This document shows positions 1 to 64,000 of a stretch of DNA of 64,000 bases, piece after piece. The DNA is from Candidatus Sumerlaeota bacterium (GTDB lineage Bacteria; Sumerlaeota; Sumerlaeia; MWCT01; JAUWMI01): NCBI GenBank assembly GCA_030613245.1, contig JAUWMI010000017.1, positions 1-64,000 on the forward strand. Direction: 5' to 3'. The notes beneath the pieces are model-generated. The model searched no databases. It worked only from the letters and a program-made list of their open reading frames with translations, and had not been told where the DNA came from. Made by a program: the position numbers and the translations under genes. Positions within the stretch are counted from its first letter, which is position 1; each line of letters opens with the position of its first letter.

Positions 1-748
1 GGGTCCCTAGGAATATGTAGGCGAGTAGTCCTTCATTATTTGACAGTTGCTGGAGCGCGGAAATCATCAGCAATTCTCCCTCGACGCGATCCTGCAGTGC
101 TCGGAGATGGCTAAAGATCGCGGAGGTGAGGACGTAACGACTGGCGATTGCCAAGCGTGATGGTGCAACTGCAGGAGAAGGTTTTTCAACGATTTCCTCA
201 ACCCTATAAAGGTCTTTAGCGATTTTTCGTCCTGTGACTATTCCATACTTGTCCACCTGTGCGGCCGGGACCTCCTCAACAGCCAGTACACTTTTTCGGC
301 GTTGGCGGTAGATTTTTATGAGCTGTGCGATGCAGGGCGGTGTTGCGTGGATCGCGGTATCGCCGAGCAACATGGCAACAGGGCGGTTTCCTACAAATCC
401 GCTCGCACACAGCAGGGCGTCGCCCAGCCCTCGAGGCACTTTCTGCGTGAGAAATCGCGGCCGGGGCAGGCGATCAATGGCCTGTAACTTCTTCAGCGCT
501 GCGGTGTCGTGCTTTCGCTTAGCTGCCTGGCGCAACGTGCGGTTTGGAGCAAAGTACCGCTTCAGAATTTCTTTTCCAGGGCTGATGACAATTACGATCT
601 GCTTGAGCCCGGCCTCCTGTGCCTCAGCCATCACCAGGTGGATGACCGGTGTATCAAGTATTGGAAGTAATTCCTTTGGGACCGATTTCGTGACAGGCAA
701 GAACCGTGTGCCATAGCCTGCAGCTGGAATAACGGCCTTAATGATCAT
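1..748 (-). CDS. galU: UTP--glucose-1-phosphate uridylyltransferase, 3' end outside the window
   Basis: Reading the minus strand from the ATG at 748 gives an open frame that leaves the window without a stop, so only the N-terminal ~249 residues are seen. It begins MIIKAVIPAAGYGTRFLPVT and continues with KSVPKELLPILDTPVI, the nucleotide-binding signature of GalU-type sugar-nucleotidyltransferases. Later come GLGDALLCA and the VEKP motif, in family order. GalU forms UDP-glucose from UTP and glucose-1-phosphate in the cytoplasm, for cell-envelope glycans. It starts 9 bp after the stop of the upstream GHMP kinase, so the two are probably one operon. Given that partner, the enzyme might also accept glucuronate-1-phosphate; that is inference. 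Confidence 0.93.
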   Translation of the reverse strand, partial: MIIKAVIPAAGYGTRFLPVTKSVPKELLPILDTPVIHLVMAEAQEAGLKQIVIVISPGKEILKRYFAPNRTLRQAAKRKHDTAALKKLQAIDRLPRPRFLTQKVPRGLGDALLCASGFVGNRPVAMLLGDTAIHATPPCIAQLIKIYRQRRKSVLAVEEVPAAQVDKYGIVTGRKIAKDLYRVEEIVEKPSPAVAPSRLAIASRYVLTSAIFSHLRALQDRVEGELLMISALQQLSNNEGLLAYIFLGT

Positions 749-757
749 AGGTGATCC

Positions 758-1753
758 TCAGGTAATGATAGGCTTCAGGGTGATAGCACCGATGCGAGCC
801 AATGCTGTGGATAACGCCTGAAACGCAGCTTCGTCCGGATACAAACCCACGATTGCCCCACCAGACCCCGTAAACTTGGCGCTTGCACCTGCAGCGCGTG
901 CTGTGGCGATAAGCTCGTGATTACTGGCACTTATTGGGTAGACTTGCGACCGCAGATCGAAATTCTCGTTGATCAGCTCGTCAAGACGATCCCACTGCTG
1001 TGTCAGCAAGCACGCTTTTCCTTCTTCAGCAATGGCGGCAAAATGCTGCATAGCGGCAATCGTATCTCGATCTCCGCGGTCGTATGCGGCACGCAGCTGC
1101 CGAAGCGGAATGGCTGAGTCTTCCTGCAAGCGCGGATTATATGCGACGTAGATATTGGGCAGAGTCGGGAGGTGCAACTGCTCGTAGTAGCCGTGGCCAT
1201 GTTCTTTGAAATGCCGAGCATCAAAATCCATATATACGATACCCTCGTAGACCTGGGCCACACTGTCCTGTAATCCCGCTGGAATGTCGAGAAACTCCGT
1301 CTCAACCTGCACATTCAACATTGGCTGCACTGGCAACGGGATCGAAACGTCAAAGAATCGCATAAGTGCCCTGAGGGTTGCGGTCACCAGTGCACTGGAG
1401 CCTGCGAGCCCTACCTGCCGGGGAATGGTAGTCTGAAAGCGCAAATCGAAATTGCGGGGAATGAAGGCAATCTGGTGACGCTGGCAGTAAGCCAGGAAAT
1501 GGCGAATAGTTCCGCCAATTGAGCGAATTGAAGGGTAGGCCGGATGGGAGTGGCCCTCCTGGACAAACCGGTCCAGTGAAGGGAAAAGAATAGGATCGCC
1601 GCCAGGAGGATGAATAGCGAACTCCGTGGATGTTCGGAGGGTCACGGTGGCTGCGAAGTTCTTAAACGTGAATGAAATCGTCTTTCCATGGTAGGCGTCA
1701 GAAGGATTACCCAGGAGCCCAGCCCTGGCGTATGCGCAAGCAGTAATCTCCAT
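758..1753 (-). CDS. GHMP kinase, glucuronokinase-like
   Basis: The ~331-residue protein has the GHMP layout: N-terminal YARAGLLGNPSDAYHGKTIS, ATP-binding PRQVGLAGSSALVTA in the middle, and C-terminal ASAKFTGSGGAIVGL. From memory, the arrangement closely resembles plant glucuronokinase (RIGLLGNPSDVY, IPRQTGLSGSSA, SKFTGSGGAVV, plus AGLQDRVAQVYGG-like AGLQDSVAQVYEG). It would phosphorylate a sugar, plausibly D-glucuronate, at C1. An upstream TTG at 1780 would add nine residues. The ATG at 1753 is preferred because it gives MEITACAYARAG, a typical beginning, with a GAGG about 10 nt upstream. The gene directly precedes galU, which fits a salvage route sugar -> sugar-1-phosphate -> UDP-sugar. Family membership is strong; substrate is inferred. 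Confidence 0.8.
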   Translation of the reverse strand: MEITACAYARAGLLGNPSDAYHGKTISFTFKNFAATVTLRTSTEFAIHPPGGDPILFPSLDRFVQEGHSHPAYPSIRSIGGTIRHFLAYCQRHQIAFIPRNFDLRFQTTIPRQVGLAGSSALVTATLRALMRFFDVSIPLPVQPMLNVQVETEFLDIPAGLQDSVAQVYEGIVYMDFDARHFKEHGHGYYEQLHLPTLPNIYVAYNPRLQEDSAIPLRQLRAAYDRGDRDTIAAMQHFAAIAEEGKACLLTQQWDRLDELINENFDLRSQVYPISASNHELIATARAAGASAKFTGSGGAIVGLYPDEAAFQALSTALARIGAITLKPIIT

Positions 1754-1874
1754 AGTTGAAAGAGCCTCGGGTGAAGGCAATGTGTAACTCGCCGTGCGGC
1801 TTCAATCTCAGGCGTATTGTATGGGGAAGCGCCTTTTTAAGCCACGCACACTGCTATATAGAAGGACGGTCGGG

Positions 1875-2120
1875 GTGGTGTCAAACAAAGAAAAGGCGGG
1901 TCTGGTGGATTCTGAGCCAACAAATATCCTTATCGACGCGCTGCCCTGTGGTGGAGAGCTGATATAATGCTGTACCAGCCATTACACTGCAGCGAGCACC
2001 TTTAATGGCCTTGTTGCGGCATTCGACCTGCTGAGCTTTGTTCCGAATCACGTAGTTGGCTCCACACTCTTTCTTGACGAGTGTCTGATTGAGGCGATGG
2101 GTATTCCTACCATTCCATAG
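1875..2120 (+). pseudogene. possible decayed small gene with an in-frame stop
   Basis: A GTG at 1875 follows AGAAGGA (1860-1866) at good spacing and opens a frame of ~30 codons to a TAA at 1965. The same frame then stays open to a TAG at 2118 and ends with protein-like LIEAMGIPTIP. A terminator hairpin follows on the plus strand. This could be a gene broken by one substitution, or chance. No family is recognised. The rest of the 1,781-2,487 interval holds the terminator at 2151-2184 and a perfect 9-bp inverted repeat (2359-2367 with 2385-2393); nothing else is evident. Confidence 0.2.
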
Positions 2121-2150
2121 GCGTTTCAATCCCGGCAGAGATATGAAAAG

Positions 2151-2184
2151 GGCGTCGGAGGTTTCTCCAACGCCGCCCGTTTTT
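2151..2184. terminator. bidirectional hairpin terminator
   Basis: GGCGTCGGAG (2151-2160) pairs with CTCCAACGCC (2165-2174) around a GTTT loop, with one G-T/A-C exchange. On the plus strand it is followed by CGTTTTTCTT; on the minus strand by CTTTTC. It lies about 310 bp beyond the ftsZ stop and can end the dcw transcript. Confidence 0.6.
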
Positions 2185-2487
2185 CTTACGAGAGTTTTCT
2201 AATTCTTCCAAGGGAGCCCTTTGAGAATTCTCGCCCCTCGTGCTTTCCCCCCAAATTTTTCTTTAAAAATGGCTATTTATGAAGGAATAGACAGACTACG
2301 AACAGTGCGTCAAAAGTGCTCTCCGGGTCAAGAGAGGGAACCGTCTCATTGTATATGCCTGCTGTTGTTTACCGAGAATGGAATCAACAGCAGTGTGCAA
2401 CAGGGCCTCGGCTATTACGCCGCCAGATCGACTCCTACAAGGTTCTCGTATCTAACGCAGTGCGCATACAAAACTGTTCGATTTCGC

Positions 2488-3873
2488 CTAATCAAACAGG
2501 CTTTTTCGTCGGCGCATAAAAGCCGGTGTCTCCAGATCCCTCTCGCGACTAGCGTCTGGCTGTTTCGCCATTGCAGAAAGATCATGATCGCCACCGCCAT
2601 GTGTGTCAGAAGACGCCTGGTCGGTCTGCGATGCAGAGGTAAAGTCCTGGCGTAGGGGATTGTCGGGCTTGTTGAATTCCAGGACGTTGTGCTGTCGCGT
2701 TTTTGCAGATTTGGGATTAGCCCGGGCAGCGGTCGGCTCGACAGTGGCTTTTCGCATTTCATGTCCGCCGCTGGCACGTGCCGGTTCTACCTTCTGCCGC
2801 CGGTCGGGATCGCCTGGCACTATGACCGGTGCGGTGGGAGACGAGGGGATCCTTTTCTCTTCAATTACCGGTTGGATTTGTCTTGCCTCATCAAAGAATC
2901 CCGTTGCGATGATCGTCACCTTGAGTTCATCTTTCAAATTGGGATCAGTTACCGCGCCAAAGATAATATTGGCATCAGGATCAGCAGCTTCGTAGACCAA
3001 GGTGGTCGCCTCGTTGATTTCATTGAGTCGCATGTCATTGCCGCCGGCAATGCAGATGAGAATTCCTTTGGCGCCATCAATGACAATCTTATCGAGAAGT
3101 GGGTTGGAACAGGCTTTGCGAACTGCTTCGCTGGCGCGATTTTCGCCCTTTCCAATTCCGACGCCCATTACGGCGCCGCCGGTCTCGCCCATAACTGCCT
3201 TGAGGTCGGCAAAGTCAACGTTAATTAGGCCTGGAACAGAGATCAGATCAGAGATGCTGCGCACACCTTGTGCCAGTACGTTATTGGCCATCGTGAATGC
3301 ATCCACCAGGGTAGCCGTAGGGCCAACGACCTCAAGCAGGCGCTCATTGGAAATGACAATGACCGTATCCGAAACCTCTCGCAGTCGCTCGATTCCCTGC
3401 TCGGCCTTGCGTATGCGTTGTGGGCCTTCGAACCGAAAGGGCCGCGTTACGACCGCCACTGTCAGAGCCCCCATTTCTTTAGCAATTTCGGCCACTACGG
3501 GTGAGGATCCCGTGCCGGTACCGCCTCCCATGCCAGCTGTGACAAACAGCATGTCAGTGTCCTTAAGAATGTCAGCAATGATCTCTTTTGCGCTGAGAGC
3601 GGCTTTTTCGCCAATGACCGGATCGCCGCCTGTACCCAGGCCAGCCGTGATGTCTTCACCGATCTGGATTTTGTTGGAACATTTGGCCATTTGCAAAGCC
3701 TGAAGATCAGTGTTCAAGACGTAGAACTGAACATTCCCCAGGCCATGTTCGCACATTCCATCCACTGCGTTGCTTCCTGCGCCTCCAATCCCAATCACTT
3801 TGATCTTTGCGATAGAAGGATTTTCTGATTCGAACTGGAACTTCTGCTCTTCTGCATTTCCCTTGTGACCCAT
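2488..3873 (-). CDS. ftsZ: cell division protein FtsZ
   Basis: The 461-residue tubulin-like GTPase forms the cytokinetic Z ring. The GTP-binding core begins at ~residue 24 with KVIGIGGAGSNAVDGM; the tubulin signature GMGGGTGTGSSPVVAEIAK follows at ~115. The linker (~330-445) is longer and more charged than in short FtsZ proteins. The extreme C-terminus DLETPAFMRRRKSLFD matches the conserved tail that binds FtsA and other anchors. The start is firm because GGAGGAAGAG lies just before the ATG. It is the last gene of the dcw cluster, 241 bp after ftsA; that gap could hold its own promoter but none is clear. Confidence 0.98.
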   Translation of the reverse strand: MGHKGNAEEQKFQFESENPSIAKIKVIGIGGAGSNAVDGMCEHGLGNVQFYVLNTDLQALQMAKCSNKIQIGEDITAGLGTGGDPVIGEKAALSAKEIIADILKDTDMLFVTAGMGGGTGTGSSPVVAEIAKEMGALTVAVVTRPFRFEGPQRIRKAEQGIERLREVSDTVIVISNERLLEVVGPTATLVDAFTMANNVLAQGVRSISDLISVPGLINVDFADLKAVMGETGGAVMGVGIGKGENRASEAVRKACSNPLLDKIVIDGAKGILICIAGGNDMRLNEINEATTLVYEAADPDANIIFGAVTDPNLKDELKVTIIATGFFDEARQIQPVIEEKRIPSSPTAPVIVPGDPDRRQKVEPARASGGHEMRKATVEPTAARANPKSAKTRQHNVLEFNKPDNPLRQDFTSASQTDQASSDTHGGGDHDLSAMAKQPDASRERDLETPAFMRRRKSLFD

Positions 3874-4114
3874 GTCTCTTCCTCCTTATTCAAATATCAT
3901 CCGCAACTATGCCGCATTCTTTGGGGCGGGTATATAAAGCGTGTCCGCCACTCGGCGAATTCGGGCATAGCCGCTTCGGCGGCCAGGACCGCTTTCTCAC
4001 GCTATCTGATAATGAAACAACCTGCTAGGAATTGATTCTTGTGCTGCCCCCTCCTTTCTCTTCTCATATATGGTGATCCGTTTCGTGCCTTTGTTCTGCG
4101 GTTCCACGGTAAGC

Positions 4115-5353
4115 TTAAGCATAAACATCAGGAATAATCCGTCGTGTGAAGTTGAGGAACAGCCAGGGAAGTGTACGATGATTCGTATAAGCCGAGCTTT
4201 CTGGATTGAGCCCCCAGAGTACCATACCAATGCCGGTTGAGTAGATCGGGCTCGACACCACACCCGACAGACCTTTCAATCCTTGTGGTACGCCCACCTT
4301 GACCGGGAGATCGAAGATCTTTTCTGTTAACTCGACGATGCCATTGAGTAATGCTGTACCACCGGTCAGTACAATCCCGGCAAATACTTTGTCGCGGTAC
4401 GGTGTGGCGTCTATCCTTTCCTTCGCCATCAGGAGGATTTCTTCCAGGCGAGCCTGGATAATTTCGCACAGGAAGCGTTTCTTCACACGCTCACGCTTTT
4501 GATTAAGCACGCGCTGAATGTCGAAGGTCTCGTCAGGACAGACCGCAGAGGCCATTGCATGGCCGTATTTCTTCTTAATGTTCTCTGCATCATAATGAGA
4601 GACACGCAGACCGATGGCAATGTCGTTGGTGATATTATCGCCACCGTAGGGCACGACGCTGGTGAACTGGATGGACCCGTTTGTGAAGACAGCAATATCC
4701 ATTGTTCCGCCTCCAATATCCATCAGGATGACGCCGAGATCCTTCTCATTGTTGTCTATGGTGGCCAGTGAGGACGCCATTGATTCTGGCAGGACATCTG
4801 CGGTGCGAAAGCCTGCCATGTTCACACATCGTACAATGTTCTGGGTCGCATTAATTGCACCGGTGACGATGTGCAGCTTAAGCTCGAGCCTGGAGCATGC
4901 CTTGCCCAGGGGATCTAGATAGCATGGTTCGTCGTCGCACAGATAAGTCTGCTTCACCCATTTTATTATGTCGCGATCGAGAGGGATGGCGATAGATTTG
5001 GCTTTGTTGAGCACTCGGGCAATGTCAGCTCGCCTCACTCCACGGATTGGACTGGCCACCTCAACCATGGCGCGAGTGTTCAGACTGGTAAGATGGCCTC
5101 CAGTGATGCCGACAAACACATCTCGTACCTCTGTGTTGGCCATTTGTTCGGCTTTACTCACCGCTCGCTGGACTGAGTCTATGGTCTCGTCAATGCTCAC
5201 CACAATGCCCTTGCGCAGACCGTGTGATGGATTGGACCCGACACCAAGGACGGAAAGCTGGTCGTTCTCATCACTTTGCCCGATGATGGCACAAATCTTG
5301 GTCGTGCCCATGTCGAGGCCTGTAATGATCTTCTGTCTGCGTGTGAGGCGCAT
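4115..5353 (-). CDS. ftsA: cell division protein FtsA
   Basis: The 412-residue actin-fold protein tethers FtsZ to the membrane. It begins with KIITGLDMGTTKICAIIGQ (phosphate-1 motif), has the SHDS/1C-like insertion around residues 85-160 (GITGGHLTSLNTRAMV), then DIGGGTMDIAVFTNG (phosphate-2) and GIVLTGGTALLNGI (adenosine motif). The C-terminus LPWLFLNFTRRIIPDVY is a plausible amphipathic membrane-targeting helix. Length and order match the family. AAGG lies 5 nt before the ATG. It lies between ftsQ and ftsZ, the usual dcw position. Confidence 0.97.
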   Translation of the reverse strand: MRLTRRQKIITGLDMGTTKICAIIGQSDENDQLSVLGVGSNPSHGLRKGIVVSIDETIDSVQRAVSKAEQMANTEVRDVFVGITGGHLTSLNTRAMVEVASPIRGVRRADIARVLNKAKSIAIPLDRDIIKWVKQTYLCDDEPCYLDPLGKACSRLELKLHIVTGAINATQNIVRCVNMAGFRTADVLPESMASSLATIDNNEKDLGVILMDIGGGTMDIAVFTNGSIQFTSVVPYGGDNITNDIAIGLRVSHYDAENIKKKYGHAMASAVCPDETFDIQRVLNQKRERVKKRFLCEIIQARLEEILLMAKERIDATPYRDKVFAGIVLTGGTALLNGIVELTEKIFDLPVKVGVPQGLKGLSGVVSSPIYSTGIGMVLWGLNPESSAYTNHRTLPWLFLNFTRRIIPDVYA

Positions 5354-5478
5354 TGGCCTTGTGATCTCTCGGATTTGCAGCTACTCAAGAGCAGGAACTG
5401 GCTAACAGATGTGCAGCGTCTTGTAGTAACCTTGAGGTTGCGACGCGGCCTCAATACATTGCGCCCGGCTCCGGCTCG

Positions 5479-6345
5479 CTATTTCATGACATAGTAGATT
5501 TGATTCCCAAAGCGAAAGTCTGCGTAATGGAGCTTCTTGAGTGTTCTCATCTTTTTTGCAAATGTTTCCAGGGCAGGCAGCTTTTCCACCGGTGGAGTAT
5601 TGCCAAACCGGATCTCCACGCCCCCTTTTAAATATGCTGTAATCTCGTTCTTATCGGTAATGTGCACTTCTGCAAGCTGCTTATAAAGATTTGGATTCTT
5701 TGCCTGCAAGTTCACGATCAAATCAATGCTTCGCAACACGGCATCCAGATCAATTGGTTGACCGAGCTGGATACGCGAGGCTGGGACTCCGGTAATGAAA
5801 GGGAAAGCGCCGGTACTCTGGTTTTTCTGGTCGAGCATGTCAATCGCGACGGCTTCGATATCAACCAAATACATCCGTTGGCTATTTACAATGGCTACAG
5901 GTTCGCGCTCGAGAGCACGGATGATCACACTGGAGGGATACTTCTTCACGACACGTACGTATTTTATCTTTGGATGGCTTGCAACGCGTCGTCTGATCCG
6001 TTCCGTGCTAATGGTCAGGAGATTTAGCCTGGAGTCGATGTCGAGATCCGACGCAGCCTTGATCTCTTTAGCAAGTTGAGGCGAGACGCCCTTAACGAAG
6101 AGATTGTTTAGCTGAAAATAGGTGGATTTAAATAGAAAATGGTGGATGGTCTTGGCGGAAATAATGACGGCAGTCAGAAGACAGCAAGCAAGGCATACTT
6201 TTGCTGCTGTTAAAAAGAACTGCCTGACACGATCAGGAAAGGGTCTGCGGCCTCGTGTCCGACGTACCTTGATTTTCTGCTTCGACAGGTATTTGGTCAT
6301 GTTTCGTTTGGATCGTGCACCCACTGTTCTACTCCTTTTGAGCAT
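5479..6345 (-). CDS. ftsQ: cell division protein FtsQ
   Basis: A bitopic membrane protein of ~288 residues. A basic cytoplasmic N-terminus (KQKIKVRRTRGRRP) is followed by one membrane span near residues 44-65 (FFLTAAKVCLACCLLTAVII). A periplasmic POTRA-like region then begins YFQLNNLFVKGV, with KIKYVRVVKKYPSSVIIRAL as the typical FtsQ beta motif. FtsQ scaffolds FtsL and FtsB in the divisome. The start is uncertain: ATG 6345, GTG 6387 and ATG 6300 are all in frame, and none has a strong ribosome site. It lies between murB and ftsA as expected. Confidence 0.9.
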   Translation of the reverse strand: MLKRSRTVGARSKRNMTKYLSKQKIKVRRTRGRRPFPDRVRQFFLTAAKVCLACCLLTAVIISAKTIHHFLFKSTYFQLNNLFVKGVSPQLAKEIKAASDLDIDSRLNLLTISTERIRRRVASHPKIKYVRVVKKYPSSVIIRALEREPVAIVNSQRMYLVDIEAVAIDMLDQKNQSTGAFPFITGVPASRIQLGQPIDLDAVLRSIDLIVNLQAKNPNLYKQLAEVHITDKNEITAYLKGGVEIRFGNTPPVEKLPALETFAKKMRTLKKLHYADFRFGNQIYYVMK

Positions 6346-6448
6346 TAATTGCGATCTGCGTATGCCCCTAACGTGTGTGCGCAGCACGTTGAAGGGCGTC
6401 TATACAATACGATAGATAGGTTGTGGAGGAACTGCCGTATGTCTTCAG

Positions 6449-7366
6449 TTATTGCAGCGACAAGTCATGTCCTGCCGCGGAGATAATTTTCACCTCCAGC
6501 TCAAGGGTTATGCCAAACTGCTCGTTGACTCGCTTGCGGATCAGCTGAATCAGTGCCAGGATATCGGCGGCCCTGGCGCGACCTCGATTTACAACATAAT
6601 TGGCATGCATAGGCGATACCATTGCATCGCCAATGGTTGTTCCTTTCAAGCCTGCTCGTTCAATCAGGCGTCCGGCATAATCACCCCCAGGATTCTTGAA
6701 GATGCATCCTGACGAACGCACGCCGGTAGGTTGATTCCGCCGCCGAGTGCGATACATCGCCAGAAGTTTTTTTTGCTCCTCGGGATCAAGGCTGTGGAGC
6801 GTAAGCGTCGCCCGCGTGAGTATGTACTGCGACAGCGAGCACCGGCGGTAGCCAAAACTGAACTCCTCGCTCGTTAGAGTAACCCGTTCTGCCTGCCACG
6901 TCAGGCCTTCTACCTTTTTCAACAACGAGCAGATGCTGGCATCGCCCATGCCTGCGTTTCCCGCAATTGCCCCACCGAGGGTCCCGGGAATGCCCCAGCA
7001 GCACTCTAGTCCTGCGAGTCCGTATCTTATGGACTCTTCAAGTGCTCGCGCCAGCTGGCACGCAGCACCTGCAGTCAGCTCCGCATCCTCCTGTCGCTCC
7101 AGTTCAGCGAATGCTCTGCCCAACTTCAGCATGATTCCGGGCAACGGTTCATCCGCAAAGATGACGTTTGTCCCACTTCCCACAAGCGCAATCGGGGTAT
7201 GGGATTCTGCAGCATAGCTGACCAGAGCCTGCAGAGCATCATGGTCATGCGCGATGGCAAGAACCTCAGCAGGCCCACCAACTCCCATGGACGTATGTCG
7301 AGCCATGGGTTCGTCAAAGAGCAATTCCAGCTCGTATTGTGTAGCAAGGGACTTGACATGCTTCAT
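6449..7366 (-). CDS. murB: UDP-N-acetylenolpyruvoylglucosamine reductase
   Basis: The 305-residue FAD enzyme reduces UDP-GlcNAc-enolpyruvate to UDP-MurNAc with NADPH. It shows RHTSMGVGGPAEVLA, PIALVGSGTNVIFAD, the FAD site LECCWGIPGTLGGAIAGNAG and the active-site stretch SSGCIFKNPGGDYAGRLIE. In that stretch a cysteine takes the place of the serine proton donor of E. coli-type MurB; this substitution is known in some lineages. The C-terminal glutamate-bearing LELEVKII is present. The gene starts 9 bp after murC ends. Confidence 0.96.
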   Translation of the reverse strand: MKHVKSLATQYELELLFDEPMARHTSMGVGGPAEVLAIAHDHDALQALVSYAAESHTPIALVGSGTNVIFADEPLPGIMLKLGRAFAELERQEDAELTAGAACQLARALEESIRYGLAGLECCWGIPGTLGGAIAGNAGMGDASICSLLKKVEGLTWQAERVTLTSEEFSFGYRRCSLSQYILTRATLTLHSLDPEEQKKLLAMYRTRRRNQPTGVRSSGCIFKNPGGDYAGRLIERAGLKGTTIGDAMVSPMHANYVVNRGRARAADILALIQLIRKRVNEQFGITLELEVKIISAAGHDLSLQ

Positions 7367-7375
7367 TCTTATACG

Positions 7376-8818
7376 TCATGCCTGCTTTGGTGAGAGTTTT
7401 GACAGCAGTTGCTCACCAACTTTCCAGATGTCTCCTGCGCCAAGAGTCAGGAATATGTCACCCGGCTTGAGCAGCGGCATCACATATTCGCAAATGTCCG
7501 CCACTGATTGAACATACAAGGCATGGGGATGACCTGCTTGCGCAACGCTCTCATAAATTGTCTTTCCGCTAATACCTTCGATGGGTGGCTCGCCAGCACT
7601 ATAGATGTCGGTAATCACTGCGAAATCAGCTTCAGCGAATGCCGCGCCAAATTCTTGTGCCAGGTGCTTCGTTCGAGTGTAGCGATGAGGTTGAAATACT
7701 GCGAAGATGCGACCTTTCTGCTCCTGCTTCAGCGATGTGGCGGCACGAATTGTAGCCATGACTTCTGTAGGATGATGTGCATAGTCATCAATGATCGAAA
7801 CGCCGCCTGATGCGCCTTTGAGCTGGAAGCGCCGGAGCACACCCTTAAATCGTGGAATGCAGTTTTTCGCGTCTTCAAAACCGACACCCAGCAGCATAGC
7901 CAGGCCAATGGCTGCCACAGCATTTCCTACGTTGTGGCGACCCGGCACAGACAGTTGTACTTGCCCGTAAGGCTTTCCGTCTTTGAACAGGGTGAACTGG
8001 GAGCCATACGGAGTTAGCGTAATATCCGAGGCGTAAAGTGCAGCTGAAGGCTGCTCAAGGCTGTAGAGCAACGTGCGTACCTTGAGTCCTGGCAGGAGTT
8101 TCTGAATCCCGAGATCATCGGCACATAGAATGGCAATCCCCCCATCTTTCAGCTGATTGAGGAAGATGGCAAAGGCCTTAAGGATTTCTTCATAGTTTCC
8201 GTAAAAGTCCAGATGATCTGACTCGACGTTTGTGATAATGGCATAATTGGGTCTGAGAGAGAGGAAGGAGCCGTCGCTTTCGTCCGCCTCTGCCACAACG
8301 TACTTTCCCGTTCCGAGCTTCGCATTTCCGCCGATGTCGTTGACTTCACCGCCAATCAGGATCGTGGGCTCCAGCCCGCCCGTCTCGAGAAGAAGCGAAA
8401 CCATTGAGGTGGTTGTCGTTTTCCCATGGGTGCCGCAAATGGCGACCGATGTTCCCTCGTTCATCAGCTCACCCAGCATCCGGGCTCGGTGCCAGATCGG
8501 CAGGCTTAGTTCCCTCGCATGACAGAGCTCAGCATTGTTGGCCTTAATGGCGGAGGAAATGACAACCATGGCGCCCTCTGGGATGTTGCTGGGATGATGG
8601 CCGATGCTAATACGTGCCCCATGTTCGCGCAGCCGTTGGGTCATTGCATTCTCTGCGAGGTCGGAGCCGCTGATGTCGTAGCCCTTTTTCAGCAGAACCC
8701 AGGCAATGGCACTCATACCAGCGCCACCTATCCCGATGAAATGTATCTTGTTAGCTGGTAGTGGCAACACGTTCTTCCTTTCAGAACCAGCAGATTTGTT
8801 TACGATGGAATTTCTCAC
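7376..8818 (-). CDS. murC: UDP-N-acetylmuramate--L-alanine ligase
   Basis: The 480-residue cytoplasmic Mur ligase adds the first amino acid of the stem peptide. It has an N-terminal Rossmann-like HFIGIGGAGMSAIAWVLLKKG, the P-loop ICGTHGKTTTTSMVS, the central EADESDGSFLSLRP and VESDHLDFYG, and the C-terminal DDYAHHPTEV and FQPHRYTRT. All are family signatures in order. It uses a GTG start without a strong ribosome site. It lies between murG and murB. Confidence 0.97.
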   Translation of the reverse strand: MRNSIVNKSAGSERKNVLPLPANKIHFIGIGGAGMSAIAWVLLKKGYDISGSDLAENAMTQRLREHGARISIGHHPSNIPEGAMVVISSAIKANNAELCHARELSLPIWHRARMLGELMNEGTSVAICGTHGKTTTTSMVSLLLETGGLEPTILIGGEVNDIGGNAKLGTGKYVVAEADESDGSFLSLRPNYAIITNVESDHLDFYGNYEEILKAFAIFLNQLKDGGIAILCADDLGIQKLLPGLKVRTLLYSLEQPSAALYASDITLTPYGSQFTLFKDGKPYGQVQLSVPGRHNVGNAVAAIGLAMLLGVGFEDAKNCIPRFKGVLRRFQLKGASGGVSIIDDYAHHPTEVMATIRAATSLKQEQKGRIFAVFQPHRYTRTKHLAQEFGAAFAEADFAVITDIYSAGEPPIEGISGKTIYESVAQAGHPHALYVQSVADICEYVMPLLKPGDIFLTLGAGDIWKVGEQLLSKLSPKQA

Positions 8819-8921
8819 TGTTAGGATTTCAAGCCTGCAGCGGAATCTGAATTGGCGCGCTGCGCAACGGCTACAGCAAGGATTTTAAATTTTACATCTT
8901 CTACCTTTTATGACCTCACAA

Positions 8922-10067
8922 CTAGGCCACGGTGTGTCCTGTCTCCTTGAGGATGCGTAACAGGATATCTACGATGTTTCGTGCGGCATCTGGCGCACCC
9001 AACCTGTGGCTTCGCTCGGCCATTTGGCTTAATTGCTCCGGAGTAGTCAGGAGCTGAAGCATTGTTGTCGCCAGATTGTCAGCCGTTAGCGATTGCTCCT
9101 TTATTACAACTGCTGCTTTGTCTCGTTCAAGAACCTGAGCATTGACGAGCTGGTGATTGTGAATTGCATAGGGAAACGGAATCAGAATAGCTGGCAGCCC
9201 TTTGGCTGTCAGCTCGGCGATTGTGCTGGCACCCGCGCGGCAGATTACCAGCGAAGCAGCCGCATAGGCAAGATGCATTTCCTGGATGTATGGAAACAGC
9301 TGGCAACGCACGTTCCTTAATTGCGCTTCCCTTATTTTAGGCTCGATCATGTCATAATATTGCGTTCCTGTGCTCCAGAGTACCTGCACTGGAAAGGGGG
9401 CAGTCCATAGCTGATTGAGCGTCTTGATACTTTCCAGCACAGCCAGGTTCAGCATCCTGGCACCCTGGCTTCCGCCATGCACCAGTATCACCGGTGCGTC
9501 GTGTGGCAGGTCAAAGAACTGCCTCGCTTCATCTTTCTGGCTCAACAAGATGGTTCTTCGCACCGGATTGCCGACGCAGTAACAGCGTTTGGTAGGAAAT
9601 CTGTCTTTGGTCTGTCGAAATCCAACGAGCACGGCTTTAGCCCATCGGGCCAGAAAATAATTTGTGCGGCCCGGAATAGTATTCTGTTCATGAATCACAA
9701 TTGGAATGCGCCGCAATAGACCCGCCACCAGCGCTGGCGCAGCCACGTATCCTCCCATTCCAAGAACAATATGTGCGTCCTTACGGCCGAGCAGGCGATA
9801 TGCTTTCACAACGGCCTTTGCTTGCTGCCAGACTCCCCGCACCCTGTTGGGTACGCCTGTGCGCATAGGTGTGACGTTCAGTAAGTAGGGCGTATGGCCT
9901 GCGGCTTCGTAGAGCTGACGCTCGAGCGGCTTTGCCCCACAGAGAAATAGGAGCTCGCATGCTGGCTGACGGTGTGCGAGTTCCTCTGCAATAGCCAGGG
10001 CCGGGATGATATGCCCGCCGGTGCCTCCTGCGGCAATGATAATCTGGCACTGGGTTGCTTTGCCCAT
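8922..10067 (-). CDS. murG: UDP-GlcNAc:lipid I GlcNAc transferase (MurG)
   Basis: The 381-residue GT-B enzyme converts lipid I to lipid II at the inner membrane face. It begins with the donor/acceptor loop IIIAAGGTGGHIIPALAIAEEL, followed by HIVLGMGGYVAAPALVAG and IVIHEQNTIPGRTNYFLAR. In the C-terminal half are VHGGSQGARMLN and VICRAGASTIAELTAKGLPA, the UDP-GlcNAc site. The start is the ATG just before MGKATQ; the upstream sequence is weak in ribosome-site character. Confidence 0.97.
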   Translation of the reverse strand: MGKATQCQIIIAAGGTGGHIIPALAIAEELAHRQPACELLFLCGAKPLERQLYEAAGHTPYLLNVTPMRTGVPNRVRGVWQQAKAVVKAYRLLGRKDAHIVLGMGGYVAAPALVAGLLRRIPIVIHEQNTIPGRTNYFLARWAKAVLVGFRQTKDRFPTKRCYCVGNPVRRTILLSQKDEARQFFDLPHDAPVILVHGGSQGARMLNLAVLESIKTLNQLWTAPFPVQVLWSTGTQYYDMIEPKIREAQLRNVRCQLFPYIQEMHLAYAAASLVICRAGASTIAELTAKGLPAILIPFPYAIHNHQLVNAQVLERDKAAVVIKEQSLTADNLATTMLQLLTTPEQLSQMAERSHRLGAPDAARNIVDILLRILKETGHTVA

Positions 10068-10145
10068 TAGAGTTTAAACAAAAATGTTGGTCGCTCATTT
10101 GTGTTGAATTCGGATGTATTCTATCCCTGCGTCATTGGAGTTCAA

Positions 10146-10176
10146 ATGATTAATTCACCTAAAGTGAATTAATCAT
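10146..10176. other. 13-bp perfect inverted repeat over the ftsW stop
   Basis: ATGATTAATTCAC (10146-10158) and GTGAATTAATCAT (10164-10176) form a perfect hairpin with a 5-nt loop. It spans the ftsW stop codon (10169-10171). No T-run follows in the direction of transcription, so it is more likely an mRNA stability or processing element than a terminator. Confidence 0.5.
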
Positions 10177-11347
10177 CACGCTGCCGATTTCCATATACCA
10201 CAAATTCCTTGTACTTTGATATATTCAGCAGAATCCCGATAGCGGCCATGTTTACCAGTAGCGATGACCCCCCGTAGCTGATGAATGGCAGCGTCATACC
10301 CTTGGTCGGCAGACAGCCAAGCACGATCATGAAATTAATGTATGCGGAGAGGCCGATCATTGTGATGATTCCAGCCGCCAGCAGTCCACCAAAGTAATCT
10401 GGCGCCTTTATAGCAACCCGGATTCCCTGAATTACTAACAGAAAGAAGAGCAAAACAACCAGGGTGGCTCCGATAAATCCGAGCTCTTCCCCAATAATAG
10501 CGAAGGTAAAATCCGTATGTGGCTCTGCGAGAAATTGGTATTTTTGCAGCCCCCTGCCGAGGCCTTTGCCAAACAGGCCCCCTGATCCAACCGCGATCAA
10601 CGACTGGTTTAACTGGTAGTTGATCCCCAGGATATCCTTATCTTGAAAGAAAAATGCTATAAGGCGGTCGATACGATACTGCTTAATGACGATTGCAACA
10701 AACAGACACGGGACCGAGACTGCTGCGAGCGACGCGAGATGCAGCACTCGCACCCCGCCTATATACCAGATGACAAACACAATACTACCCATTATCACCG
10801 CGGTGCCTAAATCTGGTTCCAGAATAACCAGAATCAAAAACATCGCCAGCACCATAAGGGCAGGGAGAAACCCCTTTAAAAAACTGCGAATCTCATACTT
10901 GTCCTTTTCACTTAAGAGCTTTGCCATGAAAATAACGAGGGCCAGCTTGGCGAACTCCGATGGCTGGATGGTAAAGCTTCCCAGGCGCAGCCACCTTCGC
11001 GCGCCGTTTACCATTACTCCAACATGGGGGATTAAGACTAGTACTAGCAAGACCAGTGCGATCAGCATCAACCAGTTTCCATACTCTTTCAACTTTTGAT
11101 AGTCGCCATAGTATAAGAACAGCATCACGGCAAAACCAAGAACCGCCCAGATTGCCTGCTTTTTCAAATAGCCCAAGTCATGATAGATGTTTAGCTGTGC
11201 GGCCTCCTGTGGATTTTCCATTTGCACTGACCGCCGGATTTGATAAGCCGAGACCGGAGCACTGGAACTGTAGACCATAGCAAGCCCAATGCCTACCAGA
11301 ATAAGGGTTATTGTAAAGATGAGGAATGTAGTATTCAATTTGCGCAT
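10169..11347 (-). CDS. ftsW: peptidoglycan glycosyltransferase FtsW
   Basis: The 392-residue SEDS-family polytopic protein polymerises lipid II at the septum with its partner FtsI. It has about ten membrane spans, beginning TTFLIFTITLILVGIGLAMVY. SEDS motifs include GARRWLRLGSFTIQPSEFAKLALV, VILEPDLGTAVIM, and the C-terminal LPTKGMTLPFISYGGSS with the conserved proline-glycine-serine signature. AAGGG lies 9 nt before the ATG. It lies between murD and murG as usual. Confidence 0.97.
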   Translation of the reverse strand: MRKLNTTFLIFTITLILVGIGLAMVYSSSAPVSAYQIRRSVQMENPQEAAQLNIYHDLGYLKKQAIWAVLGFAVMLFLYYGDYQKLKEYGNWLMLIALVLLVLVLIPHVGVMVNGARRWLRLGSFTIQPSEFAKLALVIFMAKLLSEKDKYEIRSFLKGFLPALMVLAMFLILVILEPDLGTAVIMGSIVFVIWYIGGVRVLHLASLAAVSVPCLFVAIVIKQYRIDRLIAFFFQDKDILGINYQLNQSLIAVGSGGLFGKGLGRGLQKYQFLAEPHTDFTFAIIGEELGFIGATLVVLLFFLLVIQGIRVAIKAPDYFGGLLAAGIITMIGLSAYINFMIVLGCLPTKGMTLPFISYGGSSLLVNMAAIGILLNISKYKEFVVYGNRQRDD

Positions 11348-11421
11348 GGCTATTACCCTTGTTGGCGAATTGCAAGCCCAAGCCCGCTTTTAGATGCGGG
11401 TGTATTGCCATATGCCCCTGA

Positions 11422-12813
11422 TCAATCAGTCAGCCGGGGTGTCGTGCCCGTCACCTTGTACGAGATGGATTTGAAATGTTGTCCGCGCTCTTCAAAGTTG
11501 TTGTACATATCAAAGCTCTTGTGGCCCGGCGAGAGGAGCACAATGTCGCCCGGCTGAGCCATCTCAGTAGCCTTCTGCACCGCTTCTTCCATGGAGAGCG
11601 CTTCGCGGAAGTTAACGGCGTTGCCCCAGGCATTGCGCAGCGCCTGGCGCGTTTCGCCAAACGCAATCAGTACCCTCAAGCGTTGACGAATGAGAGGCGT
11701 CAGTACGGAATAATCAACCTGCGCGGCCTGACCTCCTGCCAGTAGAATAATTGGGCGTTCAAAACTGCGCAGCGCTTTTTCGAGTGAGATCAGATTTGTG
11801 GATTTTGAATCGTTATAATAGTCTGCTCCATTGAACGTCGTCACGTACTCGAGGCGATGTTCTACGCCGCGAAACTCACGAACCGCTCGCGCAATCTGCT
11901 CCGGCGCAACGCCCAGAATCAGACCTACGGTCGCCGCAGCCAGAACATTCTCGACGTTGTGCATCCCTGGAATCGGGATGTCATCAAGCGCCAGGACCTG
12001 GTGCGCACCATCATTGTGAAGCATGACCTTGCGAGCCGATACATATGCGCCGCGGCGGACATTGCGAGAGCGCGAGAAAGTGTAGACCTGGGCCTGCGTA
12101 CGTGATGCTAGGGACGCGCAGCGAGGATCGTCTTCATTGATTACAAACGAGTCGTCTGCGGTTTGATTACGTGTTATGCGCATCTTCGCCTCAATGTAAT
12201 GATCCATGGAATCATAGCGGTCCAGATGATCTGGCGTGAGATTCAAAATCAGCGCCACTTTCGGGCGAAATCTCTCAATAGTTTCAAGCTGGAAGCTACT
12301 GATTTCGACCACCAGAACACTTTTCTGCTTGCGCGCTTGTGGCGTTGTAACCACATCGCAGAGTGCTCGACCGATATTCCCTGTAGAGACGGCGTTATAT
12401 CTCCCGGCTTGCAGAATGGCTGTTATCAACGTTGTGGTCGTGGTCTTACCGTTCGTTCCTGTGACACCTACGATTGGTGCGCTGCTGAACTGGTAGCCGA
12501 GCTCGAGCTCGCTTATGACAGGGATTCCTGCAGCGCGGGCATGCTTGAGAAGCGGATGCGTTGTCCGAATACCAGGGCTGAGGATGACGCACTCAATCAA
12601 GCGGAGCACTGATGTGTCTGCGTTGCCAAACACTGAGCGAACCTGGAGCTGGTCGAGCTCGGCGGCGAGATGCCGAAACTCGCTGGCCGGCTTTTCGTCA
12701 ACAAGCGTAACCGGTACGCCGCGGTCACGGAGAAGCCGTGCAGCAGCCAGGCCGCTACGCGCTGCTCCGAACACCAAACAATGCCCCTTCAAGGTTGCGT
12801 TGTTCGTGGGCAT
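11422..12813 (-). CDS. murD: UDP-N-acetylmuramoylalanine--D-glutamate ligase
   Basis: The Mur ligase adds D-glutamate to UDP-MurNAc-L-Ala. Seen are N-terminal CLVFGAARSGLAAARLLRDRG, the P-loop IVGVTGTNGKTTTTTLITA, VVEISSFQLETIERFRPKVA, LNLTPDHLDRYDSM, HRLEYV and YNDSKSTN, then LLAGGQ and LSPGHKSFDMYNNFEERG. The frame is open up to a TTG at 12876; ATGs at 12843 and 12813 are also possible. 12813 is chosen because MPTNNATLKGHCLVFG gives the usual short lead before the nucleotide fold, though its GGGAG is close to the codon. Confidence 0.95.
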   Translation of the reverse strand: MPTNNATLKGHCLVFGAARSGLAAARLLRDRGVPVTLVDEKPASEFRHLAAELDQLQVRSVFGNADTSVLRLIECVILSPGIRTTHPLLKHARAAGIPVISELELGYQFSSAPIVGVTGTNGKTTTTTLITAILQAGRYNAVSTGNIGRALCDVVTTPQARKQKSVLVVEISSFQLETIERFRPKVALILNLTPDHLDRYDSMDHYIEAKMRITRNQTADDSFVINEDDPRCASLASRTQAQVYTFSRSRNVRRGAYVSARKVMLHNDGAHQVLALDDIPIPGMHNVENVLAAATVGLILGVAPEQIARAVREFRGVEHRLEYVTTFNGADYYNDSKSTNLISLEKALRSFERPIILLAGGQAAQVDYSVLTPLIRQRLRVLIAFGETRQALRNAWGNAVNFREALSMEEAVQKATEMAQPGDIVLLSPGHKSFDMYNNFEERGQHFKSISYKVTGTTPRLTD

Positions 12814-12900
12814 ATCTCCCTGAATATCCTTCGCGGTTTGCATTACGGTTGTCACGTTCTGGAGATTGCGATCCAATGCAGTGTTTATGTCTCCTTGCTG

Positions 12901-14037
12901 TTAGCGCAGCTTCAGAATGCTCAGTCCAAAAAGGGCCAGCAAGGCTGAGATGATCCAGAACCGGGCGATAATCTTCGACTCCGCCAGACCCATTCGTTCG
13001 TAGTGATGATGAAGCGGCGACATTAGGAATACCCGCTTGCCTGTGCACTTATACGAGATTACCTGAATAATGACAGAGAGAGCCTCCAGGACGAAGATTC
13101 CACCGATGACAAACAGCAGAAACTCCTGCTTGGCGAGCAACGCGACGGTGCCAAGCAGCCCGCCTAGAGTCAGCGATCCGGTGTCGCCCATGAAAATTTG
13201 AGCGGGGTGAGCATTGAACCAGAGAAATCCCATTCCCGCTCCAACAACTCCGCCCAGAAATACAGTGATCTCTCCGCCGTTCGGAACAAACGGTACCAGA
13301 AGGTATCGGGCGAAGTCGGGTCTGCCGACAAGATACGTAATCACGCCATACGAAAGAGCGCATGTTATGGTAATTCCAATGGCTAGCCCATCAAGCCCGT
13401 CTGTAAGGTTCACGGCATTCGATGTCGCAGTGATCACCAGCATTACGAATGGAATAAATAATAGCCCCAGGTCAGGATAGAGATCCTTCAAGAAGGGAAT
13501 ACAAAGAAAGGTGTTCCCCTCTATTGCTTTATGCGGGTAAAAGATGCCGAGCTCTGCGTGATAAAGATAGATACCTAATCCCAATCCTAGACCCAATTGG
13601 CACATGAGCTTTATGCGTGCCCGCAGACCTTTGGCATTCTGGCGTTTAATTTTTAACCAGTCGTCCAGAAATCCAACGGTGCCGAATCCCAGGGTCATGA
13701 TTATGAGAATCCAGATCAGCTTGTTTTGCAGGTTGCAGAACAGCAAGACCGGGACGAGGAGCGATACGATAATAAGAAGGCCACCCATCGTAGGGGTACC
13801 GGCTTTCGCCTGATGCATCACGTAGAGATCAGGAGCACCGGGCTTCTGAATCTTGCGAATCTGCTGTCCAGCTCGTAAGGCAGCAAGTTTACGAATAATC
13901 ATAGGGCCAAGCACCAGACTTAGTACGAATGCCAGAATCAGAGCCATGGCGCTGCGAAAAGTGATGTACTGCAGCACCCGCAGGAAGTCCAACCGTTCAT
14001 CCATTCTCATGAAGAATTCAACAATATAGAATATCAT
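12901..14037 (-). CDS. mraY: phospho-N-acetylmuramoyl-pentapeptide transferase
   Basis: The 378-residue integral membrane enzyme transfers phospho-MurNAc-pentapeptide to undecaprenyl phosphate, giving lipid I. It starts MIFYIVEFFMRMDERLDFLR, then YITFRSAMALILAF, as in other MraY proteins. The active-site stretches are TPTMGGLLII, GFLDDWLKIKRQNAKGL (DD motif), NAVNLTDGLDGLAIG and the C-terminal MSPLHHHYERMGLAESKI. About ten membrane spans are visible. It lies between murF and murD. Confidence 0.98.
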   Translation of the reverse strand: MIFYIVEFFMRMDERLDFLRVLQYITFRSAMALILAFVLSLVLGPMIIRKLAALRAGQQIRKIQKPGAPDLYVMHQAKAGTPTMGGLLIIVSLLVPVLLFCNLQNKLIWILIIMTLGFGTVGFLDDWLKIKRQNAKGLRARIKLMCQLGLGLGLGIYLYHAELGIFYPHKAIEGNTFLCIPFLKDLYPDLGLLFIPFVMLVITATSNAVNLTDGLDGLAIGITITCALSYGVITYLVGRPDFARYLLVPFVPNGGEITVFLGGVVGAGMGFLWFNAHPAQIFMGDTGSLTLGGLLGTVALLAKQEFLLFVIGGIFVLEALSVIIQVISYKCTGKRVFLMSPLHHHYERMGLAESKIIARFWIISALLALFGLSILKLR

Positions 14038-14156
14038 ATCTGATGCCTTGCCCTGGGGCTGTAAGGGTTCAACAATGTTGAATCCCTACATAAGACGTAA
14101 GACACATGATGCTACGAGCAAACTTGGCGTCCTTTGCGGCTTGGCGGTTCATGCTG

Positions 14157-14184
14157 GTAGGGGCGTATCGCCGTACGCCCCCAC
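14157..14184. repeat. GTAGGGGC-family palindrome
   Basis: GTAGGGGCGTATCG followed by CCGTACGCCCCCAC forms a near-perfect palindrome 5 bp beyond the murF stop. It is one of about fourteen copies in the window that share GTAGGGGC arms and differ in their self-complementary core. Confidence 0.8.
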
Positions 14185-14189
14185 AATCC

Positions 14190-15599
14190 TTATGACTGGT
14201 GCTGGGTGCAAAGAGAGCTTAGGATGTTCACCAGCTTGTCAGCCACTTCCTCCAACCGCATAAGCCGTGAGCCTTTAATCACCAGTACGTCGCCTGGCCG
14301 CAAGAGTTCTCCGAGGGTGCTAATTGCCTCGGATTTCGAGCTGAAATGAAGAGTTGCCTGACCGTACTTCTGCGCTGTATCGCTAATTATCTGGCCCAGC
14401 TTGCCAATTGTGAAAACCTTCGTTACAGGATATTGCTTGAAAGCCCGGCCAACATCGCGATGATATCCTACGCTGTGCTCACCCAGCTCCAGCATGTCGC
14501 CAAGCAAGACGTAGCTGTTTCCTCTGGTCAGAAAATCGTCCAGGGACTCCAGCGTTTGGATCACTGAAGTCGGATTTGAATTATAGCAGTCTTTAATAAT
14601 CGCAACGCCGTTGATCTCCACGGTTTCAGAGCGCATCCCAAATGCACGGAAGTTGCTCAAGCGTTCGGCAATGGTAGAGACCGGCAGCCCGAGCTCGGCC
14701 AGGATGCTCGCCGCACAGAGGGCGTTATAGACATTATACTTGCCAAACGTCCTGAGTTCCACGTGCGCCTGTTGGCCCTGAACATCAATGGTCATGGCGT
14801 AGCCGTAAGGCGTCAGTGGAAGAATCTTTCTAGCCACCACGTCGGCTCCGTGTGCGAGCCCGAAGGTTTTGCGACGCTGGGGAGCATTAATGCGTTCGAG
14901 CATCCTCTTTGTTAATGGGCAATCGCTATTAGTGATGATCAGTGCGTCAGGACTCAGCGACTCGAACATTTCGGCCTTGGCCTGGAGTAGAGCCTCCTCG
15001 GAGCCCAATTTACCGATGTGTGCCGTTCCAATATTCGTGAGGGCGGCAATGTGTGGAGCGCTTAGTTGAGTTAACCGGGCCAGCTCGCCCGGTGCGTTCA
15101 TGCCGAGTTCGAGCACCGCACATTCGTGGGAGTCCGTGAGCTGTAGAAGCATCAGGGGCACCCCGATGAGATTGTTGTAGTTTTTCTCGGTCACCAGTGC
15201 AACACGGTCACCCGCGAGGGCGTGTGCTATTATGTCCTTGGTCGTCGTTTTTCCGCCACTTCCGGAGATGCCCACCACAGGGAGCGTGAAGCGTTTTCGC
15301 CAGGTTGCTGCCAGATCCCCAAGGGCTTTCAGTGTATCAGAGACGCGGATAATCCAGATGTTCTCTGGTACCACGGAGCGAGCTGGCACAGCATGCGTAA
15401 TGATCCCGGCTGTACCTTTCGACAATGCCTGTGCAATAAATGTGCTCCCATCAAACTGCTCACCAACAAGCGTGAGGAATGCCTCTCCAGGTTTCAGGGT
15501 GCGCGAGTCTGTAGATAAGGCGCTGACCAACGTTGACGGCTGGCCTTGCACCAGCTCGCCCCGAGTGATCTCGACAATTTCCTGAACTGTGAATTGCAT
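14190..15599 (-). CDS. murF: UDP-MurNAc-tripeptide--D-Ala-D-Ala ligase
   Basis: The 469-residue Mur ligase completes the pentapeptide. Seen are DSRTLKPGEAFLTLVGEQFDG, the P-loop VVGISGSGGKTTTKDIIAHA, ELGMNAPGELARLT, LTNIGTAHIGKLGS and KDCYNSNPTSVIQTLES, then VLLGDMLELGEHS and VLVIKGSRLMRLE. The P-loop reads GSGGKTT where many MurF have GTNGKTT or GSSGKTT. The ATG overlaps the murE stop by one base (TGATG), which favours translational coupling. Confidence 0.97.
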   Translation of the reverse strand: MQFTVQEIVEITRGELVQGQPSTLVSALSTDSRTLKPGEAFLTLVGEQFDGSTFIAQALSKGTAGIITHAVPARSVVPENIWIIRVSDTLKALGDLAATWRKRFTLPVVGISGSGGKTTTKDIIAHALAGDRVALVTEKNYNNLIGVPLMLLQLTDSHECAVLELGMNAPGELARLTQLSAPHIAALTNIGTAHIGKLGSEEALLQAKAEMFESLSPDALIITNSDCPLTKRMLERINAPQRRKTFGLAHGADVVARKILPLTPYGYAMTIDVQGQQAHVELRTFGKYNVYNALCAASILAELGLPVSTIAERLSNFRAFGMRSETVEINGVAIIKDCYNSNPTSVIQTLESLDDFLTRGNSYVLLGDMLELGEHSVGYHRDVGRAFKQYPVTKVFTIGKLGQIISDTAQKYGQATLHFSSKSEAISTLGELLRPGDVLVIKGSRLMRLEEVADKLVNILSSLCTQHQS

Positions 15600-17077
15600 C
15601 AGAGTACCTGCAAGATTTCTATGGCAACTGCCTTATCATCGAACTTCTGTGTGGTTGTGCCGATGATCTGATAGTCTTCGTGGCCTTTGCCGGCAATAAG
15701 CACCAGGTCATTTGGCTGGGCTCGTTGCAACGCTTGTGCAATCGCCTCTCGACGGTCGAGAATGATTTGGTGGCGCTCCGGGGTCATGCTTGCATCGAGT
15801 AGGCCTTTTTCCGCTGCCTTCGCAATCGTTAGCGGATCCTCGGTCCGCGGATTGTCATTTGTAATGATTGCATAGTCGCTCATCTCACCCACCATACGTC
15901 CCATAATTGGGCGCTTGCTCTGGTCGCGATCCCCACCACAGCCAAAGACTGTGATGATTTTGCCCGCGGTGAGTTGCCTGGCATTCACCAGCACCCGGTG
16001 AAGTGCATCCGGCGTATGCGCGTAATCCACAATGACGTAGAATGCCTGACCGCATGTGACACGTTCGAAGCGCCCGGGAATTGTACAGACCTTCTCAACC
16101 CCTTTGCACAGAAGTTCTGCTGGTATCTGCAGCGCCACACCTGCAGCCATCGCCGCAAGTATGTTCATGATATTGAAGACCCCCAGCAGAGGAGAGAAGA
16201 GATGCGCATCTGTTCCCTGGATGTCCAGACTGATATACGTTCCATCTGGTTGAAAACTGTAGTTCTTGACCCGGATGTCGGCCGGGCTGTTGAGACCGTA
16301 GGTTAGCTTCTGGTGAGGATATGCCTCGGAAAATTCTTTGCCATGTGGATCATCAAGGTTGAAAATCCCGATGGCCTGTGGTCTTGCTCCGAGGTAGTCG
16401 AGGAAGAAGCTGCGCTTTACTGCGACATACTCGTCCATGGTTTTATGATAGTCGAGATGATCCTGGGAGATATTTGTGAAAACTCCTATGTCGAATTGAA
16501 TCCCCAGGATGCGCTTCTGATGAATGGCATGAGAGGAGACTTCAAGCACCACTGTATCAATCTGTTGGTCACACATCTTGGAGAAGTGCTGAGCGAGCAG
16601 GAGCGGCGATGGGGTGGTATTGGAAGCCTTCAGTCGTGTGCTGCCATAGCGATACTCGATGGTGCCGATCAGCCCCACTTGTTGGCCTGCCATGCCCAGG
16701 ATTGACTCAATGAGATAGGTTACTGTGGTCTTGCCATTTGTACCGGTAACCCCGATAACCGTCATTTGCTCAGTAGGGGAGTTGTAGAACCTGTGAGCAA
16801 GGTGGGCAAGGGCCTCCCGGGTATCGGGCACCTGGATGATTGCCACGTCGTTATACGTCGGAATCTTGTCTTGGACGACAAGCACCTTTGCCCCTTTTTC
16901 CACTGCATCCGAGATGAAAAGATGGCCATTTACCTTCCAGCCCTTGATGGCGAAGAAGATGTTGCCCGGAGCGACCTTGCGCGAGTCATCCTCCAGACCA
17001 GTTATCTCGATGGCCTGATCTTTTGGCGCCAGAGAGCAAGGAATCTGTGCGTTCTGACACAACTTCCCAAATTGCAT
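15599..17077 (-). CDS. murE: UDP-MurNAc-tripeptide synthetase, meso-diaminopimelate type
   Basis: The ~492-residue Mur ligase adds the third stem residue. Motifs in order: DDSRKVAPGNIFFAIKG, VTGTNGKTTVTYLIES, SNTTPSPLLL, EVSSHAIHQKR, FTNISQDHLDYH, VDYAHTPDAL, FGCGGDRDQSKRP, then TNDNPRTEDP. DNPR is the hallmark of meso-DAP-adding enzymes rather than lysine-adding ones, so the wall is probably A1gamma-type. ATG 17077 is preferred over GTG 17095 because AGGCGG lies 7 nt upstream. Confidence 0.97.
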   Translation of the reverse strand: MQFGKLCQNAQIPCSLAPKDQAIEITGLEDDSRKVAPGNIFFAIKGWKVNGHLFISDAVEKGAKVLVVQDKIPTYNDVAIIQVPDTREALAHLAHRFYNSPTEQMTVIGVTGTNGKTTVTYLIESILGMAGQQVGLIGTIEYRYGSTRLKASNTTPSPLLLAQHFSKMCDQQIDTVVLEVSSHAIHQKRILGIQFDIGVFTNISQDHLDYHKTMDEYVAVKRSFFLDYLGARPQAIGIFNLDDPHGKEFSEAYPHQKLTYGLNSPADIRVKNYSFQPDGTYISLDIQGTDAHLFSPLLGVFNIMNILAAMAAGVALQIPAELLCKGVEKVCTIPGRFERVTCGQAFYVIVDYAHTPDALHRVLVNARQLTAGKIITVFGCGGDRDQSKRPIMGRMVGEMSDYAIITNDNPRTEDPLTIAKAAEKGLLDASMTPERHQIILDRREAIAQALQRAQPNDLVLIAGKGHEDYQIIGTTTQKFDDKAVAIEILQVL

Positions 17078-17185
17078 TACTGCACCGCCTTGCACATTGC
17101 GAAGCGTTCTGAGCCCTAAATATTGACCTTTACAAGCTAGTTGAGGTTATAGCCGGCCAGCTTTGCGCAGACTGCACTCAATAGC

Positions 17186-19192
17186 CTAACGCGTGGATGC
17201 GCGTAACATTTGTGCCGTTGGACTGCCGAATACGATCAGACAGCGCCGTGCCGTTTTCATAGAGGCACCTGCTGGTGGCGACTGCTCTATAACCACACCG
17301 CTTCCGATGAATTTAACCGGACACTGAAGTGGATCTAGTTTTTCTTTAACTTCAACCATCGTCAATCCCATGACGTTCGGCATGGTTTCCGCTGCCTGAA
17401 TCGGCCCGGACTTTTCAACGTGATGTTTCGGCCGCTCGTCTGGCACCGTGGATGTCAGGAACATTGGCACCGGCTTGACACTTGGCGGGATTCCCAGGCA
17501 TCGCAGCGAGTTCTCGGCAATACGCTTGAACAGAGGCGCAGCTACCTCGCTGGCGAAATACGCCTTCTTTGGATTTGGATTGTCAATGTAGGTGTATATA
17601 GTAAGCGTGGGGTCATCTGCTGGAACGATCCCGACAAAACCAGCAATGTACTCCCGTGTCTTAACGTGCGACTTCCGCGTGGTGCCAGTCTTTCCAGCAA
17701 CGCGATAGCCCTCAATTGCGGCATTTTTCCCTGTACCTTCTTTCACGACTCCTTCCATGAGCTCCATAATTATGTCCGCAGTAGAGTGCTTGACAGCCTG
17801 ACGAACCACCTGGGGCTGCACGGTTTTGACAGACTGGCCGTTATAGTCCAGTATCTCTCGTACTATGTATGGCCGCATTAACAGGCCTTCATTTGCAATA
17901 GCCGAGGTTGCCGTGACAATCTGGAGCGCCGTCGTTGCAATTTCATATCCAATCGGAACCGAGGTTCGCGACAGAACAGTCCATTTTGAGAGGGGATAAA
18001 CTTTCCCGCTCTCTTCGCCTGGTAGATCAATGCCTGTTTTCTCGCCAAATCCAAATTGACGGAGGTGCGGGTAAAATACTTCTGGTTCAAGACGGCATGC
18101 AAGTTTGCAGATGCCTACGTTGCTCGACCATACAAAGGCATCCCGGACCGGGACGATACCTAAGATATGGCCACCACTGTCCGAAATGCGCCGGCCGTTG
18201 ATGTTCGTTACGCCATTCTCGCAATCCAGCATTTCATCAACCGTGGTCAGGTTCTCATCCAGCAGTGCTGCCAGAGTAAAGATTTTCAGGACTGAACCGG
18301 GCTCGATCGGATCCGTGATGCAACGATTGCCGCGATACTTGTCCGGATATTTTGAAAATTCGTTGGGATCAAAGGAAGGGCAGTTCGCCATGGCCAGAAT
18401 CTCGCCTGTTTTTGTGGCCATGACGATAGCTACACCGCCATCAGCCTCGTACTGACTTACAGCCGCGCGGAGCTCCTTCTCGACGACGTATTGAATTGTT
18501 TTGTCAATGGTGAGCACCAAGCTGTTGCCGAAGGAGGGTGCCAGGTCTTCTTCTAGAAAGGGGTCAAGATACTGGCGAACGGCACTCTGGCGCATCTTCA
18601 GCCGTTTATATTCCCCCCTGATTTGGTCGTCGTAGAGATACTCAAGGCCTGCGATACCTTTGTTATCCCCATGATCATCAATGGTAGTGAATCCAATGAC
18701 ACTTGCGCACAGATGGTCTTTAGCGTAGAGACGTTTGCTCTCCTTGTGAAAGTAAATAGCATATTTGGGTAGGCCATAGGATTGAGCCACGGCATGAATT
18801 TGGTTCATCTTTGCCCGGGAGATTTTACGGACAAGGGGAGAGGGGCGGGCAGTCGTTTTTTGAAGGATTTCCGAGATTTTCTTGTGAGGATGCGATAGAA
18901 TCTCAGCAAGATCACCGGCCAGGCTTACATGGTTCTTCGTAATGAGAGAAGGGGTGACGTAGACCGAGTATCTGAGGGCGCTTGTGGCCAATGTCTTGTG
19001 ATTGCGGTCAAGGATCTCGCCACGCCTTGGTGTGATAAAAATCGTTTTGTTGTGCTGAGCATTGGCCCGGTTCTGATAGTGCGTGTGCTGGCGGATCTGA
19101 AGTATGTAGAGACGCACTTCGACTATGCAGAAAAGAAGAGCGAAACAGAACAGCAGAAGAAAGATTCGTAGTCTGTAGGTCTTTTTAATCAT
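17186..19192 (-). CDS. ftsI: septal peptidoglycan transpeptidase (class B PBP) with PASTA domain
   Basis: The 668-residue protein has one N-terminal membrane span (RIFLLLFCFALLFCIVEVRL). The pedestal region starts RRGEILDRNHKTLATS. The transpeptidase domain has SVLK in EPGSVLKIF (active serine), SSN in VWSSNVG and KTG in VAGKTGTTRKS. Residues ~595-655 form a PASTA-like repeat (MPNVMGLTMVEVKEKLDPLQ), as in SpoVD- and many diderm FtsI-type proteins. It cross-links septal wall made by FtsW. GAGGGG lies 7 nt before the ATG. Unusually, it is separated from ftsL by ~565 bp holding an inserted element. Confidence 0.96.
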   Translation of the reverse strand: MIKKTYRLRIFLLLFCFALLFCIVEVRLYILQIRQHTHYQNRANAQHNKTIFITPRRGEILDRNHKTLATSALRYSVYVTPSLITKNHVSLAGDLAEILSHPHKKISEILQKTTARPSPLVRKISRAKMNQIHAVAQSYGLPKYAIYFHKESKRLYAKDHLCASVIGFTTIDDHGDNKGIAGLEYLYDDQIRGEYKRLKMRQSAVRQYLDPFLEEDLAPSFGNSLVLTIDKTIQYVVEKELRAAVSQYEADGGVAIVMATKTGEILAMANCPSFDPNEFSKYPDKYRGNRCITDPIEPGSVLKIFTLAALLDENLTTVDEMLDCENGVTNINGRRISDSGGHILGIVPVRDAFVWSSNVGICKLACRLEPEVFYPHLRQFGFGEKTGIDLPGEESGKVYPLSKWTVLSRTSVPIGYEIATTALQIVTATSAIANEGLLMRPYIVREILDYNGQSVKTVQPQVVRQAVKHSTADIIMELMEGVVKEGTGKNAAIEGYRVAGKTGTTRKSHVKTREYIAGFVGIVPADDPTLTIYTYIDNPNPKKAYFASEVAAPLFKRIAENSLRCLGIPPSVKPVPMFLTSTVPDERPKHHVEKSGPIQAAETMPNVMGLTMVEVKEKLDPLQCPVKFIGSGVVIEQSPPAGASMKTARRCLIVFGSPTAQMLRASTR

Positions 19193-19346
19193 GCGTAACC
19201 CCTCAGTTTGGTCAGATGCCGCATTATGCTCTCACATAATGGTTGACATAACTAAGGCATGTGGGGTAAGGGTCTCTTAATTGCGTGCAGGGGCTACCCA
19301 ACCTTATTTCAGGAAGAGAAAAGCGCCCAGGAAGAATTTGAAAAAA

Positions 19347-19685
19347 GACCAGACTGACCCCCAGGATAGAAAACGCATTCGCTCATCTACCCTAAAGAAC
19401 CGCGGGATCTGGAAGAGTCCAACTGTCCGGTACTGCTTCCAGGAGGAATTATCTCAGTAGGAACGGGAGCTGTCGCCGGGAACTGGAGCAGGGAGACGAA
19501 GCTAAACAGATTCAGCAGCCTACGGGATCGGGTCGAGGCACAGATCAGGAGCGAGAGCGGGCAACCGGTAATTAGGACTTGAGCTAGAGATTCAGCACAA
19601 GGGCAGTCACGGGAACAAGTAGCGGGAACGGTCATCAATCAGCATCAGCATAATGCTGGAACGTGAACGAGGGGTCAGTCTGGTC
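19347..19685. mobile_element. inverted-repeat-bounded insert between ftsL and ftsI
   Basis: GACCAGACTGACCCC (19347-19361) and its exact reverse complement GGGGTCAGTCTGGTC (19671-19685) bound ~340 bp without a credible gene. A-rich sequence lies outside the left end and T-rich sequence outside the right end. The interior has purine-rich GGGAAC-type stretches. It looks like a short non-autonomous element or a long hairpin spacer. The remaining gap sequence (19193-19346 and 19686-19758) shows nothing recognisable. Confidence 0.5.
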
Positions 19686-19758
19686 AAGTTTTTTTTGCCT
19701 TGTTGTTTTTTCTCTTCCTCTCTGTCAATACCCCCATTTCGGTCAGGATCGTACTCTA

Positions 19759-20256
19759 TCATTTACCAAAGAGCCGGGTGTCTCTCGATTTCTCTTGGGC
19801 ACTGGAATTCTGACTTACCTTAAAGACTGATGCCAGCAGGCCGAGAACATTTTCGGACTCTTCAATACGTGGCCAGTGTCGCTGCTGGTCAGGCACATAG
19901 CGTCCTGCCCCCTGATACTTGGCAATCACCTTCTGGGAGACAGTCAGGTATTCTATTTCCTTCGGATCGTAATCAATCATTTGGAGTTGCGTGATAGCAT
20001 ACTCGTGTAAGCGATCACCGTTCTTGAGATTCTCGATTGTTGATTCAAGGGACTTCTTGAGATCCGTAAGTTGGCTCTTTCGATCCTGGAGCTTGCGGGT
20101 CTCAATTTGAAAGTCTCGTATTTTAAATCGCAAATAGACATGAGAGAGCGCCAGGGTAGTAAAAATCAGGAACCAGATCAGATGTTTGACAATAGTCCGC
20201 TTGCTGAGAGAATCTTTTCGCGGAATTAGTTCGTTGCAGTACGAGAGCGATGCCAT
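19759..20256 (-). CDS. ftsL: FtsL-like cell division protein
   Basis: The ~165-residue bitopic protein lies in the ftsL position between rsmH and ftsI. After a short cytoplasmic tail it has one membrane span (IVKHLIWFLIFTTLALSHVYL), then a charged coiled coil (RDFQIETRKLQDRKSQLTDL through ~residue 95) ending in YDPKEIEYL. The tail to the C-terminus is longer than in E. coli FtsL and has no clear domain. FtsL would bind FtsB/FtsQ and activate FtsWI. Sequence identity within this family is low, so position and topology carry the call. ATG 20256 has GAAGGG 5 nt upstream; GTG 20268 is an alternative. Confidence 0.82.
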   Translation of the reverse strand: MASLSYCNELIPRKDSLSKRTIVKHLIWFLIFTTLALSHVYLRFKIRDFQIETRKLQDRKSQLTDLKKSLESTIENLKNGDRLHEYAITQLQMIDYDPKEIEYLTVSQKVIAKYQGAGRYVPDQQRHWPRIEESENVLGLLASVFKVSQNSSAQEKSRDTRLFGK

Positions 20257-20274
20257 AAGACCCTTCACCGTCCT

Positions 20275-21225
20275 TTAGTCTGCGACTCGTTCAATGGCGC
20301 GGAGTTTGGCACTACGCGCCCGCGGATTCCCTGCGATTTCGTCCTGGGATGGTGTCACAGGCTTTGGTGTCAGAATCCGTAAACGGGCTTTTCCGCCGCA
20401 GGTGCACCGTAGCTGAAGAGGAGGACACTGGCACTGGCGCGCAGCAGTGGCAAACTGCTGTTTGACAATCCGATCCTCCAGCGAATGATACGTGAGAACA
20501 ACTGCGCGAGCACCTTGTTTCAGTAATGGAAGCACCTGGATAATGCCTTGCTTAAGCATCTCTAGCTCGTTATTCACAGCAATCCGAAGCGACTGGAACA
20601 CACGCGTTGCCGGGTGATGATGCCGTGGCCACCTGGCTCTGTGAATGGCTGCCTTAACGATTTCAGCCAGTTGGCCTGTCCGCATGATCCGCATTTTCTT
20701 TCGCTCCTGGGTAATTCGTCGAGCAATCTGCGCGGCCCAGCGCTCTTCTCCGTACTCCCTGAAAAACCGTTCGAGCTCCTCGGCCGAGAGCGTATTTACC
20801 AGCGTCTCTGCCGTGATGGGACCACGCTGATCAAATCGGCAGTCGAGCGGCCCGTCTTTGGTAAAGCTGAATCCACGCTCTGGATCGTCAAGTTGTGTGG
20901 ATGCAATGCCGCAGTCGAAAAAAACACCGTCAATCTTTGTAATTTTAAGTCTCGTGATCTCACGGTCAATATCCGAGAAGTTTGCCACAAGAATCTGAAA
21001 ACGGCTTTCGCTGATTCCACTTTGACGCAGACGATTGACAGCCAATTCCACCATAACGGGATCGCGATCTATCCCGATGAGCAGCCCCTGTGGACCCAGA
21101 TGCTCCAGAATGGCTTTGCTATGGCCGCCTGCGCCAATTGTTGCATCAACTATGACTTCGCCCGGTTTGGGGTCCAGAAAGCTGACTGCTTCCGCGACCA
21201 TCACCGGCGTATGCGTATAGCCCAT
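20275..21225 (-). CDS. rsmH: 16S rRNA (cytosine1402-N4)-methyltransferase
   Basis: The ~316-residue SAM-dependent methyltransferase (also called MraW) modifies C1402 in the ribosomal P site. Signatures: YTHTPVMVAEAVSFL, SAM motif DATIGAGGHSKAIL, GIDRDPVMVELA, FFDCGIASTQLDDPERGFSF and DGPLDCRFDQ, then PATRVFQSLRIAVNNELE and VLTYHSLEDRIVKQQF. ATG 21225 gives the usual N-terminus a few residues before HTPVM. A GTG at 21258, directly against the mraZ stop, would add 11 residues. Confidence 0.97.
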   Translation of the reverse strand: MGYTHTPVMVAEAVSFLDPKPGEVIVDATIGAGGHSKAILEHLGPQGLLIGIDRDPVMVELAVNRLRQSGISESRFQILVANFSDIDREITRLKITKIDGVFFDCGIASTQLDDPERGFSFTKDGPLDCRFDQRGPITAETLVNTLSAEELERFFREYGEERWAAQIARRITQERKKMRIMRTGQLAEIVKAAIHRARWPRHHHPATRVFQSLRIAVNNELEMLKQGIIQVLPLLKQGARAVVLTYHSLEDRIVKQQFATAARQCQCPPLQLRCTCGGKARLRILTPKPVTPSQDEIAGNPRARSAKLRAIERVAD

Positions 21226-21258
21226 GGCTCCCACGTCGCCGGGGTCGGTGCCGGGCAC

Positions 21259-21735
21259 CTAAATAGTGCTTGGCTTTGACGACTGCTCTAAGGTCTCAGC
21301 CAGCTTTGGTATCTGACGAGCAATAAACTCGTCCCACTTCTTACGATCCCAGATTTCCATATAGTCGTTGAAGCCAATGACGTAGACTTCGCGGTCGAGC
21401 TCGGCGTAATTGGTGAGAAACGTATTGAGTCTGATCCGATTCTGCTTGTCCAAGGCTTCCATGACGGCACAGCCTTTGAAGGTTTTCCCGAATTGTCGCT
21501 TTTCCAGATTGGAGCTGTTGGCAAGGTCAGAATCCAGCTCTTGAAGGAATTTCCTGTAGTTACGATTGGGAAATACAGCGATACTCTTATCGAGGGAAAT
21601 GGTGATGACAACTTCCAGACCCTCTTCGCCGTACTCGCGAGTCAAGACGTCACGAAATTTTGCGGGGATGTTAACGCGCAGCTTGTTGTCAATGGTCAGC
21701 GGGAAGTTGCCTATAAACCCAGAGGACGATGTCAT
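21259..21735 (-). CDS. mraZ: transcriptional regulator MraZ
   Basis: The ~158-residue protein has two AbrB-like SpoVT/MraZ repeats: the first around NFPLTIDNKLRVNIPAKFRD, the second around VMEALDKQNRIRLNTFLTNY, each with the DxKxRxxxP/DxxxRxxL pattern. MraZ represses the dcw promoter by binding repeated TGGG boxes, and such boxes are present just upstream (21761-21787). ATG 21735 gives MTSSSGFIGNF; a TTG at 21747 is a weaker alternative. It is the first gene of the cluster, as in most bacteria. Confidence 0.96.
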   Translation of the reverse strand: MTSSSGFIGNFPLTIDNKLRVNIPAKFRDVLTREYGEEGLEVVITISLDKSIAVFPNRNYRKFLQELDSDLANSSNLEKRQFGKTFKGCAVMEALDKQNRIRLNTFLTNYAELDREVYVIGFNDYMEIWDRKKWDEFIARQIPKLAETLEQSSKPSTI

Positions 21736-21760
21736 CACATTATCCAAGTAGTGGGAAATT

Positions 21761-21787
21761 TACCCACGATTTACCACAACTACCCAC
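21761..21787 (-). promoter_or_regulatory. three MraZ boxes
   Basis: Read on the minus strand the sequence is GTGGGTAGTT, GTGGTAAATC, GTGGGTAAAT: three direct GTGG(G)TA boxes at exactly 10-bp steps. They lie between the putative -10 and the mraZ start. A further TGGG on the plus strand (21752-21755) faces them. This matches the known tandem TGGG operator of MraZ. Confidence 0.75.
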
Positions 21788-21788
21788 T

Positions 21789-21817
21789 CTGCTACCAACC
21801 CCTTTTACCCGTGTCAA
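21789..21817 (-). promoter_or_regulatory. putative dcw promoter
   Basis: On the minus strand TTGACA (21812-21817) is followed after 17 nt by TAGCAG (21789-21794). The -35 is perfect and the -10 weak. The MraZ boxes begin immediately downstream. Beyond it, 21818-22236 has no gene; a TTGACG-16-TACAAT sequence on the plus strand (21866-21893) could be another promoter, but no transcript unit is evident. Confidence 0.5.
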
Positions 21818-22236
21818 TAAAAAAAGTGAGGCATTTTGAATTTTTTTTTGACCCTCTACACGATATTGACGGTCCAAGGCCAGATCGTACAATATGTATA
21901 GCAATTGGCATGATATTGCTGGTCTGGCTGCTTATGAGCAGTTAGGTGGCAAGATTGTGGATTAAGTTCGCAGGTGTTCTATTGCCGGGTGGAGGACCGT
22001 TGTGCGTCAGGCGCAGAATAGTGGGGATGGTCACACTCTGAAGGGGATATGAGTCTTTAGGTAGTGTGCTTGAAGCGAAGTTACCAGCGAGCAGAAATAT
22101 GGGGAAACATGGGGTGGAGTGGAAGTTGTGCGAAACTGTAAACGGCCTAGACGGAGCTCAGAATCCTGGATTCGGCTTTGGTGAATCTTCGCCATCTCCT
22201 TATCGAATTTCCTTCCTTATCATCAAAACAATTTCC

Positions 22237-22265
22237 TTGACATGCACGCGAATAGCATTCATAAG
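22237..22265 (+). promoter_or_regulatory. putative arsR promoter
   Basis: TTGACA (22237-22242), 17-nt spacer, CATAAG (22260-22265). It sits directly before the ArsR operator palindrome and 57 nt before the arsR start, so repressor binding would block initiation. Confidence 0.55.
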
Positions 22266-22266
22266 T

Positions 22267-22294
22267 ATATCTATATATAGAGATATATAGATAT
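22267..22294 (+). promoter_or_regulatory. ArsR-type operator palindrome
   Basis: ATATCTATATAT and ATATATAGATAT are perfect 12-bp inverted arms around AGAG. The AT-rich ATA...TAT character and location between promoter and start codon fit autoregulation by an ArsR/SmtB repressor. Confidence 0.7.
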
Positions 22295-22321
22295 GTAGAT
22301 TTATTCTCAGGAGTTTTCTCT

Positions 22322-22669
22322 ATGCAAGACCTGGTGCGGATTTTAAAGGCCCTGGGTGATGAGAACCGCCTGCGCATCGTGAAGATGCTCCAGGAGCACC
22401 CCCTCTGCGTATGTGAGGTGACCGACACACTGGGTATAGCGCAGTCGTGCGTGTCGCGGCATCTCAGGTTGCTAAAGGACGCCGGCCTGGTTGAGGATGT
22501 GCGCGACGGCCAATGGATCGTCTACCGGCTATGTAAAAAACCAGACAATGTCTATGTGACAAAGCTCCTCAGGAATCTGGCGCAGTGGGTGAATGACGAT
22601 TCTCGGGTGGTGCGCGACCGGCAGCACATTCGCAAAATTAGCCGGGAGCAATTGAGTTGCCGGGTGTAA
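22322..22669 (+). CDS. arsR: ArsR/SmtB-family metal(loid)-responsive repressor
   Basis: The 115-residue winged-helix protein begins MQDLVRILKALGDENRLRIV. The metal-sensing ELCVCDL-like motif is present as LCVCEVTD (residues ~28-35), inside helix alpha3. The recognition helix is QSCVSRHLRLLKDAGLVEDV, followed by the wing RDGQWIVYRL. The CxC pair fits As(III)/Sb(III)-type sensing. CAGGAG lies 8 nt before the ATG. The promoter and 28-bp operator lie directly upstream; an ArsP-like permease follows, so the two form a metalloid-response unit. Confidence 0.93.
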   Translation: MQDLVRILKALGDENRLRIVKMLQEHPLCVCEVTDTLGIAQSCVSRHLRLLKDAGLVEDVRDGQWIVYRLCKKPDNVYVTKLLRNLAQWVNDDSRVVRDRQHIRKISREQLSCRV

Positions 22670-22782
22670 GACGACGCAGGCGCTCATGGGCAGGTGCGGG
22701 GCGCGGTGCGCTTCGTCTGATGCAAGGATAGAAAGCCTCGCATGTGGTATCTGTGTGATAGAGGTGTTCTAAGGAAGGAAGC

Positions 22783-23832
22783 ATGATCGCTAAGCTCGTC
22801 ACTGCTGGTATTGAATCGCTATGGGACTATATCGCGCTGCATACGGTAACGTGTCTGATCCCCGCGTTTTTTCTAGCCGGGGCCATGGTCAGCTTTGTCT
22901 CCAAGGAAGTGATTATCCACTATCTTGGCATTGCGGCAAAAAAGATTCAGTCGTTTGCGCTGGCTGCAGGGGGAAGTTTTTTTATTGCTGCCTGTTCGTG
23001 TACGGTAATTCCGGTGGCTAGCGGCCTGTACTATCGAGGAAGCGGTGTAGGGCCGGCGTTTATCTTGCTCTGGGTGGCGCCGGCGGCAAATATTCTGGCG
23101 TTGGTCTACACGGGTGCGATTCTTGGGTACGACATGGCGGGAGTGAGGCTGCTGGCAGCGCTGCTGATGGCATTTATTGTTGGCACAGTGCTGACAGTTG
23201 TGTTTGCAAAGGAGGAGCGGCAACGCGACGCGCAAGGCGACGAGACTCCGACCAGCGGCAAATTACTCTCCCTGGAAGATATCGTCTTATTGGGTCTGAT
23301 CGTTGTGACGCTCCTGGCGCCGAATTATCTGATTCAGAAAGGGCCGTACTGGCAGAAACTGTTAGTCTGGGGCTTGGGAACGGTTATTACGACCGGGTAT
23401 GCCCTCAAGGTAAAGACGCGTGAGGCCTTGACGCAATGGCTGAAGGAGACGTGGTGGTTTGTGCGGATTATTTTTCCGCTGTTGCTGATGGGGGTATTTA
23501 TTGTTGGGGTTGTCGGCGCGATCCTGCCTGAGCCATTGATCAAGAAGTGGCTCGGGGGATCGAGCCTCTCGGCGTCTTTTTTCGCCACGCTGATTGGCGC
23601 GATTAGTTACTTCGCCACGATGACCGAGGCGCCGTTTGTGGATACCCTTATGAAGCACGGCATGGGCAAGGGGCCGGCACTGGCATTGCTATTAACCGGC
23701 CCGGGTCTGAGCCTTCCTAATATGTTGGCCATCATTCGGGTGTTTGGATTCAAAAAAGCACTTGTCTATACCATGACGCTGATCGTGCTGGGCACGATAG
23801 CAGGATTTGTGGCAGGGAATTTTATCTTTTAA
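22783..23832 (+). CDS. ArsP/SO_0444-family permease
   Basis: The 349-residue polytopic membrane protein of the DUF318 permease family has two homologous halves of about four to five spans each. The N-terminal half carries the thiol motif ACSCTVIPVASG (~residues 70-81), followed by GPAFILLWVAPAANILALVY; the C-terminal half has TMTEAPFVDTLMKHGMGKGP and LLTGPGLSLPNML. Related proteins export trivalent organoarsenicals or Cu/Zn. It lies 113 bp after arsR and is probably co-regulated. The exact substrate cannot be read from sequence. Confidence 0.88.
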   Translation: MIAKLVTAGIESLWDYIALHTVTCLIPAFFLAGAMVSFVSKEVIIHYLGIAAKKIQSFALAAGGSFFIAACSCTVIPVASGLYYRGSGVGPAFILLWVAPAANILALVYTGAILGYDMAGVRLLAALLMAFIVGTVLTVVFAKEERQRDAQGDETPTSGKLLSLEDIVLLGLIVVTLLAPNYLIQKGPYWQKLLVWGLGTVITTGYALKVKTREALTQWLKETWWFVRIIFPLLLMGVFIVGVVGAILPEPLIKKWLGGSSLSASFFATLIGAISYFATMTEAPFVDTLMKHGMGKGPALALLLTGPGLSLPNMLAIIRVFGFKKALVYTMTLIVLGTIAGFVAGNFIF

Positions 23833-24813
23833 TGCTGCTTGTATAAATAATGATGGACTTTAGAGCTTTTTCCAAGTGACTTGAGTGCGGTGAGGCTTTA
23901 ATGGCGCTATATGAAAGGCATTATCGCTCTTTGTACAGCTAAAGAAACAGCGGATGGCCTTGAGGGTCTGATTATTAACGCCACATTGTCATTTCAACTT
24001 TGCAGCTATCTATGCGCGTCAATAGTAGGGGCAATTCATGAATTGCCCCTACCAAGCTTGCATGCGTACCATTAACTATACAAACATCAATAAGATACAC
24101 GCATTTTGCACGATACTTTTATTGTAGGCCGCCTTGAGGCGGTCTCTACTTTGCATTCGCCCAGGCGAAGTGAAAGCGAAAGTTGGCTAAATAAAAACCA
24201 CCGGGGTTCACCCTGAAAGGTTCACCCTGAAGGGCGCTTTAGCGTCGCTTATCCACCCGCGGCTTTAGCCATTGCAATCTGAGCCACAGCGAGAAGCCAC
24301 GCTGAAGCGCACTAGTTGAGAATTCTTCTTTTACCCCCCAGCTAAAGCAGGGGGCAAAGAAGAGTCCGCCGAGGCGGACTAAAACCAAAAGGCCACATTC
24401 TCCTTAGAGCAATGTGGCAAAGGGGGTTATAGCTGAAAAGCCAGAGCTCTGGGAATTTCGTTCAGTTTGCATTCAGCGCTTAAAGTGAACGAAATTCACC
24501 GCGCCAAAGGCGGGTAAACTGCCTCGATCACCTTGCCTGAGGCTCACAATAGCTTTTTGGGCTTGAAGCATTCAAAAAGTTCTAAAGCTCAGAATAAGAA
24601 GCAACAACACAACAAAAAGTCTTATGTGTTTATCTGTGTTCATCTGCGTTCATCCGCGGTTCAAATATTTTAGTTACTATTGCAACCGCAGATACACGCG
24701 GATAGCACAAAGGATACGTCGAAATCTAAATTCGTGCCTATTCGTGTGATTCGTGTTAAAGTTAAGGAGGTTACGTCTGTTTATTAGAAGGGGCGATACT
24801 ACGGACGGGAAGG
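23833..24813. repeat. repeat-rich non-coding region
   Basis: No credible gene. It holds a perfect 28-bp GTAGGGGC palindrome (24025-24052), a GTAGGCCGCC...GGCGGTCTCTAC palindrome (24124-24149), a doubled GGTTCACCCTGAA near 24215-24235 and an AGTCCGCCGAGGCGGACT palindrome near 24365. There is also a 12-bp perfect inverted repeat GAATTTCGTTCA/TGAACGAAATTC (24453-24464, 24486-24497). Direct-repeat stretches of the ATTCGTG and CGCAGAT...CACGCGGAT types lie at about 24625-24765. These are dispersed genomic repeats. Confidence 0.65.
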
Positions 24814-25203
24814 CTAATTTCTTGCACCGAGGCCGGATGTACCGAGAAACCGCTCAACAACGCGTGCGAGCTGATTTGGCCGGAAGGGTTTGGCAATCAC
24901 TTCGCACGCACCTTTATTCATCAACTCAACCCAGAGCGCATCATCTCCCATGCCGGTGATCATGACGATTTTCATCTCGGGGCGCGTGCTTTTCACATGC
25001 TGGAGTATCGCTTCGCCACCCACTCGAGGAAGGAAGACATCCACAAGAAGGAGGTCAAAGTCCTGTGCATCTATGAGCTTGAGCGCCTCGTGGCCACTGC
25101 GCGTTGAGACAACCTCGTAGTGCTCCTTCGCGAGCTCCATGCTCACAATCTCGCACGTATTAAGATCGTCATCTACGATAAGAATTCGCTTAGCCGTTCC
25201 CAT
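24814..25203 (-). CDS. single-domain response regulator
   Basis: The ~129-residue protein consists only of a receiver domain: acidic pocket VDDD (10-13), phospho-acceptor Asp55 in LLLVDVFLPR, switch Thr in MITGMG, and conserved Lys in AKPFRPNQLARVVERFL. No output domain is present, so it would act by phosphotransfer or protein contact. ATG 25203 is preferred: GAAGGAG lies 5 nt upstream, while the adjacent ATG 25206 is too close. No histidine kinase is in the window, so the partner is unknown. Confidence 0.9.
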   Translation of the reverse strand: MGTAKRILIVDDDLNTCEIVSMELAKEHYEVVSTRSGHEALKLIDAQDFDLLLVDVFLPRVGGEAILQHVKSTRPEMKIVMITGMGDDALWVELMNKGACEVIAKPFRPNQLARVVERFLGTSGLGARN

Positions 25204-25393
25204 CATGCTCCTTCTCCCGCGGCGTGATGGTGGTGTCTCTGTAGAAACATATCGGCAAGCAAGTATTACTATTGCGGTTTGCTGCTCAGGCCGTCAACAG
25301 AAAAACTATACTAATCCACATTTCTTATTACAAGTTTTTCCCGCATCACCTCTCATTCCCCACACTCTGAAAGGAAATTGACACTATCCCCTC

Positions 25394-26128
25394 TCAGATA
25401 TTTTCTTCTTCCTTTGTCTCTGGCAGTTTGGCTCCATCCCACGGGCAGAATTTATAAGCTCCGTTTAGTTTCTCTCCGCAAGTCGGACATATCTTGGGGG
25501 GAACAAGAGAGCCTAAGGGTAACCTCCACCTGAATTCTTTTTTGCCCAATTCGACTGAAAAGGATCCGTCCTTCTTGGGATCCACAATCCTATGACCGTT
25601 TTTGTCCTTGCCGGGGAAGAGAATGAAATGCGTGTTCTCGCCCCACTGTCCGTAGGCCTCTTCCAGCACTGGCTTCCACGATGCTAAGAAACTTTTTGTG
25701 TTACTACTAATCTCGTCTTCACTAATCGGAAGATAACGTGTCCCATGGCTGTCTTTTATCTTAATGTTGGCCTTAATATCTACTTTGGTCTTGAATTTAG
25801 CTCTACGTGTAAACGGGCCCGACTTGCCATCGGAAACGGCAATAACCGTATAAGGGCTAACAGCCTTATCAACCTCTTCAATCCAAGCTTCTGTGGCAAA
25901 GGGATGGCCTGCATAATAGGCCTCCAGAAGTTCCTCTGGTATCCACCAAACGAACGTCCTTTCATACATTTCCTGAGACCACTTCACTGTTTCTTCGTAT
26001 AACTCATTGTAAGATATCTTGCTCTCCTGGGATACAGTAATTCTCGACAAGCCCCACAATAGAAACACCGCCAGAAGAACGCTTGACCACCTGAAGCGTC
26101 TACTCACGAGATTTAGTAACATATTCAT
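25394..26128 (-). CDS. hypothetical exported or membrane-anchored protein with C-terminal zinc ribbon
   Basis: I do not recognise this 244-residue protein. Residues ~14-30 (SSVLLAVFLLWGLSRITVS) form a signal anchor after basic residues. The body is soluble and charged, with RTFVWWIPEELLEAYYAGHP. The C-terminus has a two-knuckle zinc ribbon CPTCGEKLNGAYKFCPWDGA, a layout often called a zinc ribbon of double-zinc type. AGGGGG lies 6 nt before the ATG. It lies between a lone response regulator and a TIR gene, both on the same strand, without evidence of a joint function. Confidence 0.65.
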   Translation of the reverse strand: MNMLLNLVSRRFRWSSVLLAVFLLWGLSRITVSQESKISYNELYEETVKWSQEMYERTFVWWIPEELLEAYYAGHPFATEAWIEEVDKAVSPYTVIAVSDGKSGPFTRRAKFKTKVDIKANIKIKDSHGTRYLPISEDEISSNTKSFLASWKPVLEEAYGQWGENTHFILFPGKDKNGHRIVDPKKDGSFSVELGKKEFRWRLPLGSLVPPKICPTCGEKLNGAYKFCPWDGAKLPETKEEENI

Positions 26129-26265
26129 TCTACCCCCTTCTTTCTTGTCAAATGACGCCTAGCGTTTGCACATTTACGACGTTCGCTGGAGCGGTAGTTG
26201 AAGCCAATGTGGGCAAAGCCCCGAAGCCAAAAGCCGTAAACGCTTTATTTTGTCACGTCGAAAAG

Positions 26266-27336
26266 CTACGGTAAAGCAGCCAACTTTTTCATAATCAAAT
26301 CTACAATATTTTCTACGGAGGTATTCTTCAGAGAAATATAACCTACGGTTTCTGCTAGGCCAGGAATTTTAGTATTGTCGATTCTAATGGGAAGGATATA
26401 TTCAGTCCTTTGACGAAAAGCACGAGCCTGAGCGCTTTTACGTTCATGATTTGTCCAAGTCTTTTCCGCATAATGTTTGGATAGCAACATGATACAATAA
26501 CGGGATGCTTTTCCATAAACATAATCTAAATGCTCGTATAGATTTTTGCCCCAAAGAGTTTCTTGCTCGAAGTCGTCATAAAACACTTCAATATCGCGAC
26601 TTTCAAGTTCTTTAGCTAACTGTTCGGCAATTTCTCTATCTTCTCCAGCAAATGAAATAGCAACATCGTACTTGAACTCCTCCTCTACCTCTAGATTTCC
26701 AGCTACTTCGGTACGTATCCTAGCTTCCCCTTTTAGTTCAACCCTCCTTGCAGTAAGGAACGATAATTGTTTAACACCCTCACTTGTTATATACATGCCG
26801 CCATTTTCTATGGTTAGTTCATTAGTTTCTCCGTGATTGATCAACCCGTCTTCCAATAGAATTGATGCATTAAACAGATATTGTTTTTCCGTAATGCCAA
26901 GAATACCACAAAAACCCCCTACATCTATCGAATCAAGTTTATACCGTAGCGGATTCTTCTTTCTAATATTCAGTAGACCAGTCAAAAGCCATCGCTGAAT
27001 ATATTCATCCTCAACAGATTTAACTTCAGAGCGAAGAGTTTTTGAAGTAATTTCTTGAAGATACTCCTTTCCATGATCATAAAGTCCTAAAGCAATTCTA
27101 GCTCTTGCTTTTGCAAAAGTGAGCTTTTTAAGCTCTGGAATAGCATCTGAGTTCCTACTTCCATACTTTATGGCAATTGCTGTTCCCGTAATAAACGTTC
27201 CTTCAGCAAATAGCCTATCGGATTCAGCTGTTGCGTCTTCTGGCTCTACTACAACCCAATAACCTTGACCGTCTTTTGTTCGTGGGTCTGCGTCACCTAT
27301 CAGATTACAATTCTGATAGGGTTCCTGGCTACTCAT
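26266..27336 (-). CDS. TIR-domain protein, candidate immune effector
   Basis: The 356-residue protein has an N-terminal ~200-residue region and a C-terminal TIR domain from ~residue 222: KYDVAISFAGEDREIAEQLA, then VFYDDFEQETLWGKNLYEHL, RYCIMLLSKHYAEKTWTNHE and YILPIRID. Bacterial TIR domains of this type often hydrolyse NAD or make cyclic-ADP-ribose signals in anti-phage systems; the glutamate in the DFEQETLWGK region is the candidate catalytic residue. The N-terminal part ends in what looks like a winged helix (LGITEKQYLFNASILLEDGL, then GMYITSEGVKQLSFL). No ThsA or other partner is adjacent. Base composition is clearly more AT-rich than the neighbours, suggesting transfer. GGAG lies 9 nt upstream. 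Confidence 0.82.
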   Translation of the reverse strand: MSSQEPYQNCNLIGDADPRTKDGQGYWVVVEPEDATAESDRLFAEGTFITGTAIAIKYGSRNSDAIPELKKLTFAKARARIALGLYDHGKEYLQEITSKTLRSEVKSVEDEYIQRWLLTGLLNIRKKNPLRYKLDSIDVGGFCGILGITEKQYLFNASILLEDGLINHGETNELTIENGGMYITSEGVKQLSFLTARRVELKGEARIRTEVAGNLEVEEEFKYDVAISFAGEDREIAEQLAKELESRDIEVFYDDFEQETLWGKNLYEHLDYVYGKASRYCIMLLSKHYAEKTWTNHERKSAQARAFRQRTEYILPIRIDNTKIPGLAETVGYISLKNTSVENIVDLIMKKLAALP

Positions 27337-28343
27337 GGGTAATTGCTCCTTTTTTCATTGTCGAATAATTATTAATAATCGCAATATTGTGTTAATGGTG
27401 CCAATTGGGAATATTGTCTCCAGCATTCTGTCTTTTTCTCTGCTTTGTCCTTTTGGCGACCGGGCAGAGAAGTTCTGATCGTGTCTAACAAAAGATATCA
27501 AAATGTGCGCCTAAGGCGCATACACGTCGTGCCGTCGTGGTTTGATACTTCTTTTTTAAAGCTCCCATGCCGCAGGCGGCAGCACGGATTTCCCCTGTTT
27601 CTTGAGAATCTGTGTACCTACAATTCTCGTAAGAATTTCAAAAAGTGTGAGCCGCTTTAAAACAGTCGCATTGCACATGTCTGCACTGGCACAATAAAGC
27701 CACTGGTTCGCAGAAAAAAGTCTGATGCTCATCAAAGGGAACTGGAACGGGAACTGGAAAGAAAAGGGACGGGATGCTATCTAAAGGAGCTGCGACCTTA
27801 TTATATCGTTATCCAATCCGGCCTGATGGGTCAATCAAATTCACAAGATAAATGAGCAGTCGGGGAGTTTTCTATAACGCCGACTGCTCATCCTGAGGAT
27901 CCTGAGTGAAACGAAGGGGACGAAGGATCTTACTCCTATAATGACTAAGGAGATCCCTTGCTTCGCGCGGGATGAGGGGTCGGGGGTAAAACTCCCCGAC
28001 CCCTCAGATAAACACTTAACACTTTCTTTATTGTCCCTTCTTATTTGTGCAGCACATAAATTTATGATGAACTTGAAATTCTAATACGCCTGAGGCGCAT
28101 AAACCACTACGACACAACGTACACAACGGAATCAAGGGCGAGCCGCCGCGGCGGACAACGGCGCCAGGACGCGGGAAAGTTTCTTATCGTTGGGGTAAGC
28201 CGGGGCATTTCCACACTTGATTTTAGCACTCCGGCTGCGTATACATACTTCTTGGTTGTATTCGGACGACATGCATTTTGGGACCTTGCGTTTGGCACTC
28301 TGGGATTTAGAATGAGATCGAAACACATGACAAGGAGGATGCG
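27337..28343. repeat. intergenic region with hairpins and dispersed repeats
   Basis: No credible gene. Visible are a GTGCGCCTAAGGCGCATAC palindrome near 27504, a CCGCAGGCGG palindrome near 27572 and GGGAACTGGAACGGGAACTGG near 27735. Two perfect 12-bp hairpins are present: ATGAGCAGTCGG/CCGACTGCTCAT (27851-27862, 27879-27890) and GAGGGGTCGGGG/CCCCGACCCCTC (27974-27985, 27994-28005). Between them is a CCTGAGGATCCTGAGTGAA-type repeat. CCGCCGCGGCGG lies at about 28141-28152. Confidence 0.6.
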
Positions 28344-28910
28344 ATGCAGTTTGGGCTGACGCGGGATGAGGTGTGGGAGCTGATACAGCAGAATATTTCG
28401 ACTGACGTGCTGGTCAAGCATTCTCTGGCCACGGAAGCAATTATGCGCGCGCTGGCAGAGCGGCTGGGCGAAGATCCGGAGACCTGGGGACTCGTGGGTC
28501 TGGTCCATGATCTTGACTTCGATAAGACCAAAGATACGCCGCATCAACATACACTGCTCACCGCTGAGATTCTGCGGGAGAAAGGTGTGTCGGAGGAAAT
28601 CATCGCGGCCATCATCGGCCACAACGAAGCCGTGGAAGGAAGCGTGCGCCAGAAACCCCTTGATTACGCCCTGGCGTGCGCTGAGTCTGTGACGGGACTC
28701 ATTGTCGCCACTGCTCTCATAATGCCTGATAAGAAGCTGGCAAGCGTAAAGCCCAAGTCTGTGCGCAAACGCATGAAAGAGAAAGCCTTTGCACGTAATG
28801 TAAACCGCTCGGCCATTGTGGAATGTGAGAAACTCGAGCTGGAGCTCGACGAATTCCTCACGCTCAGCGTCCAGGCCATGCAAGGCATTAGCGACAAGCT
28901 TGGCCTCTGA
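28344..28910 (+). CDS. HD-domain phosphohydrolase
   Basis: The 188-residue cytoplasmic protein carries an HDIG-type metal-dependent phosphohydrolase domain: His26 in VKHSLATEAIM, the His55-Asp56 pair in GLVHDLDFDKT, and downstream His66/His69 and IIGHNEA (H93 region) as likely metal ligands. Substrate is not predictable; small HD proteins of this kind act on nucleotides or phosphate esters. AAGGAGG lies just upstream of the ATG. It is followed on the same strand by deoC, which has its own promoter. Confidence 0.85.
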   Translation: MQFGLTRDEVWELIQQNISTDVLVKHSLATEAIMRALAERLGEDPETWGLVGLVHDLDFDKTKDTPHQHTLLTAEILREKGVSEEIIAAIIGHNEAVEGSVRQKPLDYALACAESVTGLIVATALIMPDKKLASVKPKSVRKRMKEKAFARNVNRSAIVECEKLELELDEFLTLSVQAMQGISDKLGL

Positions 28911-28937
28911 TGTCCAACAATTGATATGAAATAAAAA

Positions 28938-28966
28938 TTGACTAACTGTTTGATGAATCTTATATA
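28938..28966 (+). promoter_or_regulatory. putative deoC promoter
   Basis: TTGACT (28938-28943), 17-nt spacer, TATATA (28961-28966): a good sigma70-type match 66 nt before the deoC GTG. Confidence 0.6.
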
Positions 28967-29031
28967 GTAAATCTTCAGGGTTCTTCAAGAATTGGCGTAA
29001 AGGGGCCTGAAGCGTAGGGAGGAGATATCAG

Positions 29032-29946
29032 GTGGATCTGAATGACTTATCGCAGGAAGAACTGGCGTCGGTGGTGAATGAGGTAGTCCGGCGCGTGGTG
29101 TCGCGGCTTGAAGGTGAACCGTCTTCGCCTCCGGAGCCGGCTGAAGCGCCCGCGGCACTCTGTGCGCTGACTGCAGAACGCTGTACAGCATGCGGCAGTT
29201 GTGTGGAACGCCGGCCCGAGGACGTTCGCACCATGATTGATCAGGGGGCAAGCCGCATTGGGGCGCAGGTCGGCACCCAGCTCACCGCCCAGGATATTGC
29301 TCCTTTCATTGACCATACCCTGCTCAAGCCGAATGTCAAAGAGGAAGAAATCACCCAGCTCTGTAATGAGGCCAGGGAATTCGGCTTCGCAGCCATTTGT
29401 ATTAATCCCTCCTACGTACCACTGGCAGCCACCCTGCTGGCCAATACGCCAGTTAAGATTTGCACCGTGGTTGGCTTTCCCCTCGGCTCGATGACCACCG
29501 AAGCTAAGGCGTTTGAAACCCGTGACGCTGTGGCAAAGGGCGCCGACGAAATTGACGTGGTGATTAACGTTGGGAAGCTCAAGTCCGGCGACTATCAGTA
29601 CGTAGCGGAAGACATCAAGGCCGTGGTGAAAGCCGCGCAGCATCGCATCGTAAAAGTGATCATCGAGGCGGCAATGCTTACCGACGACGAGAAAGTGGCG
29701 GCATGCATTCTGGCCAAGGCAGGTGGCGCACAGTTTGTGAAAACCTCAACCGGCTTTGGCCCGGGTGGGGCGACTGCGCACGACGTCGCGCTGATGCGCC
29801 GCACAGTCGGTGCCGAGATGGGCGTGAAGGCCGCTGGCGGCATTCGCGACCTCGCCACTGCCGCAGAAATGGTAAAAGCTGGCGCAACACGTATCGGCGC
29901 TAGTGCCAGCATCCAGATCGTTACCTCCCAATCCAGTGCCAGTTAA
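29032..29946 (+). CDS. deoC: deoxyribose-phosphate aldolase with N-terminal extension
   Basis: DeoC cleaves 2-deoxyribose-5-phosphate to acetaldehyde and glyceraldehyde-3-phosphate. The class I aldolase body starts near residue 85: [60 protein letters not shown] and Schiff-base Lys in [14 protein letters not shown]. Before it lie ~85 extra residues: an amphipathic helix ([20 protein letters not shown]), a Pro/Glu/Ala linker and a cysteine cluster CTACGSC followed by [19 protein letters not shown]. Helix plus linker resembles microcompartment encapsulation peptides, though no shell genes are present. GTG start with GGGAGGAG 7 nt upstream. The stop overlaps the next gene. Confidence 0.93.
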
Positions 29947-31654
29947 ACTCGCCAGAACTGCTGGGTTTTGCTTTGGTGTCCGTCGGGCTATGAAAATGGC
30001 CCTGGATACGGCTCACCAAAGAGGTGAGAAGATCTACACATTTGGGCCTCTGATCCACAATCAGCAGGCGATTGATCTGCTGCGCTCGAAACAAATCGAG
30101 GTCATCCATGACCCTGCTCTTGCAGGCTCCGGCCTGGTTATTATCCGCGCACACGGCGTCACGCCGGATATCCAATCCGCACTGATTCAGGCAGGCGCTC
30201 AAATCTGTGACGCCACGTGTCCCCATGTGGCGCGCGCGCAGGAGCTGATCCAGAAATTTACGGCGCAAGGCTATCATGGTATCGTAGTTGGTGATAAAGG
30301 TCATGCTGAGGTTGTCGGCCTGCTGGGCTACGCACAGGGTAATGCTACGGTAGTTGAAAAAGTTGAAGACGTCGCTGCGCTGCCGCCGCTTGATAAGGTC
30401 TGCGTTGTGGCCCAGACCACGCAAAGCGAGGAGCTCTTCCGCGACGTAACCCGGGCTGTCGCAAAACGCTATCCTCGTGCAAAGATTTTTAGCACCATCT
30501 GTCGTGCCACGGAAATGCGTCAGCAAGAAGCGATTGCGCTCGCTCACCAGGTGGACCTTATGGTGGTAGTTGGCGGGCGCCAGAGCGCGAACACACGCCG
30601 CCTGGTGGAGCTCTGCACGGCACAAGGGACACCAACGATCCACATTGAAACTGCTGACGAGCTGCAGTCTGACACTGTTGAGCGCTACACTACCGTCGGA
30701 GTAACTGCTGGGGCCTCGACGCCACTCTGGGTTATCCGTAATGTCGTCGAGGCACTGGAAGTCCTGCAACGTCGCCGTAAACCGCTCCCGGTGCGTCTTG
30801 TTCACGATCTCTTCACGGTCTTCATCTACAGCCAGGTCTTCCTTGCGCTGGGCGCTGCAGCCCTCACGTTCACGGCCAGCCGCCTCATCGGCTTTGAGCC
30901 AAACTTCTACAACTCGCTTCTCGCCTTCTTCTATGTCCTCGCCATGCACGTGCTAAACAAGCAACTCAGCCTGCCAAAAGATCGTTCCCTCTGCTACGGC
31001 GCACTTAAATTCTTTGCCCGCTATCAGCCAGTTCTGGTTGGCATGGGAGTTGCCGGGCTTTGCCTTTCACTTCTGCTCTCATTTGCCCTGAGCATCTCGG
31101 TATTCGGACTGATGCTCATCTCGGTTGGTCTGGGTATTATTTACAGCCTTGCGATTATTCCGCGCGGATGGTTCGCCGGGCTGCGATACCGCCGCTTGAT
31201 GGACATTCCTGGCTCAAAGGATCTTTTCATGGCTGGGGCGTGGACAGTGGTAGTAGTCCTGGTGCCGTTTATTGAAGAGGGACAACTGGTCTGGCCCCCG
31301 ATGTTCTTCACCGCGGCATTTGTTTTCTTGCTGGTGCTGATGCGCTCCATAGTGTTTGACAATCGCGACATCGAGGGAGACATTACGCTAGGCAAAGAAA
31401 CCTTGCCGATCATTCTTGGCATCCGCCGCACTATGGTTCTGCTCCAGGTCTTTATCGCGGTGCTGGCGCTTGCTCTCGTCATTGGCTGTGCGCTCGGTCA
31501 TCTTCCTCTCACTTCGCTCTACCTGCTCGTCGTGGTCGTCTATGCAGCTATTGGCTCGCTGGTGCGCTTCCGCCAGGAGTTCTACCACAGCCCTTATTAC
31601 GATGCCCTTATTGATAGCCAGTTCATTCTCGCTGGCCTTCTCAGCATGGTCTGA
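29936..31654 (+). CDS. ispH: IspH - UbiA-like prenyltransferase fusion
   Basis: One 572-residue frame joins two enzymes. Residues 1-~285 are IspH (HMBPP reductase, last step of the MEP pathway): iron-sulfur ligands Cys12 ([11 protein letters not shown]), Cys95 (CDATCPHV) and Cys189 ([11 protein letters not shown]), His41, His73, Glu125 in GHAEVVG, and the closing GVTAGASTP. Residues ~290-572 form a polytopic UbiA-like domain with ~8 membrane spans; the second Asp-rich motif is [19 protein letters not shown]. The first motif (usually NDxxDxxxD) appears reduced to [11 protein letters not shown]. IspH makes IPP/DMAPP; UbiA proteins transfer prenyl chains. GTG 29936 gives Cys12 its standard position; GTG 29903 is also in frame. 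It overlaps deoC. Confidence 0.9.
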
Positions 31655-31910
31655 TAATTTCAAAAGCTATCTTTACGCAATCCTATTGCGTTTACAGCTA
31701 AGCCTCAGCCGATCCTGCAGCAGTATGCTTGGCCATAACCAATTCTGTTTTTTCAGGCTCTTTGTCAGATAGGTTAGCAAGAAAGCCTCTGATGCATTGA
31801 ATAACTTCAGTGTCTTCATATCTAGGCAAGTGTACGGCAGTTGCTTGGATCTGTGCCTCATTACGTAACGTGCCTGCTGTGTATTCCCTCTTCACCAGCC
31901 AACAGGACGA

Positions 31911-31938
31911 GTAGGGGCGTTTAATTAAACGCCCTTAC
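31911..31938. repeat. GTAGGGGC-family palindrome, GTTTAATTAAAC core
   Basis: GTAGGGGCGTTTAA followed by TTAAACGCCCTTAC; near-perfect palindrome beyond ispH. The same core is next to the second copy of the neighbouring element at 59621-59643. Confidence 0.8.
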
Positions 31939-31973
31939 TATTCAGCCGCCCTTTTTCTATTGTTACGATCAAG

Positions 31974-32165
31974 AAACGCTAACTTATTTGACAAAGAGCC
32001 TCTTTTTCTATGATCCTGTTAATGCATTCATAGCCCCCTTACCCCTTCCCTCTCGCCTAGGCGAGAGGAGTAAGGTTTACCCGCCTCAGGCGAGGTGAGG
32101 TTGAAAATGCGCCTTGTGCGTAGGGATTATCTCTCCCAAAACGCTAACTCATTTGAGAAAGAGCC
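31974..32165 (+). repeat. direct-repeat-bounded element, copy 1
   Basis: The element is bounded by two 27-bp near-identical direct repeats (31974-32000 and 32139-32165) containing TTTGACAAAGAGCC and TTTGAGAAAGAGCC. Inside are TCTCGCCTAGGCGAGAG, an extra ~20-bp piece around CCCGCCTCAGGCGAGG, and the TTGAAAATGCGCC module (32101-32122). An inverted copy lies at 59452-59620. The rest of 31,655-32,289 shows no gene. Confidence 0.75.
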
Positions 32166-32289
32166 TTTTTTCATTTGTATTTCTCCCAGAGCTCTGGTAT
32201 AAGACAAGTCTCATTGTTGATTTGGACTCCTATGAGCGGAGTTCCCTTTTCTAAAAATTATGTAAGCCCGCAACTATGTGGTGTGAAGC

Positions 32290-33129
32290 ATGAAGTACCG
32301 GATTCTCTTATCTAATGATGATGGCATTGACGCTCCAGGGCTATACGCCCTGTATGAAGAGATAACGCGGATAGCGGAGGTCACCGTTGTGGCCCCAGTC
32401 TCTGAGCAGAGCGGTGTAGGACATGCCATCTCCGTTTTCAACCACCTCACCTTGGAGAAGCGGTCTAAGCACGGCAAATTCTTCGGCTATGCGCTGGACG
32501 GGACCCCTGCGGATTGCGTGAAACTTGGTGTTACGACATTAATGTCAGAGCAACCGCATCTGGTGATGGCAGGAATCAACCGTGGGCAGAATACGGGCAA
32601 CAGCATCCTCTACTCCGGCACAGTTGCAGCTGCAATCGAGGGCACCATGTATAGCATCCCATCGTTTGCGATTTCCGTGGCAGCGCGCCGTAGTGAGCTT
32701 TGCCATTTTGCCTATGCAGCGAAATTCGCTGCGCGTCTGGCCAGATGTGTATTAGAAAAGGGACTGCCAAAAGGTGTTCTACTGAACGTGAATGTACCGA
32801 ATGTCCCCGAACAGGAGCTGTGTGGAGTGGTGATCTCGCACCAGGGCCAATCAATGTATGTTGACGTGTTTGAAGGCCATGGTGAAAAGGGTGAGATCCT
32901 GGCTTATCGCAATACTGGCGAGGAGATGATTTCCAGTACGGAAAGCGATGATGCTGACGACATTGTCCTTAAGCAAAACAAAATATCCATTACCCCGCTC
33001 CATTATGATCTTACCTTTCACCAGTTCCGCAAAGAACTGGAAAAATGGATGGCAGAGCACGTATGTCCTGATATTTCGGGGGAGCTAAAAGAACTCTCCA
33101 AAGACCTTGATGCAGAGTACCGCGAGTAG
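32290..33129 (+). CDS. surE: 5'/3'-nucleotidase SurE
   Basis: The 279-residue metal-dependent nucleoside monophosphatase has the family signature YRILLSNDDGIDAPGLYALY with the metal-binding Asp pair. It also has VAPVSEQSGVGHAIS, DGTPADCVKLG and AGINRGQNTGNSILYSGTVA. SurE dephosphorylates nucleotides and short polyphosphate in the cytoplasm. The C-terminal ~25 residues are acidic and variable. Its TAG stop is the TAG of a GTAGGGG repeat arm (33126-33132), so the repeat defines the protein end. A radical SAM gene follows after 45 bp. Confidence 0.96.
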   Translation: MKYRILLSNDDGIDAPGLYALYEEITRIAEVTVVAPVSEQSGVGHAISVFNHLTLEKRSKHGKFFGYALDGTPADCVKLGVTTLMSEQPHLVMAGINRGQNTGNSILYSGTVAAAIEGTMYSIPSFAISVAARRSELCHFAYAAKFAARLARCVLEKGLPKGVLLNVNVPNVPEQELCGVVISHQGQSMYVDVFEGHGEKGEILAYRNTGEEMISSTESDDADDIVLKQNKISITPLHYDLTFHQFRKELEKWMAEHVCPDISGELKELSKDLDAEYRE

Positions 33130-33154
33130 GGGTAACCCGCCGCGGCGGGGTGCC
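33126..33154. repeat. GTAGGGG repeat with GC-rich core at the surE stop
   Basis: GTAGGGGTAACCCG is followed by CCGCGGCGGGGTGCC. The outer arms belong to the GTAGGGGC family, while the core holds a CCCGCCGCGGCGGG palindrome. It supplies the surE stop codon. Confidence 0.6.
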
Positions 33155-33174
33155 CAACTCCGGAGAATCAGCCC

Positions 33175-34107
33175 ATGAAATTTCTCTTTGGCCCTGTGCC
33201 CTCACGCCGGCTTGGACGCTCGCTCGGCATTGACGTCATCTCGTACAAGAGCTGCAGCTTTGACTGTATCTACTGCGAGCTCGGATCAACCACCAATAAA
33301 ACCATCACGCGGCAGCGCTTTGTGGATCCAGCTGATGTGTTGAAAGAAGTGCATGAATACCTACGGCACGCCCCTTCGATAGACTACGTCACCTTCTCTG
33401 GCTCTGGTGAGCCAACCCTGAGCACGGATATCGGCCTCCTGGTCAAGGAAATCAAACTGCACTATACGTACCCGATAGCGGTTCTGACCAACAGCTCGCT
33501 GCTCGGGCGAGCTGACGTGCAGGAAGACCTTCGCCAGGTAGATGTGGTAATTGCTTCACTCGATGCAGGTACAGATGAAGTTTTGGAACGGATCAACCAG
33601 CCGCATCCAGCAATTAGGCTGCAGGAGATCATTGACACACTAATTGCCTTTCGCGAGCAGTTTAGCAGCCAGCTGTGGCTGGAAATCCTTTTCTGTAAGG
33701 ATGTAAACGATTCGCCCGAACACGTCAAAGCGCTGGCCGGCATTGCCGCGCGCATTAGGCCCCACAAAGTGCAGCTGGGCACGGTCTTCCGGCCACCTGC
33801 GGTTCCGAGTGTCGAGCCGGTCTCGGCCGAGTTCCTCCACGAGATTGCTCCACAATTTGGGCCGGCTGTGGAAGTGGTGCCTTTATTCAGACCAGCCACA
33901 GTACAAGAGCTTTCCGAGGGAGCCCGTGAAAAAATCCTCGCCATGCTCCAACGTCGGCCATGCGGCCTGAAAGAAACATCACAGGCTCTCGGGCTTTCGC
34001 GAGATGAAGTTGGGCAATGGATAGACGTCCTTGAGAAAGAAGGTGCAATTGACCGCGTCTACTTCTCGGGTGAAATTTATTATCAGGCAAGAAAGACATC
34101 CACTTAA
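33175..34107 (+). CDS. radical SAM protein with C-terminal winged helix
   Basis: The 310-residue protein has CSFDCIYC (residues 27-34), the CxxxCxxC ligand set of a [4Fe-4S]-SAM cluster, then YVTFSGSGEPTLS (SAM-binding GGEP-like) and further barrel strands. It opens FGPVPSRRLGRSLGIDVI, typical of the COG0731-type radical SAM group with unknown substrate. The C-terminal ~60 residues (RRPCGLKETSQALGLSRDEV) look like a winged-helix domain. Substrate cannot be inferred. It follows surE by 45 bp on the same strand. Confidence 0.88.
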   Translation: MKFLFGPVPSRRLGRSLGIDVISYKSCSFDCIYCELGSTTNKTITRQRFVDPADVLKEVHEYLRHAPSIDYVTFSGSGEPTLSTDIGLLVKEIKLHYTYPIAVLTNSSLLGRADVQEDLRQVDVVIASLDAGTDEVLERINQPHPAIRLQEIIDTLIAFREQFSSQLWLEILFCKDVNDSPEHVKALAGIAARIRPHKVQLGTVFRPPAVPSVEPVSAEFLHEIAPQFGPAVEVVPLFRPATVQELSEGAREKILAMLQRRPCGLKETSQALGLSRDEVGQWIDVLEKEGAIDRVYFSGEIYYQARKTST

Positions 34108-34130
34108 CATTTTTCATGCTTTTGCGACAT

Positions 34131-34158
34131 GTAGGGGCAATTCATGAATTGCCCCTAC
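34131..34158. repeat. perfect 28-bp GTAGGGGC palindrome
   Basis: GTAGGGGCAATTCA and TGAATTGCCCCTAC; identical in every base to the copy at 24025-24052, and 24 bp beyond the radical SAM gene. Confidence 0.9.
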
Positions 34159-34212
34159 GAGGGGAGAATTTGCTCTCTTGCGGGAATGCTCCCTGTAATA
34201 CTAGGCTAAATG

Positions 34213-34299
34213 CTTTTATCCGCGCAGTCGGATAAAATCGTTCTTAGAAAAGGTTTAGGAGTGGAGCGCGAGGGGTTCCGCTGCGGCGGACCCCTCGCA
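34213..34299 (+). repeat. composite two-hairpin repeat, copy 1
   Basis: TTTTATCCG/CGGATAAAA hairpin, then AAAGGTTTAGGAGTGGAGCG, then GCGAGGGG and CCCCTCGC flanking a small TCCGCTGCGGCGGA core. Related copies are at 35289-35387 and, inverted, at 55756-55860. Confidence 0.8.
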
Positions 34300-34345
34300 T
34301 TATCTAATTAGAAATTTGCCGAGAAATTATCGTAATACTGAACCA

Positions 34346-35197
34346 ATGAAAACTCCTCTTGATTGCATCCCTTGTTTTTACATTCAGTGTCTGGGCGCCC
34401 TCCGCCATGTTGACATTGACGAGCAACAGAAGAAGGAAGTCCTCCACCAACTCGGACGCGAGATCGAGCGCTTTTCCCTCGACGATCCGCCACCAATGAT
34501 GGGGCGAACCCTGCATCGGCTTGTGAAACTACGATGCCCTAATGGCGACCCATATGCGGAGTTGAAGCGCCGGTATCTGGCGCACGCACTTGAGCTTCAA
34601 CCTCAGATTACCCGTATGGTTCAGGAGGCCAGCGATCCATTGCTGGCTGCCGCCAAACTTGCCATTATCGGAAACGTGATTGACTTTGGCGCGCAACAAC
34701 GAGCAATTGACCTGGAAAACGAAATTCAGAGTTTGTACAAGCAAGAGCTGGCGATCTGCGATTACGCTGAGCTGCGACGTAGCCTTGCGCGCGCCGAGAC
34801 GATTCTCTACATTGCTGACAATGCCGCTGAGGTTGTGTTCGACAGGCTCCTGCTCGAGCAACTGAGCGCAAAATCCATCACCTTTGCCGTGCGTGGTGCG
34901 CCCATTATTAATGATGCAACACGCGAGGATGCGCACGCTGCAGGGATTGACCGGCTAGCAACCGTCATCACTACAGGAGATGATGCGCCTGGCATTCTGT
35001 TCGACTCCTGCTCCACGGAATTCCTGGATGCCTATAACCGTGCAGACCTGGTAATTGCCAAAGGCCAGGGCAATTTTGAAACTCTGAGCGACGAGACGCG
35101 ACCCCCCTGTTTTCTCCTCATGGCAAAATGTACAGTCCTAGCCCGCCACCTCAATGTTCCACGCAACTCCCTGATTCTCAAGTGCCAGAGCATGTAG
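34346..35197 (+). CDS. DUF89/ARMT1-like protein
   Basis: The ~283-residue protein begins MKTPLDCIPCFYIQCLGALR, the cysteine-containing opening of bacterial and archaeal DUF89 proteins. Further family stretches are LAIIGNVIDFGA, ILYIADNAAEVVFDRLLLEQ, FAVRGAPIINDATREDA and ADLVIAKGQGNFETLS with Asp residues expected to bind a metal. Characterised members are metal-dependent phosphatases that remove damaged sugar or pantetheine phosphates; the substrate here is unknown. ATG 34346 is chosen because the family starts at this motif; a start at 34316 would add ten unrelated residues. Confidence 0.85.
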   Translation: MKTPLDCIPCFYIQCLGALRHVDIDEQQKKEVLHQLGREIERFSLDDPPPMMGRTLHRLVKLRCPNGDPYAELKRRYLAHALELQPQITRMVQEASDPLLAAAKLAIIGNVIDFGAQQRAIDLENEIQSLYKQELAICDYAELRRSLARAETILYIADNAAEVVFDRLLLEQLSAKSITFAVRGAPIINDATREDAHAAGIDRLATVITTGDDAPGILFDSCSTEFLDAYNRADLVIAKGQGNFETLSDETRPPCFLLMAKCTVLARHLNVPRNSLILKCQSM

Positions 35198-35230
35198 AGC
35201 CACGTCCCATATCACATTCTCCACGAACAG

Positions 35231-35259
35231 GTAGGGGCAGGTTTTAAACCTGCCCCTAA
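35231..35259. repeat. GTAGGGGC-family palindrome, AGGTTTTAAACCT core
   Basis: GTAGGGGCAGGTTTTAAACC is followed by TGCCCCTAA; near-perfect, 33 bp beyond the DUF89 gene. Confidence 0.85.
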
Positions 35260-35288
35260 AAGGTCGTTCACCACTGTTCTGACTGGAG

Positions 35289-35387
35289 GATCGATATCAT
35301 CCGCCTAGGCGGATGATATCGATCATAAAGAAAGGTTTAGGAGGGGAGCGCGAGGGGAGACCCTTTTTCCAAAGGGTCCCCCTCGCA
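35289..35387 (+). repeat. composite two-hairpin repeat, copy 2, with 36-bp perfect palindrome
   Basis: 35289-35324 is a perfect 36-bp palindrome (half-site GATCGATATCATCCGCCT). It is followed by AAAGGTTTAGGAGGGGAGCG and then GCGAGGGG...CCCTTT...AAAGGG...CCCCTCGC. Same design as 34213-34299. Confidence 0.85.
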
Positions 35388-35415
35388 TTTTCAAATGCAA
35401 AATTCGGGATAATGA

Positions 35416-35461
35416 GGTGGCACGGGCATCACGCCACAGGCGCATTTTCAACCTGCCCGTG
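35416..35461 (-). repeat. GGTGGCACGGGCA repeat with 22-bp module in its centre
   Basis: GGTGGCACGGGCAT and CCTGCCCGTG are the two arms of the repeat seen at 39453-39680 and 40597-40921. Between them sits a 22-bp module (35430-35451) that reads TTGAAAATGCGCC... on the minus strand. The rest of 35,198-35,515 holds only the repeats listed. Confidence 0.75.
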
Positions 35462-35515
35462 TAGGTAAACAGAGAAATGGGACGCGATTCTTTCTGGTGG
35501 AAGCTCCAAAATAAA

Positions 35516-38002
35516 TTAAGGGACAGAATTAAAAGATTCGACAAGGACCGAATTGAGCATCAATGCTCCGGTTGCGGCATCTGAGGGGTCAAAGTTCAGA
35601 ATGTCAAATGCTGCGATAATGCTGTCTGCATCTGTTCCCACCAGTGACTGTGGCGGGTAGAAATAGAGATCGTAGGTACGTCCTTCCAGAGTCGGGCTCA
35701 TCTCCGCCCCGGTAACTGAACTTATTACCTTCACTACTCCCGACTGAAAATCTTCACTATGCACCCTGAGCCGAAGGCAAGGCACCACTTCTCTATCTAT
35801 AACATCGCTGCTCACATCAAACTGAACACGGTAGAGCTTATTTGCTTCAACCTGCACCTCTTCCGAAGGGCTACTCCAGAAGCCAAAGGTGTTCGTATTA
35901 TCCTGTGCAATAAGCCACAGTGCACTTCCATAAACATCGCTCACCGGCGCTTTAAAGATCGGTGCGCTGCCAAATTGCCAGCCCTCGGCTCCGCTCTCGA
36001 AACTCCATGCCCTAAGCACCGTCGGTGTGCTCAACGTATCCAGAGGCATTGCCTCCACCACTACGCTATCAAGCAGGAGCGACCCAGCAGCAGCATCGGA
36101 AGGATCAAAATTGAGGATATCAAACGATAGGATCAGATCATCTTGATCCTCTGGTTTTCCGAGACAGCTTTCTGGCGGGACAAAATACATCTCATACGTC
36201 CTGCCATCAGGAGTCGGCGCATACGAGCCATCTCCTGCACTACTGACTGCGAGGATATCCGCCTGCTGTAAATTCTGGCTGTTTACACGAAGCCGCATAT
36301 GCGGCACTGCCAGCGGATCTGTAATGTCTGTTGCCACTGTCCATCTTGCCCGATACAAGCAATCTGCTATCACCGGCACCGCATTTTGATTGCTCGCCCA
36401 ATAACCGAACGTATTGGTATTATCCTGCGCAGTAAGCATAATTTGTCCTTGGAGATAATTACACTCCGGTGGCGTGAAAAACGCGGGTACTATTGAACAT
36501 GTCCAGCCTTCTTCTGTTAACTCGAAATTATGATCTTTTAGTTGAATCGCTCCGGAGAATTCATCGGCACCAATGTCAAAGTCTGAACCATCGCCACGGA
36601 ATTGTGAGCTCCCATCATATGGTCTGAGGTCGCCCCCAAAATCCTGAGTAAGGTTTTCAACATAGCAACCTGCATCTATACAAAGGGAGTTAGGACGCAG
36701 ACGGAAATCGCCGTTTGCTGGATCAACTAATTGGGGATCAAACGAGATATTGCGAGTACCGCCACCTACCCAATCCTGAACGCAACTATAAAATGGAGTT
36801 CTGCACTCATAAAGCTGAGCCCCTCCAGGAGCTGCATTTTGCCAGATAATACAGTTTCTGATTGTGCTGTATTTACAATCCGAAAACCCGCCACCATCGC
36901 TACTGGCCGAGTTTCCATAAATGGTATTATTCTGGATGATGCCGTCGCAAGATTTCAGCCCCCCACCGGAAGATGCCTGGTTGCCTGAGATTATATTATT
37001 TTGGATAGTGCCGCTGCAGTAACTGATGCCGCCGCCGCTGCCAGCCGAGTTGGCCGAGATGATATTGTTCTGGATGGTGCCGTCGCAAGATTGCAGCCCC
37101 CCACCGGAAGATGCCCGGTTGCCTAAGATGGTATTATTCTGGATGACTCCGTCACAATAACGCATTCCCCCACCCTTAGTAGAAGCCGAGTTGCCCAAGA
37201 TCCTATTATTCTGGATGATGTTGTCACACCCGTAAAGTCCACCGCCAAAATCAGCTGAGTTGTCCAAGATCGTATTGTTCTGAACGATTCCCTGACACTG
37301 GTAGATCCCGGCTCCACAATGGGAGTCGTTGTCCCTTATAATGTTATTTTGTATAGCGCCGTTACACTTGAAGAGTCCGCCGCCATAGTAAGCGGAGTTA
37401 TACGAAATGATATTGTTCTGAATATTACCGTCGCACCCGGAGAGCCCGCCGCCAGTATAGGCCAAATTATCCGAGATGGTATTGTTCTGAATGATGCCGT
37501 GGCATCCCCATAGCCCGCCCCCATTCCCTGTCGGGTCGACATCGTATGCCGTATTTGCAGATATATTGTTGTTTTGTATAGTTGCCAATGTATAATTACC
37601 ATAAATACCGCTACCATTAGGAGCATAGCCATTTGTTATTGTGAAGCCAGAAAGAACACATGTTGGAGGTTCCGTCCCAGAGAACGTAACTACAGACCCT
37701 GCCAAGTTGCCATCAATAATTGTGCTTTGGACCACGCTGGGACTGGTAGGATCCGTGGAGCGAAGGACGATGTCTTTCCCTTCAAATCTTATATTCTCTA
37801 CATACGTGCCAGCTGAGACGATGATTTCATCGCCGTGAGAGGAAATATGAATTGCTCCTTGAATGGTTGGATATGGATATGGCACGTAACGAACCGCGCC
37901 AAAGCAGAAAAGTGGCAGAAGAAAAAAGCATAGGGAAGCGAGCGTGGTAATGCGTAAAGAATAAGAAGGTGGGAATACACTATCGGAACGAGCCCTTTTC
38001 AT
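35516..38002 (-). CDS. secreted right-handed beta-helix protein with cysteine ladder
   Basis: The ~828-residue protein has a signal peptide (LRITTLASLCFFLLPLFCFGA). Residues ~40-500 form a right-handed parallel beta-helix: TIQGAIHISSHGDEIIVSAGTY at the start, then ~10 rungs of ~24 residues of the form GGGL-x2-C-DG-IIQNN-TI-x-NSA. Each rung has a cysteine at the same place. RNCIIWQN and the INS/DIGADEF-type closure end the helix. Residues ~510-828 are two tandem ~155-residue beta-rich domains, each with AQDNTNTFG and FDILNFDPSDAA, likely carbohydrate- or surface-binding. ATG 38002 follows GGAAG. Function is unknown; a polysaccharide or surface role is inference. Paralog of 44607-48194. Confidence 0.85.
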   Translation of the reverse strand: MKRARSDSVFPPSYSLRITTLASLCFFLLPLFCFGAVRYVPYPYPTIQGAIHISSHGDEIIVSAGTYVENIRFEGKDIVLRSTDPTSPSVVQSTIIDGNLAGSVVTFSGTEPPTCVLSGFTITNGYAPNGSGIYGNYTLATIQNNNISANTAYDVDPTGNGGGLWGCHGIIQNNTISDNLAYTGGGLSGCDGNIQNNIISYNSAYYGGGLFKCNGAIQNNIIRDNDSHCGAGIYQCQGIVQNNTILDNSADFGGGLYGCDNIIQNNRILGNSASTKGGGMRYCDGVIQNNTILGNRASSGGGLQSCDGTIQNNIISANSAGSGGGISYCSGTIQNNIISGNQASSGGGLKSCDGIIQNNTIYGNSASSDGGGFSDCKYSTIRNCIIWQNAAPGGAQLYECRTPFYSCVQDWVGGGTRNISFDPQLVDPANGDFRLRPNSLCIDAGCYVENLTQDFGGDLRPYDGSSQFRGDGSDFDIGADEFSGAIQLKDHNFELTEEGWTCSIVPAFFTPPECNYLQGQIMLTAQDNTNTFGYWASNQNAVPVIADCLYRARWTVATDITDPLAVPHMRLRVNSQNLQQADILAVSSAGDGSYAPTPDGRTYEMYFVPPESCLGKPEDQDDLILSFDILNFDPSDAAAGSLLLDSVVVEAMPLDTLSTPTVLRAWSFESGAEGWQFGSAPIFKAPVSDVYGSALWLIAQDNTNTFGFWSSPSEEVQVEANKLYRVQFDVSSDVIDREVVPCLRLRVHSEDFQSGVVKVISSVTGAEMSPTLEGRTYDLYFYPPQSLVGTDADSIIAAFDILNFDPSDAATGALMLNSVLVESFNSVP

Positions 38003-38126
38003 TTTAGAGCTTCCCTTTTCATAGATTTTCCCCAGCATTTAACCAACCAAATATAGCGTGCTCATGTCAAGTAAATTTACATATTCATCGTGAGGTTATA
38101 TTTTGTGGGTGGGAAATATAAAGATC

Positions 38127-38255
38127 GCCACGGAGACACAGAGGCACAGAGATTCTTAAAGAACCAAAACGTAAAATGAAAATTGTAAATATCAAATTTA
38201 AAATTTTCATTTTGCAATTTGCAATTTACAATTCACTACTGTGTGGCTCTGTGGC
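38127..38255. repeat. GCCACGGAGACAC inverted-repeat element, copy 1
   Basis: GCCACGGAGACACAGAGGCA at the left and its imperfect reverse complement ending CTCTGTGGC at the right enclose AT-rich TTGTAAAT/ATTTACAA-type inverted sequence. No coding capacity. A closely similar element lies at 42052-42189. Confidence 0.7.
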
Positions 38256-38318
38256 TTATCTGATTTGCTTGAAAGGCTGGATGTGTAAAAAAATCCCGGG
38301 AGAAGGCCTCGTGGTTCT

Positions 38319-39347
38319 CTAATCCGTGATCAAAGCGCGGACACGGCGCCGCATAAGCAACCAGATGAAAAACGGCCCGCCGCACATCGCAGTCACTACA
38401 CCCACCGGAACTTCAATCCCCGCCAGGACGCTCCGCGCAATCGTATCGCAGACAATTAAGAAAAACGCACCGAACAGCGCCGAGGCAGGCAGCAGCAGGC
38501 GATGATCCGCGCCTACGAGCAACCGAATGATGTGGGGAATAATGAGCCCGACAAACCCAATGGGCCCGCATACTGCAACCACTGAAGCTGTGAGCAGCGA
38601 GGCGGTGAAGAAGAGCAGCCGTCGAGTTGCCTCGACATTAATGCCGAGCTGGGCCGCTGTGGTCGCGTCCACGCTCAGCACGTTCAACTTGCGGGCTTCT
38701 GCCATCAGCAGGACCAACGCAACGAGAATCACTGGCGTGATCTCAAGAATTGGCCTGTAGCGCGTAATATCCACTCCCCCCATCATCCACCGAATCATCT
38801 GAAACGACTGTGCAGGATTCGAGAGATACTGAATCAGCAGGATCAAAGAGGCGAAGAAGAAGTTCACTGTCACACCGGCGAGCAAGAGCGTGGTCGTAGA
38901 GAGCCGCCCCCCTGAACGCGACAGCCAGTAGACAATAAATATCGCCAGAAAGGCTCCGGCAAATGCCACCACAAATATAACAGGAAAGCCAGCGATAAGC
39001 AAGTCGAGCTGAAGCTTGATCGCAATAACCACGCCCAGGGTACTTCCGGTTGACACGCCGAGGATATAGGGAGTAGCCAGCGGGTTGCGCAGGAGCGCTT
39101 GAAACACCGCCCCCGCACACGCCAACGCAGCTCCTGCTACACAGGCAAGCAGAACTCGCGGCAAGCGCACCACGAAAAAGATGTTTGCATCCGGATTATC
39201 AGCCAACGGCACGGAAAAGTCGAATATCCGTGAAATAGAAAGACGCCGTGCGCCGATGAACGGGCTCACCACCAGCCCGATGACCAAGAGCACGGCCAGC
39301 ATCAGGAGGGTAGAAACAAATCGGCGCTTTTCGAGGTATGTTGCCAA
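38319..39347 (-). CDS. FecCD/BtuC-family ABC importer permease
   Basis: The 342-residue polytopic protein has ~10 membrane spans. Family stretches: FFVVRLPRVLLACVAGAALA, CAGAVFQALLRNPLATPYIL, LGVSTGSTLG and the cytoplasmic ATPase-contact region VAVCGPIGFVGLIIPHIIRL. Such permeases import cobalamin, haem or ferric chelates with a binding protein and an ATPase. Its ATPase (39729-40544) and binding protein (40936-41892) are upstream on the same strand but separated by repeat arrays. It uses TTG with AAAGGA upstream. Cobalamin is plausible but not proven. Confidence 0.9.
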   Translation of the reverse strand: MATYLEKRRFVSTLLMLAVLLVIGLVVSPFIGARRLSISRIFDFSVPLADNPDANIFFVVRLPRVLLACVAGAALACAGAVFQALLRNPLATPYILGVSTGSTLGVVIAIKLQLDLLIAGFPVIFVVAFAGAFLAIFIVYWLSRSGGRLSTTTLLLAGVTVNFFFASLILLIQYLSNPAQSFQMIRWMMGGVDITRYRPILEITPVILVALVLLMAEARKLNVLSVDATTAAQLGINVEATRRLLFFTASLLTASVVAVCGPIGFVGLIIPHIIRLLVGADHRLLLPASALFGAFFLIVCDTIARSVLAGIEVPVGVVTAMCGGPFFIWLLMRRRVRALITD

Positions 39348-39452
39348 TCGGAATCCTTTTTAACACTACGTTGTCACAATTTTATGAGTATCGCAGGTAC
39401 AATATTTATATTGCTTTCAGAATTGCAGGATTGATATCTCAGCGTTCAGACC

Positions 39453-39708
39453 CACAGGCAAGATGCCTGTGCCACCGTGAGGAGATTTGGTGGCATGGGC
39501 ATCCTTGCCTGGTGGCACGGGCATTCCTGCCCGTGATTTTGTGTATCCTGCCCCTACATTTTAAATTCTTAGCATTTGTCTTCACAGGCAAGTTGAAAAT
39601 GCGCCTGTGGCGTGATGCCTGTGCCACCGTGAGGAGATTTGGTGGCATGGGCATCCCTGCCCGTGATTTTACGTCAGATCGTAGGGGCAACCCTTGTGGT
39701 TGCCCAAC
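39453..39708 (+). repeat. CACAGGCAAGATGCCTGTG repeat array with 22-bp module
   Basis: Two ~130-bp units begin at 39453 and 39583 with CACAGGCAAG. The first is the plain palindrome CACAGGCAAGATGCCTGTG. In the second the centre is split by a 22-bp module (39593-39614, TTGAAAATGCGCC...). Each continues with GGTGGCATGGGCATCC...CTGCCCGTG. A GTAGGGGC palindrome (39681-39708) with a CCTTGTGG core ends the array, which lies between the btuC- and btuD-like genes. Confidence 0.8.
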
Positions 39709-39728
39709 CAGTGTCCAGTGCACAGCTT

Positions 39729-40544
39729 TTACTTCAGCAGCCTCACAAAGGGCATCCCCCGCTCGTCTGTCAGAATCTCTACTTCAGTCTCATACGCGTC
39801 GCGAATAATCTCCCGCGAGATAATCTCCCCGGGCGTGCCTTCTTTCATCACCACGCCATCCTTGAGCAACACCAGGCGTTCGCAAAAGAGCGCAGCCAGA
39901 TTAATGTCGTGCGAAACCACCACGATGGTCTTCCCCTGTTCACGTCGCATACAGTCGAGCAGCCGGTAGATAAAAACCTGGTGCTTCAGGTCAAGCGAAG
40001 AAGTTGGCTCGTCAAGGAGAAGAACAGGGGTGTTTTGCGCGAGCGCACGCGCGACGATCACTCCCTGCTTCTCGCCACCGCTGAGCTCGGTAAAGAACCG
40101 GTCAGCAAAATGCGCCACATCGGTAGCCTCCATAGCCTGCTGAGCAATGGCAACGTCGCTCGCCATCTCGAAGGCAAATGGCCCAAGCCACGGATGCCGG
40201 CCCATCAGCACGATTTCCATCACCCTGTAGGGAAACACGATGTCGGTAAACTGCGGGACTATGGCAATGTGACGCGCAATATCATTAGCGGTGTAGGTGC
40301 GCAATTCCTTTTGGTGAAGCAGAATCCTGCCCTGGCGTGGTGAAAGCAGGCCGTTGAGCAGATTCAACAGTGTGGATTTCCCCGCGCCGTTCGGGCCAAT
40401 GATCCCAACGAACTCTCCCTGAAAGATACGCACAGAAAGCCCGCGCAGCACCGGCTTCTGGTCATACGAAAAGCCGATCTCCTCGGCTTCAAGCACCGGC
40501 GCATTTTTCAAAGTTTCACTGGTCTCTGACTCTAAGCTGCCCAC
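39729..40544 (-). CDS. BtuD/FhuC-like ABC transporter ATPase
   Basis: The 271-residue ATPase has Walker A GPNGAGKSTLLNLLNG, Q-loop VPQFTDIVFPY, signature ELSGGEKQGVIVARALAQ (LSGGEKQ), Walker B PVLLLDEPTSSLDL and H-loop VVVSHDIN. It energises the FecCD-type permease at 38319-39347. GTG start with GGGAGAA upstream. It is flanked on both sides by the same direct repeats (39453-39708 and 40597-40921), so it could be lost or duplicated by recombination. Confidence 0.93.
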   Translation of the reverse strand: MGSLESETSETLKNAPVLEAEEIGFSYDQKPVLRGLSVRIFQGEFVGIIGPNGAGKSTLLNLLNGLLSPRQGRILLHQKELRTYTANDIARHIAIVPQFTDIVFPYRVMEIVLMGRHPWLGPFAFEMASDVAIAQQAMEATDVAHFADRFFTELSGGEKQGVIVARALAQNTPVLLLDEPTSSLDLKHQVFIYRLLDCMRREQGKTIVVVSHDINLAALFCERLVLLKDGVVMKEGTPGEIISREIIRDAYETEVEILTDERGMPFVRLLK

Positions 40545-40596
40545 CCGAGCTTCTCCCTTTTTTCTAACAATAACTCACGGCCATGATGTTCAGACC

Positions 40597-40921
40597 CACA
40601 GGCAAGATGCCTGTGCCACCGTGAGGGGATTGGGTGGCATGGGCATCCCTGCCCGTGATCTTGTGCATCCTGCCCTTACATTTTGAACTTTTAGCATTTG
40701 TCTTCACAGGCAAGATGCCTGTGCCACCGAGAGGGGATTGGGTGACATGGGCATCCCTTGCCTGGTGGCACGTGCATCCCTGCCCGTGATCTTGTGTATC
40801 CCGCCCTTACATTTTGAACTTTTAGCATTTGTCTTCACAGGCAAGATGCCTGTGCTACCGTGAGGGGATTGGGTAGCATGGGCATCCCTTGCCTGGTGGC
40901 ACGGGCATCCTTGCCCGTGCT
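40597..40921 (+). repeat. three tandem units of the CACAGGCAAGATGCCTGTG repeat
   Basis: Units begin at 40597, 40705 and 40836, each with CACAGGCAAGATGCCTGTG, then GGGATTGGGTGG, CATGGGCATCCC...CTGCCCGTG and TTTTGAACTTTTAGCATTTG. Units differ by a ~23-bp expansion of the GGCATCCCTTGCCTGGTGGCA part. This fills the gap between the ATPase and binding-protein genes. Confidence 0.85.
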
Positions 40922-40935
40922 AAATCGGTCAATGC

Positions 40936-41892
40936 TCAATCTCCATGTAGCTCCGGCTCGCCGGGCTTATGCCCTAACTTCTCCGCTATATCCTGATAGA
41001 TTAAGCCCATAAGATACTCAATGCTCTCTGGAATTCGTGGGCCGGGGATGGTGATCTGCGAATCTTCGATAAAATAAATCCGCTTGTACTTCACCGCCGA
41101 GACAGTCTGGAGCTGATTCCATATCTGGAAATTTATCCGGCGCTGTTCCTCACTCGACTTTTCTCCGATTGATGCATCAAGGATGACCTCTGGATCGCGC
41201 ACAATGATTTCTTCTTTCGAGACAATGGGATAGAAGGACGGGGCATCCGCCAGAATATTGGCGCCACCAGCAGCCTGGAGCATTTCATCGAGAAACGTGC
41301 CTGGCCCAACAGCATAAATCTGCTGTAGCGTGCCGGGATTCTTGCCCACGACAAAGAGAACGCGCCTGCGCGCCCGCGACTCACGTTGCTCACGAAGTCG
41401 CTCAAGCTTTTGCGTCATCTCCTCAGTCAGCGCCTGTGCCGCCTCACCAGCTCCCGTTACTTTTGCAATCTCCTGGATAGAATCGAGCACATCCTGGATA
41501 CTGTCGTTCTTAACCACAAGCATGCGCAGGCCCAGCGATTCGAACTTGTCAATTGTCTCCCCATAGCTAGGGAGCAAAATGATCAGATCGGGCTTTAGCA
41601 TTACGATCTGTTCGATGTTTGGCATGGGAAACGTGCCAACGTGCGGTTTTGCCCTGGCCTCCGGGGGATATTTGCACACGTCCGTTACGCCAACCACGCG
41701 ATCACCAAGCCCAATTGCAAACAGTATCTCCGTCACGTTTGGACTGAGCGAAATGATTCGCCTTGGCACGCCCGTCTCTTCGCTCTGCTGCGGCGTGCAA
41801 CAGAACATTCCACCGCAAATCACTATCAACACCACGAAGAGCGCACTTATCGGCATACCGGGCGAGCATTCATGCTTTATTCCCAGTTGCAT
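40936..41892 (-). CDS. periplasmic binding lipoprotein of a BtuF-like importer
   Basis: The protein has a lipoprotein-type signal (MPISALFVVLIVICGGMFCC, from ATG 41856) and two TroA/BtuF-fold lobes: PRRIISLSPNVTEILFAIGL, VVGVTDVCKYPPEA, IEQIVMLKPDLIILLPSYGE, LQQIYAVGPGTFLDEMLQAA and GGANILADA. It would capture the substrate, likely cobalamin or another corrin/chelate, for the permease and ATPase downstream. ATG 41892 or ATG 41856 is the real start; the frame stays open to 42108 only because it runs through a TCCGCCTCTGGCGGATAA palindrome and an AT-rich repeat. No cobalamin riboswitch was recognised upstream. Confidence 0.87.
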   Translation of the reverse strand: MQLGIKHECSPGMPISALFVVLIVICGGMFCCTPQQSEETGVPRRIISLSPNVTEILFAIGLGDRVVGVTDVCKYPPEARAKPHVGTFPMPNIEQIVMLKPDLIILLPSYGETIDKFESLGLRMLVVKNDSIQDVLDSIQEIAKVTGAGEAAQALTEEMTQKLERLREQRESRARRRVLFVVGKNPGTLQQIYAVGPGTFLDEMLQAAGGANILADAPSFYPIVSKEEIIVRDPEVILDASIGEKSSEEQRRINFQIWNQLQTVSAVKYKRIYFIEDSQITIPGPRIPESIEYLMGLIYQDIAEKLGHKPGEPELHGD

Positions 41893-41899
41893 TGGCCTG

Positions 41900-41917
41900 T
41901 CCGCCTCTGGCGGATAA
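41900..41917. repeat. micro-palindrome upstream of the binding-protein gene
   Basis: TCCGCCTCTGGCGGATAA, one of many ~18-20-bp palindromes centred on CGCC-N2-3-GGCG in the window (also in 34213, 35289, 55756 composites, 24365, 27504). Confidence 0.6.
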
Positions 41918-42051
41918 GTACTCTGAAATAAAAAATTGTTTACACAGCCTGATCTTACCGCTATGACTTCTCCTGTCAACGGATTTAAAGTAACTGTAAG
42001 AGTACGACTCAATACGTGGGACGAATAAAATTGGTAACGGCAAGTAATATA

Positions 42052-42189
42052 GCCACGGAGACACGGAGACACAGAGATCATTAAACACCAAAAGATTGTG
42101 AAATGCAAATTGCAAATATTAAATTTTAAATTTGCATTTTGAATTTTCCAATTTTCAATTTACAATTCAGTACCCTTTGTCTCTGTGGC
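42052..42189. repeat. GCCACGGAGACAC inverted-repeat element, copy 2
   Basis: GCCACGGAGACACGGAGACA at the left and TTTGTCTCTGTGGC at the right enclose AT-rich TTGCAAAT/ATTTGCA-type inverted repeats. It ends 8 bp before the ceramidase-like ATG and lengthens that frame artificially. Fragments of the same family occur at about 43560-43610, 55140-55165 and 62750-62780. Confidence 0.7.
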
Positions 42190-42197
42190 AATCTTTC

Positions 42198-43514
42198 ATG
42201 AGCCTCAGGCTCATTGATCTAAGTAGGTTACCAGACTTGCGGGCAGGAACTGCCAAAATCAACATTACTCCACCAGGTGGAACTGAGCTGTCCGGCTATG
42301 TGCTTCGTGAACAGCCATCGCTGGGCATCCACGACCCGCTTTACGCCCGTGCCATCGTGCTTGAACACGACGGCCACAAGATTGCCCTTGTCTCCTGTGA
42401 CCTCCTGACACTGGGTGACGACTCGGTGCGGGTGATCCGAACCATCGCCTCTCAGCAAACCGGAATTCCTCCCAGCAACATCATGCTCAGCTGCACGCAT
42501 ACTCACTCTGGGCCGGCAACAATCTTTCTCCGCCAGTGCGGTTCAGTAAATAAGAAATGGCTGATCGAGCTCCAGAGGCGTATTGCTCGGGCTGTTAGCG
42601 AGGCAACGAAGCAGCTCACCACGGCATCATGCGCCATTGCGCGCACACCGCTCGTGCTCAGTGTTGACCGCTGCGCTCAGCGTGGATTCGATTTGCCCTC
42701 AACTGATGCATATTTAGATATTCTGAAACTCAGCTCGCGCGGTAAAGATCCGCTGGCTGTGCTCGTACATTACGCCTGCCATCCTGTGGTACTGGATCAT
42801 ACGAACCGGCATGTCTCAGCGGACTTTCCGGGTGTTGCCATGCAGCGGATCGAGCAAGAATTCGACAATCAAGTCCTGGCCATGTTTCTCAATGGCGCCT
42901 GCGGCAATCTTAATCCCGCCGTATCTGCGCGAACATGGGAAGCCTGCGAGCAATTCGGCCACACGCTCGGCAGCGCTGCACTCGAGCTGCTCGAATCTGC
43001 AGAGCCACTTACCTGCGTCCCATTGCGAACCTTCTCGGAGATTATTGAGCTGGCTATCGTCGTGCCATCAGTGGAAGAATTGCAAGCGCTCGAGCGCGAG
43101 TACGTAAGCCGCTCATACGAACTGGCCGGCTCGCACGATCGCCAGGCTGTATTCACACGTGCCTTTCTCGAGTGGGCGCGCGAAACGCTCCACATCGTTG
43201 AAACCCGCTCGCACCCTTATAATATCCCCATGGAAATCCAGGTTGTGGGCATTGGCGATATGCGTATTATCGGCATTGGTGGAGAACTCTTCTCGCAGCT
43301 CGGCGAGGAAATCGCAGCTGGACACAGCGGGCCAGTCTGGGTCTGTGGATGCACAAATGGCAACGTTGGCTATCTCCCGCCGAGCACGCTCTTTTCCACC
43401 CGCTGCTATGAAGTCGCGGACGCATACAAGTTTTACGGAAACTTTAGGTTTACGCCCGAGGTGCCCGACATGGTAGTGGAGAGCGCTAGCCATGCGATCC
43501 AATCACTCGCGTAG
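42198..43514 (+). CDS. neutral/alkaline ceramidase-family protein
   Basis: The ~438-residue protein starts LRAGTAKINITPPGGTELSG, the opening of the neutral ceramidase N-terminal domain. Zinc-site stretches follow: LSCTHTHSGPATIF, VHYACHPVVL and ADFPGVAMQRIEQEF, then MFLNGACGNLNPA. True ceramidases hydrolyse ceramide to sphingoid base and fatty acid, but many bacterial members of this domain family have unknown substrates. No signal peptide is evident. ATG 42198 is chosen because the upstream 22 codons are translation of an AT-rich repeat. Its closeness to the spt-type cluster makes a sphingolipid link attractive but unproven. Confidence 0.8.
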   Translation: MSLRLIDLSRLPDLRAGTAKINITPPGGTELSGYVLREQPSLGIHDPLYARAIVLEHDGHKIALVSCDLLTLGDDSVRVIRTIASQQTGIPPSNIMLSCTHTHSGPATIFLRQCGSVNKKWLIELQRRIARAVSEATKQLTTASCAIARTPLVLSVDRCAQRGFDLPSTDAYLDILKLSSRGKDPLAVLVHYACHPVVLDHTNRHVSADFPGVAMQRIEQEFDNQVLAMFLNGACGNLNPAVSARTWEACEQFGHTLGSAALELLESAEPLTCVPLRTFSEIIELAIVVPSVEELQALEREYVSRSYELAGSHDRQAVFTRAFLEWARETLHIVETRSHPYNIPMEIQVVGIGDMRIIGIGGELFSQLGEEIAAGHSGPVWVCGCTNGNVGYLPPSTLFSTRCYEVADAYKFYGNFRFTPEVPDMVVESASHAIQSLA

Positions 43515-43647
43515 CGCTCTACTTTGCGCCTTTGCGCGAGAAAGTTTTTTTGTGTAACGCCAATAATTAATAGTGTTTTCTCTGTGCCTCTGCGCCTCTG
43601 TGGCCAATATTGGTAATGCGTCAAACTCGCAATAGAAAGGACCAGAC

Positions 43648-44328
43648 ATGGCCCAAAAACCTCAAGCAGTCATCTTCGACATGGATGGCGTAATACTCGA
43701 CAGCGAACCGGTTCAGCTGGAGGCAGTTAACCAAATTCTCGCCCGCTACGACATTCACTGGACACAGGAGGTATTTCGCCATCACATCGGTCTGCGCTCA
43801 ACAGACTTCTTCAAGAATCTTAAGAAGCTATATCCCCTGCGCGAGCCGATTGATGAACTGGTTTCCTTTCATAAAGAAACCTATTGCAAGCTGATCCAGG
43901 AAAAGATCGATCAGTACGAGATTCAGGAAAACAAAGGTCTGACGCCGCTATTGAAGCAGCTAAAAGGCGCGGGATTTCGGATCGGGCTTGCCACCAGCTC
44001 CTCACGCAGGGAAGTAGAGATCATCACCCAGGGATTGAACATCGAGAAGTTTTTCGCGACCTTTACCTGCGGAGAAGGCGTGGTGGAAGGCAAACCTGCG
44101 CCGGAGATTTTTCTTAAGACCGCCAAAGCATTAGGCCTCGAGCCCGGGCAATGCGTGGTGATTGAAGACAGCCCGATAGGGCTGCGAGCTGCCATAGGAG
44201 CTGGCATGCGCTGCATCGCCATTCCCACCCCGAGCACCTACGACGGCGATTTCTCCCAAGCCCATCTAAAGCTCAGCTCACTCGAGGAAGTCTCCGAAAC
44301 CCTCATTAACTCGCTGCTTGACAAGTAG
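43648..44328 (+). CDS. HAD-family phosphatase/phosphomutase (beta-PGM-like)
   Basis: The 226-residue HAD hydrolase has motif I VIFDMDGVILDSEPVQ (DxD nucleophile pair), a helical cap, motif II ATSSSRREVE, motif III Lys in VVEGKPAPEIF and motif IV VIEDSPIGLRAAIGAGM. Members are beta-phosphoglucomutases or small-sugar phosphatases; the DxDGVxxDSE form fits either. Its substrate cannot be told. It follows the ceramidase-like gene on the same strand after 133 bp that include a GCCTCTGTGGCC repeat fragment. Confidence 0.88.
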   Translation: MAQKPQAVIFDMDGVILDSEPVQLEAVNQILARYDIHWTQEVFRHHIGLRSTDFFKNLKKLYPLREPIDELVSFHKETYCKLIQEKIDQYEIQENKGLTPLLKQLKGAGFRIGLATSSSRREVEIITQGLNIEKFFATFTCGEGVVEGKPAPEIFLKTAKALGLEPGQCVVIEDSPIGLRAAIGAGMRCIAIPTPSTYDGDFSQAHLKLSSLEEVSETLINSLLDK

Positions 44329-44410
44329 TAATCCGCCCAACCAACAAGCCACAATTTTCATATCTAGCCATTTTTCTTGTTGACCGCGCGTAACATTACT
44401 GTTAGTTTCT

Positions 44411-44533
44411 ATGGATGTTACTTTCTCCATAAAAGAACTGGAATTTATTAGACAACAAGTTTTGCAGGGCATCAGGAGAAAGACAACAACGAGTTGGCTC
44501 CAGGACTGGATGGAAGTCACAGAAAACTCATAG
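44411..44533 (+). CDS. possible 40-residue small protein
   Basis: ATG 44411 opens a 40-codon frame (MDVTFSIKELEFIRQQVLQG... ending TENS). TTGACC-17-TAGTTT could be a promoter, but it sits directly against the start codon and no ribosome site is visible. No family is recognised. It may be chance. Confidence 0.2.
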   Translation: MDVTFSIKELEFIRQQVLQGIRRKTTTSWLQDWMEVTENS

Positions 44534-44606
44534 CGGCTTTTGGGTGGATTCATCAGACCGCAAAGATTTGCAGAAATTTAACAATTCAAAATGAGGGGAT
44601 ACAAAG

Positions 44607-47600
44607 ATGAAGAAGATTAACTCTAACACCGTAAACTTAATTTCCCACTTCAAGACTCTGGCTTTCTCTCTACTTTCTCTGTTTTATCTTTTTCCCTTAA
44701 TATGCCAAGCAGCTGTAATTACCGTCCCGGGAGATTATCCAACAATTCAGTCGGCGATTGATGGTGCAGTTCATGGCGATGAAATTATCGTCTCGCCGGG
44801 CACCTACTATGAGACTGCCAACTTCAATGGCAAAAACATCATCCTTCGCTCTACTGATCCCACAATCCCCTCTGTCGTCGCCAGTACTATCATTGTCGGT
44901 ATAAACAAAAGAGGGGTTATTTTCTCTGGAACCGAACTCACCACCTGTGTCCTCTCTGGTTTTACCATAACCGGTGGCGGTGGTTCTCAAGCAGGAACGG
45001 CTTATGGAATTTTTGGCAACCGCACTCTTGCAACTATTGAGTATAATACAATAACCTCAAATACTTCAGTGAATATATGGGGTGGCTATGCAAGTGCCTA
45101 CGGCATCTACAGTTGTGATGGTATAATCCGATACAACACAATAGCAAACAACTGGGCTGCTTCTGTTATGGGTTCTATGGGGACTGCTTATGGCGGCGGT
45201 GTCTATGGTTGTGGCGGTAATATCCATGATAATGTTATTGCGCACAATTCTTTTTATGCGGACACCGTTTGGCCTGGGAGGGGAGGCAGCTATGGCGGTG
45301 GGCTGGTAGGGGGCCGCGGCACCATCGAGAATAATGTTATCTCGAATAACTATCCAGCGGGACTGTCGGGTTGCGGGGGCAGCACTATCCAGAACAATAC
45401 CATCTATGAGAACTCTAAAGGCATCTCTGGGTGCGACGGCATTATCCAGAACAATATCATCTATGAGAACCGGGGTAGCGGGCTCTACAATTGCGACGGC
45501 ATCATCCAGAACAATATCATCTCGGGTAATTCGGCTGAATTTGGCGGCGGACTCTACGGGTGCGACGGCATTATCCAGAACAATATCATCTCACACAACT
45601 CGGCCACTGGCGAACCTGGAACAACTGGCGGCGGCCTCCGTTCGTGCAACGGCATCATCCAGAACAATATCATTTACGACAACACGGCTGATTATTCTGG
45701 CGGGGGACTGGCCAGTTGTAACGGGACCATCAGAAACTGTATTATCTGGCAAAATAGCGCCCCTATAGGTGCTCAGGCTCAGCTTGATAATTATTGCGCA
45801 ACGCCGTCTTATAGCTGCATCCAAGATTGGGTTGGTGATGAGAGCGGAAATATTTCTGACAACCCTCAACTGGCTGACCCAGTCAATAGCGATTTTCATC
45901 TTCTCCCCAATTCTCCCTGCATTGATGCAGGAGGCACTGTTACCTTAACTCAAGACTTTGAAGGCGACCCGAGACCGTACGATGCTGTCACCTGGGAGTC
46001 TCGTGGTGACGGCTCGGACTTTGACATCGGTCCTGATGAATTCATCGGAGCAGCAGTGCCTACGCCAATACCCACACCCACACCAACGCCGTGTGTGATT
46101 ATGGTGCCGGGTGATTATCCAACAATTCAGGCTGCAATTGATGCGGCCAGACATGGTTGTGAAATCATTGTCTCACCAGGCGTCTACTACGAAAACATCT
46201 ACTTTCATGGAAAAAGCATTATCCTGCGCTCTACTGACCCCACCAGTCCAACCATAGTCGCCAGCACCATCATTGATGGCAACCAGGCCGGATCTGTTGT
46301 TACTTTCTCTGGGACAGAATATCGTACCTGCATGCTCTCCGGCTTCACCATAACCAACGGCAGGACTTATATGGGTGGGGGGATCTTAGGCAACGGTACC
46401 ACGGCTACCATTGAGAACAACAATATAACTAGCAATACAGCTGACGTTGGGTATGCTGGTGGCGGCGGGCTCTACAATTGCGACGGCACCATCCAGTACA
46501 ATACCATCTCGGGCAACTTGGCTGATGGTAGTGGCGGCGGGCTCGTCTGGTGCAACGGAACTATCCAGCACAATACCATCTCCGGCAACTCGGCTGACGA
46601 TGGCGGCGGGCTCTCCCAGTGCGGCGGCACTATCAATAACAATAGAATTTCGGCCAACTTGGCTACGGCCGGTGGCGGTGGACTTAGTTGGTGCTTAGGC
46701 ACTATCCAGAACAATGTCATTTCGGGCAACTCGGCTGGATTCGGCGGTGGGCTCGACAATTGCTGGGCCACCATCCAGAACAATACCATATATGGCAACG
46801 TGGCCTCTTATTCTGGCGGTGGGCTTTATGACTGTACGCGTTGGAGTATGATCAGAAACTGTATTATCTGGCAAAATACCGCTAATTCAGGTGGTGCTCA
46901 ATTTGATGACTGTAACACACCTTCTTATAGTTGTATCCAAGATTGGACAGGCGGTGGGACCGGGAATATCTCTGATAATCCCCAATTAGTTGACCCAGCC
47001 AATGGCGATTTTCATCTGCTTCCCAGTTCGCCTTGCATAGATGCAGGTGGCACTGTTACTTTAACTCAAGACTTTGAAGGGAACCCAAGACCCTGGGATG
47101 GCACGAGTGAAACTCGTGGCGACGGCTCGGATTATGACATCGGCGCTGATGAATACTATATTCCAACGACACACATTACGGAGTATACGTTTGATTTGAG
47201 TGTTGAAGGCTGGTCATTCTTGCCGATAAGCAGCCTTTACTTCTCCGCAGCATCGTCCAGCTATACTGGTGGCCGTATAGGCATAAGTTCAGCAAATGAT
47301 CCAACAAGCCGCCTGGGGATGTGGATTGGCCCAGTGGATATTCCGTACATGGCGGGGAATGTGTACAGGGCGAGGTTTGTAGTCTCCTCAAGTCAAGCCA
47401 CGGCGTCTCAGAATCCGCAGTTCCGCATGCGTTGGGTTCAGGATGAATCTCTCGAGTCTGCAACACAGGTGGTGAACGCCTCAGGAACGTACAGCAACTC
47501 CTTGCCCACTGATCCAACAACAAGTACATACAGCTGCTACTTTGCGCCGATCGTAAGCGGCAACCTGGGAGTTGCATTTGATATGATTGACTTTGACGTG

Positions 47601-48194
47601 AACCAGTATGGGACGCACTATGTGGATTCGGTGACTGTGGAGCGGTTCCCGTTTCCCACACTTGGCACGTTGGTCGAGACGTATGACTCTGCTGGCGACT
47701 TTTCCAACTGGGGATTCGCGACAACCTTTAGCTTTGGTCCAGTTACGTCAGGCGGTGCTGGCACTGGCACGCTCACGCTTTCGTCCAGCCTTGCTAACTC
47801 CAGCAATTATGGATGGTGGCAGTCGAGCGGGAACGCTAATGAGCTGACCTATGTGGCAGATAAGCTCTATCGGGCGACATTCACCCTGAGGTGCGCGACT
47901 GACGCGGCCCGAAACATCATGCCGCAGGTCAGGCTGCGTTGCCAGAATGAAGATGACCAGATGACACAAACCATGGAGCTCAATGGCCAGATCATCGGCC
48001 CAGGTGCAATGCCGGAAGTTAGTGGTACTGACTACGACGTCTACTTCGAGACGCCAACTCTGCCCGGCTCACCAACGACTGGACAGGATGGGTTCTTCGT
48101 GGCGATTGATATGCTTGACTTCGGCTCCTTCTCCGGAAAGGGTGGCACCATCTACATGGATAGCGTCGCGATTGATTATCTCGCGATTCCTTAA
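44607..48194 (+). CDS. large secreted protein with two beta-helix modules and cysteine ladders
   Basis: The 1195-residue protein has a signal peptide (FKTLAFSLLSLFYLFPLICQA). The first beta-helix (~35-480) begins TVPGDYPTIQSAIDGAVHGD; the second (~490-865) repeats this as MVPGDYPTIQAAIDAARHGC after a TPIPTPTPTP linker, showing internal duplication. Rungs have the form C-DG-IIQNN-II-x-NSA with one cysteine each. Each helix closes with RNCIIWQN, YSCIQDW and FDIGPDEF/YDIGADEY. Residues ~870-1195 hold two beta-rich domains similar to those of the 35516-38002 paralog. GAGGGG lies 8 nt before the ATG. Likely surface or extracellular; activity unknown. Confidence 0.87.
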   Translation: MKKINSNTVNLISHFKTLAFSLLSLFYLFPLICQAAVITVPGDYPTIQSAIDGAVHGDEIIVSPGTYYETANFNGKNIILRSTDPTIPSVVASTIIVGINKRGVIFSGTELTTCVLSGFTITGGGGSQAGTAYGIFGNRTLATIEYNTITSNTSVNIWGGYASAYGIYSCDGIIRYNTIANNWAASVMGSMGTAYGGGVYGCGGNIHDNVIAHNSFYADTVWPGRGGSYGGGLVGGRGTIENNVISNNYPAGLSGCGGSTIQNNTIYENSKGISGCDGIIQNNIIYENRGSGLYNCDGIIQNNIISGNSAEFGGGLYGCDGIIQNNIISHNSATGEPGTTGGGLRSCNGIIQNNIIYDNTADYSGGGLASCNGTIRNCIIWQNSAPIGAQAQLDNYCATPSYSCIQDWVGDESGNISDNPQLADPVNSDFHLLPNSPCIDAGGTVTLTQDFEGDPRPYDAVTWESRGDGSDFDIGPDEFIGAAVPTPIPTPTPTPCVIMVPGDYPTIQAAIDAARHGCEIIVSPGVYYENIYFHGKSIILRSTDPTSPTIVASTIIDGNQAGSVVTFSGTEYRTCMLSGFTITNGRTYMGGGILGNGTTATIENNNITSNTADVGYAGGGGLYNCDGTIQYNTISGNLADGSGGGLVWCNGTIQHNTISGNSADDGGGLSQCGGTINNNRISANLATAGGGGLSWCLGTIQNNVISGNSAGFGGGLDNCWATIQNNTIYGNVASYSGGGLYDCTRWSMIRNCIIWQNTANSGGAQFDDCNTPSYSCIQDWTGGGTGNISDNPQLVDPANGDFHLLPSSPCIDAGGTVTLTQDFEGNPRPWDGTSETRGDGSDYDIGADEYYIPTTHITEYTFDLSVEGWSFLPISSLYFSAASSSYTGGRIGISSANDPTSRLGMWIGPVDIPYMAGNVYRARFVVSSSQATASQNPQFRMRWVQDESLESATQVVNASGTYSNSLPTDPTTSTYSCYFAPIVSGNLGVAFDMIDFDVNQYGTHYVDSVTVERFPFPTLGTLVETYDSAGDFSNWGFATTFSFGPVTSGGAGTGTLTLSSSLANSSNYGWWQSSGNANELTYVADKLYRATFTLRCATDAARNIMPQVRLRCQNEDDQMTQTMELNGQIIGPGAMPEVSGTDYDVYFETPTLPGSPTTGQDGFFVAIDMLDFGSFSGKGGTIYMDSVAIDYLAIP

Positions 48195-48251
48195 GTGATA
48201 CCCGACTTTCATCAGGGGCTTTGCAGGATATGGGGCAAAGGCAGGTAGCCG

Positions 48252-48329
48252 GTAGGGGCACGCTGCGGCGTGCCCTTCTCCTTATCCTCTGTGCATAAGA
48301 ATTGCGGCAGGGGCTAAAACCCCTACCGC
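48252..48329. repeat. two GTAGGGGC-type palindromes between convergent genes
   Basis: GTAGGGGCACGCTG/CGGCGTGCCC (48252-48276) and GCGGCAGGGGCTAAAA/CCCCTACCGC (48304-48329) lie between the convergent beta-helix and PAP2 genes and may help end transcription in both directions. Confidence 0.7.
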
Positions 48330-48360
48330 TACGACTTCTCATCCCGCTCTCAATCCCCTG

Positions 48361-49368
48361 TTAGGAACAGTTTTGTTGTAAGGACGCGTCGTCCGCATCC
48401 ACAGAACGTGCAGCACGCCGACGCTCAAACATTTCCTTCACCTTTCCTCCAATCATAAAGAAGAATACTCCGACCACGATCCCCGGTGGTATATCAATGA
48501 GATAATGCGCCTGTATATACACCGTTGACATGTATAAGCTAATAATCATCGGCAAGAAGAACGCAAAGATCCGCTTTTCATACTGGAACGAGCACAGTAA
48601 AATCACGGTGGCCATTGCTACATGCGAACTCGGAAACGCTCCATTCGCAATCTCCCCATAGCGGAAAATAAACTCCATCGCCCAGACAAAAATATAGCCC
48701 TGAAACTCGTTGCTAATCGCTTCAGGAAAATAGTACTTGGGCCCAGAGCACGGGAACGCAATGAAAAAGAGGTAGCAGCTGTACATGGTCAGTGCCGCCT
48801 TGAACAGAAAGCAGTCAAACTCCCTCTTGCGCCCTTTCAAATACAGCGTAAATCCCAGAATCGGGATCAGCAGATAGTAGAAAAAATATGAGAAGTGCAT
48901 GAATTCACTGAACAGCGGATGACTGAACGCATGGTAAAATGCCAGGCTTGGCTGAGACCCGAAGAGCAAAAACTCGGCCCGCTCCAGCAACGGGTCAAGG
49001 TAGGCGAGATTCTTATACGTCGGAATACGCGCATAGAGATCCGCAAACGCCGCAGTGACGTGATTATAATAGAGCGGCGCCAGGAGCTGGTTCAGCATCT
49101 CGGTCTCTTCGTAAAAAAAGATAAACAGAAGCGGTGTGTACCAGTCCCTGAGAAGAAGGAGAAAAGGCTGGCGCGTGTTATGCGTCAGCCTGAGAAAAAC
49201 CAGAATAAAGATAAACAGGCCCACATGGATGAGTACGTATCTGCCAGCATGCACCTGATTCTGGTGAAACACTGCAACCAGAATTCCTACTAGGGCCGTA
49301 TAGGCAAGGTTGAGCACGTCAATCGTGCCAAGTAACTTTCTCTCGGACTTTCCAATCACCCCTGTCAT
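48361..49368 (-). CDS. PAP2-superfamily membrane protein, Aur1/inositol-phosphorylceramide-synthase-like
   Basis: The ~335-residue protein has about six membrane spans. The PAP2 catalytic motifs lie near the C-terminus: GAFPSSHVAMATV (PSxH) and YIQAHYLIDIPPG (HYxxD). The preceding FIAFPCSGPKYYFPEA and long N-terminal part resemble the Aur1-type subgroup rather than small phosphatases. In a ceramide cluster it could transfer a phosphate-linked head group to ceramide or remove phosphate. The SDR stop and this ATG overlap as ATGA (49365-49368), so translation is coupled; a further ATG at 49377 is possible. Confidence 0.8.
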   Translation of the reverse strand: MTGVIGKSERKLLGTIDVLNLAYTALVGILVAVFHQNQVHAGRYVLIHVGLFIFILVFLRLTHNTRQPFLLLLRDWYTPLLFIFFYEETEMLNQLLAPLYYNHVTAAFADLYARIPTYKNLAYLDPLLERAEFLLFGSQPSLAFYHAFSHPLFSEFMHFSYFFYYLLIPILGFTLYLKGRKREFDCFLFKAALTMYSCYLFFIAFPCSGPKYYFPEAISNEFQGYIFVWAMEFIFRYGEIANGAFPSSHVAMATVILLCSFQYEKRIFAFFLPMIISLYMSTVYIQAHYLIDIPPGIVVGVFFFMIGGKVKEMFERRRAARSVDADDASLQQNCS

Positions 49369-50348
49369 GTAAGCCATCCCTGCTCTCTATACCATCTGGC
49401 TGTTATGCGCGCGCCTTCTTCAAACGTTACGGACGCGCGGAACCCCAGCTGCTTCTCAATCTTCTGGGCACTGCAGAGCCAGTATGGCTGCAGGATATCG
49501 CGCAGCTTGTCTCGATTCAGCAGCGCTGGTTTCCCCTTCAGCCGTGCAGCACCTTCTGCCAGTAATGCCCCCACGTAACCCAGTGCAGTTGGAATTCGCA
49601 GTCGCACATAGCGCTTCTCCAGAGCTGCCGCCACAATGCGCACCGCCTCTTTCCACTGATACGGCTGTAAATGCGTAACGAAATACGTCTCGCCAGCAGC
49701 TGCCTCGGCTTCCGCAGCAGCAAGAATGCCCTGAACCAAATCATCTGCGTAAACCAGATTCAAATAACGCTCCCGCCGACCCATCGCAATCATCACGCCA
49801 CGGTTAATCGCCTGGAAGAAAAACAAGATGTCCCGATCGCGTGGCCCGTATACTGCCGATGGCCGAATAATACAATAGGGAATGATTCCACCAGCCTGCC
49901 GCATCAGCTGCTCGGCTTCGTATTTGCTTCGTCCATACGGGGTGATCGGCCTGCAGGGATCTTGCTCTACCAGTGCGGTTAGCGATCCACTTGGCCCTGC
50001 TGCCGCCTGGCTGCTGACCAGCACGAAGCGCTTAAGCGCAACCCGCCCTGCCTCGCACGCTCGGAGAACATTCTCTGTCCCGCGGGTATTCACCGCAAAA
50101 TAGTCGCTCGCGCGCTTCGCCTTCGTGATTCCTGCGCAGTGAAACACATAATCCTGGCCCTCGACTGCCGGCAGCAGCGACTCCTGATCTTCCACGCTTC
50201 CATATGCTAAATGCACCGCCAGATCAGCCAGCCATCGCAAATCACTTGTCCGCCGCACCAGACACGTCACCTCGTAACCACGCGCCACAAGCGCCTCGGC
50301 CAGATGGCTGCCAATAAATCCTGTAGCTCCTGTCACTAACGCTCTCAT
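49365..50348 (-). CDS. NAD(P)-dependent epimerase/dehydratase family, candidate ceramide reductase
   Basis: The ~327-residue extended SDR has Rossmann motif ALVTGATGFIGSHLAEALVA and FVLVSSQAAAG. The catalytic YGRSK lies in ITPYGRSKYEAEQL, followed by IIRPSAVYGPRDRD. General family is certain. In Caulobacter an SDR of this type (CerR) reduces the oxidised ceramide intermediate; here the gene lies directly between bCerS-like and PAP2 genes, which supports that role. ATG 50348 has AGGA 7 nt upstream and starts two residues before the Rossmann strand; a start at 50381 adds an implausible leader. Confidence 0.8.
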   Translation of the reverse strand: MRALVTGATGFIGSHLAEALVARGYEVTCLVRRTSDLRWLADLAVHLAYGSVEDQESLLPAVEGQDYVFHCAGITKAKRASDYFAVNTRGTENVLRACEAGRVALKRFVLVSSQAAAGPSGSLTALVEQDPCRPITPYGRSKYEAEQLMRQAGGIIPYCIIRPSAVYGPRDRDILFFFQAINRGVMIAMGRRERYLNLVYADDLVQGILAAAEAEAAAGETYFVTHLQPYQWKEAVRIVAAALEKRYVRLRIPTALGYVGALLAEGAARLKGKPALLNRDKLRDILQPYWLCSAQKIEKQLGFRASVTFEEGARITARWYREQGWLT

Positions 50349-50393
50349 ACGTTTTCCTGTCAGGAGTTCGGTGATCTCCAACTTGCTTGTACG

Positions 50394-50421
50394 GTAGGGG
50401 CGCGCCGCGGCGTGTCCCTAC
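50394..50421. repeat. GTAGGGGC palindrome containing the bCerS-like stop codon
   Basis: GTAGGGGCGCGCCG/CGGCGTGTCCCTAC. Read on the minus strand its right arm GTAGGGAC supplies the TAG that ends the upstream gene (50418-50420). Confidence 0.85.
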
Positions 50422-51530
50422 AAAGAATAATCGTAAATTCGATACCGCTTGTAGAGCTTCGCCCCAAGGTTCTCCAGTGCGCGGTTCATCATTTCATTAT
50501 CCTCGAGTATCCACGACATCTCTGCTTCATAAAACCCCCGCTCAGGGCCACCCTGAAATATCTTATGATAAAAAAGAATATCAATGCCTTTTTGCCGATA
50601 CTCTTTGATCACCCCCATGGTAATAACGCGCACCTGGTTAATCTTGCGCTGGTACCAGAGCGCCTTAAAAATTCCAAAGGGAAACATCCGACCATTGAGG
50701 CGCTTGAGCACAATATTCCAGTTCGGCAAGGCTAGCAGGAACCCGATCGGTCTACCTTCCATTTCGCCAATAGTCACCAGACGCGGATCAACTATTTTCT
50801 TTAAATCACGCGCCATATACGCAAATTCCTCATCCGTCATAGGCACAAATCCCCAATTTCGCTCCCACGCACTGTTGTAGATCCCGCGGATGACGTTGAC
50901 CTCTTCCTGAAAATGGCGCAGATTCAGCGGACGCAGCACGATCGGGAGTCGCTTTGCCACTCGCCTGGCCAATACGTTGACCCTCTGCTCGTAAAACTCC
51001 CGCGTTACGTAGTAGGCATACAGATCCTTGGCCTTGTGGCATCCGAACGACTCGAGCATCTCTGCATAGTACGGCGGATTATAGGGCATCATAATATAGG
51101 GCGGAAGCTCAAACCCCTCGATCAACAGGCCACACTGCTCGTTCGTTGAAAAGCTCATCGGCCCGCGCATAACCTCCATCCCGCGATCTCGCAGGAACCT
51201 CGCCGCTGCGTCAAGCAGCCGGTGCGCAACTTCCCGCTGCTGCACAGCTTCGAAAAAACCAAAAAATCCCACACGATCCTGGTGGAACTCGTTATGGTTC
51301 CGGTTTATGATTGCAGCTATTCGCCCGGCCGGCTCACCATTCAGCATTGCCAGATACAGTTTCACTTCAGCATGGCGGTAAAAAGGATGATGTCCTGGTG
51401 AGAGTTGCTTCTTCTGATCGCTCAGAAGAGGAGGGACCCACGGGTCCGTGGGGGTATAAATTTTCCACGGGAGTCTGATGAAGCAACGTAGCGCACGCCC
51501 TGTCTCGACTTCCTGAATCTCTACTCCCAT
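50418..51530 (-). CDS. GNAT-fold acyltransferase, bacterial ceramide synthase-like
   Basis: The ~370-residue protein is a large GNAT-like N-acyltransferase. It starts with IQEVETGRALRCFIRLPWKI, then YTPTDPWVPPLLSDQKKQLS, NGEPAGRIAAIINRNHNEF and VGFFGFFEAVQ. A second acyl-CoA-fold half contains IGEMEGRPIGFLLALPN and ITMGVIKEYRQKGIDILFYH. This family is widespread and poorly named; the ceramide synthase bCerS of Caulobacter is a GNAT-type enzyme in a similar neighbourhood. It would N-acylate 3-oxosphinganine. ATG 51530 has AGGA 8 nt upstream; TTG 51593 is less likely. Its stop lies in a palindromic repeat. Confidence 0.7.
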   Translation of the reverse strand: MGVEIQEVETGRALRCFIRLPWKIYTPTDPWVPPLLSDQKKQLSPGHHPFYRHAEVKLYLAMLNGEPAGRIAAIINRNHNEFHQDRVGFFGFFEAVQQREVAHRLLDAAARFLRDRGMEVMRGPMSFSTNEQCGLLIEGFELPPYIMMPYNPPYYAEMLESFGCHKAKDLYAYYVTREFYEQRVNVLARRVAKRLPIVLRPLNLRHFQEEVNVIRGIYNSAWERNWGFVPMTDEEFAYMARDLKKIVDPRLVTIGEMEGRPIGFLLALPNWNIVLKRLNGRMFPFGIFKALWYQRKINQVRVITMGVIKEYRQKGIDILFYHKIFQGGPERGFYEAEMSWILEDNEMMNRALENLGAKLYKRYRIYDYSL

Positions 51531-51703
51531 TGCAGGCGTCCTGATGGCGAAATCCCTCGTCTCGGACGGGGTCGATCGGATGACGTAAGGCAAAGACTCT
51601 GCCTCAAAGCGAGATGAGAATACGCATACCCCCCCTGCGTCATGAATTCCCGGTACTAAACCCGCCTAACTGACGGGCTGACGGGCTCCAAAAATGGCGA
51701 GTA

Positions 51704-52927
51704 TTAGATGATGCCGAGCTCCTTCCCCACCATAGCAAACTTGCCGAGCGCCATGTCCAGGTGCTCATCCGTATGCGTAGCCATGAGACTGACGCGAATC
51801 AGAGCACGGCCCTGGGGCACGGCAGGTGACACCACTGGATTCACGAAAACACCTTCTTCATGCAGCCGCTTCCACATCCCGAATGCAGTCATGTTTTCGC
51901 CGACAACTACTGGAATGATCGGTGTCTCGCTCTTCCCGATGTCATACCCCAATTGCCGAAGACCACCTTGCATCTTGCGGGTGTTATACCACAGCCGCTC
52001 GCGCCGCTCCGGCTCGGTAATGATAATATTCAGCGCGCACAGTACCGCGGCCGCCATTGGCGGGGCTATACTCGCGCTGAAAATCAGTGGCCGCGAATGA
52101 TGCTTCAGATACTGGATGACCTCACTAGTAGAGGCTATAAATCCCCCTATCGAGGCAAGCGACTTGCTGAAGGTCCCCATGATCAAGTCTACGTCAGCGC
52201 TCACCTTGAAGTGCGATGCCGTTCCATTCCCTATCTCCCCCAACACCCCGATAGAGTGTGCGTCGTCTACCATCACCCCAGCCTGATACTTCTTGGCTAG
52301 CCGAACGATCTCGGGTAAATTGGCAATATCCCCCTCCATACTATAAATCCCGTCTATCACGATCAGCTTCCCATTGCCGCCGCATCTGCTCAACACCCGC
52401 TCGAGGTCTTCCATGTTGTTATGATCAAACTTAACCACCTTGCCAAAGCACAAGCGCGTACCGTCTATGATGCTCGCGTGATCCGTCTTGTCAATTATCA
52501 CATAGTCGTCACGTCCAACAACAGCGGCAATAGTCCCCAGATTCGTCTGGAATCCCGTGCTAAAAACCAGTGCCGCTTCTTTATCCACAAATTTCGCCAG
52601 ATGCTCTTCCAGCTCAAGGTGCAGATCAAGTGTGCCGTTTAGAAACCGCGATCCAGCGCACCCAGTACCGTATTTCTTGATGGCATTGATCGCCGCTTCC
52701 TTCACCCGGGGCTCATTCGTTAGCCCCATATAACTATTCGACCCCAGCATCAGCATCTTCTTGCCATGAATATACACCTCGGTATCCTGGGCCGACTCAA
52801 TTGGGCGAAAATAGGGATAATAGCCTATTGCTATCATCTCATCGGCCTTCGTAAATCGGTAGCACTTCTCCAATATCTTCAAAACCGTATCCTCACGCTC
52901 GCACGGCTTCACCTTTTCCGCCTCCAT
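51704..52927 (-). CDS. spt: alpha-oxoamine synthase, serine palmitoyltransferase-like
   Basis: The 407-residue PLP enzyme opens with [40 protein letters not shown] and [20 protein letters not shown], a pattern typical of bacterial serine palmitoyltransferase. [31 protein letters not shown] and the PLP lysine in [14 protein letters not shown] follow. SPT condenses serine with palmitoyl-CoA to 3-oxosphinganine, the first step of sphingolipid synthesis. Related BioF and Kbl share the fold, but the [10 protein letters not shown] start and the neighbours favour SPT. GGGGAG lies 6 nt before the ATG. It heads the minus-strand cluster spt-GNAT-SDR-PAP2. Confidence 0.85.
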
Positions 52928-53387
52928 TTTCGCTCCCCTCTGCTAACGGCTTGTATTCACGAAGTGCTGGACACAATTTCCCGAAGGCTAAGCAAAGCGC
53001 TGCGTGAATACTTTGTTTCGCGACCTTCCGTAACCTCGTGAATACAAAATTGTAAAGTGCAAATTGTAAATATTAAATTCCAAGTTGAAATTCTATTCTC
53101 TATTCACTTTGCATTTTTCAATTTGCCAATACGCGATTAAATGCTCCTAAAAGCTGATTTGCTTTCTCTTCCATTTTAAAATTTCCAATTTCCAATCTTC
53201 AATTTACAATTCGACATTCTTAGAATGTCGCCTAACGGAAGATAATCAACACCATTGTAACCCAACAGCAGCGCTGCCTGGTTGCTCCCGCTCGCCCCAC
53301 ACGCGCACACGGCAGAGCCTCTCTGAGCCCGCACATGCTGCGCCAAGCTGCACCTCAGGGTTAAATGCAACCAGGGTCAGCCTAACG
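52928..53387. repeat. AT-rich repeat region upstream of spt
   Basis: 53043-53215 is built of AATTGTAAATATTAAATT- and AATTTACAATTC-type inverted pieces, the same AT-rich material as inside the elements at 38127 and 42052. An apparent 64-codon minus-strand frame at 53176-53370 has no family match and ends in repeat sequence. No gene is supported. Confidence 0.5.
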
Positions 53388-53663
53388 TCAGGGCTTTTCT
53401 TTGCGTCTCCTTTTCAGGATTCGTCTTGCCTTGGAATGCACACGCCGGCTCCGCCCATACTCCTCAAACCAGTGGAGAATCTCCTTCTCGTAAAACCGGC
53501 GCCACTTCGGCGAAGCGTGAAACCGCCCCTTCATTTCCTCTATGTACCGTCGTGCCGCCTCTCGGAAAAACTCCGACCGCGTCCGGTTCTCTTCCGTCGC
53601 CATCTCATCAATAACCGTGAGGAGCGGCTCGGGCAAAGAGATGTTGATAATTTTGCTTCCCAT
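53388..53663 (-). CDS. ribbon-helix-helix (CopG-type) DNA-binding protein
   Basis: The ~91-residue protein starts MGSKIINISLPEPLLTVIDE, continuing MATEENRTRSEFFREAARRY: a beta strand followed by two helices, the RHH fold, which binds DNA as a dimer. The C-terminal half is strongly basic (SRRVHSKARRILKRRRKEK). RHH proteins of this size are often antitoxins, but no toxin gene is adjacent, so a stand-alone regulator is equally likely. ATG 53663 is preferred over the upstream 53675 start. Confidence 0.75.
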   Translation of the reverse strand: MGSKIINISLPEPLLTVIDEMATEENRTRSEFFREAARRYIEEMKGRFHASPKWRRFYEKEILHWFEEYGRSRRVHSKARRILKRRRKEKP

Positions 53664-53860
53664 TGTTCTACTCACCCGTTACCTTTCCTAATTCTCTTCT
53701 TATAGAAAGTTTAATGAATCCTTGTATAAGACCCTTTCCCTTCCCGTGTCAAGCTGAAAGTCCTTCTTCGCGCTTGTATTTTCTTTGTACTATAAAACGT
53801 AGCACACGCCGTGCTGCCGTAGTTTGCTATTTTGTTGTATGCTCCAGGAATCTGCTCTAC

Positions 53861-54937
53861 CTATGCGGTGAATACATATGATTTCAAGCGTCCTGCCCAG
53901 CGCATTGGAAAGCGCTTTTCCAGGAGCAACCCAACAAGCAGGTTTAACGGAATGGCAAAATTGCTAAACAGGTCCCAATCGGGTTTGTGCATGTCTGGAT
54001 GCCAGATAAAGGCGAAAAGCAGCCCGCACCCAACTGCCAGGAGGAGAAACGTATGGACCCGCCCTTCGATCTGCCGCCAGAACACAATCAGCAGCACCGG
54101 GCCCGCCACTGACGCCATACGAATGAAGTAGAAAAACATCTTCATATGATCCAGCGAAAACATGGTGAAAAAGTAGCGCTGAGGATTCGGGTTATGAAAA
54201 AGCGGAACCAGCCTGCTGCGGTTCACATCCAGCCCCGGCGTTATGTATACCAGCAATGGAACCACCGTAATGATGAATGCAAATCCCAGAAACACAACCA
54301 GCGCTTTGGCAAGCTGCGGCTGACTGATGCGTAGCGCTACCCGCCGTTTCGCTCCCTTCCTCTCCAGCTTGAATACTAAATAGAGCAAGCTCGGCAGATA
54401 AAAAAGGACTAACATGTGAAACAAACACGCCAGAAAATACACTCCGACCACATGCCATAACGCCGCCCGACCTTTGAGATACCGCGACGCAACAAGACAG
54501 TAGAGCGCCAGCGCCATACTCATCCACGCATACGTCTCCACATGCCCGAGAAATACATACATTACCCCTGACAGCAGACTCGCCAGCAGAAACAGCGGAT
54601 GCAGCGAGAAGCTAATGAGAATGCAGAGGTAAAAACCACCGGCAAGTGAACTGCACAGCGCAATCGTATCCGACGGAGACCAGCCGTGCGGGGCGAGTAT
54701 ACTATACGCAAACTGATGTACTGCGTACGTGAGTGGTGAACGGTAATAATAGACCGTCACCCCGGAGTACGTATGCAACAGAAGGCCCATCTCCGCCGAA
54801 TCGCCGCCCGGCCGAGCATGGTGACGCAGCTGAAAGAAGACCAACGAGCTCCCCAGCCATAGCACGACGTACAACACAATCGCGCTACGCAAGAAAACTT
54901 TGGGACGCGCAAGGCCCGCCACTCTCTTTCCCTTCAT
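53861..54937 (-). CDS. polytopic membrane protein, possible glycosyltransferase of the GT-C type
   Basis: The ~358-residue protein has about ten membrane spans, starting FLRSAIVLYVVLWLGSSLVF. A short periplasmic loop after the first span has GGDSAEMGLLLHTYSG, where an Asp-Ser-Ala-Glu stretch might be catalytic as in GT-C enzymes. Later are FLGHVETYAWMSM and FIWHPDMHKPDWDLFS. Similar architecture occurs in membrane mannosyl- or other lipid-sugar transferases, but no decisive motif is visible. GGAGG lies 6 nt before ATG 54937. It is near the sphingolipid cluster on the same strand; a head-group glycosylation role is only speculation. Confidence 0.6.
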   Translation of the reverse strand: MKGKRVAGLARPKVFLRSAIVLYVVLWLGSSLVFFQLRHHARPGGDSAEMGLLLHTYSGVTVYYYRSPLTYAVHQFAYSILAPHGWSPSDTIALCSSLAGGFYLCILISFSLHPLFLLASLLSGVMYVFLGHVETYAWMSMALALYCLVASRYLKGRAALWHVVGVYFLACLFHMLVLFYLPSLLYLVFKLERKGAKRRVALRISQPQLAKALVVFLGFAFIITVVPLLVYITPGLDVNRSRLVPLFHNPNPQRYFFTMFSLDHMKMFFYFIRMASVAGPVLLIVFWRQIEGRVHTFLLLAVGCGLLFAFIWHPDMHKPDWDLFSNFAIPLNLLVGLLLEKRFPMRWAGRLKSYVFTA

Positions 54938-55196
54938 AAAATACCTCCGCGCTCCCTCCCCATGCACACAGCCACAAACATACTCAAAGACGAAAGAATT
55001 GTAAAATTAAAATTGCAAAAAATCAAACCCTATTAATCCTGTAAATCTTGTAAATCCTGTCTTAAAAAAATTAGGAAACGTATTCTGACTTTAAAAGAGA
55101 GGAAACTCTCCTCCAACGCAAAATCTGGAATAAAATACCGCCACGGAGACACAGAGGCGCAGAGATTCTCAAAGAAAGAATCTGTTTATTGTATTC

Positions 55197-55691
55197 TCAG
55201 GCGACTTTGGCGAAGAAAGTCTGGGCGATGAGGCCGGCGATGGGTGGGAAGATAAACGTACAGGCAAGGCGGATCAAAGTAAATTTAAGTCCGATGAGAC
55301 CGATCTCGAATGGCAAACGCGCTATTGCCCATAACGACCAGGCGGTGACGTAGGCGACTACGACGCCAATGCTTGCGCCTGATTTGTATATTGATGCTAC
55401 CACAGGGAAACAGACGAATGGGCCGCCTGGCGTCAGCCCGCCTAGCAATGAGCCAATGAGTAGTCCCTTGAGTCCTGAGGCTTGCCCTAGCCAAGTGTTT
55501 ATAAACTCGCGCGGGATTAATACCTGGACGTAACCCGCGATGACAAAGGCTGCGATCAGTAGCAGGAAGACACTGCTAATCATTTTCCCTCCTGCTTTGA
55601 GTCCTTCCAGACAGAGAGTTCCTCCCTTTGAGTAGGCAATCACCACGAGGGCGAGAGCGATTGTGAGCATGAAAAGGGTAGCGAAGTTCAT
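55197..55691 (-). CDS. half-size permease related to the ArsP/DUF318 family
   Basis: The ~164-residue protein has about five membrane spans and resembles one half of the DUF318 permeases such as 22783-23832. Seen are SVFLLLIAAFVIAGYVQVLI, PREFINTWLGQASGLKGLLI and GSLLGGLTPGGPFVCFPVVA; a single Cys replaces the CSC motif. Such halves probably work as dimers or with a second half-gene, which is not seen here. ATG 55691 has a perfect AGGAGG 7 nt upstream. It follows a YedF-like gene on the same strand, with a composite repeat between. Confidence 0.78.
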   Translation of the reverse strand: MNFATLFMLTIALALVVIAYSKGGTLCLEGLKAGGKMISSVFLLLIAAFVIAGYVQVLIPREFINTWLGQASGLKGLLIGSLLGGLTPGGPFVCFPVVASIYKSGASIGVVVAYVTAWSLWAIARLPFEIGLIGLKFTLIRLACTFIFPPIAGLIAQTFFAKVA

Positions 55692-55755
55692 TGAACTGCC
55701 TCCTGAAGTTGGTTTTGATCCAGGTCTTTTCATCCCGAATTCCTCATTTGAAGCT

Positions 55756-55860
55756 GCGAGGGGACCCCTTTGGAAAAAGGGTTACCCCTCGCGCTCCCCT
55801 CCTAAACCTTTCTTAAAGTGCGATTTCATTCGCCTTCGCTAGGCTTCGGCGGATAAAATC
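55756..55860 (-). repeat. composite two-hairpin repeat, copy 3 (inverted)
   Basis: GCGAGGGG...CCTTT...AAAGG...CCCCTCGC is followed by CGCTCCCCTCCTAAACCTTT and a GATTTCATTCGCC/GGCGGATAAAATC hairpin. It is the reverse complement arrangement of the copies at 34213 and 35289. Confidence 0.8.
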
Positions 55861-55882
55861 ACCAGTGGCAGCGCTATGGGTT

Positions 55883-56218
55883 TCAGACAGTTATCACGCT
55901 TTCTGAAGCCAATAGGATTGAGGCTATTTCTTTCATATCACTCATGCGCCCCAAAACGAGATTCTCGTCTAGTTTATAATATCCAACACAAGTCCCACAA
56001 GCTATAAGATCTACCCCGGCTCCAATGAGTGCATCCAATGCGTCCAGGACGGATGACCCTTCCGCCAGGAGCTTTACTCCCGCGTTGTAGAAAATAATTG
56101 CATCTGGTTTACTTTCTAGCATCCAAAGCTTTCTGAGAAAGGAACCCATTAAATTCTTACCTAACTCCTCACTGCCCCTTCCCAGGGTTTCGCTGTTGAT
56201 AATGATTGTTTTTTTCAT
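55883..56218 (-). CDS. YedF-like DsrE-fold protein (no TusA domain)
   Basis: The 111-residue protein matches the C-terminal DsrE-like part of the selenium-associated protein YedF: TIIINSETLGRGSEELGKNL at the start, IIFYNAGVKLLAEGSSVLDA, then GVDLIACGTCVGYYKLDENL. The CGTC pair is the likely redox or sulfur/selenium-handling site. The N-terminal TusA domain of full YedF is missing. AAGGAAG lies upstream at long spacing. Position before a permease gene suggests thiol or sulfur-compound handling, by inference. Confidence 0.8.
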   Translation of the reverse strand: MKKTIIINSETLGRGSEELGKNLMGSFLRKLWMLESKPDAIIFYNAGVKLLAEGSSVLDALDALIGAGVDLIACGTCVGYYKLDENLVLGRMSDMKEIASILLASESVITV

Positions 56219-56229
56219 GGTCTAAGACT

Positions 56230-56328
56230 TCACTTCCTTTTTGTAATTGTGCAACTGGAGCAATATTGCCAGGATAAAGGATAGGCGGCAAGGCAGATTG
56301 TGCAGGCCTCTGTTTGATTTATGAGCAT
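56230..56328 (-). CDS. possible 32-residue two-CxxC peptide
   Basis: ATG 56328 opens a short frame with CTIC and CSSC separated by ~13 residues (ACTICLAAYPLSWQYCSSC), a zinc-knuckle-like spacing. It ends 11 bp before the YedF-like start. No ribosome site is visible, and the frame is open further upstream, so it may be chance. Confidence 0.22.
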   Translation of the reverse strand: MLINQTEACTICLAAYPLSWQYCSSCTITKRK

Positions 56329-56387
56329 AGCGAGGTGGGGTGGCGAGTCAAGTGAGAAAGGGGCGAAATGGGTGAAGGGTGAGTTAT

Positions 56388-56433
56388 CACGGGCAAGTTG
56401 AAAATGCGCCTGTGGCGTGATGCCCGCGCCACC
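56388..56433 (+). repeat. CACGGGCA repeat with 22-bp module in its centre
   Basis: CACGGGCAAG and ATGCCCGCGCCACC are the palindrome arms; the TTGAAAATGCGCC... module occupies 56398-56419, exactly at the apex, as at 39593-39614. Confidence 0.75.
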
Positions 56434-56459
56434 TTGTGTTGTAGTCAAATTCGTTACTA

Positions 56460-57458
56460 TCAGAATCCGAGCGCCAGTTCGTCAATGAGTTTCGAGCGTT
56501 GCCCCGGGTTATGCGTACCATTTTTTTGTACGATCAATATGAATGGGGCAAGGAAGCGACTACTCAGGGATTCTTTTCCAGCGACATTTTCGTAGACGTG
56601 CAGCACATCGTCCTGACGGCGGTATATCGTATTGCCGTTCTGCTCATGGATGCGGTGAAAGCCGTGTTCCGCAAACAGGTTATGAAGAGTTGCGAGTAGG
56701 CGTTCCCGCGGTTTGATGATGACGTTGTACTCTACGGGAGTTTGCAAATGAAGGTAAAGCGTGGCGTAGAGAGAATTGTGGATACGGTAGAGCGGGATAC
56801 AGCAGAGGTTTTCTGTGCTCATCTCGGAAGATTTGGTATATGTGATGAGATTACCTTTGTTTGAGTAGCCGAAGCTGCCACAGAATTCGTTGTCAATCGG
56901 GAGAAGCTGATCGGCGGGTAAATCGGATACGGTGATCCCGGTAGTGGAAGGCACGTCGAGCAAGAATGCTTGATCGTAGCGCTCCCGAGGAAGCCTGAAT
57001 TCATAATCGCCAAGTGCTGAAAAGACGAGCGATCCATAGAGAGGAAATATGTTGTGTGCGCGTGGCGCAGGTCGGATTTCTTGGTAATCGTCGGGGAAGA
57101 AAGACTCAAGGGGCCCATCTGAAAGCCGCACCCAGAAAGTTGCCTGCTGCGGCGCGAAGATACGCTGAAGCAGCGGATTCTGCTCAGCGGGAGCACTGAC
57201 CACTTCCAGGGAATTAAAGAACCCTTTTAGCTTTGCCTGAACCTTATCTTTCCGCGAAGTGTGGGATTTTTTAGCAATTGAGCGGCGATAGGCCTCGTTG
57301 ACTTTCTTCTTGATATCGGCCAGGTAGGTGGTGTTCAAGTAAAGGCGGAAGTTGTGAACGTCAAGGGAGACTATACGCCATTGGTAGAGGTCGTAGATGC
57401 GCAGCCTTCCCCCCTCGGGAACGTAGAAAATGTTGTCCGTCTCAAAGTTCAGCGCCAT
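56460..57458 (-). CDS. hypothetical protein
   Basis: I do not recognise this 332-residue soluble protein. It has no signal peptide or membrane span. Notable stretches are NFETDNIFYVPEGGRLRIYD, a lysine-rich section near residues 50-80, FWVRLSDGPLESFFPDDYQE and NVIIKPRERLLATLHNLFAE. Codon use and composition match the neighbourhood and the frame is cleanly bounded, so it is probably real. No ribosome site precedes the ATG. The flanking genes give no functional hint. Confidence 0.65.
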   Translation of the reverse strand: MALNFETDNIFYVPEGGRLRIYDLYQWRIVSLDVHNFRLYLNTTYLADIKKKVNEAYRRSIAKKSHTSRKDKVQAKLKGFFNSLEVVSAPAEQNPLLQRIFAPQQATFWVRLSDGPLESFFPDDYQEIRPAPRAHNIFPLYGSLVFSALGDYEFRLPRERYDQAFLLDVPSTTGITVSDLPADQLLPIDNEFCGSFGYSNKGNLITYTKSSEMSTENLCCIPLYRIHNSLYATLYLHLQTPVEYNVIIKPRERLLATLHNLFAEHGFHRIHEQNGNTIYRRQDDVLHVYENVAGKESLSSRFLAPFILIVQKNGTHNPGQRSKLIDELALGF

Positions 57459-57556
57459 GGGACATGAGGTTAAAAATGTATTGAATTTCCGTCGTTTCTT
57501 TTCAATAGTAGGTTTTCATATTGAGCGATGTAAAGGATTTTTCGGCTAGGTGAGAA

Positions 57557-57967
57557 GTGGAACACGAATTACACGAATGTACGAATGGCACGAATGAAGA
57601 GAAGGTGGTATATAAAGAGTTGTCGTTCAAGATAATTGAAGCATGCTTCGAGGTTCACAATATTTTAGGTCCAGGATATTCAGAGAAGATATATGAGGAG
57701 GCTCTATCAAAGGAGTTGAGGAATAGAGACATCGGAGATGAAAGACAGAAGTTGGTGGAGGTTTACTATAAGGGTGAAAAGATAGGGGAATACAGGTTGG
57801 ATCTGGTTGTGGAGAACAAAATTATTTTGGAACTTAAGGCAGTATCGGAGCTAAGCAATGTATTTGAAGCACAGCTGCTTTCTTATTTAAAAGCTGCTGG
57901 AATGAAGCTAGGAATACTGGTAAACTTTGGCAGCAAGAAGGTAATATACAGACGAATAGTAAACTAA
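57557..57967 (+). CDS. GxxExxY-family protein (PD-(D/E)XK-like)
   Basis: The ~136-residue protein carries the family signature in GPGYSEKIYEEALSKELR (G-x2-E-x2-Y), then GEYRLDLVVENKIILELKAV, the D-x-n-E-L-K pattern of a PD-(D/E)XK nuclease fold, and LLSYLKAAGMKLGILVNFGS. Biological role of the family is unknown. The N-terminal ~15 residues (EHELHECTNGTNEE) are translated from an ACGAAT repeat tract; a GTG at 57605 (VVYKELSFKI) could be the real start. The gene sits between inverted ACACGAAT repeats (57559-57597 and 57970-58008). It is more AT-rich than the adjacent genes. Confidence 0.88.
   Translation: MEHELHECTNGTNEEKVVYKELSFKIIEACFEVHNILGPGYSEKIYEEALSKELRNRDIGDERQKLVEVYYKGEKIGEYRLDLVVENKIILELKAVSELSNVFEAQLLSYLKAAGMKLGILVNFGSKKVIYRRIVN
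57559..57597 (+). repeat. left ACGAAT repeat flanking the GxxExxY gene
   Basis: GAACACGAATTACACGAAT followed by GTACGAATGGCACGAATGAA. Inverted counterpart at 57970-58008; 18 of 19 bases of the outer blocks are complementary. Confidence 0.8.
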
Positions 57968-57969
57968 AA

Positions 57970-58008
57970 TATTCGTGTAATTCGTCTATTCGTGTCATTC
58001 GTGTTCAA
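57970..58008 (-). repeat. right ACGAAT repeat flanking the GxxExxY gene
   Basis: ATTCGTGTAATTCGTCTA followed by ATTCGTGTCATTCGTGTTC; begins two bases beyond the stop codon. A further fragment of this family is near 24731-24765. Confidence 0.8.
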
Positions 58009-58079
58009 ATGTTATGTCACGTCATAAAGGGAATGAAACTCCAGGTGGGTTCTACATTCATTAAAAAACGGAGCAGATC

Positions 58080-58688
58080 ATGCGGCTACAGCGTAGCGTA
58101 GTTAGAATATGTTTAGTGGCGTTACTCGTTGCGTGTACTATTGGGTGTGCACGCATTCGCCTGGAGCAACCCAAGGATCTCTACTGGAAAGCGGTTGCTG
58201 AGCATAGCGACAATGCGCATGCGTTATTCGTCCTGGGGAAGATTTCTCTTGAAGAGGGGCGGAGTGGCAGAGCGGTTGACTATTTTCAACAGGCCGTAGC
58301 GTCGAAAAGCAATTTTACGGAGGCATACGTGGGCCTTGGTCATGCCTATCGGGAGCGCAAACAGTATCGCCGTGCTATCGAGGCGTACGAGAAGGCGCTT
58401 GAAGTGAATCCAGAAAGCAGCAGTGCAGCGGAGGGGTTGGGGACCTGCTACTATGCGCTCGGAGACTATGTGCAAGCGGAATCTTACCTTGAGCAGGCGC
58501 TGAAAGTAAATCCGGAGTCGCAGATAAGCATGACCTACCTTGGAGACATTGCGTATGTACGCAAAGAGTATCGCGCGGCACTGGATTACTGGCAGCGGTC
58601 GCTCGAGGTGAAACCGGGCCAGCGCCAGCTCAGGCTGCTCCACAATGATCTGGAGCGGTACGTTGAGACGTATGGAGAGCCGGAGTAA
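58080..58688 (+). CDS. TPR lipoprotein
   Basis: The 202-residue protein has a lipoprotein signal (RICLVALLVACTIGC, lipidated Cys ~23) and four to five tetratricopeptide repeats from ~residue 45: HALFVLGKISLEEGRSGRAV, EAYVGLGHAYRERKQYRRAI, SSAAEGLGTCYYALGDYVQA and MTYLGDIAYVRKEYRAALDY. It is likely an outer-membrane-attached scaffold. GGAG lies 6 nt before the ATG. A second TPR gene follows after ~120 bp. Confidence 0.85.
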   Translation: MRLQRSVVRICLVALLVACTIGCARIRLEQPKDLYWKAVAEHSDNAHALFVLGKISLEEGRSGRAVDYFQQAVASKSNFTEAYVGLGHAYRERKQYRRAIEAYEKALEVNPESSSAAEGLGTCYYALGDYVQAESYLEQALKVNPESQISMTYLGDIAYVRKEYRAALDYWQRSLEVKPGQRQLRLLHNDLERYVETYGEPE

Positions 58689-58808
58689 CGCTGCCGCTCA
58701 TTGCAAAATGAAAAATGCAAACTTAGAAACGAAAAATGTGTGGTGGAGAATCCGAGTTAAATGAAATTGACTACTGTGACAGTCTTTAATTAAAAGCGGT
58801 GGACGATT

Positions 58809-59432
58809 ATGGCGAAAAAACGCGTGAAAAAGGGCAATAAGATACTTCCGAAGGAAATAGAGGGAGAGGCAGAGGCACCGCGGGAGTTCTTCTCCGTCTG
58901 GGTGTTGATAGCAATCTTTGTGGTGCTCGAGCTGGGGCTGATTGTGCTGATGTATCCAACCTACCGCATTCAGTACCACACCAAGACGGCGCGCACTGCG
59001 CTTGACAAGGGCGATTACCAGAAGGCACGACGCCATTACGAATGGCTGGTGAGGAAAATTGCTCCGAAAGCTCCGACCCCAAATCGCGAGCTGGGGACTG
59101 CATACATGCGGCTCGAGATGTATGAGGAGGCTATTGAGTGTTTCGAGCGGGTGCTACAGGCTTTGCCCCGGCTGGGATGGATCAATTCCGCCATTGGCGA
59201 GTGCTATGTCAAACTCGGAAGGCCAGAGGAGGCCCTGCCGTATTTTGAGCGGGAGTTAACTATAAATTCTCTTGATCCTCATGCGAACTTCTACGTTGGA
59301 CAGGCGCTGTTTAACCAGGGGGAATACCATAACGCCTCCAAGCATTTCCAACGCCTCGCGCATACAGGATTATTTAAAAAAGAATTGGAGCAGTATTGGA
59401 GTGAAATCGAAGATAAGGTGCTCAAGAAGTAA
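58809..59432 (+). CDS. membrane-anchored TPR protein
   Basis: The 207-residue protein has a basic start (AKKRVKKGNKILPK), one membrane span near residues 32-50 (FSVWVLIAIFVVLELGLIVLM) and three or more TPR units: ALDKGDYQKARRHYEWLVRK, ELGTAYMRLEMYEEAIECFE, SAIGECYVKLGRPEEALPYF and FYVGQALFNQGEYHNASKHF. It probably forms a protein-interaction module with the preceding TPR lipoprotein across the envelope. Partner complex is unknown. Confidence 0.82.
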   Translation: MAKKRVKKGNKILPKEIEGEAEAPREFFSVWVLIAIFVVLELGLIVLMYPTYRIQYHTKTARTALDKGDYQKARRHYEWLVRKIAPKAPTPNRELGTAYMRLEMYEEAIECFERVLQALPRLGWINSAIGECYVKLGRPEEALPYFERELTINSLDPHANFYVGQALFNQGEYHNASKHFQRLAHTGLFKKELEQYWSEIEDKVLKK

Positions 59433-59451
59433 GAGCAGATAATAAAAAGAA

Positions 59452-59643
59452 GGCTCTTTCTCAAATGAGTTACCATTTTGGGAGAGATAATCCCTACGCA
59501 CAAGGCGCATTTTCAACCTCACCTTACTCCTCTCGCCTAGGCGAGAGGGAAAGGGGTGAGGGGGCTATGAATGCATTAACAAGATCATAGAAAAAGAGGC
59601 TCTTTGTCAAATAAGAATAGTGGGGCGTTTAATTAAACGCCCC
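59452..59643 (-). repeat. direct-repeat-bounded element, copy 2 (inverted), with GTTTAATTAAAC palindrome
   Basis: GGCTCTTTCTCAAATGAG at the left and GGCTCTTTGTCAAATAAG near 59599-59616 bound the element; inside are TTTTCAACC/GCGCATT module sequence (59495-59516) and CTCTCGCCTAGGCGAGAG. The palindrome GGGGCGTTTAATTAAACGCC (59622-59643) adjoins. It matches 31911-32165 in reverse complement, but lacks two short insertions found there. Confidence 0.8.
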
Positions 59644-59717
59644 TTCGTTCGTCTTGTACCTTGTACAATGGCGGGGGAATTCCCTTTTGATAGCCTCCTT
59701 TCAAAGAGACGGGTACT

Positions 59718-61109
59718 ATGGAGTCAAAGACTAAAGCCCGAAAATGGCTTTTTATTGTCGCAGTAGGCATTGCCGGCCTGCTTGTTATCTTTCTTATCGC
59801 GCTTGCCATTGGCAATATCGTTACTGGCAATATCCTGGATAAGACCATTGCCACACTAAAGAGTGAAGGATTCCGTGTTTCCCCTGAAGGTCTGATGCCT
59901 GTCTGTTCGGATGAAGAAAACGCTGCTATCCCGTGGGAAAAGGCAGGCAAGCTGTTCAGCCTGAAAACCAAAGCGGCACGGGACGCTTACATTAAAAGCT
60001 ATAAGAATTGGTCTTCATTGACTCGCGAAGACAAGAAGGCACTGCGGGAATGTATCGCGGCAAACGAGCAGGTTCTAGAGCTCTTACGTGAAGCAGCCAC
60101 CTGTCCATATTTTACCTTGCAGCCTGATTATTCCAGGCCAATGACGGCATGGCAATACCCTCCATTAGCGACCTATGGCATGATTGAAGTGTTAATTGAA
60201 ATCCGTGGTCGGCTTGCCCTGGACGATAGGAATCGAGAAGAGGCACTGGAGTGCTGTATTTTGGGAATCCAAAGTGTCCGCTGCTATTCCAAAGTGCCCT
60301 CGTTGTTCCAATGGTTTATGCAAAATTTATCTATCTTTGATATGAGTCTTACATTATGCAAGGAGACAATGTCTGGTGTACCTGTATCCAAAGAAACTGG
60401 GCAAAAACTGATTCAACTGCTCGACCCCCAAGCTTTGAAAGATAGTGCTGCTACCACTTTGGACGTGGAACGATTGAGGTTGCTGGATACCACAACTCGT
60501 TTCCTTGCGGGAGAGAAGATTAGACTGCGGGCATGGCCGCGCCACAGTTTCTTTCAAGGGCCATTCGCTGGGGGACTCAATTTCGTAGCTCGTCCGATTA
60601 TTCGAGTGGATACTTCAATTGTACAGCGCGTAATGATTCGTGCTATCAAAGCGATTCGAGGCCCCTATTTGGAGGCTAAATCTGTCTTTGAGGAAATTGA
60701 AAACAAGCTAGGAAATCTTTCCAAAATCCATTTTCTTGCCCGCAATGAGATACTCCTTTTCGGCGCGTGGACGGACTGGACGGGGAGGACTTTGTGCTCC
60801 GGCGGTCTTCTAGAGATAATCGCCAATATTGAAGCGCGTGCTCAGGTGAGTCGGCTGGCCATTGCCTGTAAACTGTTCGAAAGTGAAACAGGAGGATTCC
60901 CTTCTGATCTGGAGAAATTAATGCCTGTTTATTTCGAGGAATTGCCGCTGGATCCGTATACGGAAAAAGATTTTGTATACCGCTTATTGCCAGAGGGCGG
61001 ATTTGTGCTCTACGGTGTCGGCTCCGACGGGCAGGACGATGGCGGGACGTCATCATCCGACGACACCGTATGGCTGGAAACACCAGGCATAGAAACAGAG
61101 GGACTGTAG
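59718..61109 (+). CDS. hypothetical membrane-anchored protein with pseudopilin-like C-terminus
   Basis: The 463-residue protein has one N-terminal membrane span (WLFIVAVGIAGLLVIFLIAL, then A-I-G-N) and a long mostly helical external part without a recognised domain. The C-terminal ~70 residues (TGGFPSDLEKLMPVYFEELP, then LDPYTEKDFVYRLLPEGGFV and GVGSDGQDDGG) resemble the end of GspG-type major pseudopilins, where this segment forms a calcium-binding loop. The rest does not look like a pilin. Its TAG stop belongs to a GTAGGGGCG repeat arm. Function unknown. Confidence 0.65.
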   Translation: MESKTKARKWLFIVAVGIAGLLVIFLIALAIGNIVTGNILDKTIATLKSEGFRVSPEGLMPVCSDEENAAIPWEKAGKLFSLKTKAARDAYIKSYKNWSSLTREDKKALRECIAANEQVLELLREAATCPYFTLQPDYSRPMTAWQYPPLATYGMIEVLIEIRGRLALDDRNREEALECCILGIQSVRCYSKVPSLFQWFMQNLSIFDMSLTLCKETMSGVPVSKETGQKLIQLLDPQALKDSAATTLDVERLRLLDTTTRFLAGEKIRLRAWPRHSFFQGPFAGGLNFVARPIIRVDTSIVQRVMIRAIKAIRGPYLEAKSVFEEIENKLGNLSKIHFLARNEILLFGAWTDWTGRTLCSGGLLEIIANIEARAQVSRLAIACKLFESETGGFPSDLEKLMPVYFEELPLDPYTEKDFVYRLLPEGGFVLYGVGSDGQDDGGTSSSDDTVWLETPGIETEGL

Positions 61110-61194
61110 GGGCGATCCGGGAAATATACTTTTTTGCATATTGAATGTCCGCAATTCATAGTAAGTAGGTATTACGAATGTTTACACATCCATC

Positions 61195-61220
61195 GGGCAG
61201 ACACACGGGTCTGCCCCCAC
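61195..61220. repeat. GGGCAGAC palindrome
   Basis: GGGCAGACACACGGGTCTGCCC with CCAC after it: a GTAGGGGC-family relative that lacks the left GTAGG. Confidence 0.6.
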
Positions 61221-61280
61221 ATAATGCACGCAATTTACCTTTATTGCGCAAAATTTTTAAGTGGCGGTCAAGATTTATGC

Positions 61281-61311
61281 GTAGGGGCGAACCCACGTGT
61301 TCGCCCTTTTT
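61281..61311 (+). repeat. GTAGGGGC palindrome followed by T-run
   Basis: GTAGGGGCGAACCC/ACGTGTTCGCCC with TTTTTG after it. Besides being a family member, it has terminator geometry on the plus strand, ahead of moeA. Confidence 0.7.
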
Positions 61312-61369
61312 GTTTCTTGTTTGTGTCTCGTGGTGCATAGGAGGCAATCAGAAATGAGAGGCAAGCGCC

Positions 61370-62605
61370 ATGATCACATTTGATGCGGCATTGCAAGCCG
61401 TAATGCGGCAGGCCAGGCGACAGCCAATTGGACGGGTTTCGCTTGGCGAGTCAGTGGGGTGCGTACTTTCCAGAGATATACAAGCAGACCGTAATCTGCC
61501 GCCGTTTCACCGCTCAACGATGGACGGGTATGCGATGCGGGCTACTGATCTTCAACAGACGCGCACGACGCTCATGGTGCAGGGCACGATCAGGCCGGGC
61601 GTAGCGTCGCGAGCTCGCCTCAAGGCTGGCCATTGTATGAAAATCATGACAGGCGCGCCGCTTCCTCCTGGCGCAGATGCCGTGGTTATGGTCGAGGCTT
61701 CAGGGCCTGCAGGGAAAGGACGCGTGCATCTACAAGGACCTGTAGAAAAGTGGGAGAACGTCGCACGGCAGGGCGAAGATATTCGCAAAGGGCGTGTGGT
61801 GCTACGGCGTGGAACAGTGATTGACGCCGCGGTGAATGGGTTGCTGGCAACAGTTGGCGCCGTGTCTGTCCCGGTTTATCGTCCTCCGCGGGTGGCAGTT
61901 CTGATAACAGGTGAAGAGGTTGTCCCGCCTGGTGCCACACCACGGCCATCGGAAATTCGCGACAGCAATAGCGCCATCATTGCAAGCCGGCTTAAAGAAC
62001 TCCCGGTAACGCTGGACTTGCTCGGAACCAGTCCGGACAACCCGAGAGCACTCAAATGGCTTATTCAGCAAGGACTCAAGCGCGAGATCGTGCTCATTAG
62101 TGGCGGCATCTCCATGGGGGATTATGATTACGTTCCGGAAGTGCTCAAGAAGCTTCGCGCGCGGATTATTGTACATCGGGTAGCCATCAAGCCCGGGCGT
62201 CCGTTTCTGTTTGCACGCGGGCCGAAGGGACAGTACGTATTCGGGCTGCCGGGGAATCCTGTATCGGTGCTGGTATGTATGGAAGAGTTTGTGATTCCTG
62301 CGCTGCGAAAGATTCTAGGCTACGAGGCATGTGTGCCGAAGGTGTGGCGTGCGATACTTACGGCGCCGTACTCGAAGCCTGCGGATAGAATGCATTTTGC
62401 GCTGGCGCGTTTGTGGTGGCGTCAGGAGCGGCTCTACGCTACGCCAGTCGTGAGCCACGGTTCAGGGGACTTGGTTTCTGCTACCCGGGCGAATGGAGTA
62501 ATACTCGTGCCGCGTCGAGAACGAAAGCTCGCAAAGGGAGGCCTGGTGCGCGCACATTTTTTCGGTGGCAGAGGGCTCTCGTCTGCACTGCAAAAAACCA
62601 GCTAA
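61370..62605 (+). CDS. moeA: molybdopterin molybdenumtransferase
   Basis: The 411-residue protein inserts molybdate into adenylylated molybdopterin. Family stretches in order: PPFHRSTMDGYAMRATDL, IMTGAPLPPGADAVVMVE, ITGEEVVPPGATPRPSEIRD, LISGGISMGDYDYVPEVL, VAIKPGRPFLFARGPKGQYV and FGLPGNPVSVLVCMEEF. Length matches. GAGG lies ~8 nt before the ATG. No Moco riboswitch was recognised in the upstream ~260 bp, which hold two palindromic repeats. No other molybdenum genes are in the window. Confidence 0.96.
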   Translation: MITFDAALQAVMRQARRQPIGRVSLGESVGCVLSRDIQADRNLPPFHRSTMDGYAMRATDLQQTRTTLMVQGTIRPGVASRARLKAGHCMKIMTGAPLPPGADAVVMVEASGPAGKGRVHLQGPVEKWENVARQGEDIRKGRVVLRRGTVIDAAVNGLLATVGAVSVPVYRPPRVAVLITGEEVVPPGATPRPSEIRDSNSAIIASRLKELPVTLDLLGTSPDNPRALKWLIQQGLKREIVLISGGISMGDYDYVPEVLKKLRARIIVHRVAIKPGRPFLFARGPKGQYVFGLPGNPVSVLVCMEEFVIPALRKILGYEACVPKVWRAILTAPYSKPADRMHFALARLWWRQERLYATPVVSHGSGDLVSATRANGVILVPRRERKLAKGGLVRAHFFGGRGLSSALQKTS

Positions 62606-62612
62606 GAAAAAA

Positions 62613-62640
62613 GTGGGGGCATGTTTAAAACCTCCCCCTA
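62613..62640. repeat. GGGGGC-type palindrome after moeA
   Basis: GTGGGGGCATGTTT/AAAACCTCCCCCTA, an imperfect GTAGGGGC-family relative. 62680-62790 beyond it is AT-rich repeat ending CTCTGTGCCTCCGTGGCG. Confidence 0.6.
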
Positions 62641-62828
62641 TTTCTGCTGAACGAAATTGCTGCCGGCCTTTTGAGCATTGAATTCTAAATCGCAGAAGGA
62701 AAATTTAAAATTTGATATTTGCAATTTTAATTTTACAATTCTTTCCCGCTTTACGATCTCTGTGCCTCCGTGGCGTTCTTTACTTTGCTTTTTTGCTTTG
62801 AGGAACTCGTCCCATGCAGGGGCCTTCT

Positions 62829-64000
62829 TCAATGAAACAACATCCACTTCTTATTAGATACCGATACTGTGGGAGGATACAGTTTCAAAACTCTTACGTC
62901 GCTGGCAGGAATACTGATTTCTCCATGAATCTTCCGGTTCTCCTCATCCACACTTAATGGAATTCGCAAAGAAGTCAGAAGTTCTACACACTGAATCGTA
63001 TTCAACTCATTGTCCTCGATACCAAGACCCTCAGCTTCAATAGTGATATCCGCGGTTACGGCTATCTCCCCATTATTCTTCAAGGTGAACAGTACACAAT
63101 GATAATTCCAACCACCAAAACGTTCGATTAAGACATTGCTATCATCCGACGTGGCAAATGTCAGCGGCTCCCATCCAGCCTCGGACAACTGGCGGATGAT
63201 CGGAATATACGTCCTAAACAGTTGCCGGTCTCGTTCATAGAGTTCCGGGTGGAGAAAATAGCGCTCAAGACTCTCTCCCCATCCAGTGCCACCGCCGCAG
63301 GACGCAATGCCCGGAAAAAATCCCCAGAAGAGCTGCCCTTTTATGTACTGCTCAACCTCTTCATGATCCACAAAATCTTCTCCTCGAAACCACTGAAGTA
63401 GATTCGTATTCACCTTCTGGTAACAGAGGGTACGGCGAAGCGCTGCAATTTTGTCTGACTCACTAACATCCGATATTTCCGAGCCCAAAATGTCCAGCAG
63501 GTGAGCATAATACCGATACGCATAAGAAAAAATATTCCCCATCACCTTTTTATTTCTTGAATGCAGATACGAGGCCAACCAATCAAGAAAATCATACTGT
63601 GCCAGCTGCGACGCTAAAACAGGTTGTGCATCCGTTAAAGAAAAAGTCAGCGGTGTTCGCGCATATTGGAAATGTCCATGATTAAAATCCTCGATATTGC
63701 CCATTCCATGATTAACAGTAATGGAATCCACATAGATCCCGTCGTATTCATCGAAATAATTCTCCACAAGATACGTTTTATGGAGGCTACTCATCGTAAC
63801 AGCGCTAAAATCCGTGTCCGGATAGCATGGCCAGAACTGATTAGCCAGGCCACCCCATTGATGCCAGAAATACTCAAACGCATCTATATAGTATCGCCCC
63901 TCCGAGTCCTTATACCCAGAATTAAGCACCGCCTGTGCGGTATAATATCTCGGTGCTCTGAGCCATGTCCTGGTAGAAGAAGTATCTGCCGCCCACTCTT
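62829..64000 (-). CDS. putative glycoside hydrolase-like protein, 5' end outside the window
   Basis: The minus-strand frame is open from the window edge to its stop at 62829 (~390 codons seen). A TIM-barrel-like style is suggested by YDGIYVDSITVNHGMGNIED (strand with acidic residue after the barrel), FLDWLASYLHSRNKKVMGNI and FFPGIASCGGGTGWGESLER, with WHQWGGLANQFWPCYPDTDF near the visible start. The C-terminal ~110 residues (KNNGEIAVTADITIEAEGLG) look like a beta-sandwich, as in many glycosidases. No exact GH family is recognised; the enzyme class is inferred from overall pattern only. Confidence 0.6.
   Translation of the reverse strand, partial: EWAADTSSTRTWLRAPRYYTAQAVLNSGYKDSEGRYYIDAFEYFWHQWGGLANQFWPCYPDTDFSAVTMSSLHKTYLVENYFDEYDGIYVDSITVNHGMGNIEDFNHGHFQYARTPLTFSLTDAQPVLASQLAQYDFLDWLASYLHSRNKKVMGNIFSYAYRYYAHLLDILGSEISDVSESDKIAALRRTLCYQKVNTNLLQWFRGEDFVDHEEVEQYIKGQLFWGFFPGIASCGGGTGWGESLERYFLHPELYERDRQLFRTYIPIIRQLSEAGWEPLTFATSDDSNVLIERFGGWNYHCVLFTLKNNGEIAVTADITIEAEGLGIEDNELNTIQCVELLTSLRIPLSVDEENRKIHGEISIPASDVRVLKLYPPTVSVSNKKWMLFH

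Follow-up and report, generated by a model that had tools for sequence, protein, structure and literature searches.

What is a small gene of the GxxExxY family doing between inverted repeats, one of which runs into its own coding sequence? The question is raised by a locus in the DNA that we analysed (the window, 64,000 nucleotides from a contig of a Candidatus Sumerlaeota bacterium), where an earlier note, made from the letters alone, had described the gene as enclosed by inverted repeats, with the left repeat translated as the protein's N-terminus and the right one lying two bases beyond the stop. Our answer is that gene and repeats together probably form an autonomous mobile element, about 0.46 kb long, that encodes nothing but the GxxExxY nuclease and has an array of three to four heptamers at each end, the two arrays being inverted relative to each other. 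In the window it is laid out as follows:

57546 to 58007, plus strand: whole element (left arm, GxxExxY gene, right arm), the extent of 95.7% homology with a second copy (L004, G000:C48), with unrelated flanks on both sides
57557 to 57967, plus strand: GxxExxY protein gene, 136 aa, GTG start; the left arm encodes residues 2-13; catalytic-type residues E43, D82, E92-x-K94 and Q106
57560 to 57595, plus strand: left arm, with CACGAAT at 57563-57569, CACGAAT at 57572-57578, TACGAAT at 57580-57586 and CACGAAT at 57589-57595, spacing 9-8-9
57971 to 58006, minus strand: right arm, inverted, with the same 9-8-9 spacing as the left arm

The enclosure described for this gene was borne out. The arms are 36 nt each, 86% complementary and 375 nt apart; a Shine-Dalgarno-like AGGTGAG stands directly upstream of the GTG at 57557, and the stop codon TAA (57965-57967) is followed, after a gap of two bases, by TATTCGTG at 57970. 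Each arm repeats a heptamer four times with little variation ((C/T)ACGAAT in the left arm), and the spacer letters differ between the two arms. The window contains seven copies of the word ACACGAAT, where 1.7 are expected and no shuffle out of 100 gets to 7; five of the seven are at the GxxExxY gene. As the repeat word named in the earlier note, ACACGAAT is correct here, but it proves to be one word among many across loci; likewise, translation of the left repeat as the N-terminus is right for the window gene, read from the GTG, and is common without being general: at 90 of 179 loci the frame stays open across the arm. Many annotated proteins that start with TEDTEK- or NHEGHE-like runs may, we presume, begin with translated arms.

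Arms of this kind border GxxExxY genes generally. All seven GxxExxY genes of the window's own genome lie between inverted arrays, built from five types of word: ACACGAAT (two genes), CACAGAG, CAC-N-AAG, ACAGGAT/ATAGGAT and ACAAGAT (two genes). Beyond this genome, loci were collected from 40 genomes of the same phylum, from named genomes of many phyla and from a domain-wide set; an alignment of the seven paralogues was too diverged for locus search and a single-protein query was used, which skewed the named-genome set towards the type of locus L003, and the domain-wide set was therefore added. When the 200 bp on either side of the domain were aligned with each other by Smith-Waterman, the downstream stretch as its reverse complement (threshold, a score of at least 16), inverted arms were found at 179 of 232 GxxExxY loci (77%; 68%, 82% and 82% in the three sets) and at 7 of the 367 ORFs from these loci that served as controls (2%; Fisher p 2.9e-93), leaving 53 of the 232 loci without a detected pair. 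Arms paired across different loci pass the threshold in 10% of cases and shuffled arms in less than 1%, and 16 of 21 held-out loci have inverted arms. The enrichment beside GxxExxY genes that had been proposed as a check is thus present. The gene itself was found in 112 of 386 sampled bacterial species; one genome (G179:C1, 793844-827837) has ten GxxExxY matches, of which five or more lie within 34 kb, together with 83 T-type arrays.

How are the arms built, and what is conserved in them? The usual arm has three, sometimes four, heptamers of the form C-R-C-N-R-A-K, 8-10 bp apart (spacers of 1-3 nt), the outermost often preceded by AC, with ACC at the tip of the arm, and the commonest layout has one arm on each side of the gene (89 loci). 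Where both arms consist of strict C-R-C-N-R-A-D words, they share the same spacing at 81 of 84 loci, against 22 expected by shuffled pairing. The two arms differ from each other in 3-6% of cases at word positions 2, 5 and 7, in 30% at position 4 and in 45% in the spacers (positions 1, 3 and 6 are set by the search pattern). Corresponding and non-corresponding units of the two arms show equal mismatch, within error, at every tested position, which gives no support to hairpin pairing as the conserved feature. Because corresponding units are no more alike than others, the arms seem to be unselected for base-by-base pairing, and seem instead to be words read singly at a fixed spacing.

Gene and arms move as a unit. 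The two ACACGAAT copies in the window's own genome (L004 and L006) are 95.7% identical over 468 bp, and the homology stops at the outer edges of the arms, beyond which the flanks are unrelated. Empty sites in sister genomes, another check named by the earlier note, were found twice. A Planctomycetota contig (L108) has 543 bp containing arm, gene and arm where two sisters, with the same flanking genes, have 20 bp (L099) and about 50 bp (L104); and G389 is without the element that L175, from the genus of G098, has between the same two flanking genes. These empty sites are intergenic DNA that holds no gene-less copy. No target-site duplication was seen at L004/L006, L108 or L175, where the relatives are too diverged for base-exact edges. 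An empty site for the window element was sought in 61 genomes, and the adjoining gene was found in no relative. Carriage on other replicons is rare or nil, with matches in 6 of 72,556 plasmids and 0 of 50,697 phages.

The arrays also occur in large numbers away from any gene. Tallied by hand across 386 genomes, at least three arrays of G-type words are present in 64 of 112 gene-positive genomes against 5 of 274 gene-negative ones (p 5.9e-36), and the backward control pattern reaches at most two in any genome; at least four T-type arrays, again by hand tally, are present in 27 of the 112 and 3 of the 274. In the window's own genome one word class gives 79 hits against seven genes, and elsewhere the ratio reaches 215 hits against three genes. 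Five array-positive genomes, with up to 30 hits (in G047), have no TIGR04256 match, namely G047, G158, G185, G310 and G351, and in these the gene may have decayed, the assembly may be incomplete or another enzyme may act. Hairpins, whose loops measure 7-110 nt, account for many of the gene-less copies. Four gene-less interiors at three loci (two at L123, one each at L157 and L235) still encode remnants of the GxxExxY C-terminus, and at least some gene-less copies are therefore internal-deletion derivatives. Some genes have complete hairpins on both sides (L003, L089, L025 and L245). At L133 (3487-4021) a gene-less element is present in three tandem copies of 189 bp immediately downstream of a GxxExxY gene.

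The protein had been called PD-(D/E)XK-like, and the profile scores and predicted fold confirm this. It matches TIGR04256 (GxxExxY) at 143.4 bits (cut-off 35) and PF13366 (PDDEXK_3) at 137.1 bits (cut-off 22), both over the full model, and its predicted structure (pLDDT 93) has a Cas4-like PD-(D/E)XK fold. The model's best PDB match is the Cas4 protein SSO0001 (4ic1; E 5e-5, TMq about 0.5), followed by lambda-type exonuclease, MGME1 and the nuclease domains of AddAB/AdnAB; a sequence search for relatives of solved structure gave none. Weak Cas4 profile matches occur in 59 of 96 GxxExxY members, and PADLOC reports weak Cas4/PDC similarity. Residues G40, E43, D82, E92, K94 and Q106 are invariant across 96 sequences, and Y46 nearly so. 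Family membership and these conserved residues suggest that GxxExxY cleaves DNA. The protein consists of the nuclease core alone and has no additional domain for binding DNA. Cas4 and other RecB-type nucleases share its fold, but the window protein, with 136 aa and two Cys, lacks the Cas4-type four-Cys iron-sulphur site, no Cas match was found among the adjacent genes tested, and GxxExxY is linked to repeats of its own. Among other PD-(D/E)XK proteins, the Rpn (YhgA-like, Transposase_31) family is named after transposases and linked to DNA mobility (PMC5350276); Rpn nucleases, which have recently been reported to be phage-defence toxins with internal antitoxins (PMC10327210), belong to a different Pfam family from GxxExxY.

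Does such a protein read the words in its arms? Between genomes, arm similarity increases with protein similarity (Mantel r 0.31, null sd 0.044), and single residues co-vary with single bases. Base 5 of the word (A or G) tracks residue 118, with Leu accompanying A in 49 of 52 cases and Val, Ile or Arg mostly accompanying G. The tree implies about 21 changes of base 5, and among 24 path-disjoint pairs 15.4 change in the same direction as residue 118 and 0 in the opposite one (median p 6e-5), on a tree that is weakly supported, with only four pairs on starred branches, too few for a test. Residue 118 stands far above all others of 140 residue tests, and its link with base 5 recurs in all three samples and in pairs taken within single genomes (9:0). 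Base 7 (G or T) tracks the presence or absence of a KDG-type C-terminal loop (89/91 and 26/27), a coupling that forms one deep split and, with a single loop change on the tree, counts as one event; our first reading of this coupling by itself as a code was dropped for that reason. Residues 52, 117 and 81 have weak or no tree support as partners of base 2. In held-out loci with strict words, base 5 was predicted in 9 of 9 and base 7 in 9 of 9; among held-out loci with looser words, judged by eye, L305, L307, L314 and L297 break the rule. For the window protein, Leu at 118 and the lack of a KDG loop predict a word ending in A-A-T, which is what the arms have. T-type arrays are commoner in loop-negative genomes (p 0.008), and G-type array abundance shows no difference between loop-positive and loop-negative genomes, in part because the comparison covers a subset of the genes in these genomes. 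It is strongly suggested that the protein recognises the words of its arms. The earlier note had proposed that the protein recognises or spreads its flanking repeats, and the correlated change of residue and word supports the first half of that proposal; cleavage and transposition by the protein are presumed steps beyond it.

Could something other than GxxExxY move these repeats? The nearest parallel in plan is the REPtron, in which a small RAYT gene (TnpA-REP) lies between inverted palindromic repeats (REP, BIME, REPIN), many gene-less copies accompany it, repeat class tracks enzyme class and the repeats beside the gene can extend into its reading frame (PMC2817692, PMC3116915, PMC3733652, PMC8266576). 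Our element shares with it one small gene, inverted repeats, the presence of many gene-less copies in its genome and the tracking of word and enzyme, and a REP/RAYT-like relation had been suggested from the start. That suggestion stands for the general plan and fails for the parts: the enzyme here is PD-(D/E)XK and theirs HUH/Y1; the arms here are ACC plus three to four direct C-R-C-N-R-A-K heptamers, unlike REPs, which are GTAG-tagged hairpins; and here there is no base-pair register between the arms. Since the enzyme class is another, the GTAG hairpin is absent and a Y1 gene is dispensable, the element is not a member of the REP/RAYT group. A Y1 (HUH) transposase might still move REP-like palindromes as single strands with GxxExxY as a passenger, and the REPtron-like layout (PMC2817692, PMC3733652), together with a PF01797 match in 60 of 69 array-rich genomes (hand count), would fit this. 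However, PF01797 occurs in 60% of all genomes regardless, several of the most array-rich genomes lack it (G369 with 215 hits, G240 with 117, G012 with 53 and G014 with 52), and both the missing register and the co-variation of words with GxxExxY residues speak against it; Y1 as the mover is disfavoured, and we give this account almost no credence. A guest of another sort would be a homing-like parasite, with some other enzyme spreading short palindromic elements and GxxExxY, as a homing endonuclease, invading them: it would cut a gene-less copy, and recombination between arms would then copy the gene into the break. The complete gene-less hairpins that flank some genes on both sides are in direct orientation, as expected of insertion into a hairpin, and orthologous GxxExxY genes at about 2900-3340 of L132, L152 and L158, where flanks are about 94% identical, seem mosaic, as if converted between copies. 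Yet a single arm on each side is the commonest layout, the empty sites hold no gene-less copy, the gene remnants imply that at least some gene-less copies come from the gene-bearing form, and an unsystematic look at neighbours found no other common enzyme beside the elements. We consider homing unlikely.

Two further accounts do away with transposition. If the arms were operators or terminators of an autoregulated gene, kept by descent, their positions, at the start codon for the left arm and at the stop for the right one, would make sense, as would the conservation of word and spacing in both; against this, gene-less copies number tens to hundreds per genome and lie in unrelated places, and empty sites exist, so that immobile regulatory arrays are extremely improbable. 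A restriction- or toxin-like selfish module, whose nuclease attacks cells that lose the protective arms, would accommodate a nuclease with no partner gene, repeats that are numerous in gene-positive genomes and the weak Cas4/PDC similarity in PADLOC, but the element contains no modification gene or antitoxin, the five gene-negative genomes keep their arrays, and the presence of arms at both ends of the gene is left unexplained; this, too, strikes us as very improbable.

The reading that we prefer is an element moved by its own nuclease. For its insertion we infer a mechanism in which GxxExxY, probably in several copies, would bind the words in each arm, its PD-(D/E)XK centre would cut at or beside the arms, and the freed or broken DNA would be inserted or copied elsewhere through host repair and replication, with gene-less elements that carry fitting words being served in trans. 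TIRtrons offer a precedent in plan, since a gene encoding a TIRYT lies within inverted repeats and internal-deletion derivatives are moved in trans (PMC3733652). They and MITEs resemble our element in the inverted repeats that border a gene and in the deletion derivatives, but TIRYTs are Y1 enzymes. Classical TIR transposons have inverted terminal repeats, as here, but our element has GxxExxY as its only gene and encodes no DDE/D or other known transposase. The partners of classical MITEs are DDE transposases, and to our knowledge a lone PD-(D/E)XK nuclease is no known type of transposase.

Whether this amounts to a new class of prokaryotic element seems to us about evenly balanced: one Cas4-like PD-(D/E)XK nuclease would be the whole transposition enzyme, would read tandem heptamers by a code that links the protein to single bases (residue 118 with base 5, the C-terminal loop with base 7) and would stand behind the CACAGAG/CGCAAAG/CGCAGAT/CACGAAT-type palindromic repeats of many phyla. 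We would call the class new in enzyme and end structure; its plan, an element with trans-mobilised miniatures, is already known. No earlier account of a link between GxxExxY and repeats was found in the open-licence literature, which misses most subscription journals. If the idea is true, it gives a function to a family named by its motif alone and present in 112 of 386 sampled bacterial species, it explains what spreads a class of dispersed repeats that is very common in bacteria and for which we found no described agent, and it adds a lone PD-(D/E)XK nuclease to the few enzymes known to mobilise DNA. The residue-base rules make it directly testable.

The window itself contains gene-less relatives of the element:

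14123 to 14146, minus strand: arm with CGCCAAG words
24632 to 24658 (minus strand), 24687 to 24712 (plus strand) and 24730 to 24755 (minus strand): three arms, the last with ACACGAAT words
38129 to 38151, plus strand: CACGGAGACACAGAGGCACAGAG arm
42054 to 42076, plus strand: CACGGAGACACGGAGACACAGAG arm
43580 to 43602, minus strand: arm
55036 to 55060, minus strand: arm with ACAGGAT/ACAAGAT words
55142 to 55164, plus strand: arm

The three arms at 24632-24755 form a composite of CGCAGAT and ACACGAAT words, so arms of different classes are found together. A second dispersed repeat, of AAAATTGTAAATATCAAATTT type with a 14-bp register, occurs at 38163-38234, 42090-42175, 53030-53226 and 62684-62741, and several of its copies adjoin or lie within gene-less CACAGAG elements. 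The perfect palindromic repeat GTAGGGGCAATTCATGAATTGCCCCTAC and a variant of it (24025-24052, 31911-31938 and 34131-34158) have GTAG at the tip and resemble an ordinary REP. Repeats of about 131 bp with CACAGGCAAGATGCCTGTGCCACC, tandem and dispersed, fill 39444-40919, with relatives at 35416 and 56387, and repeated coding-type units of about 69 nt (NNxI repeats, parallel beta-helix-like) lie on opposite strands at 36890-37528 and 45102-46808.
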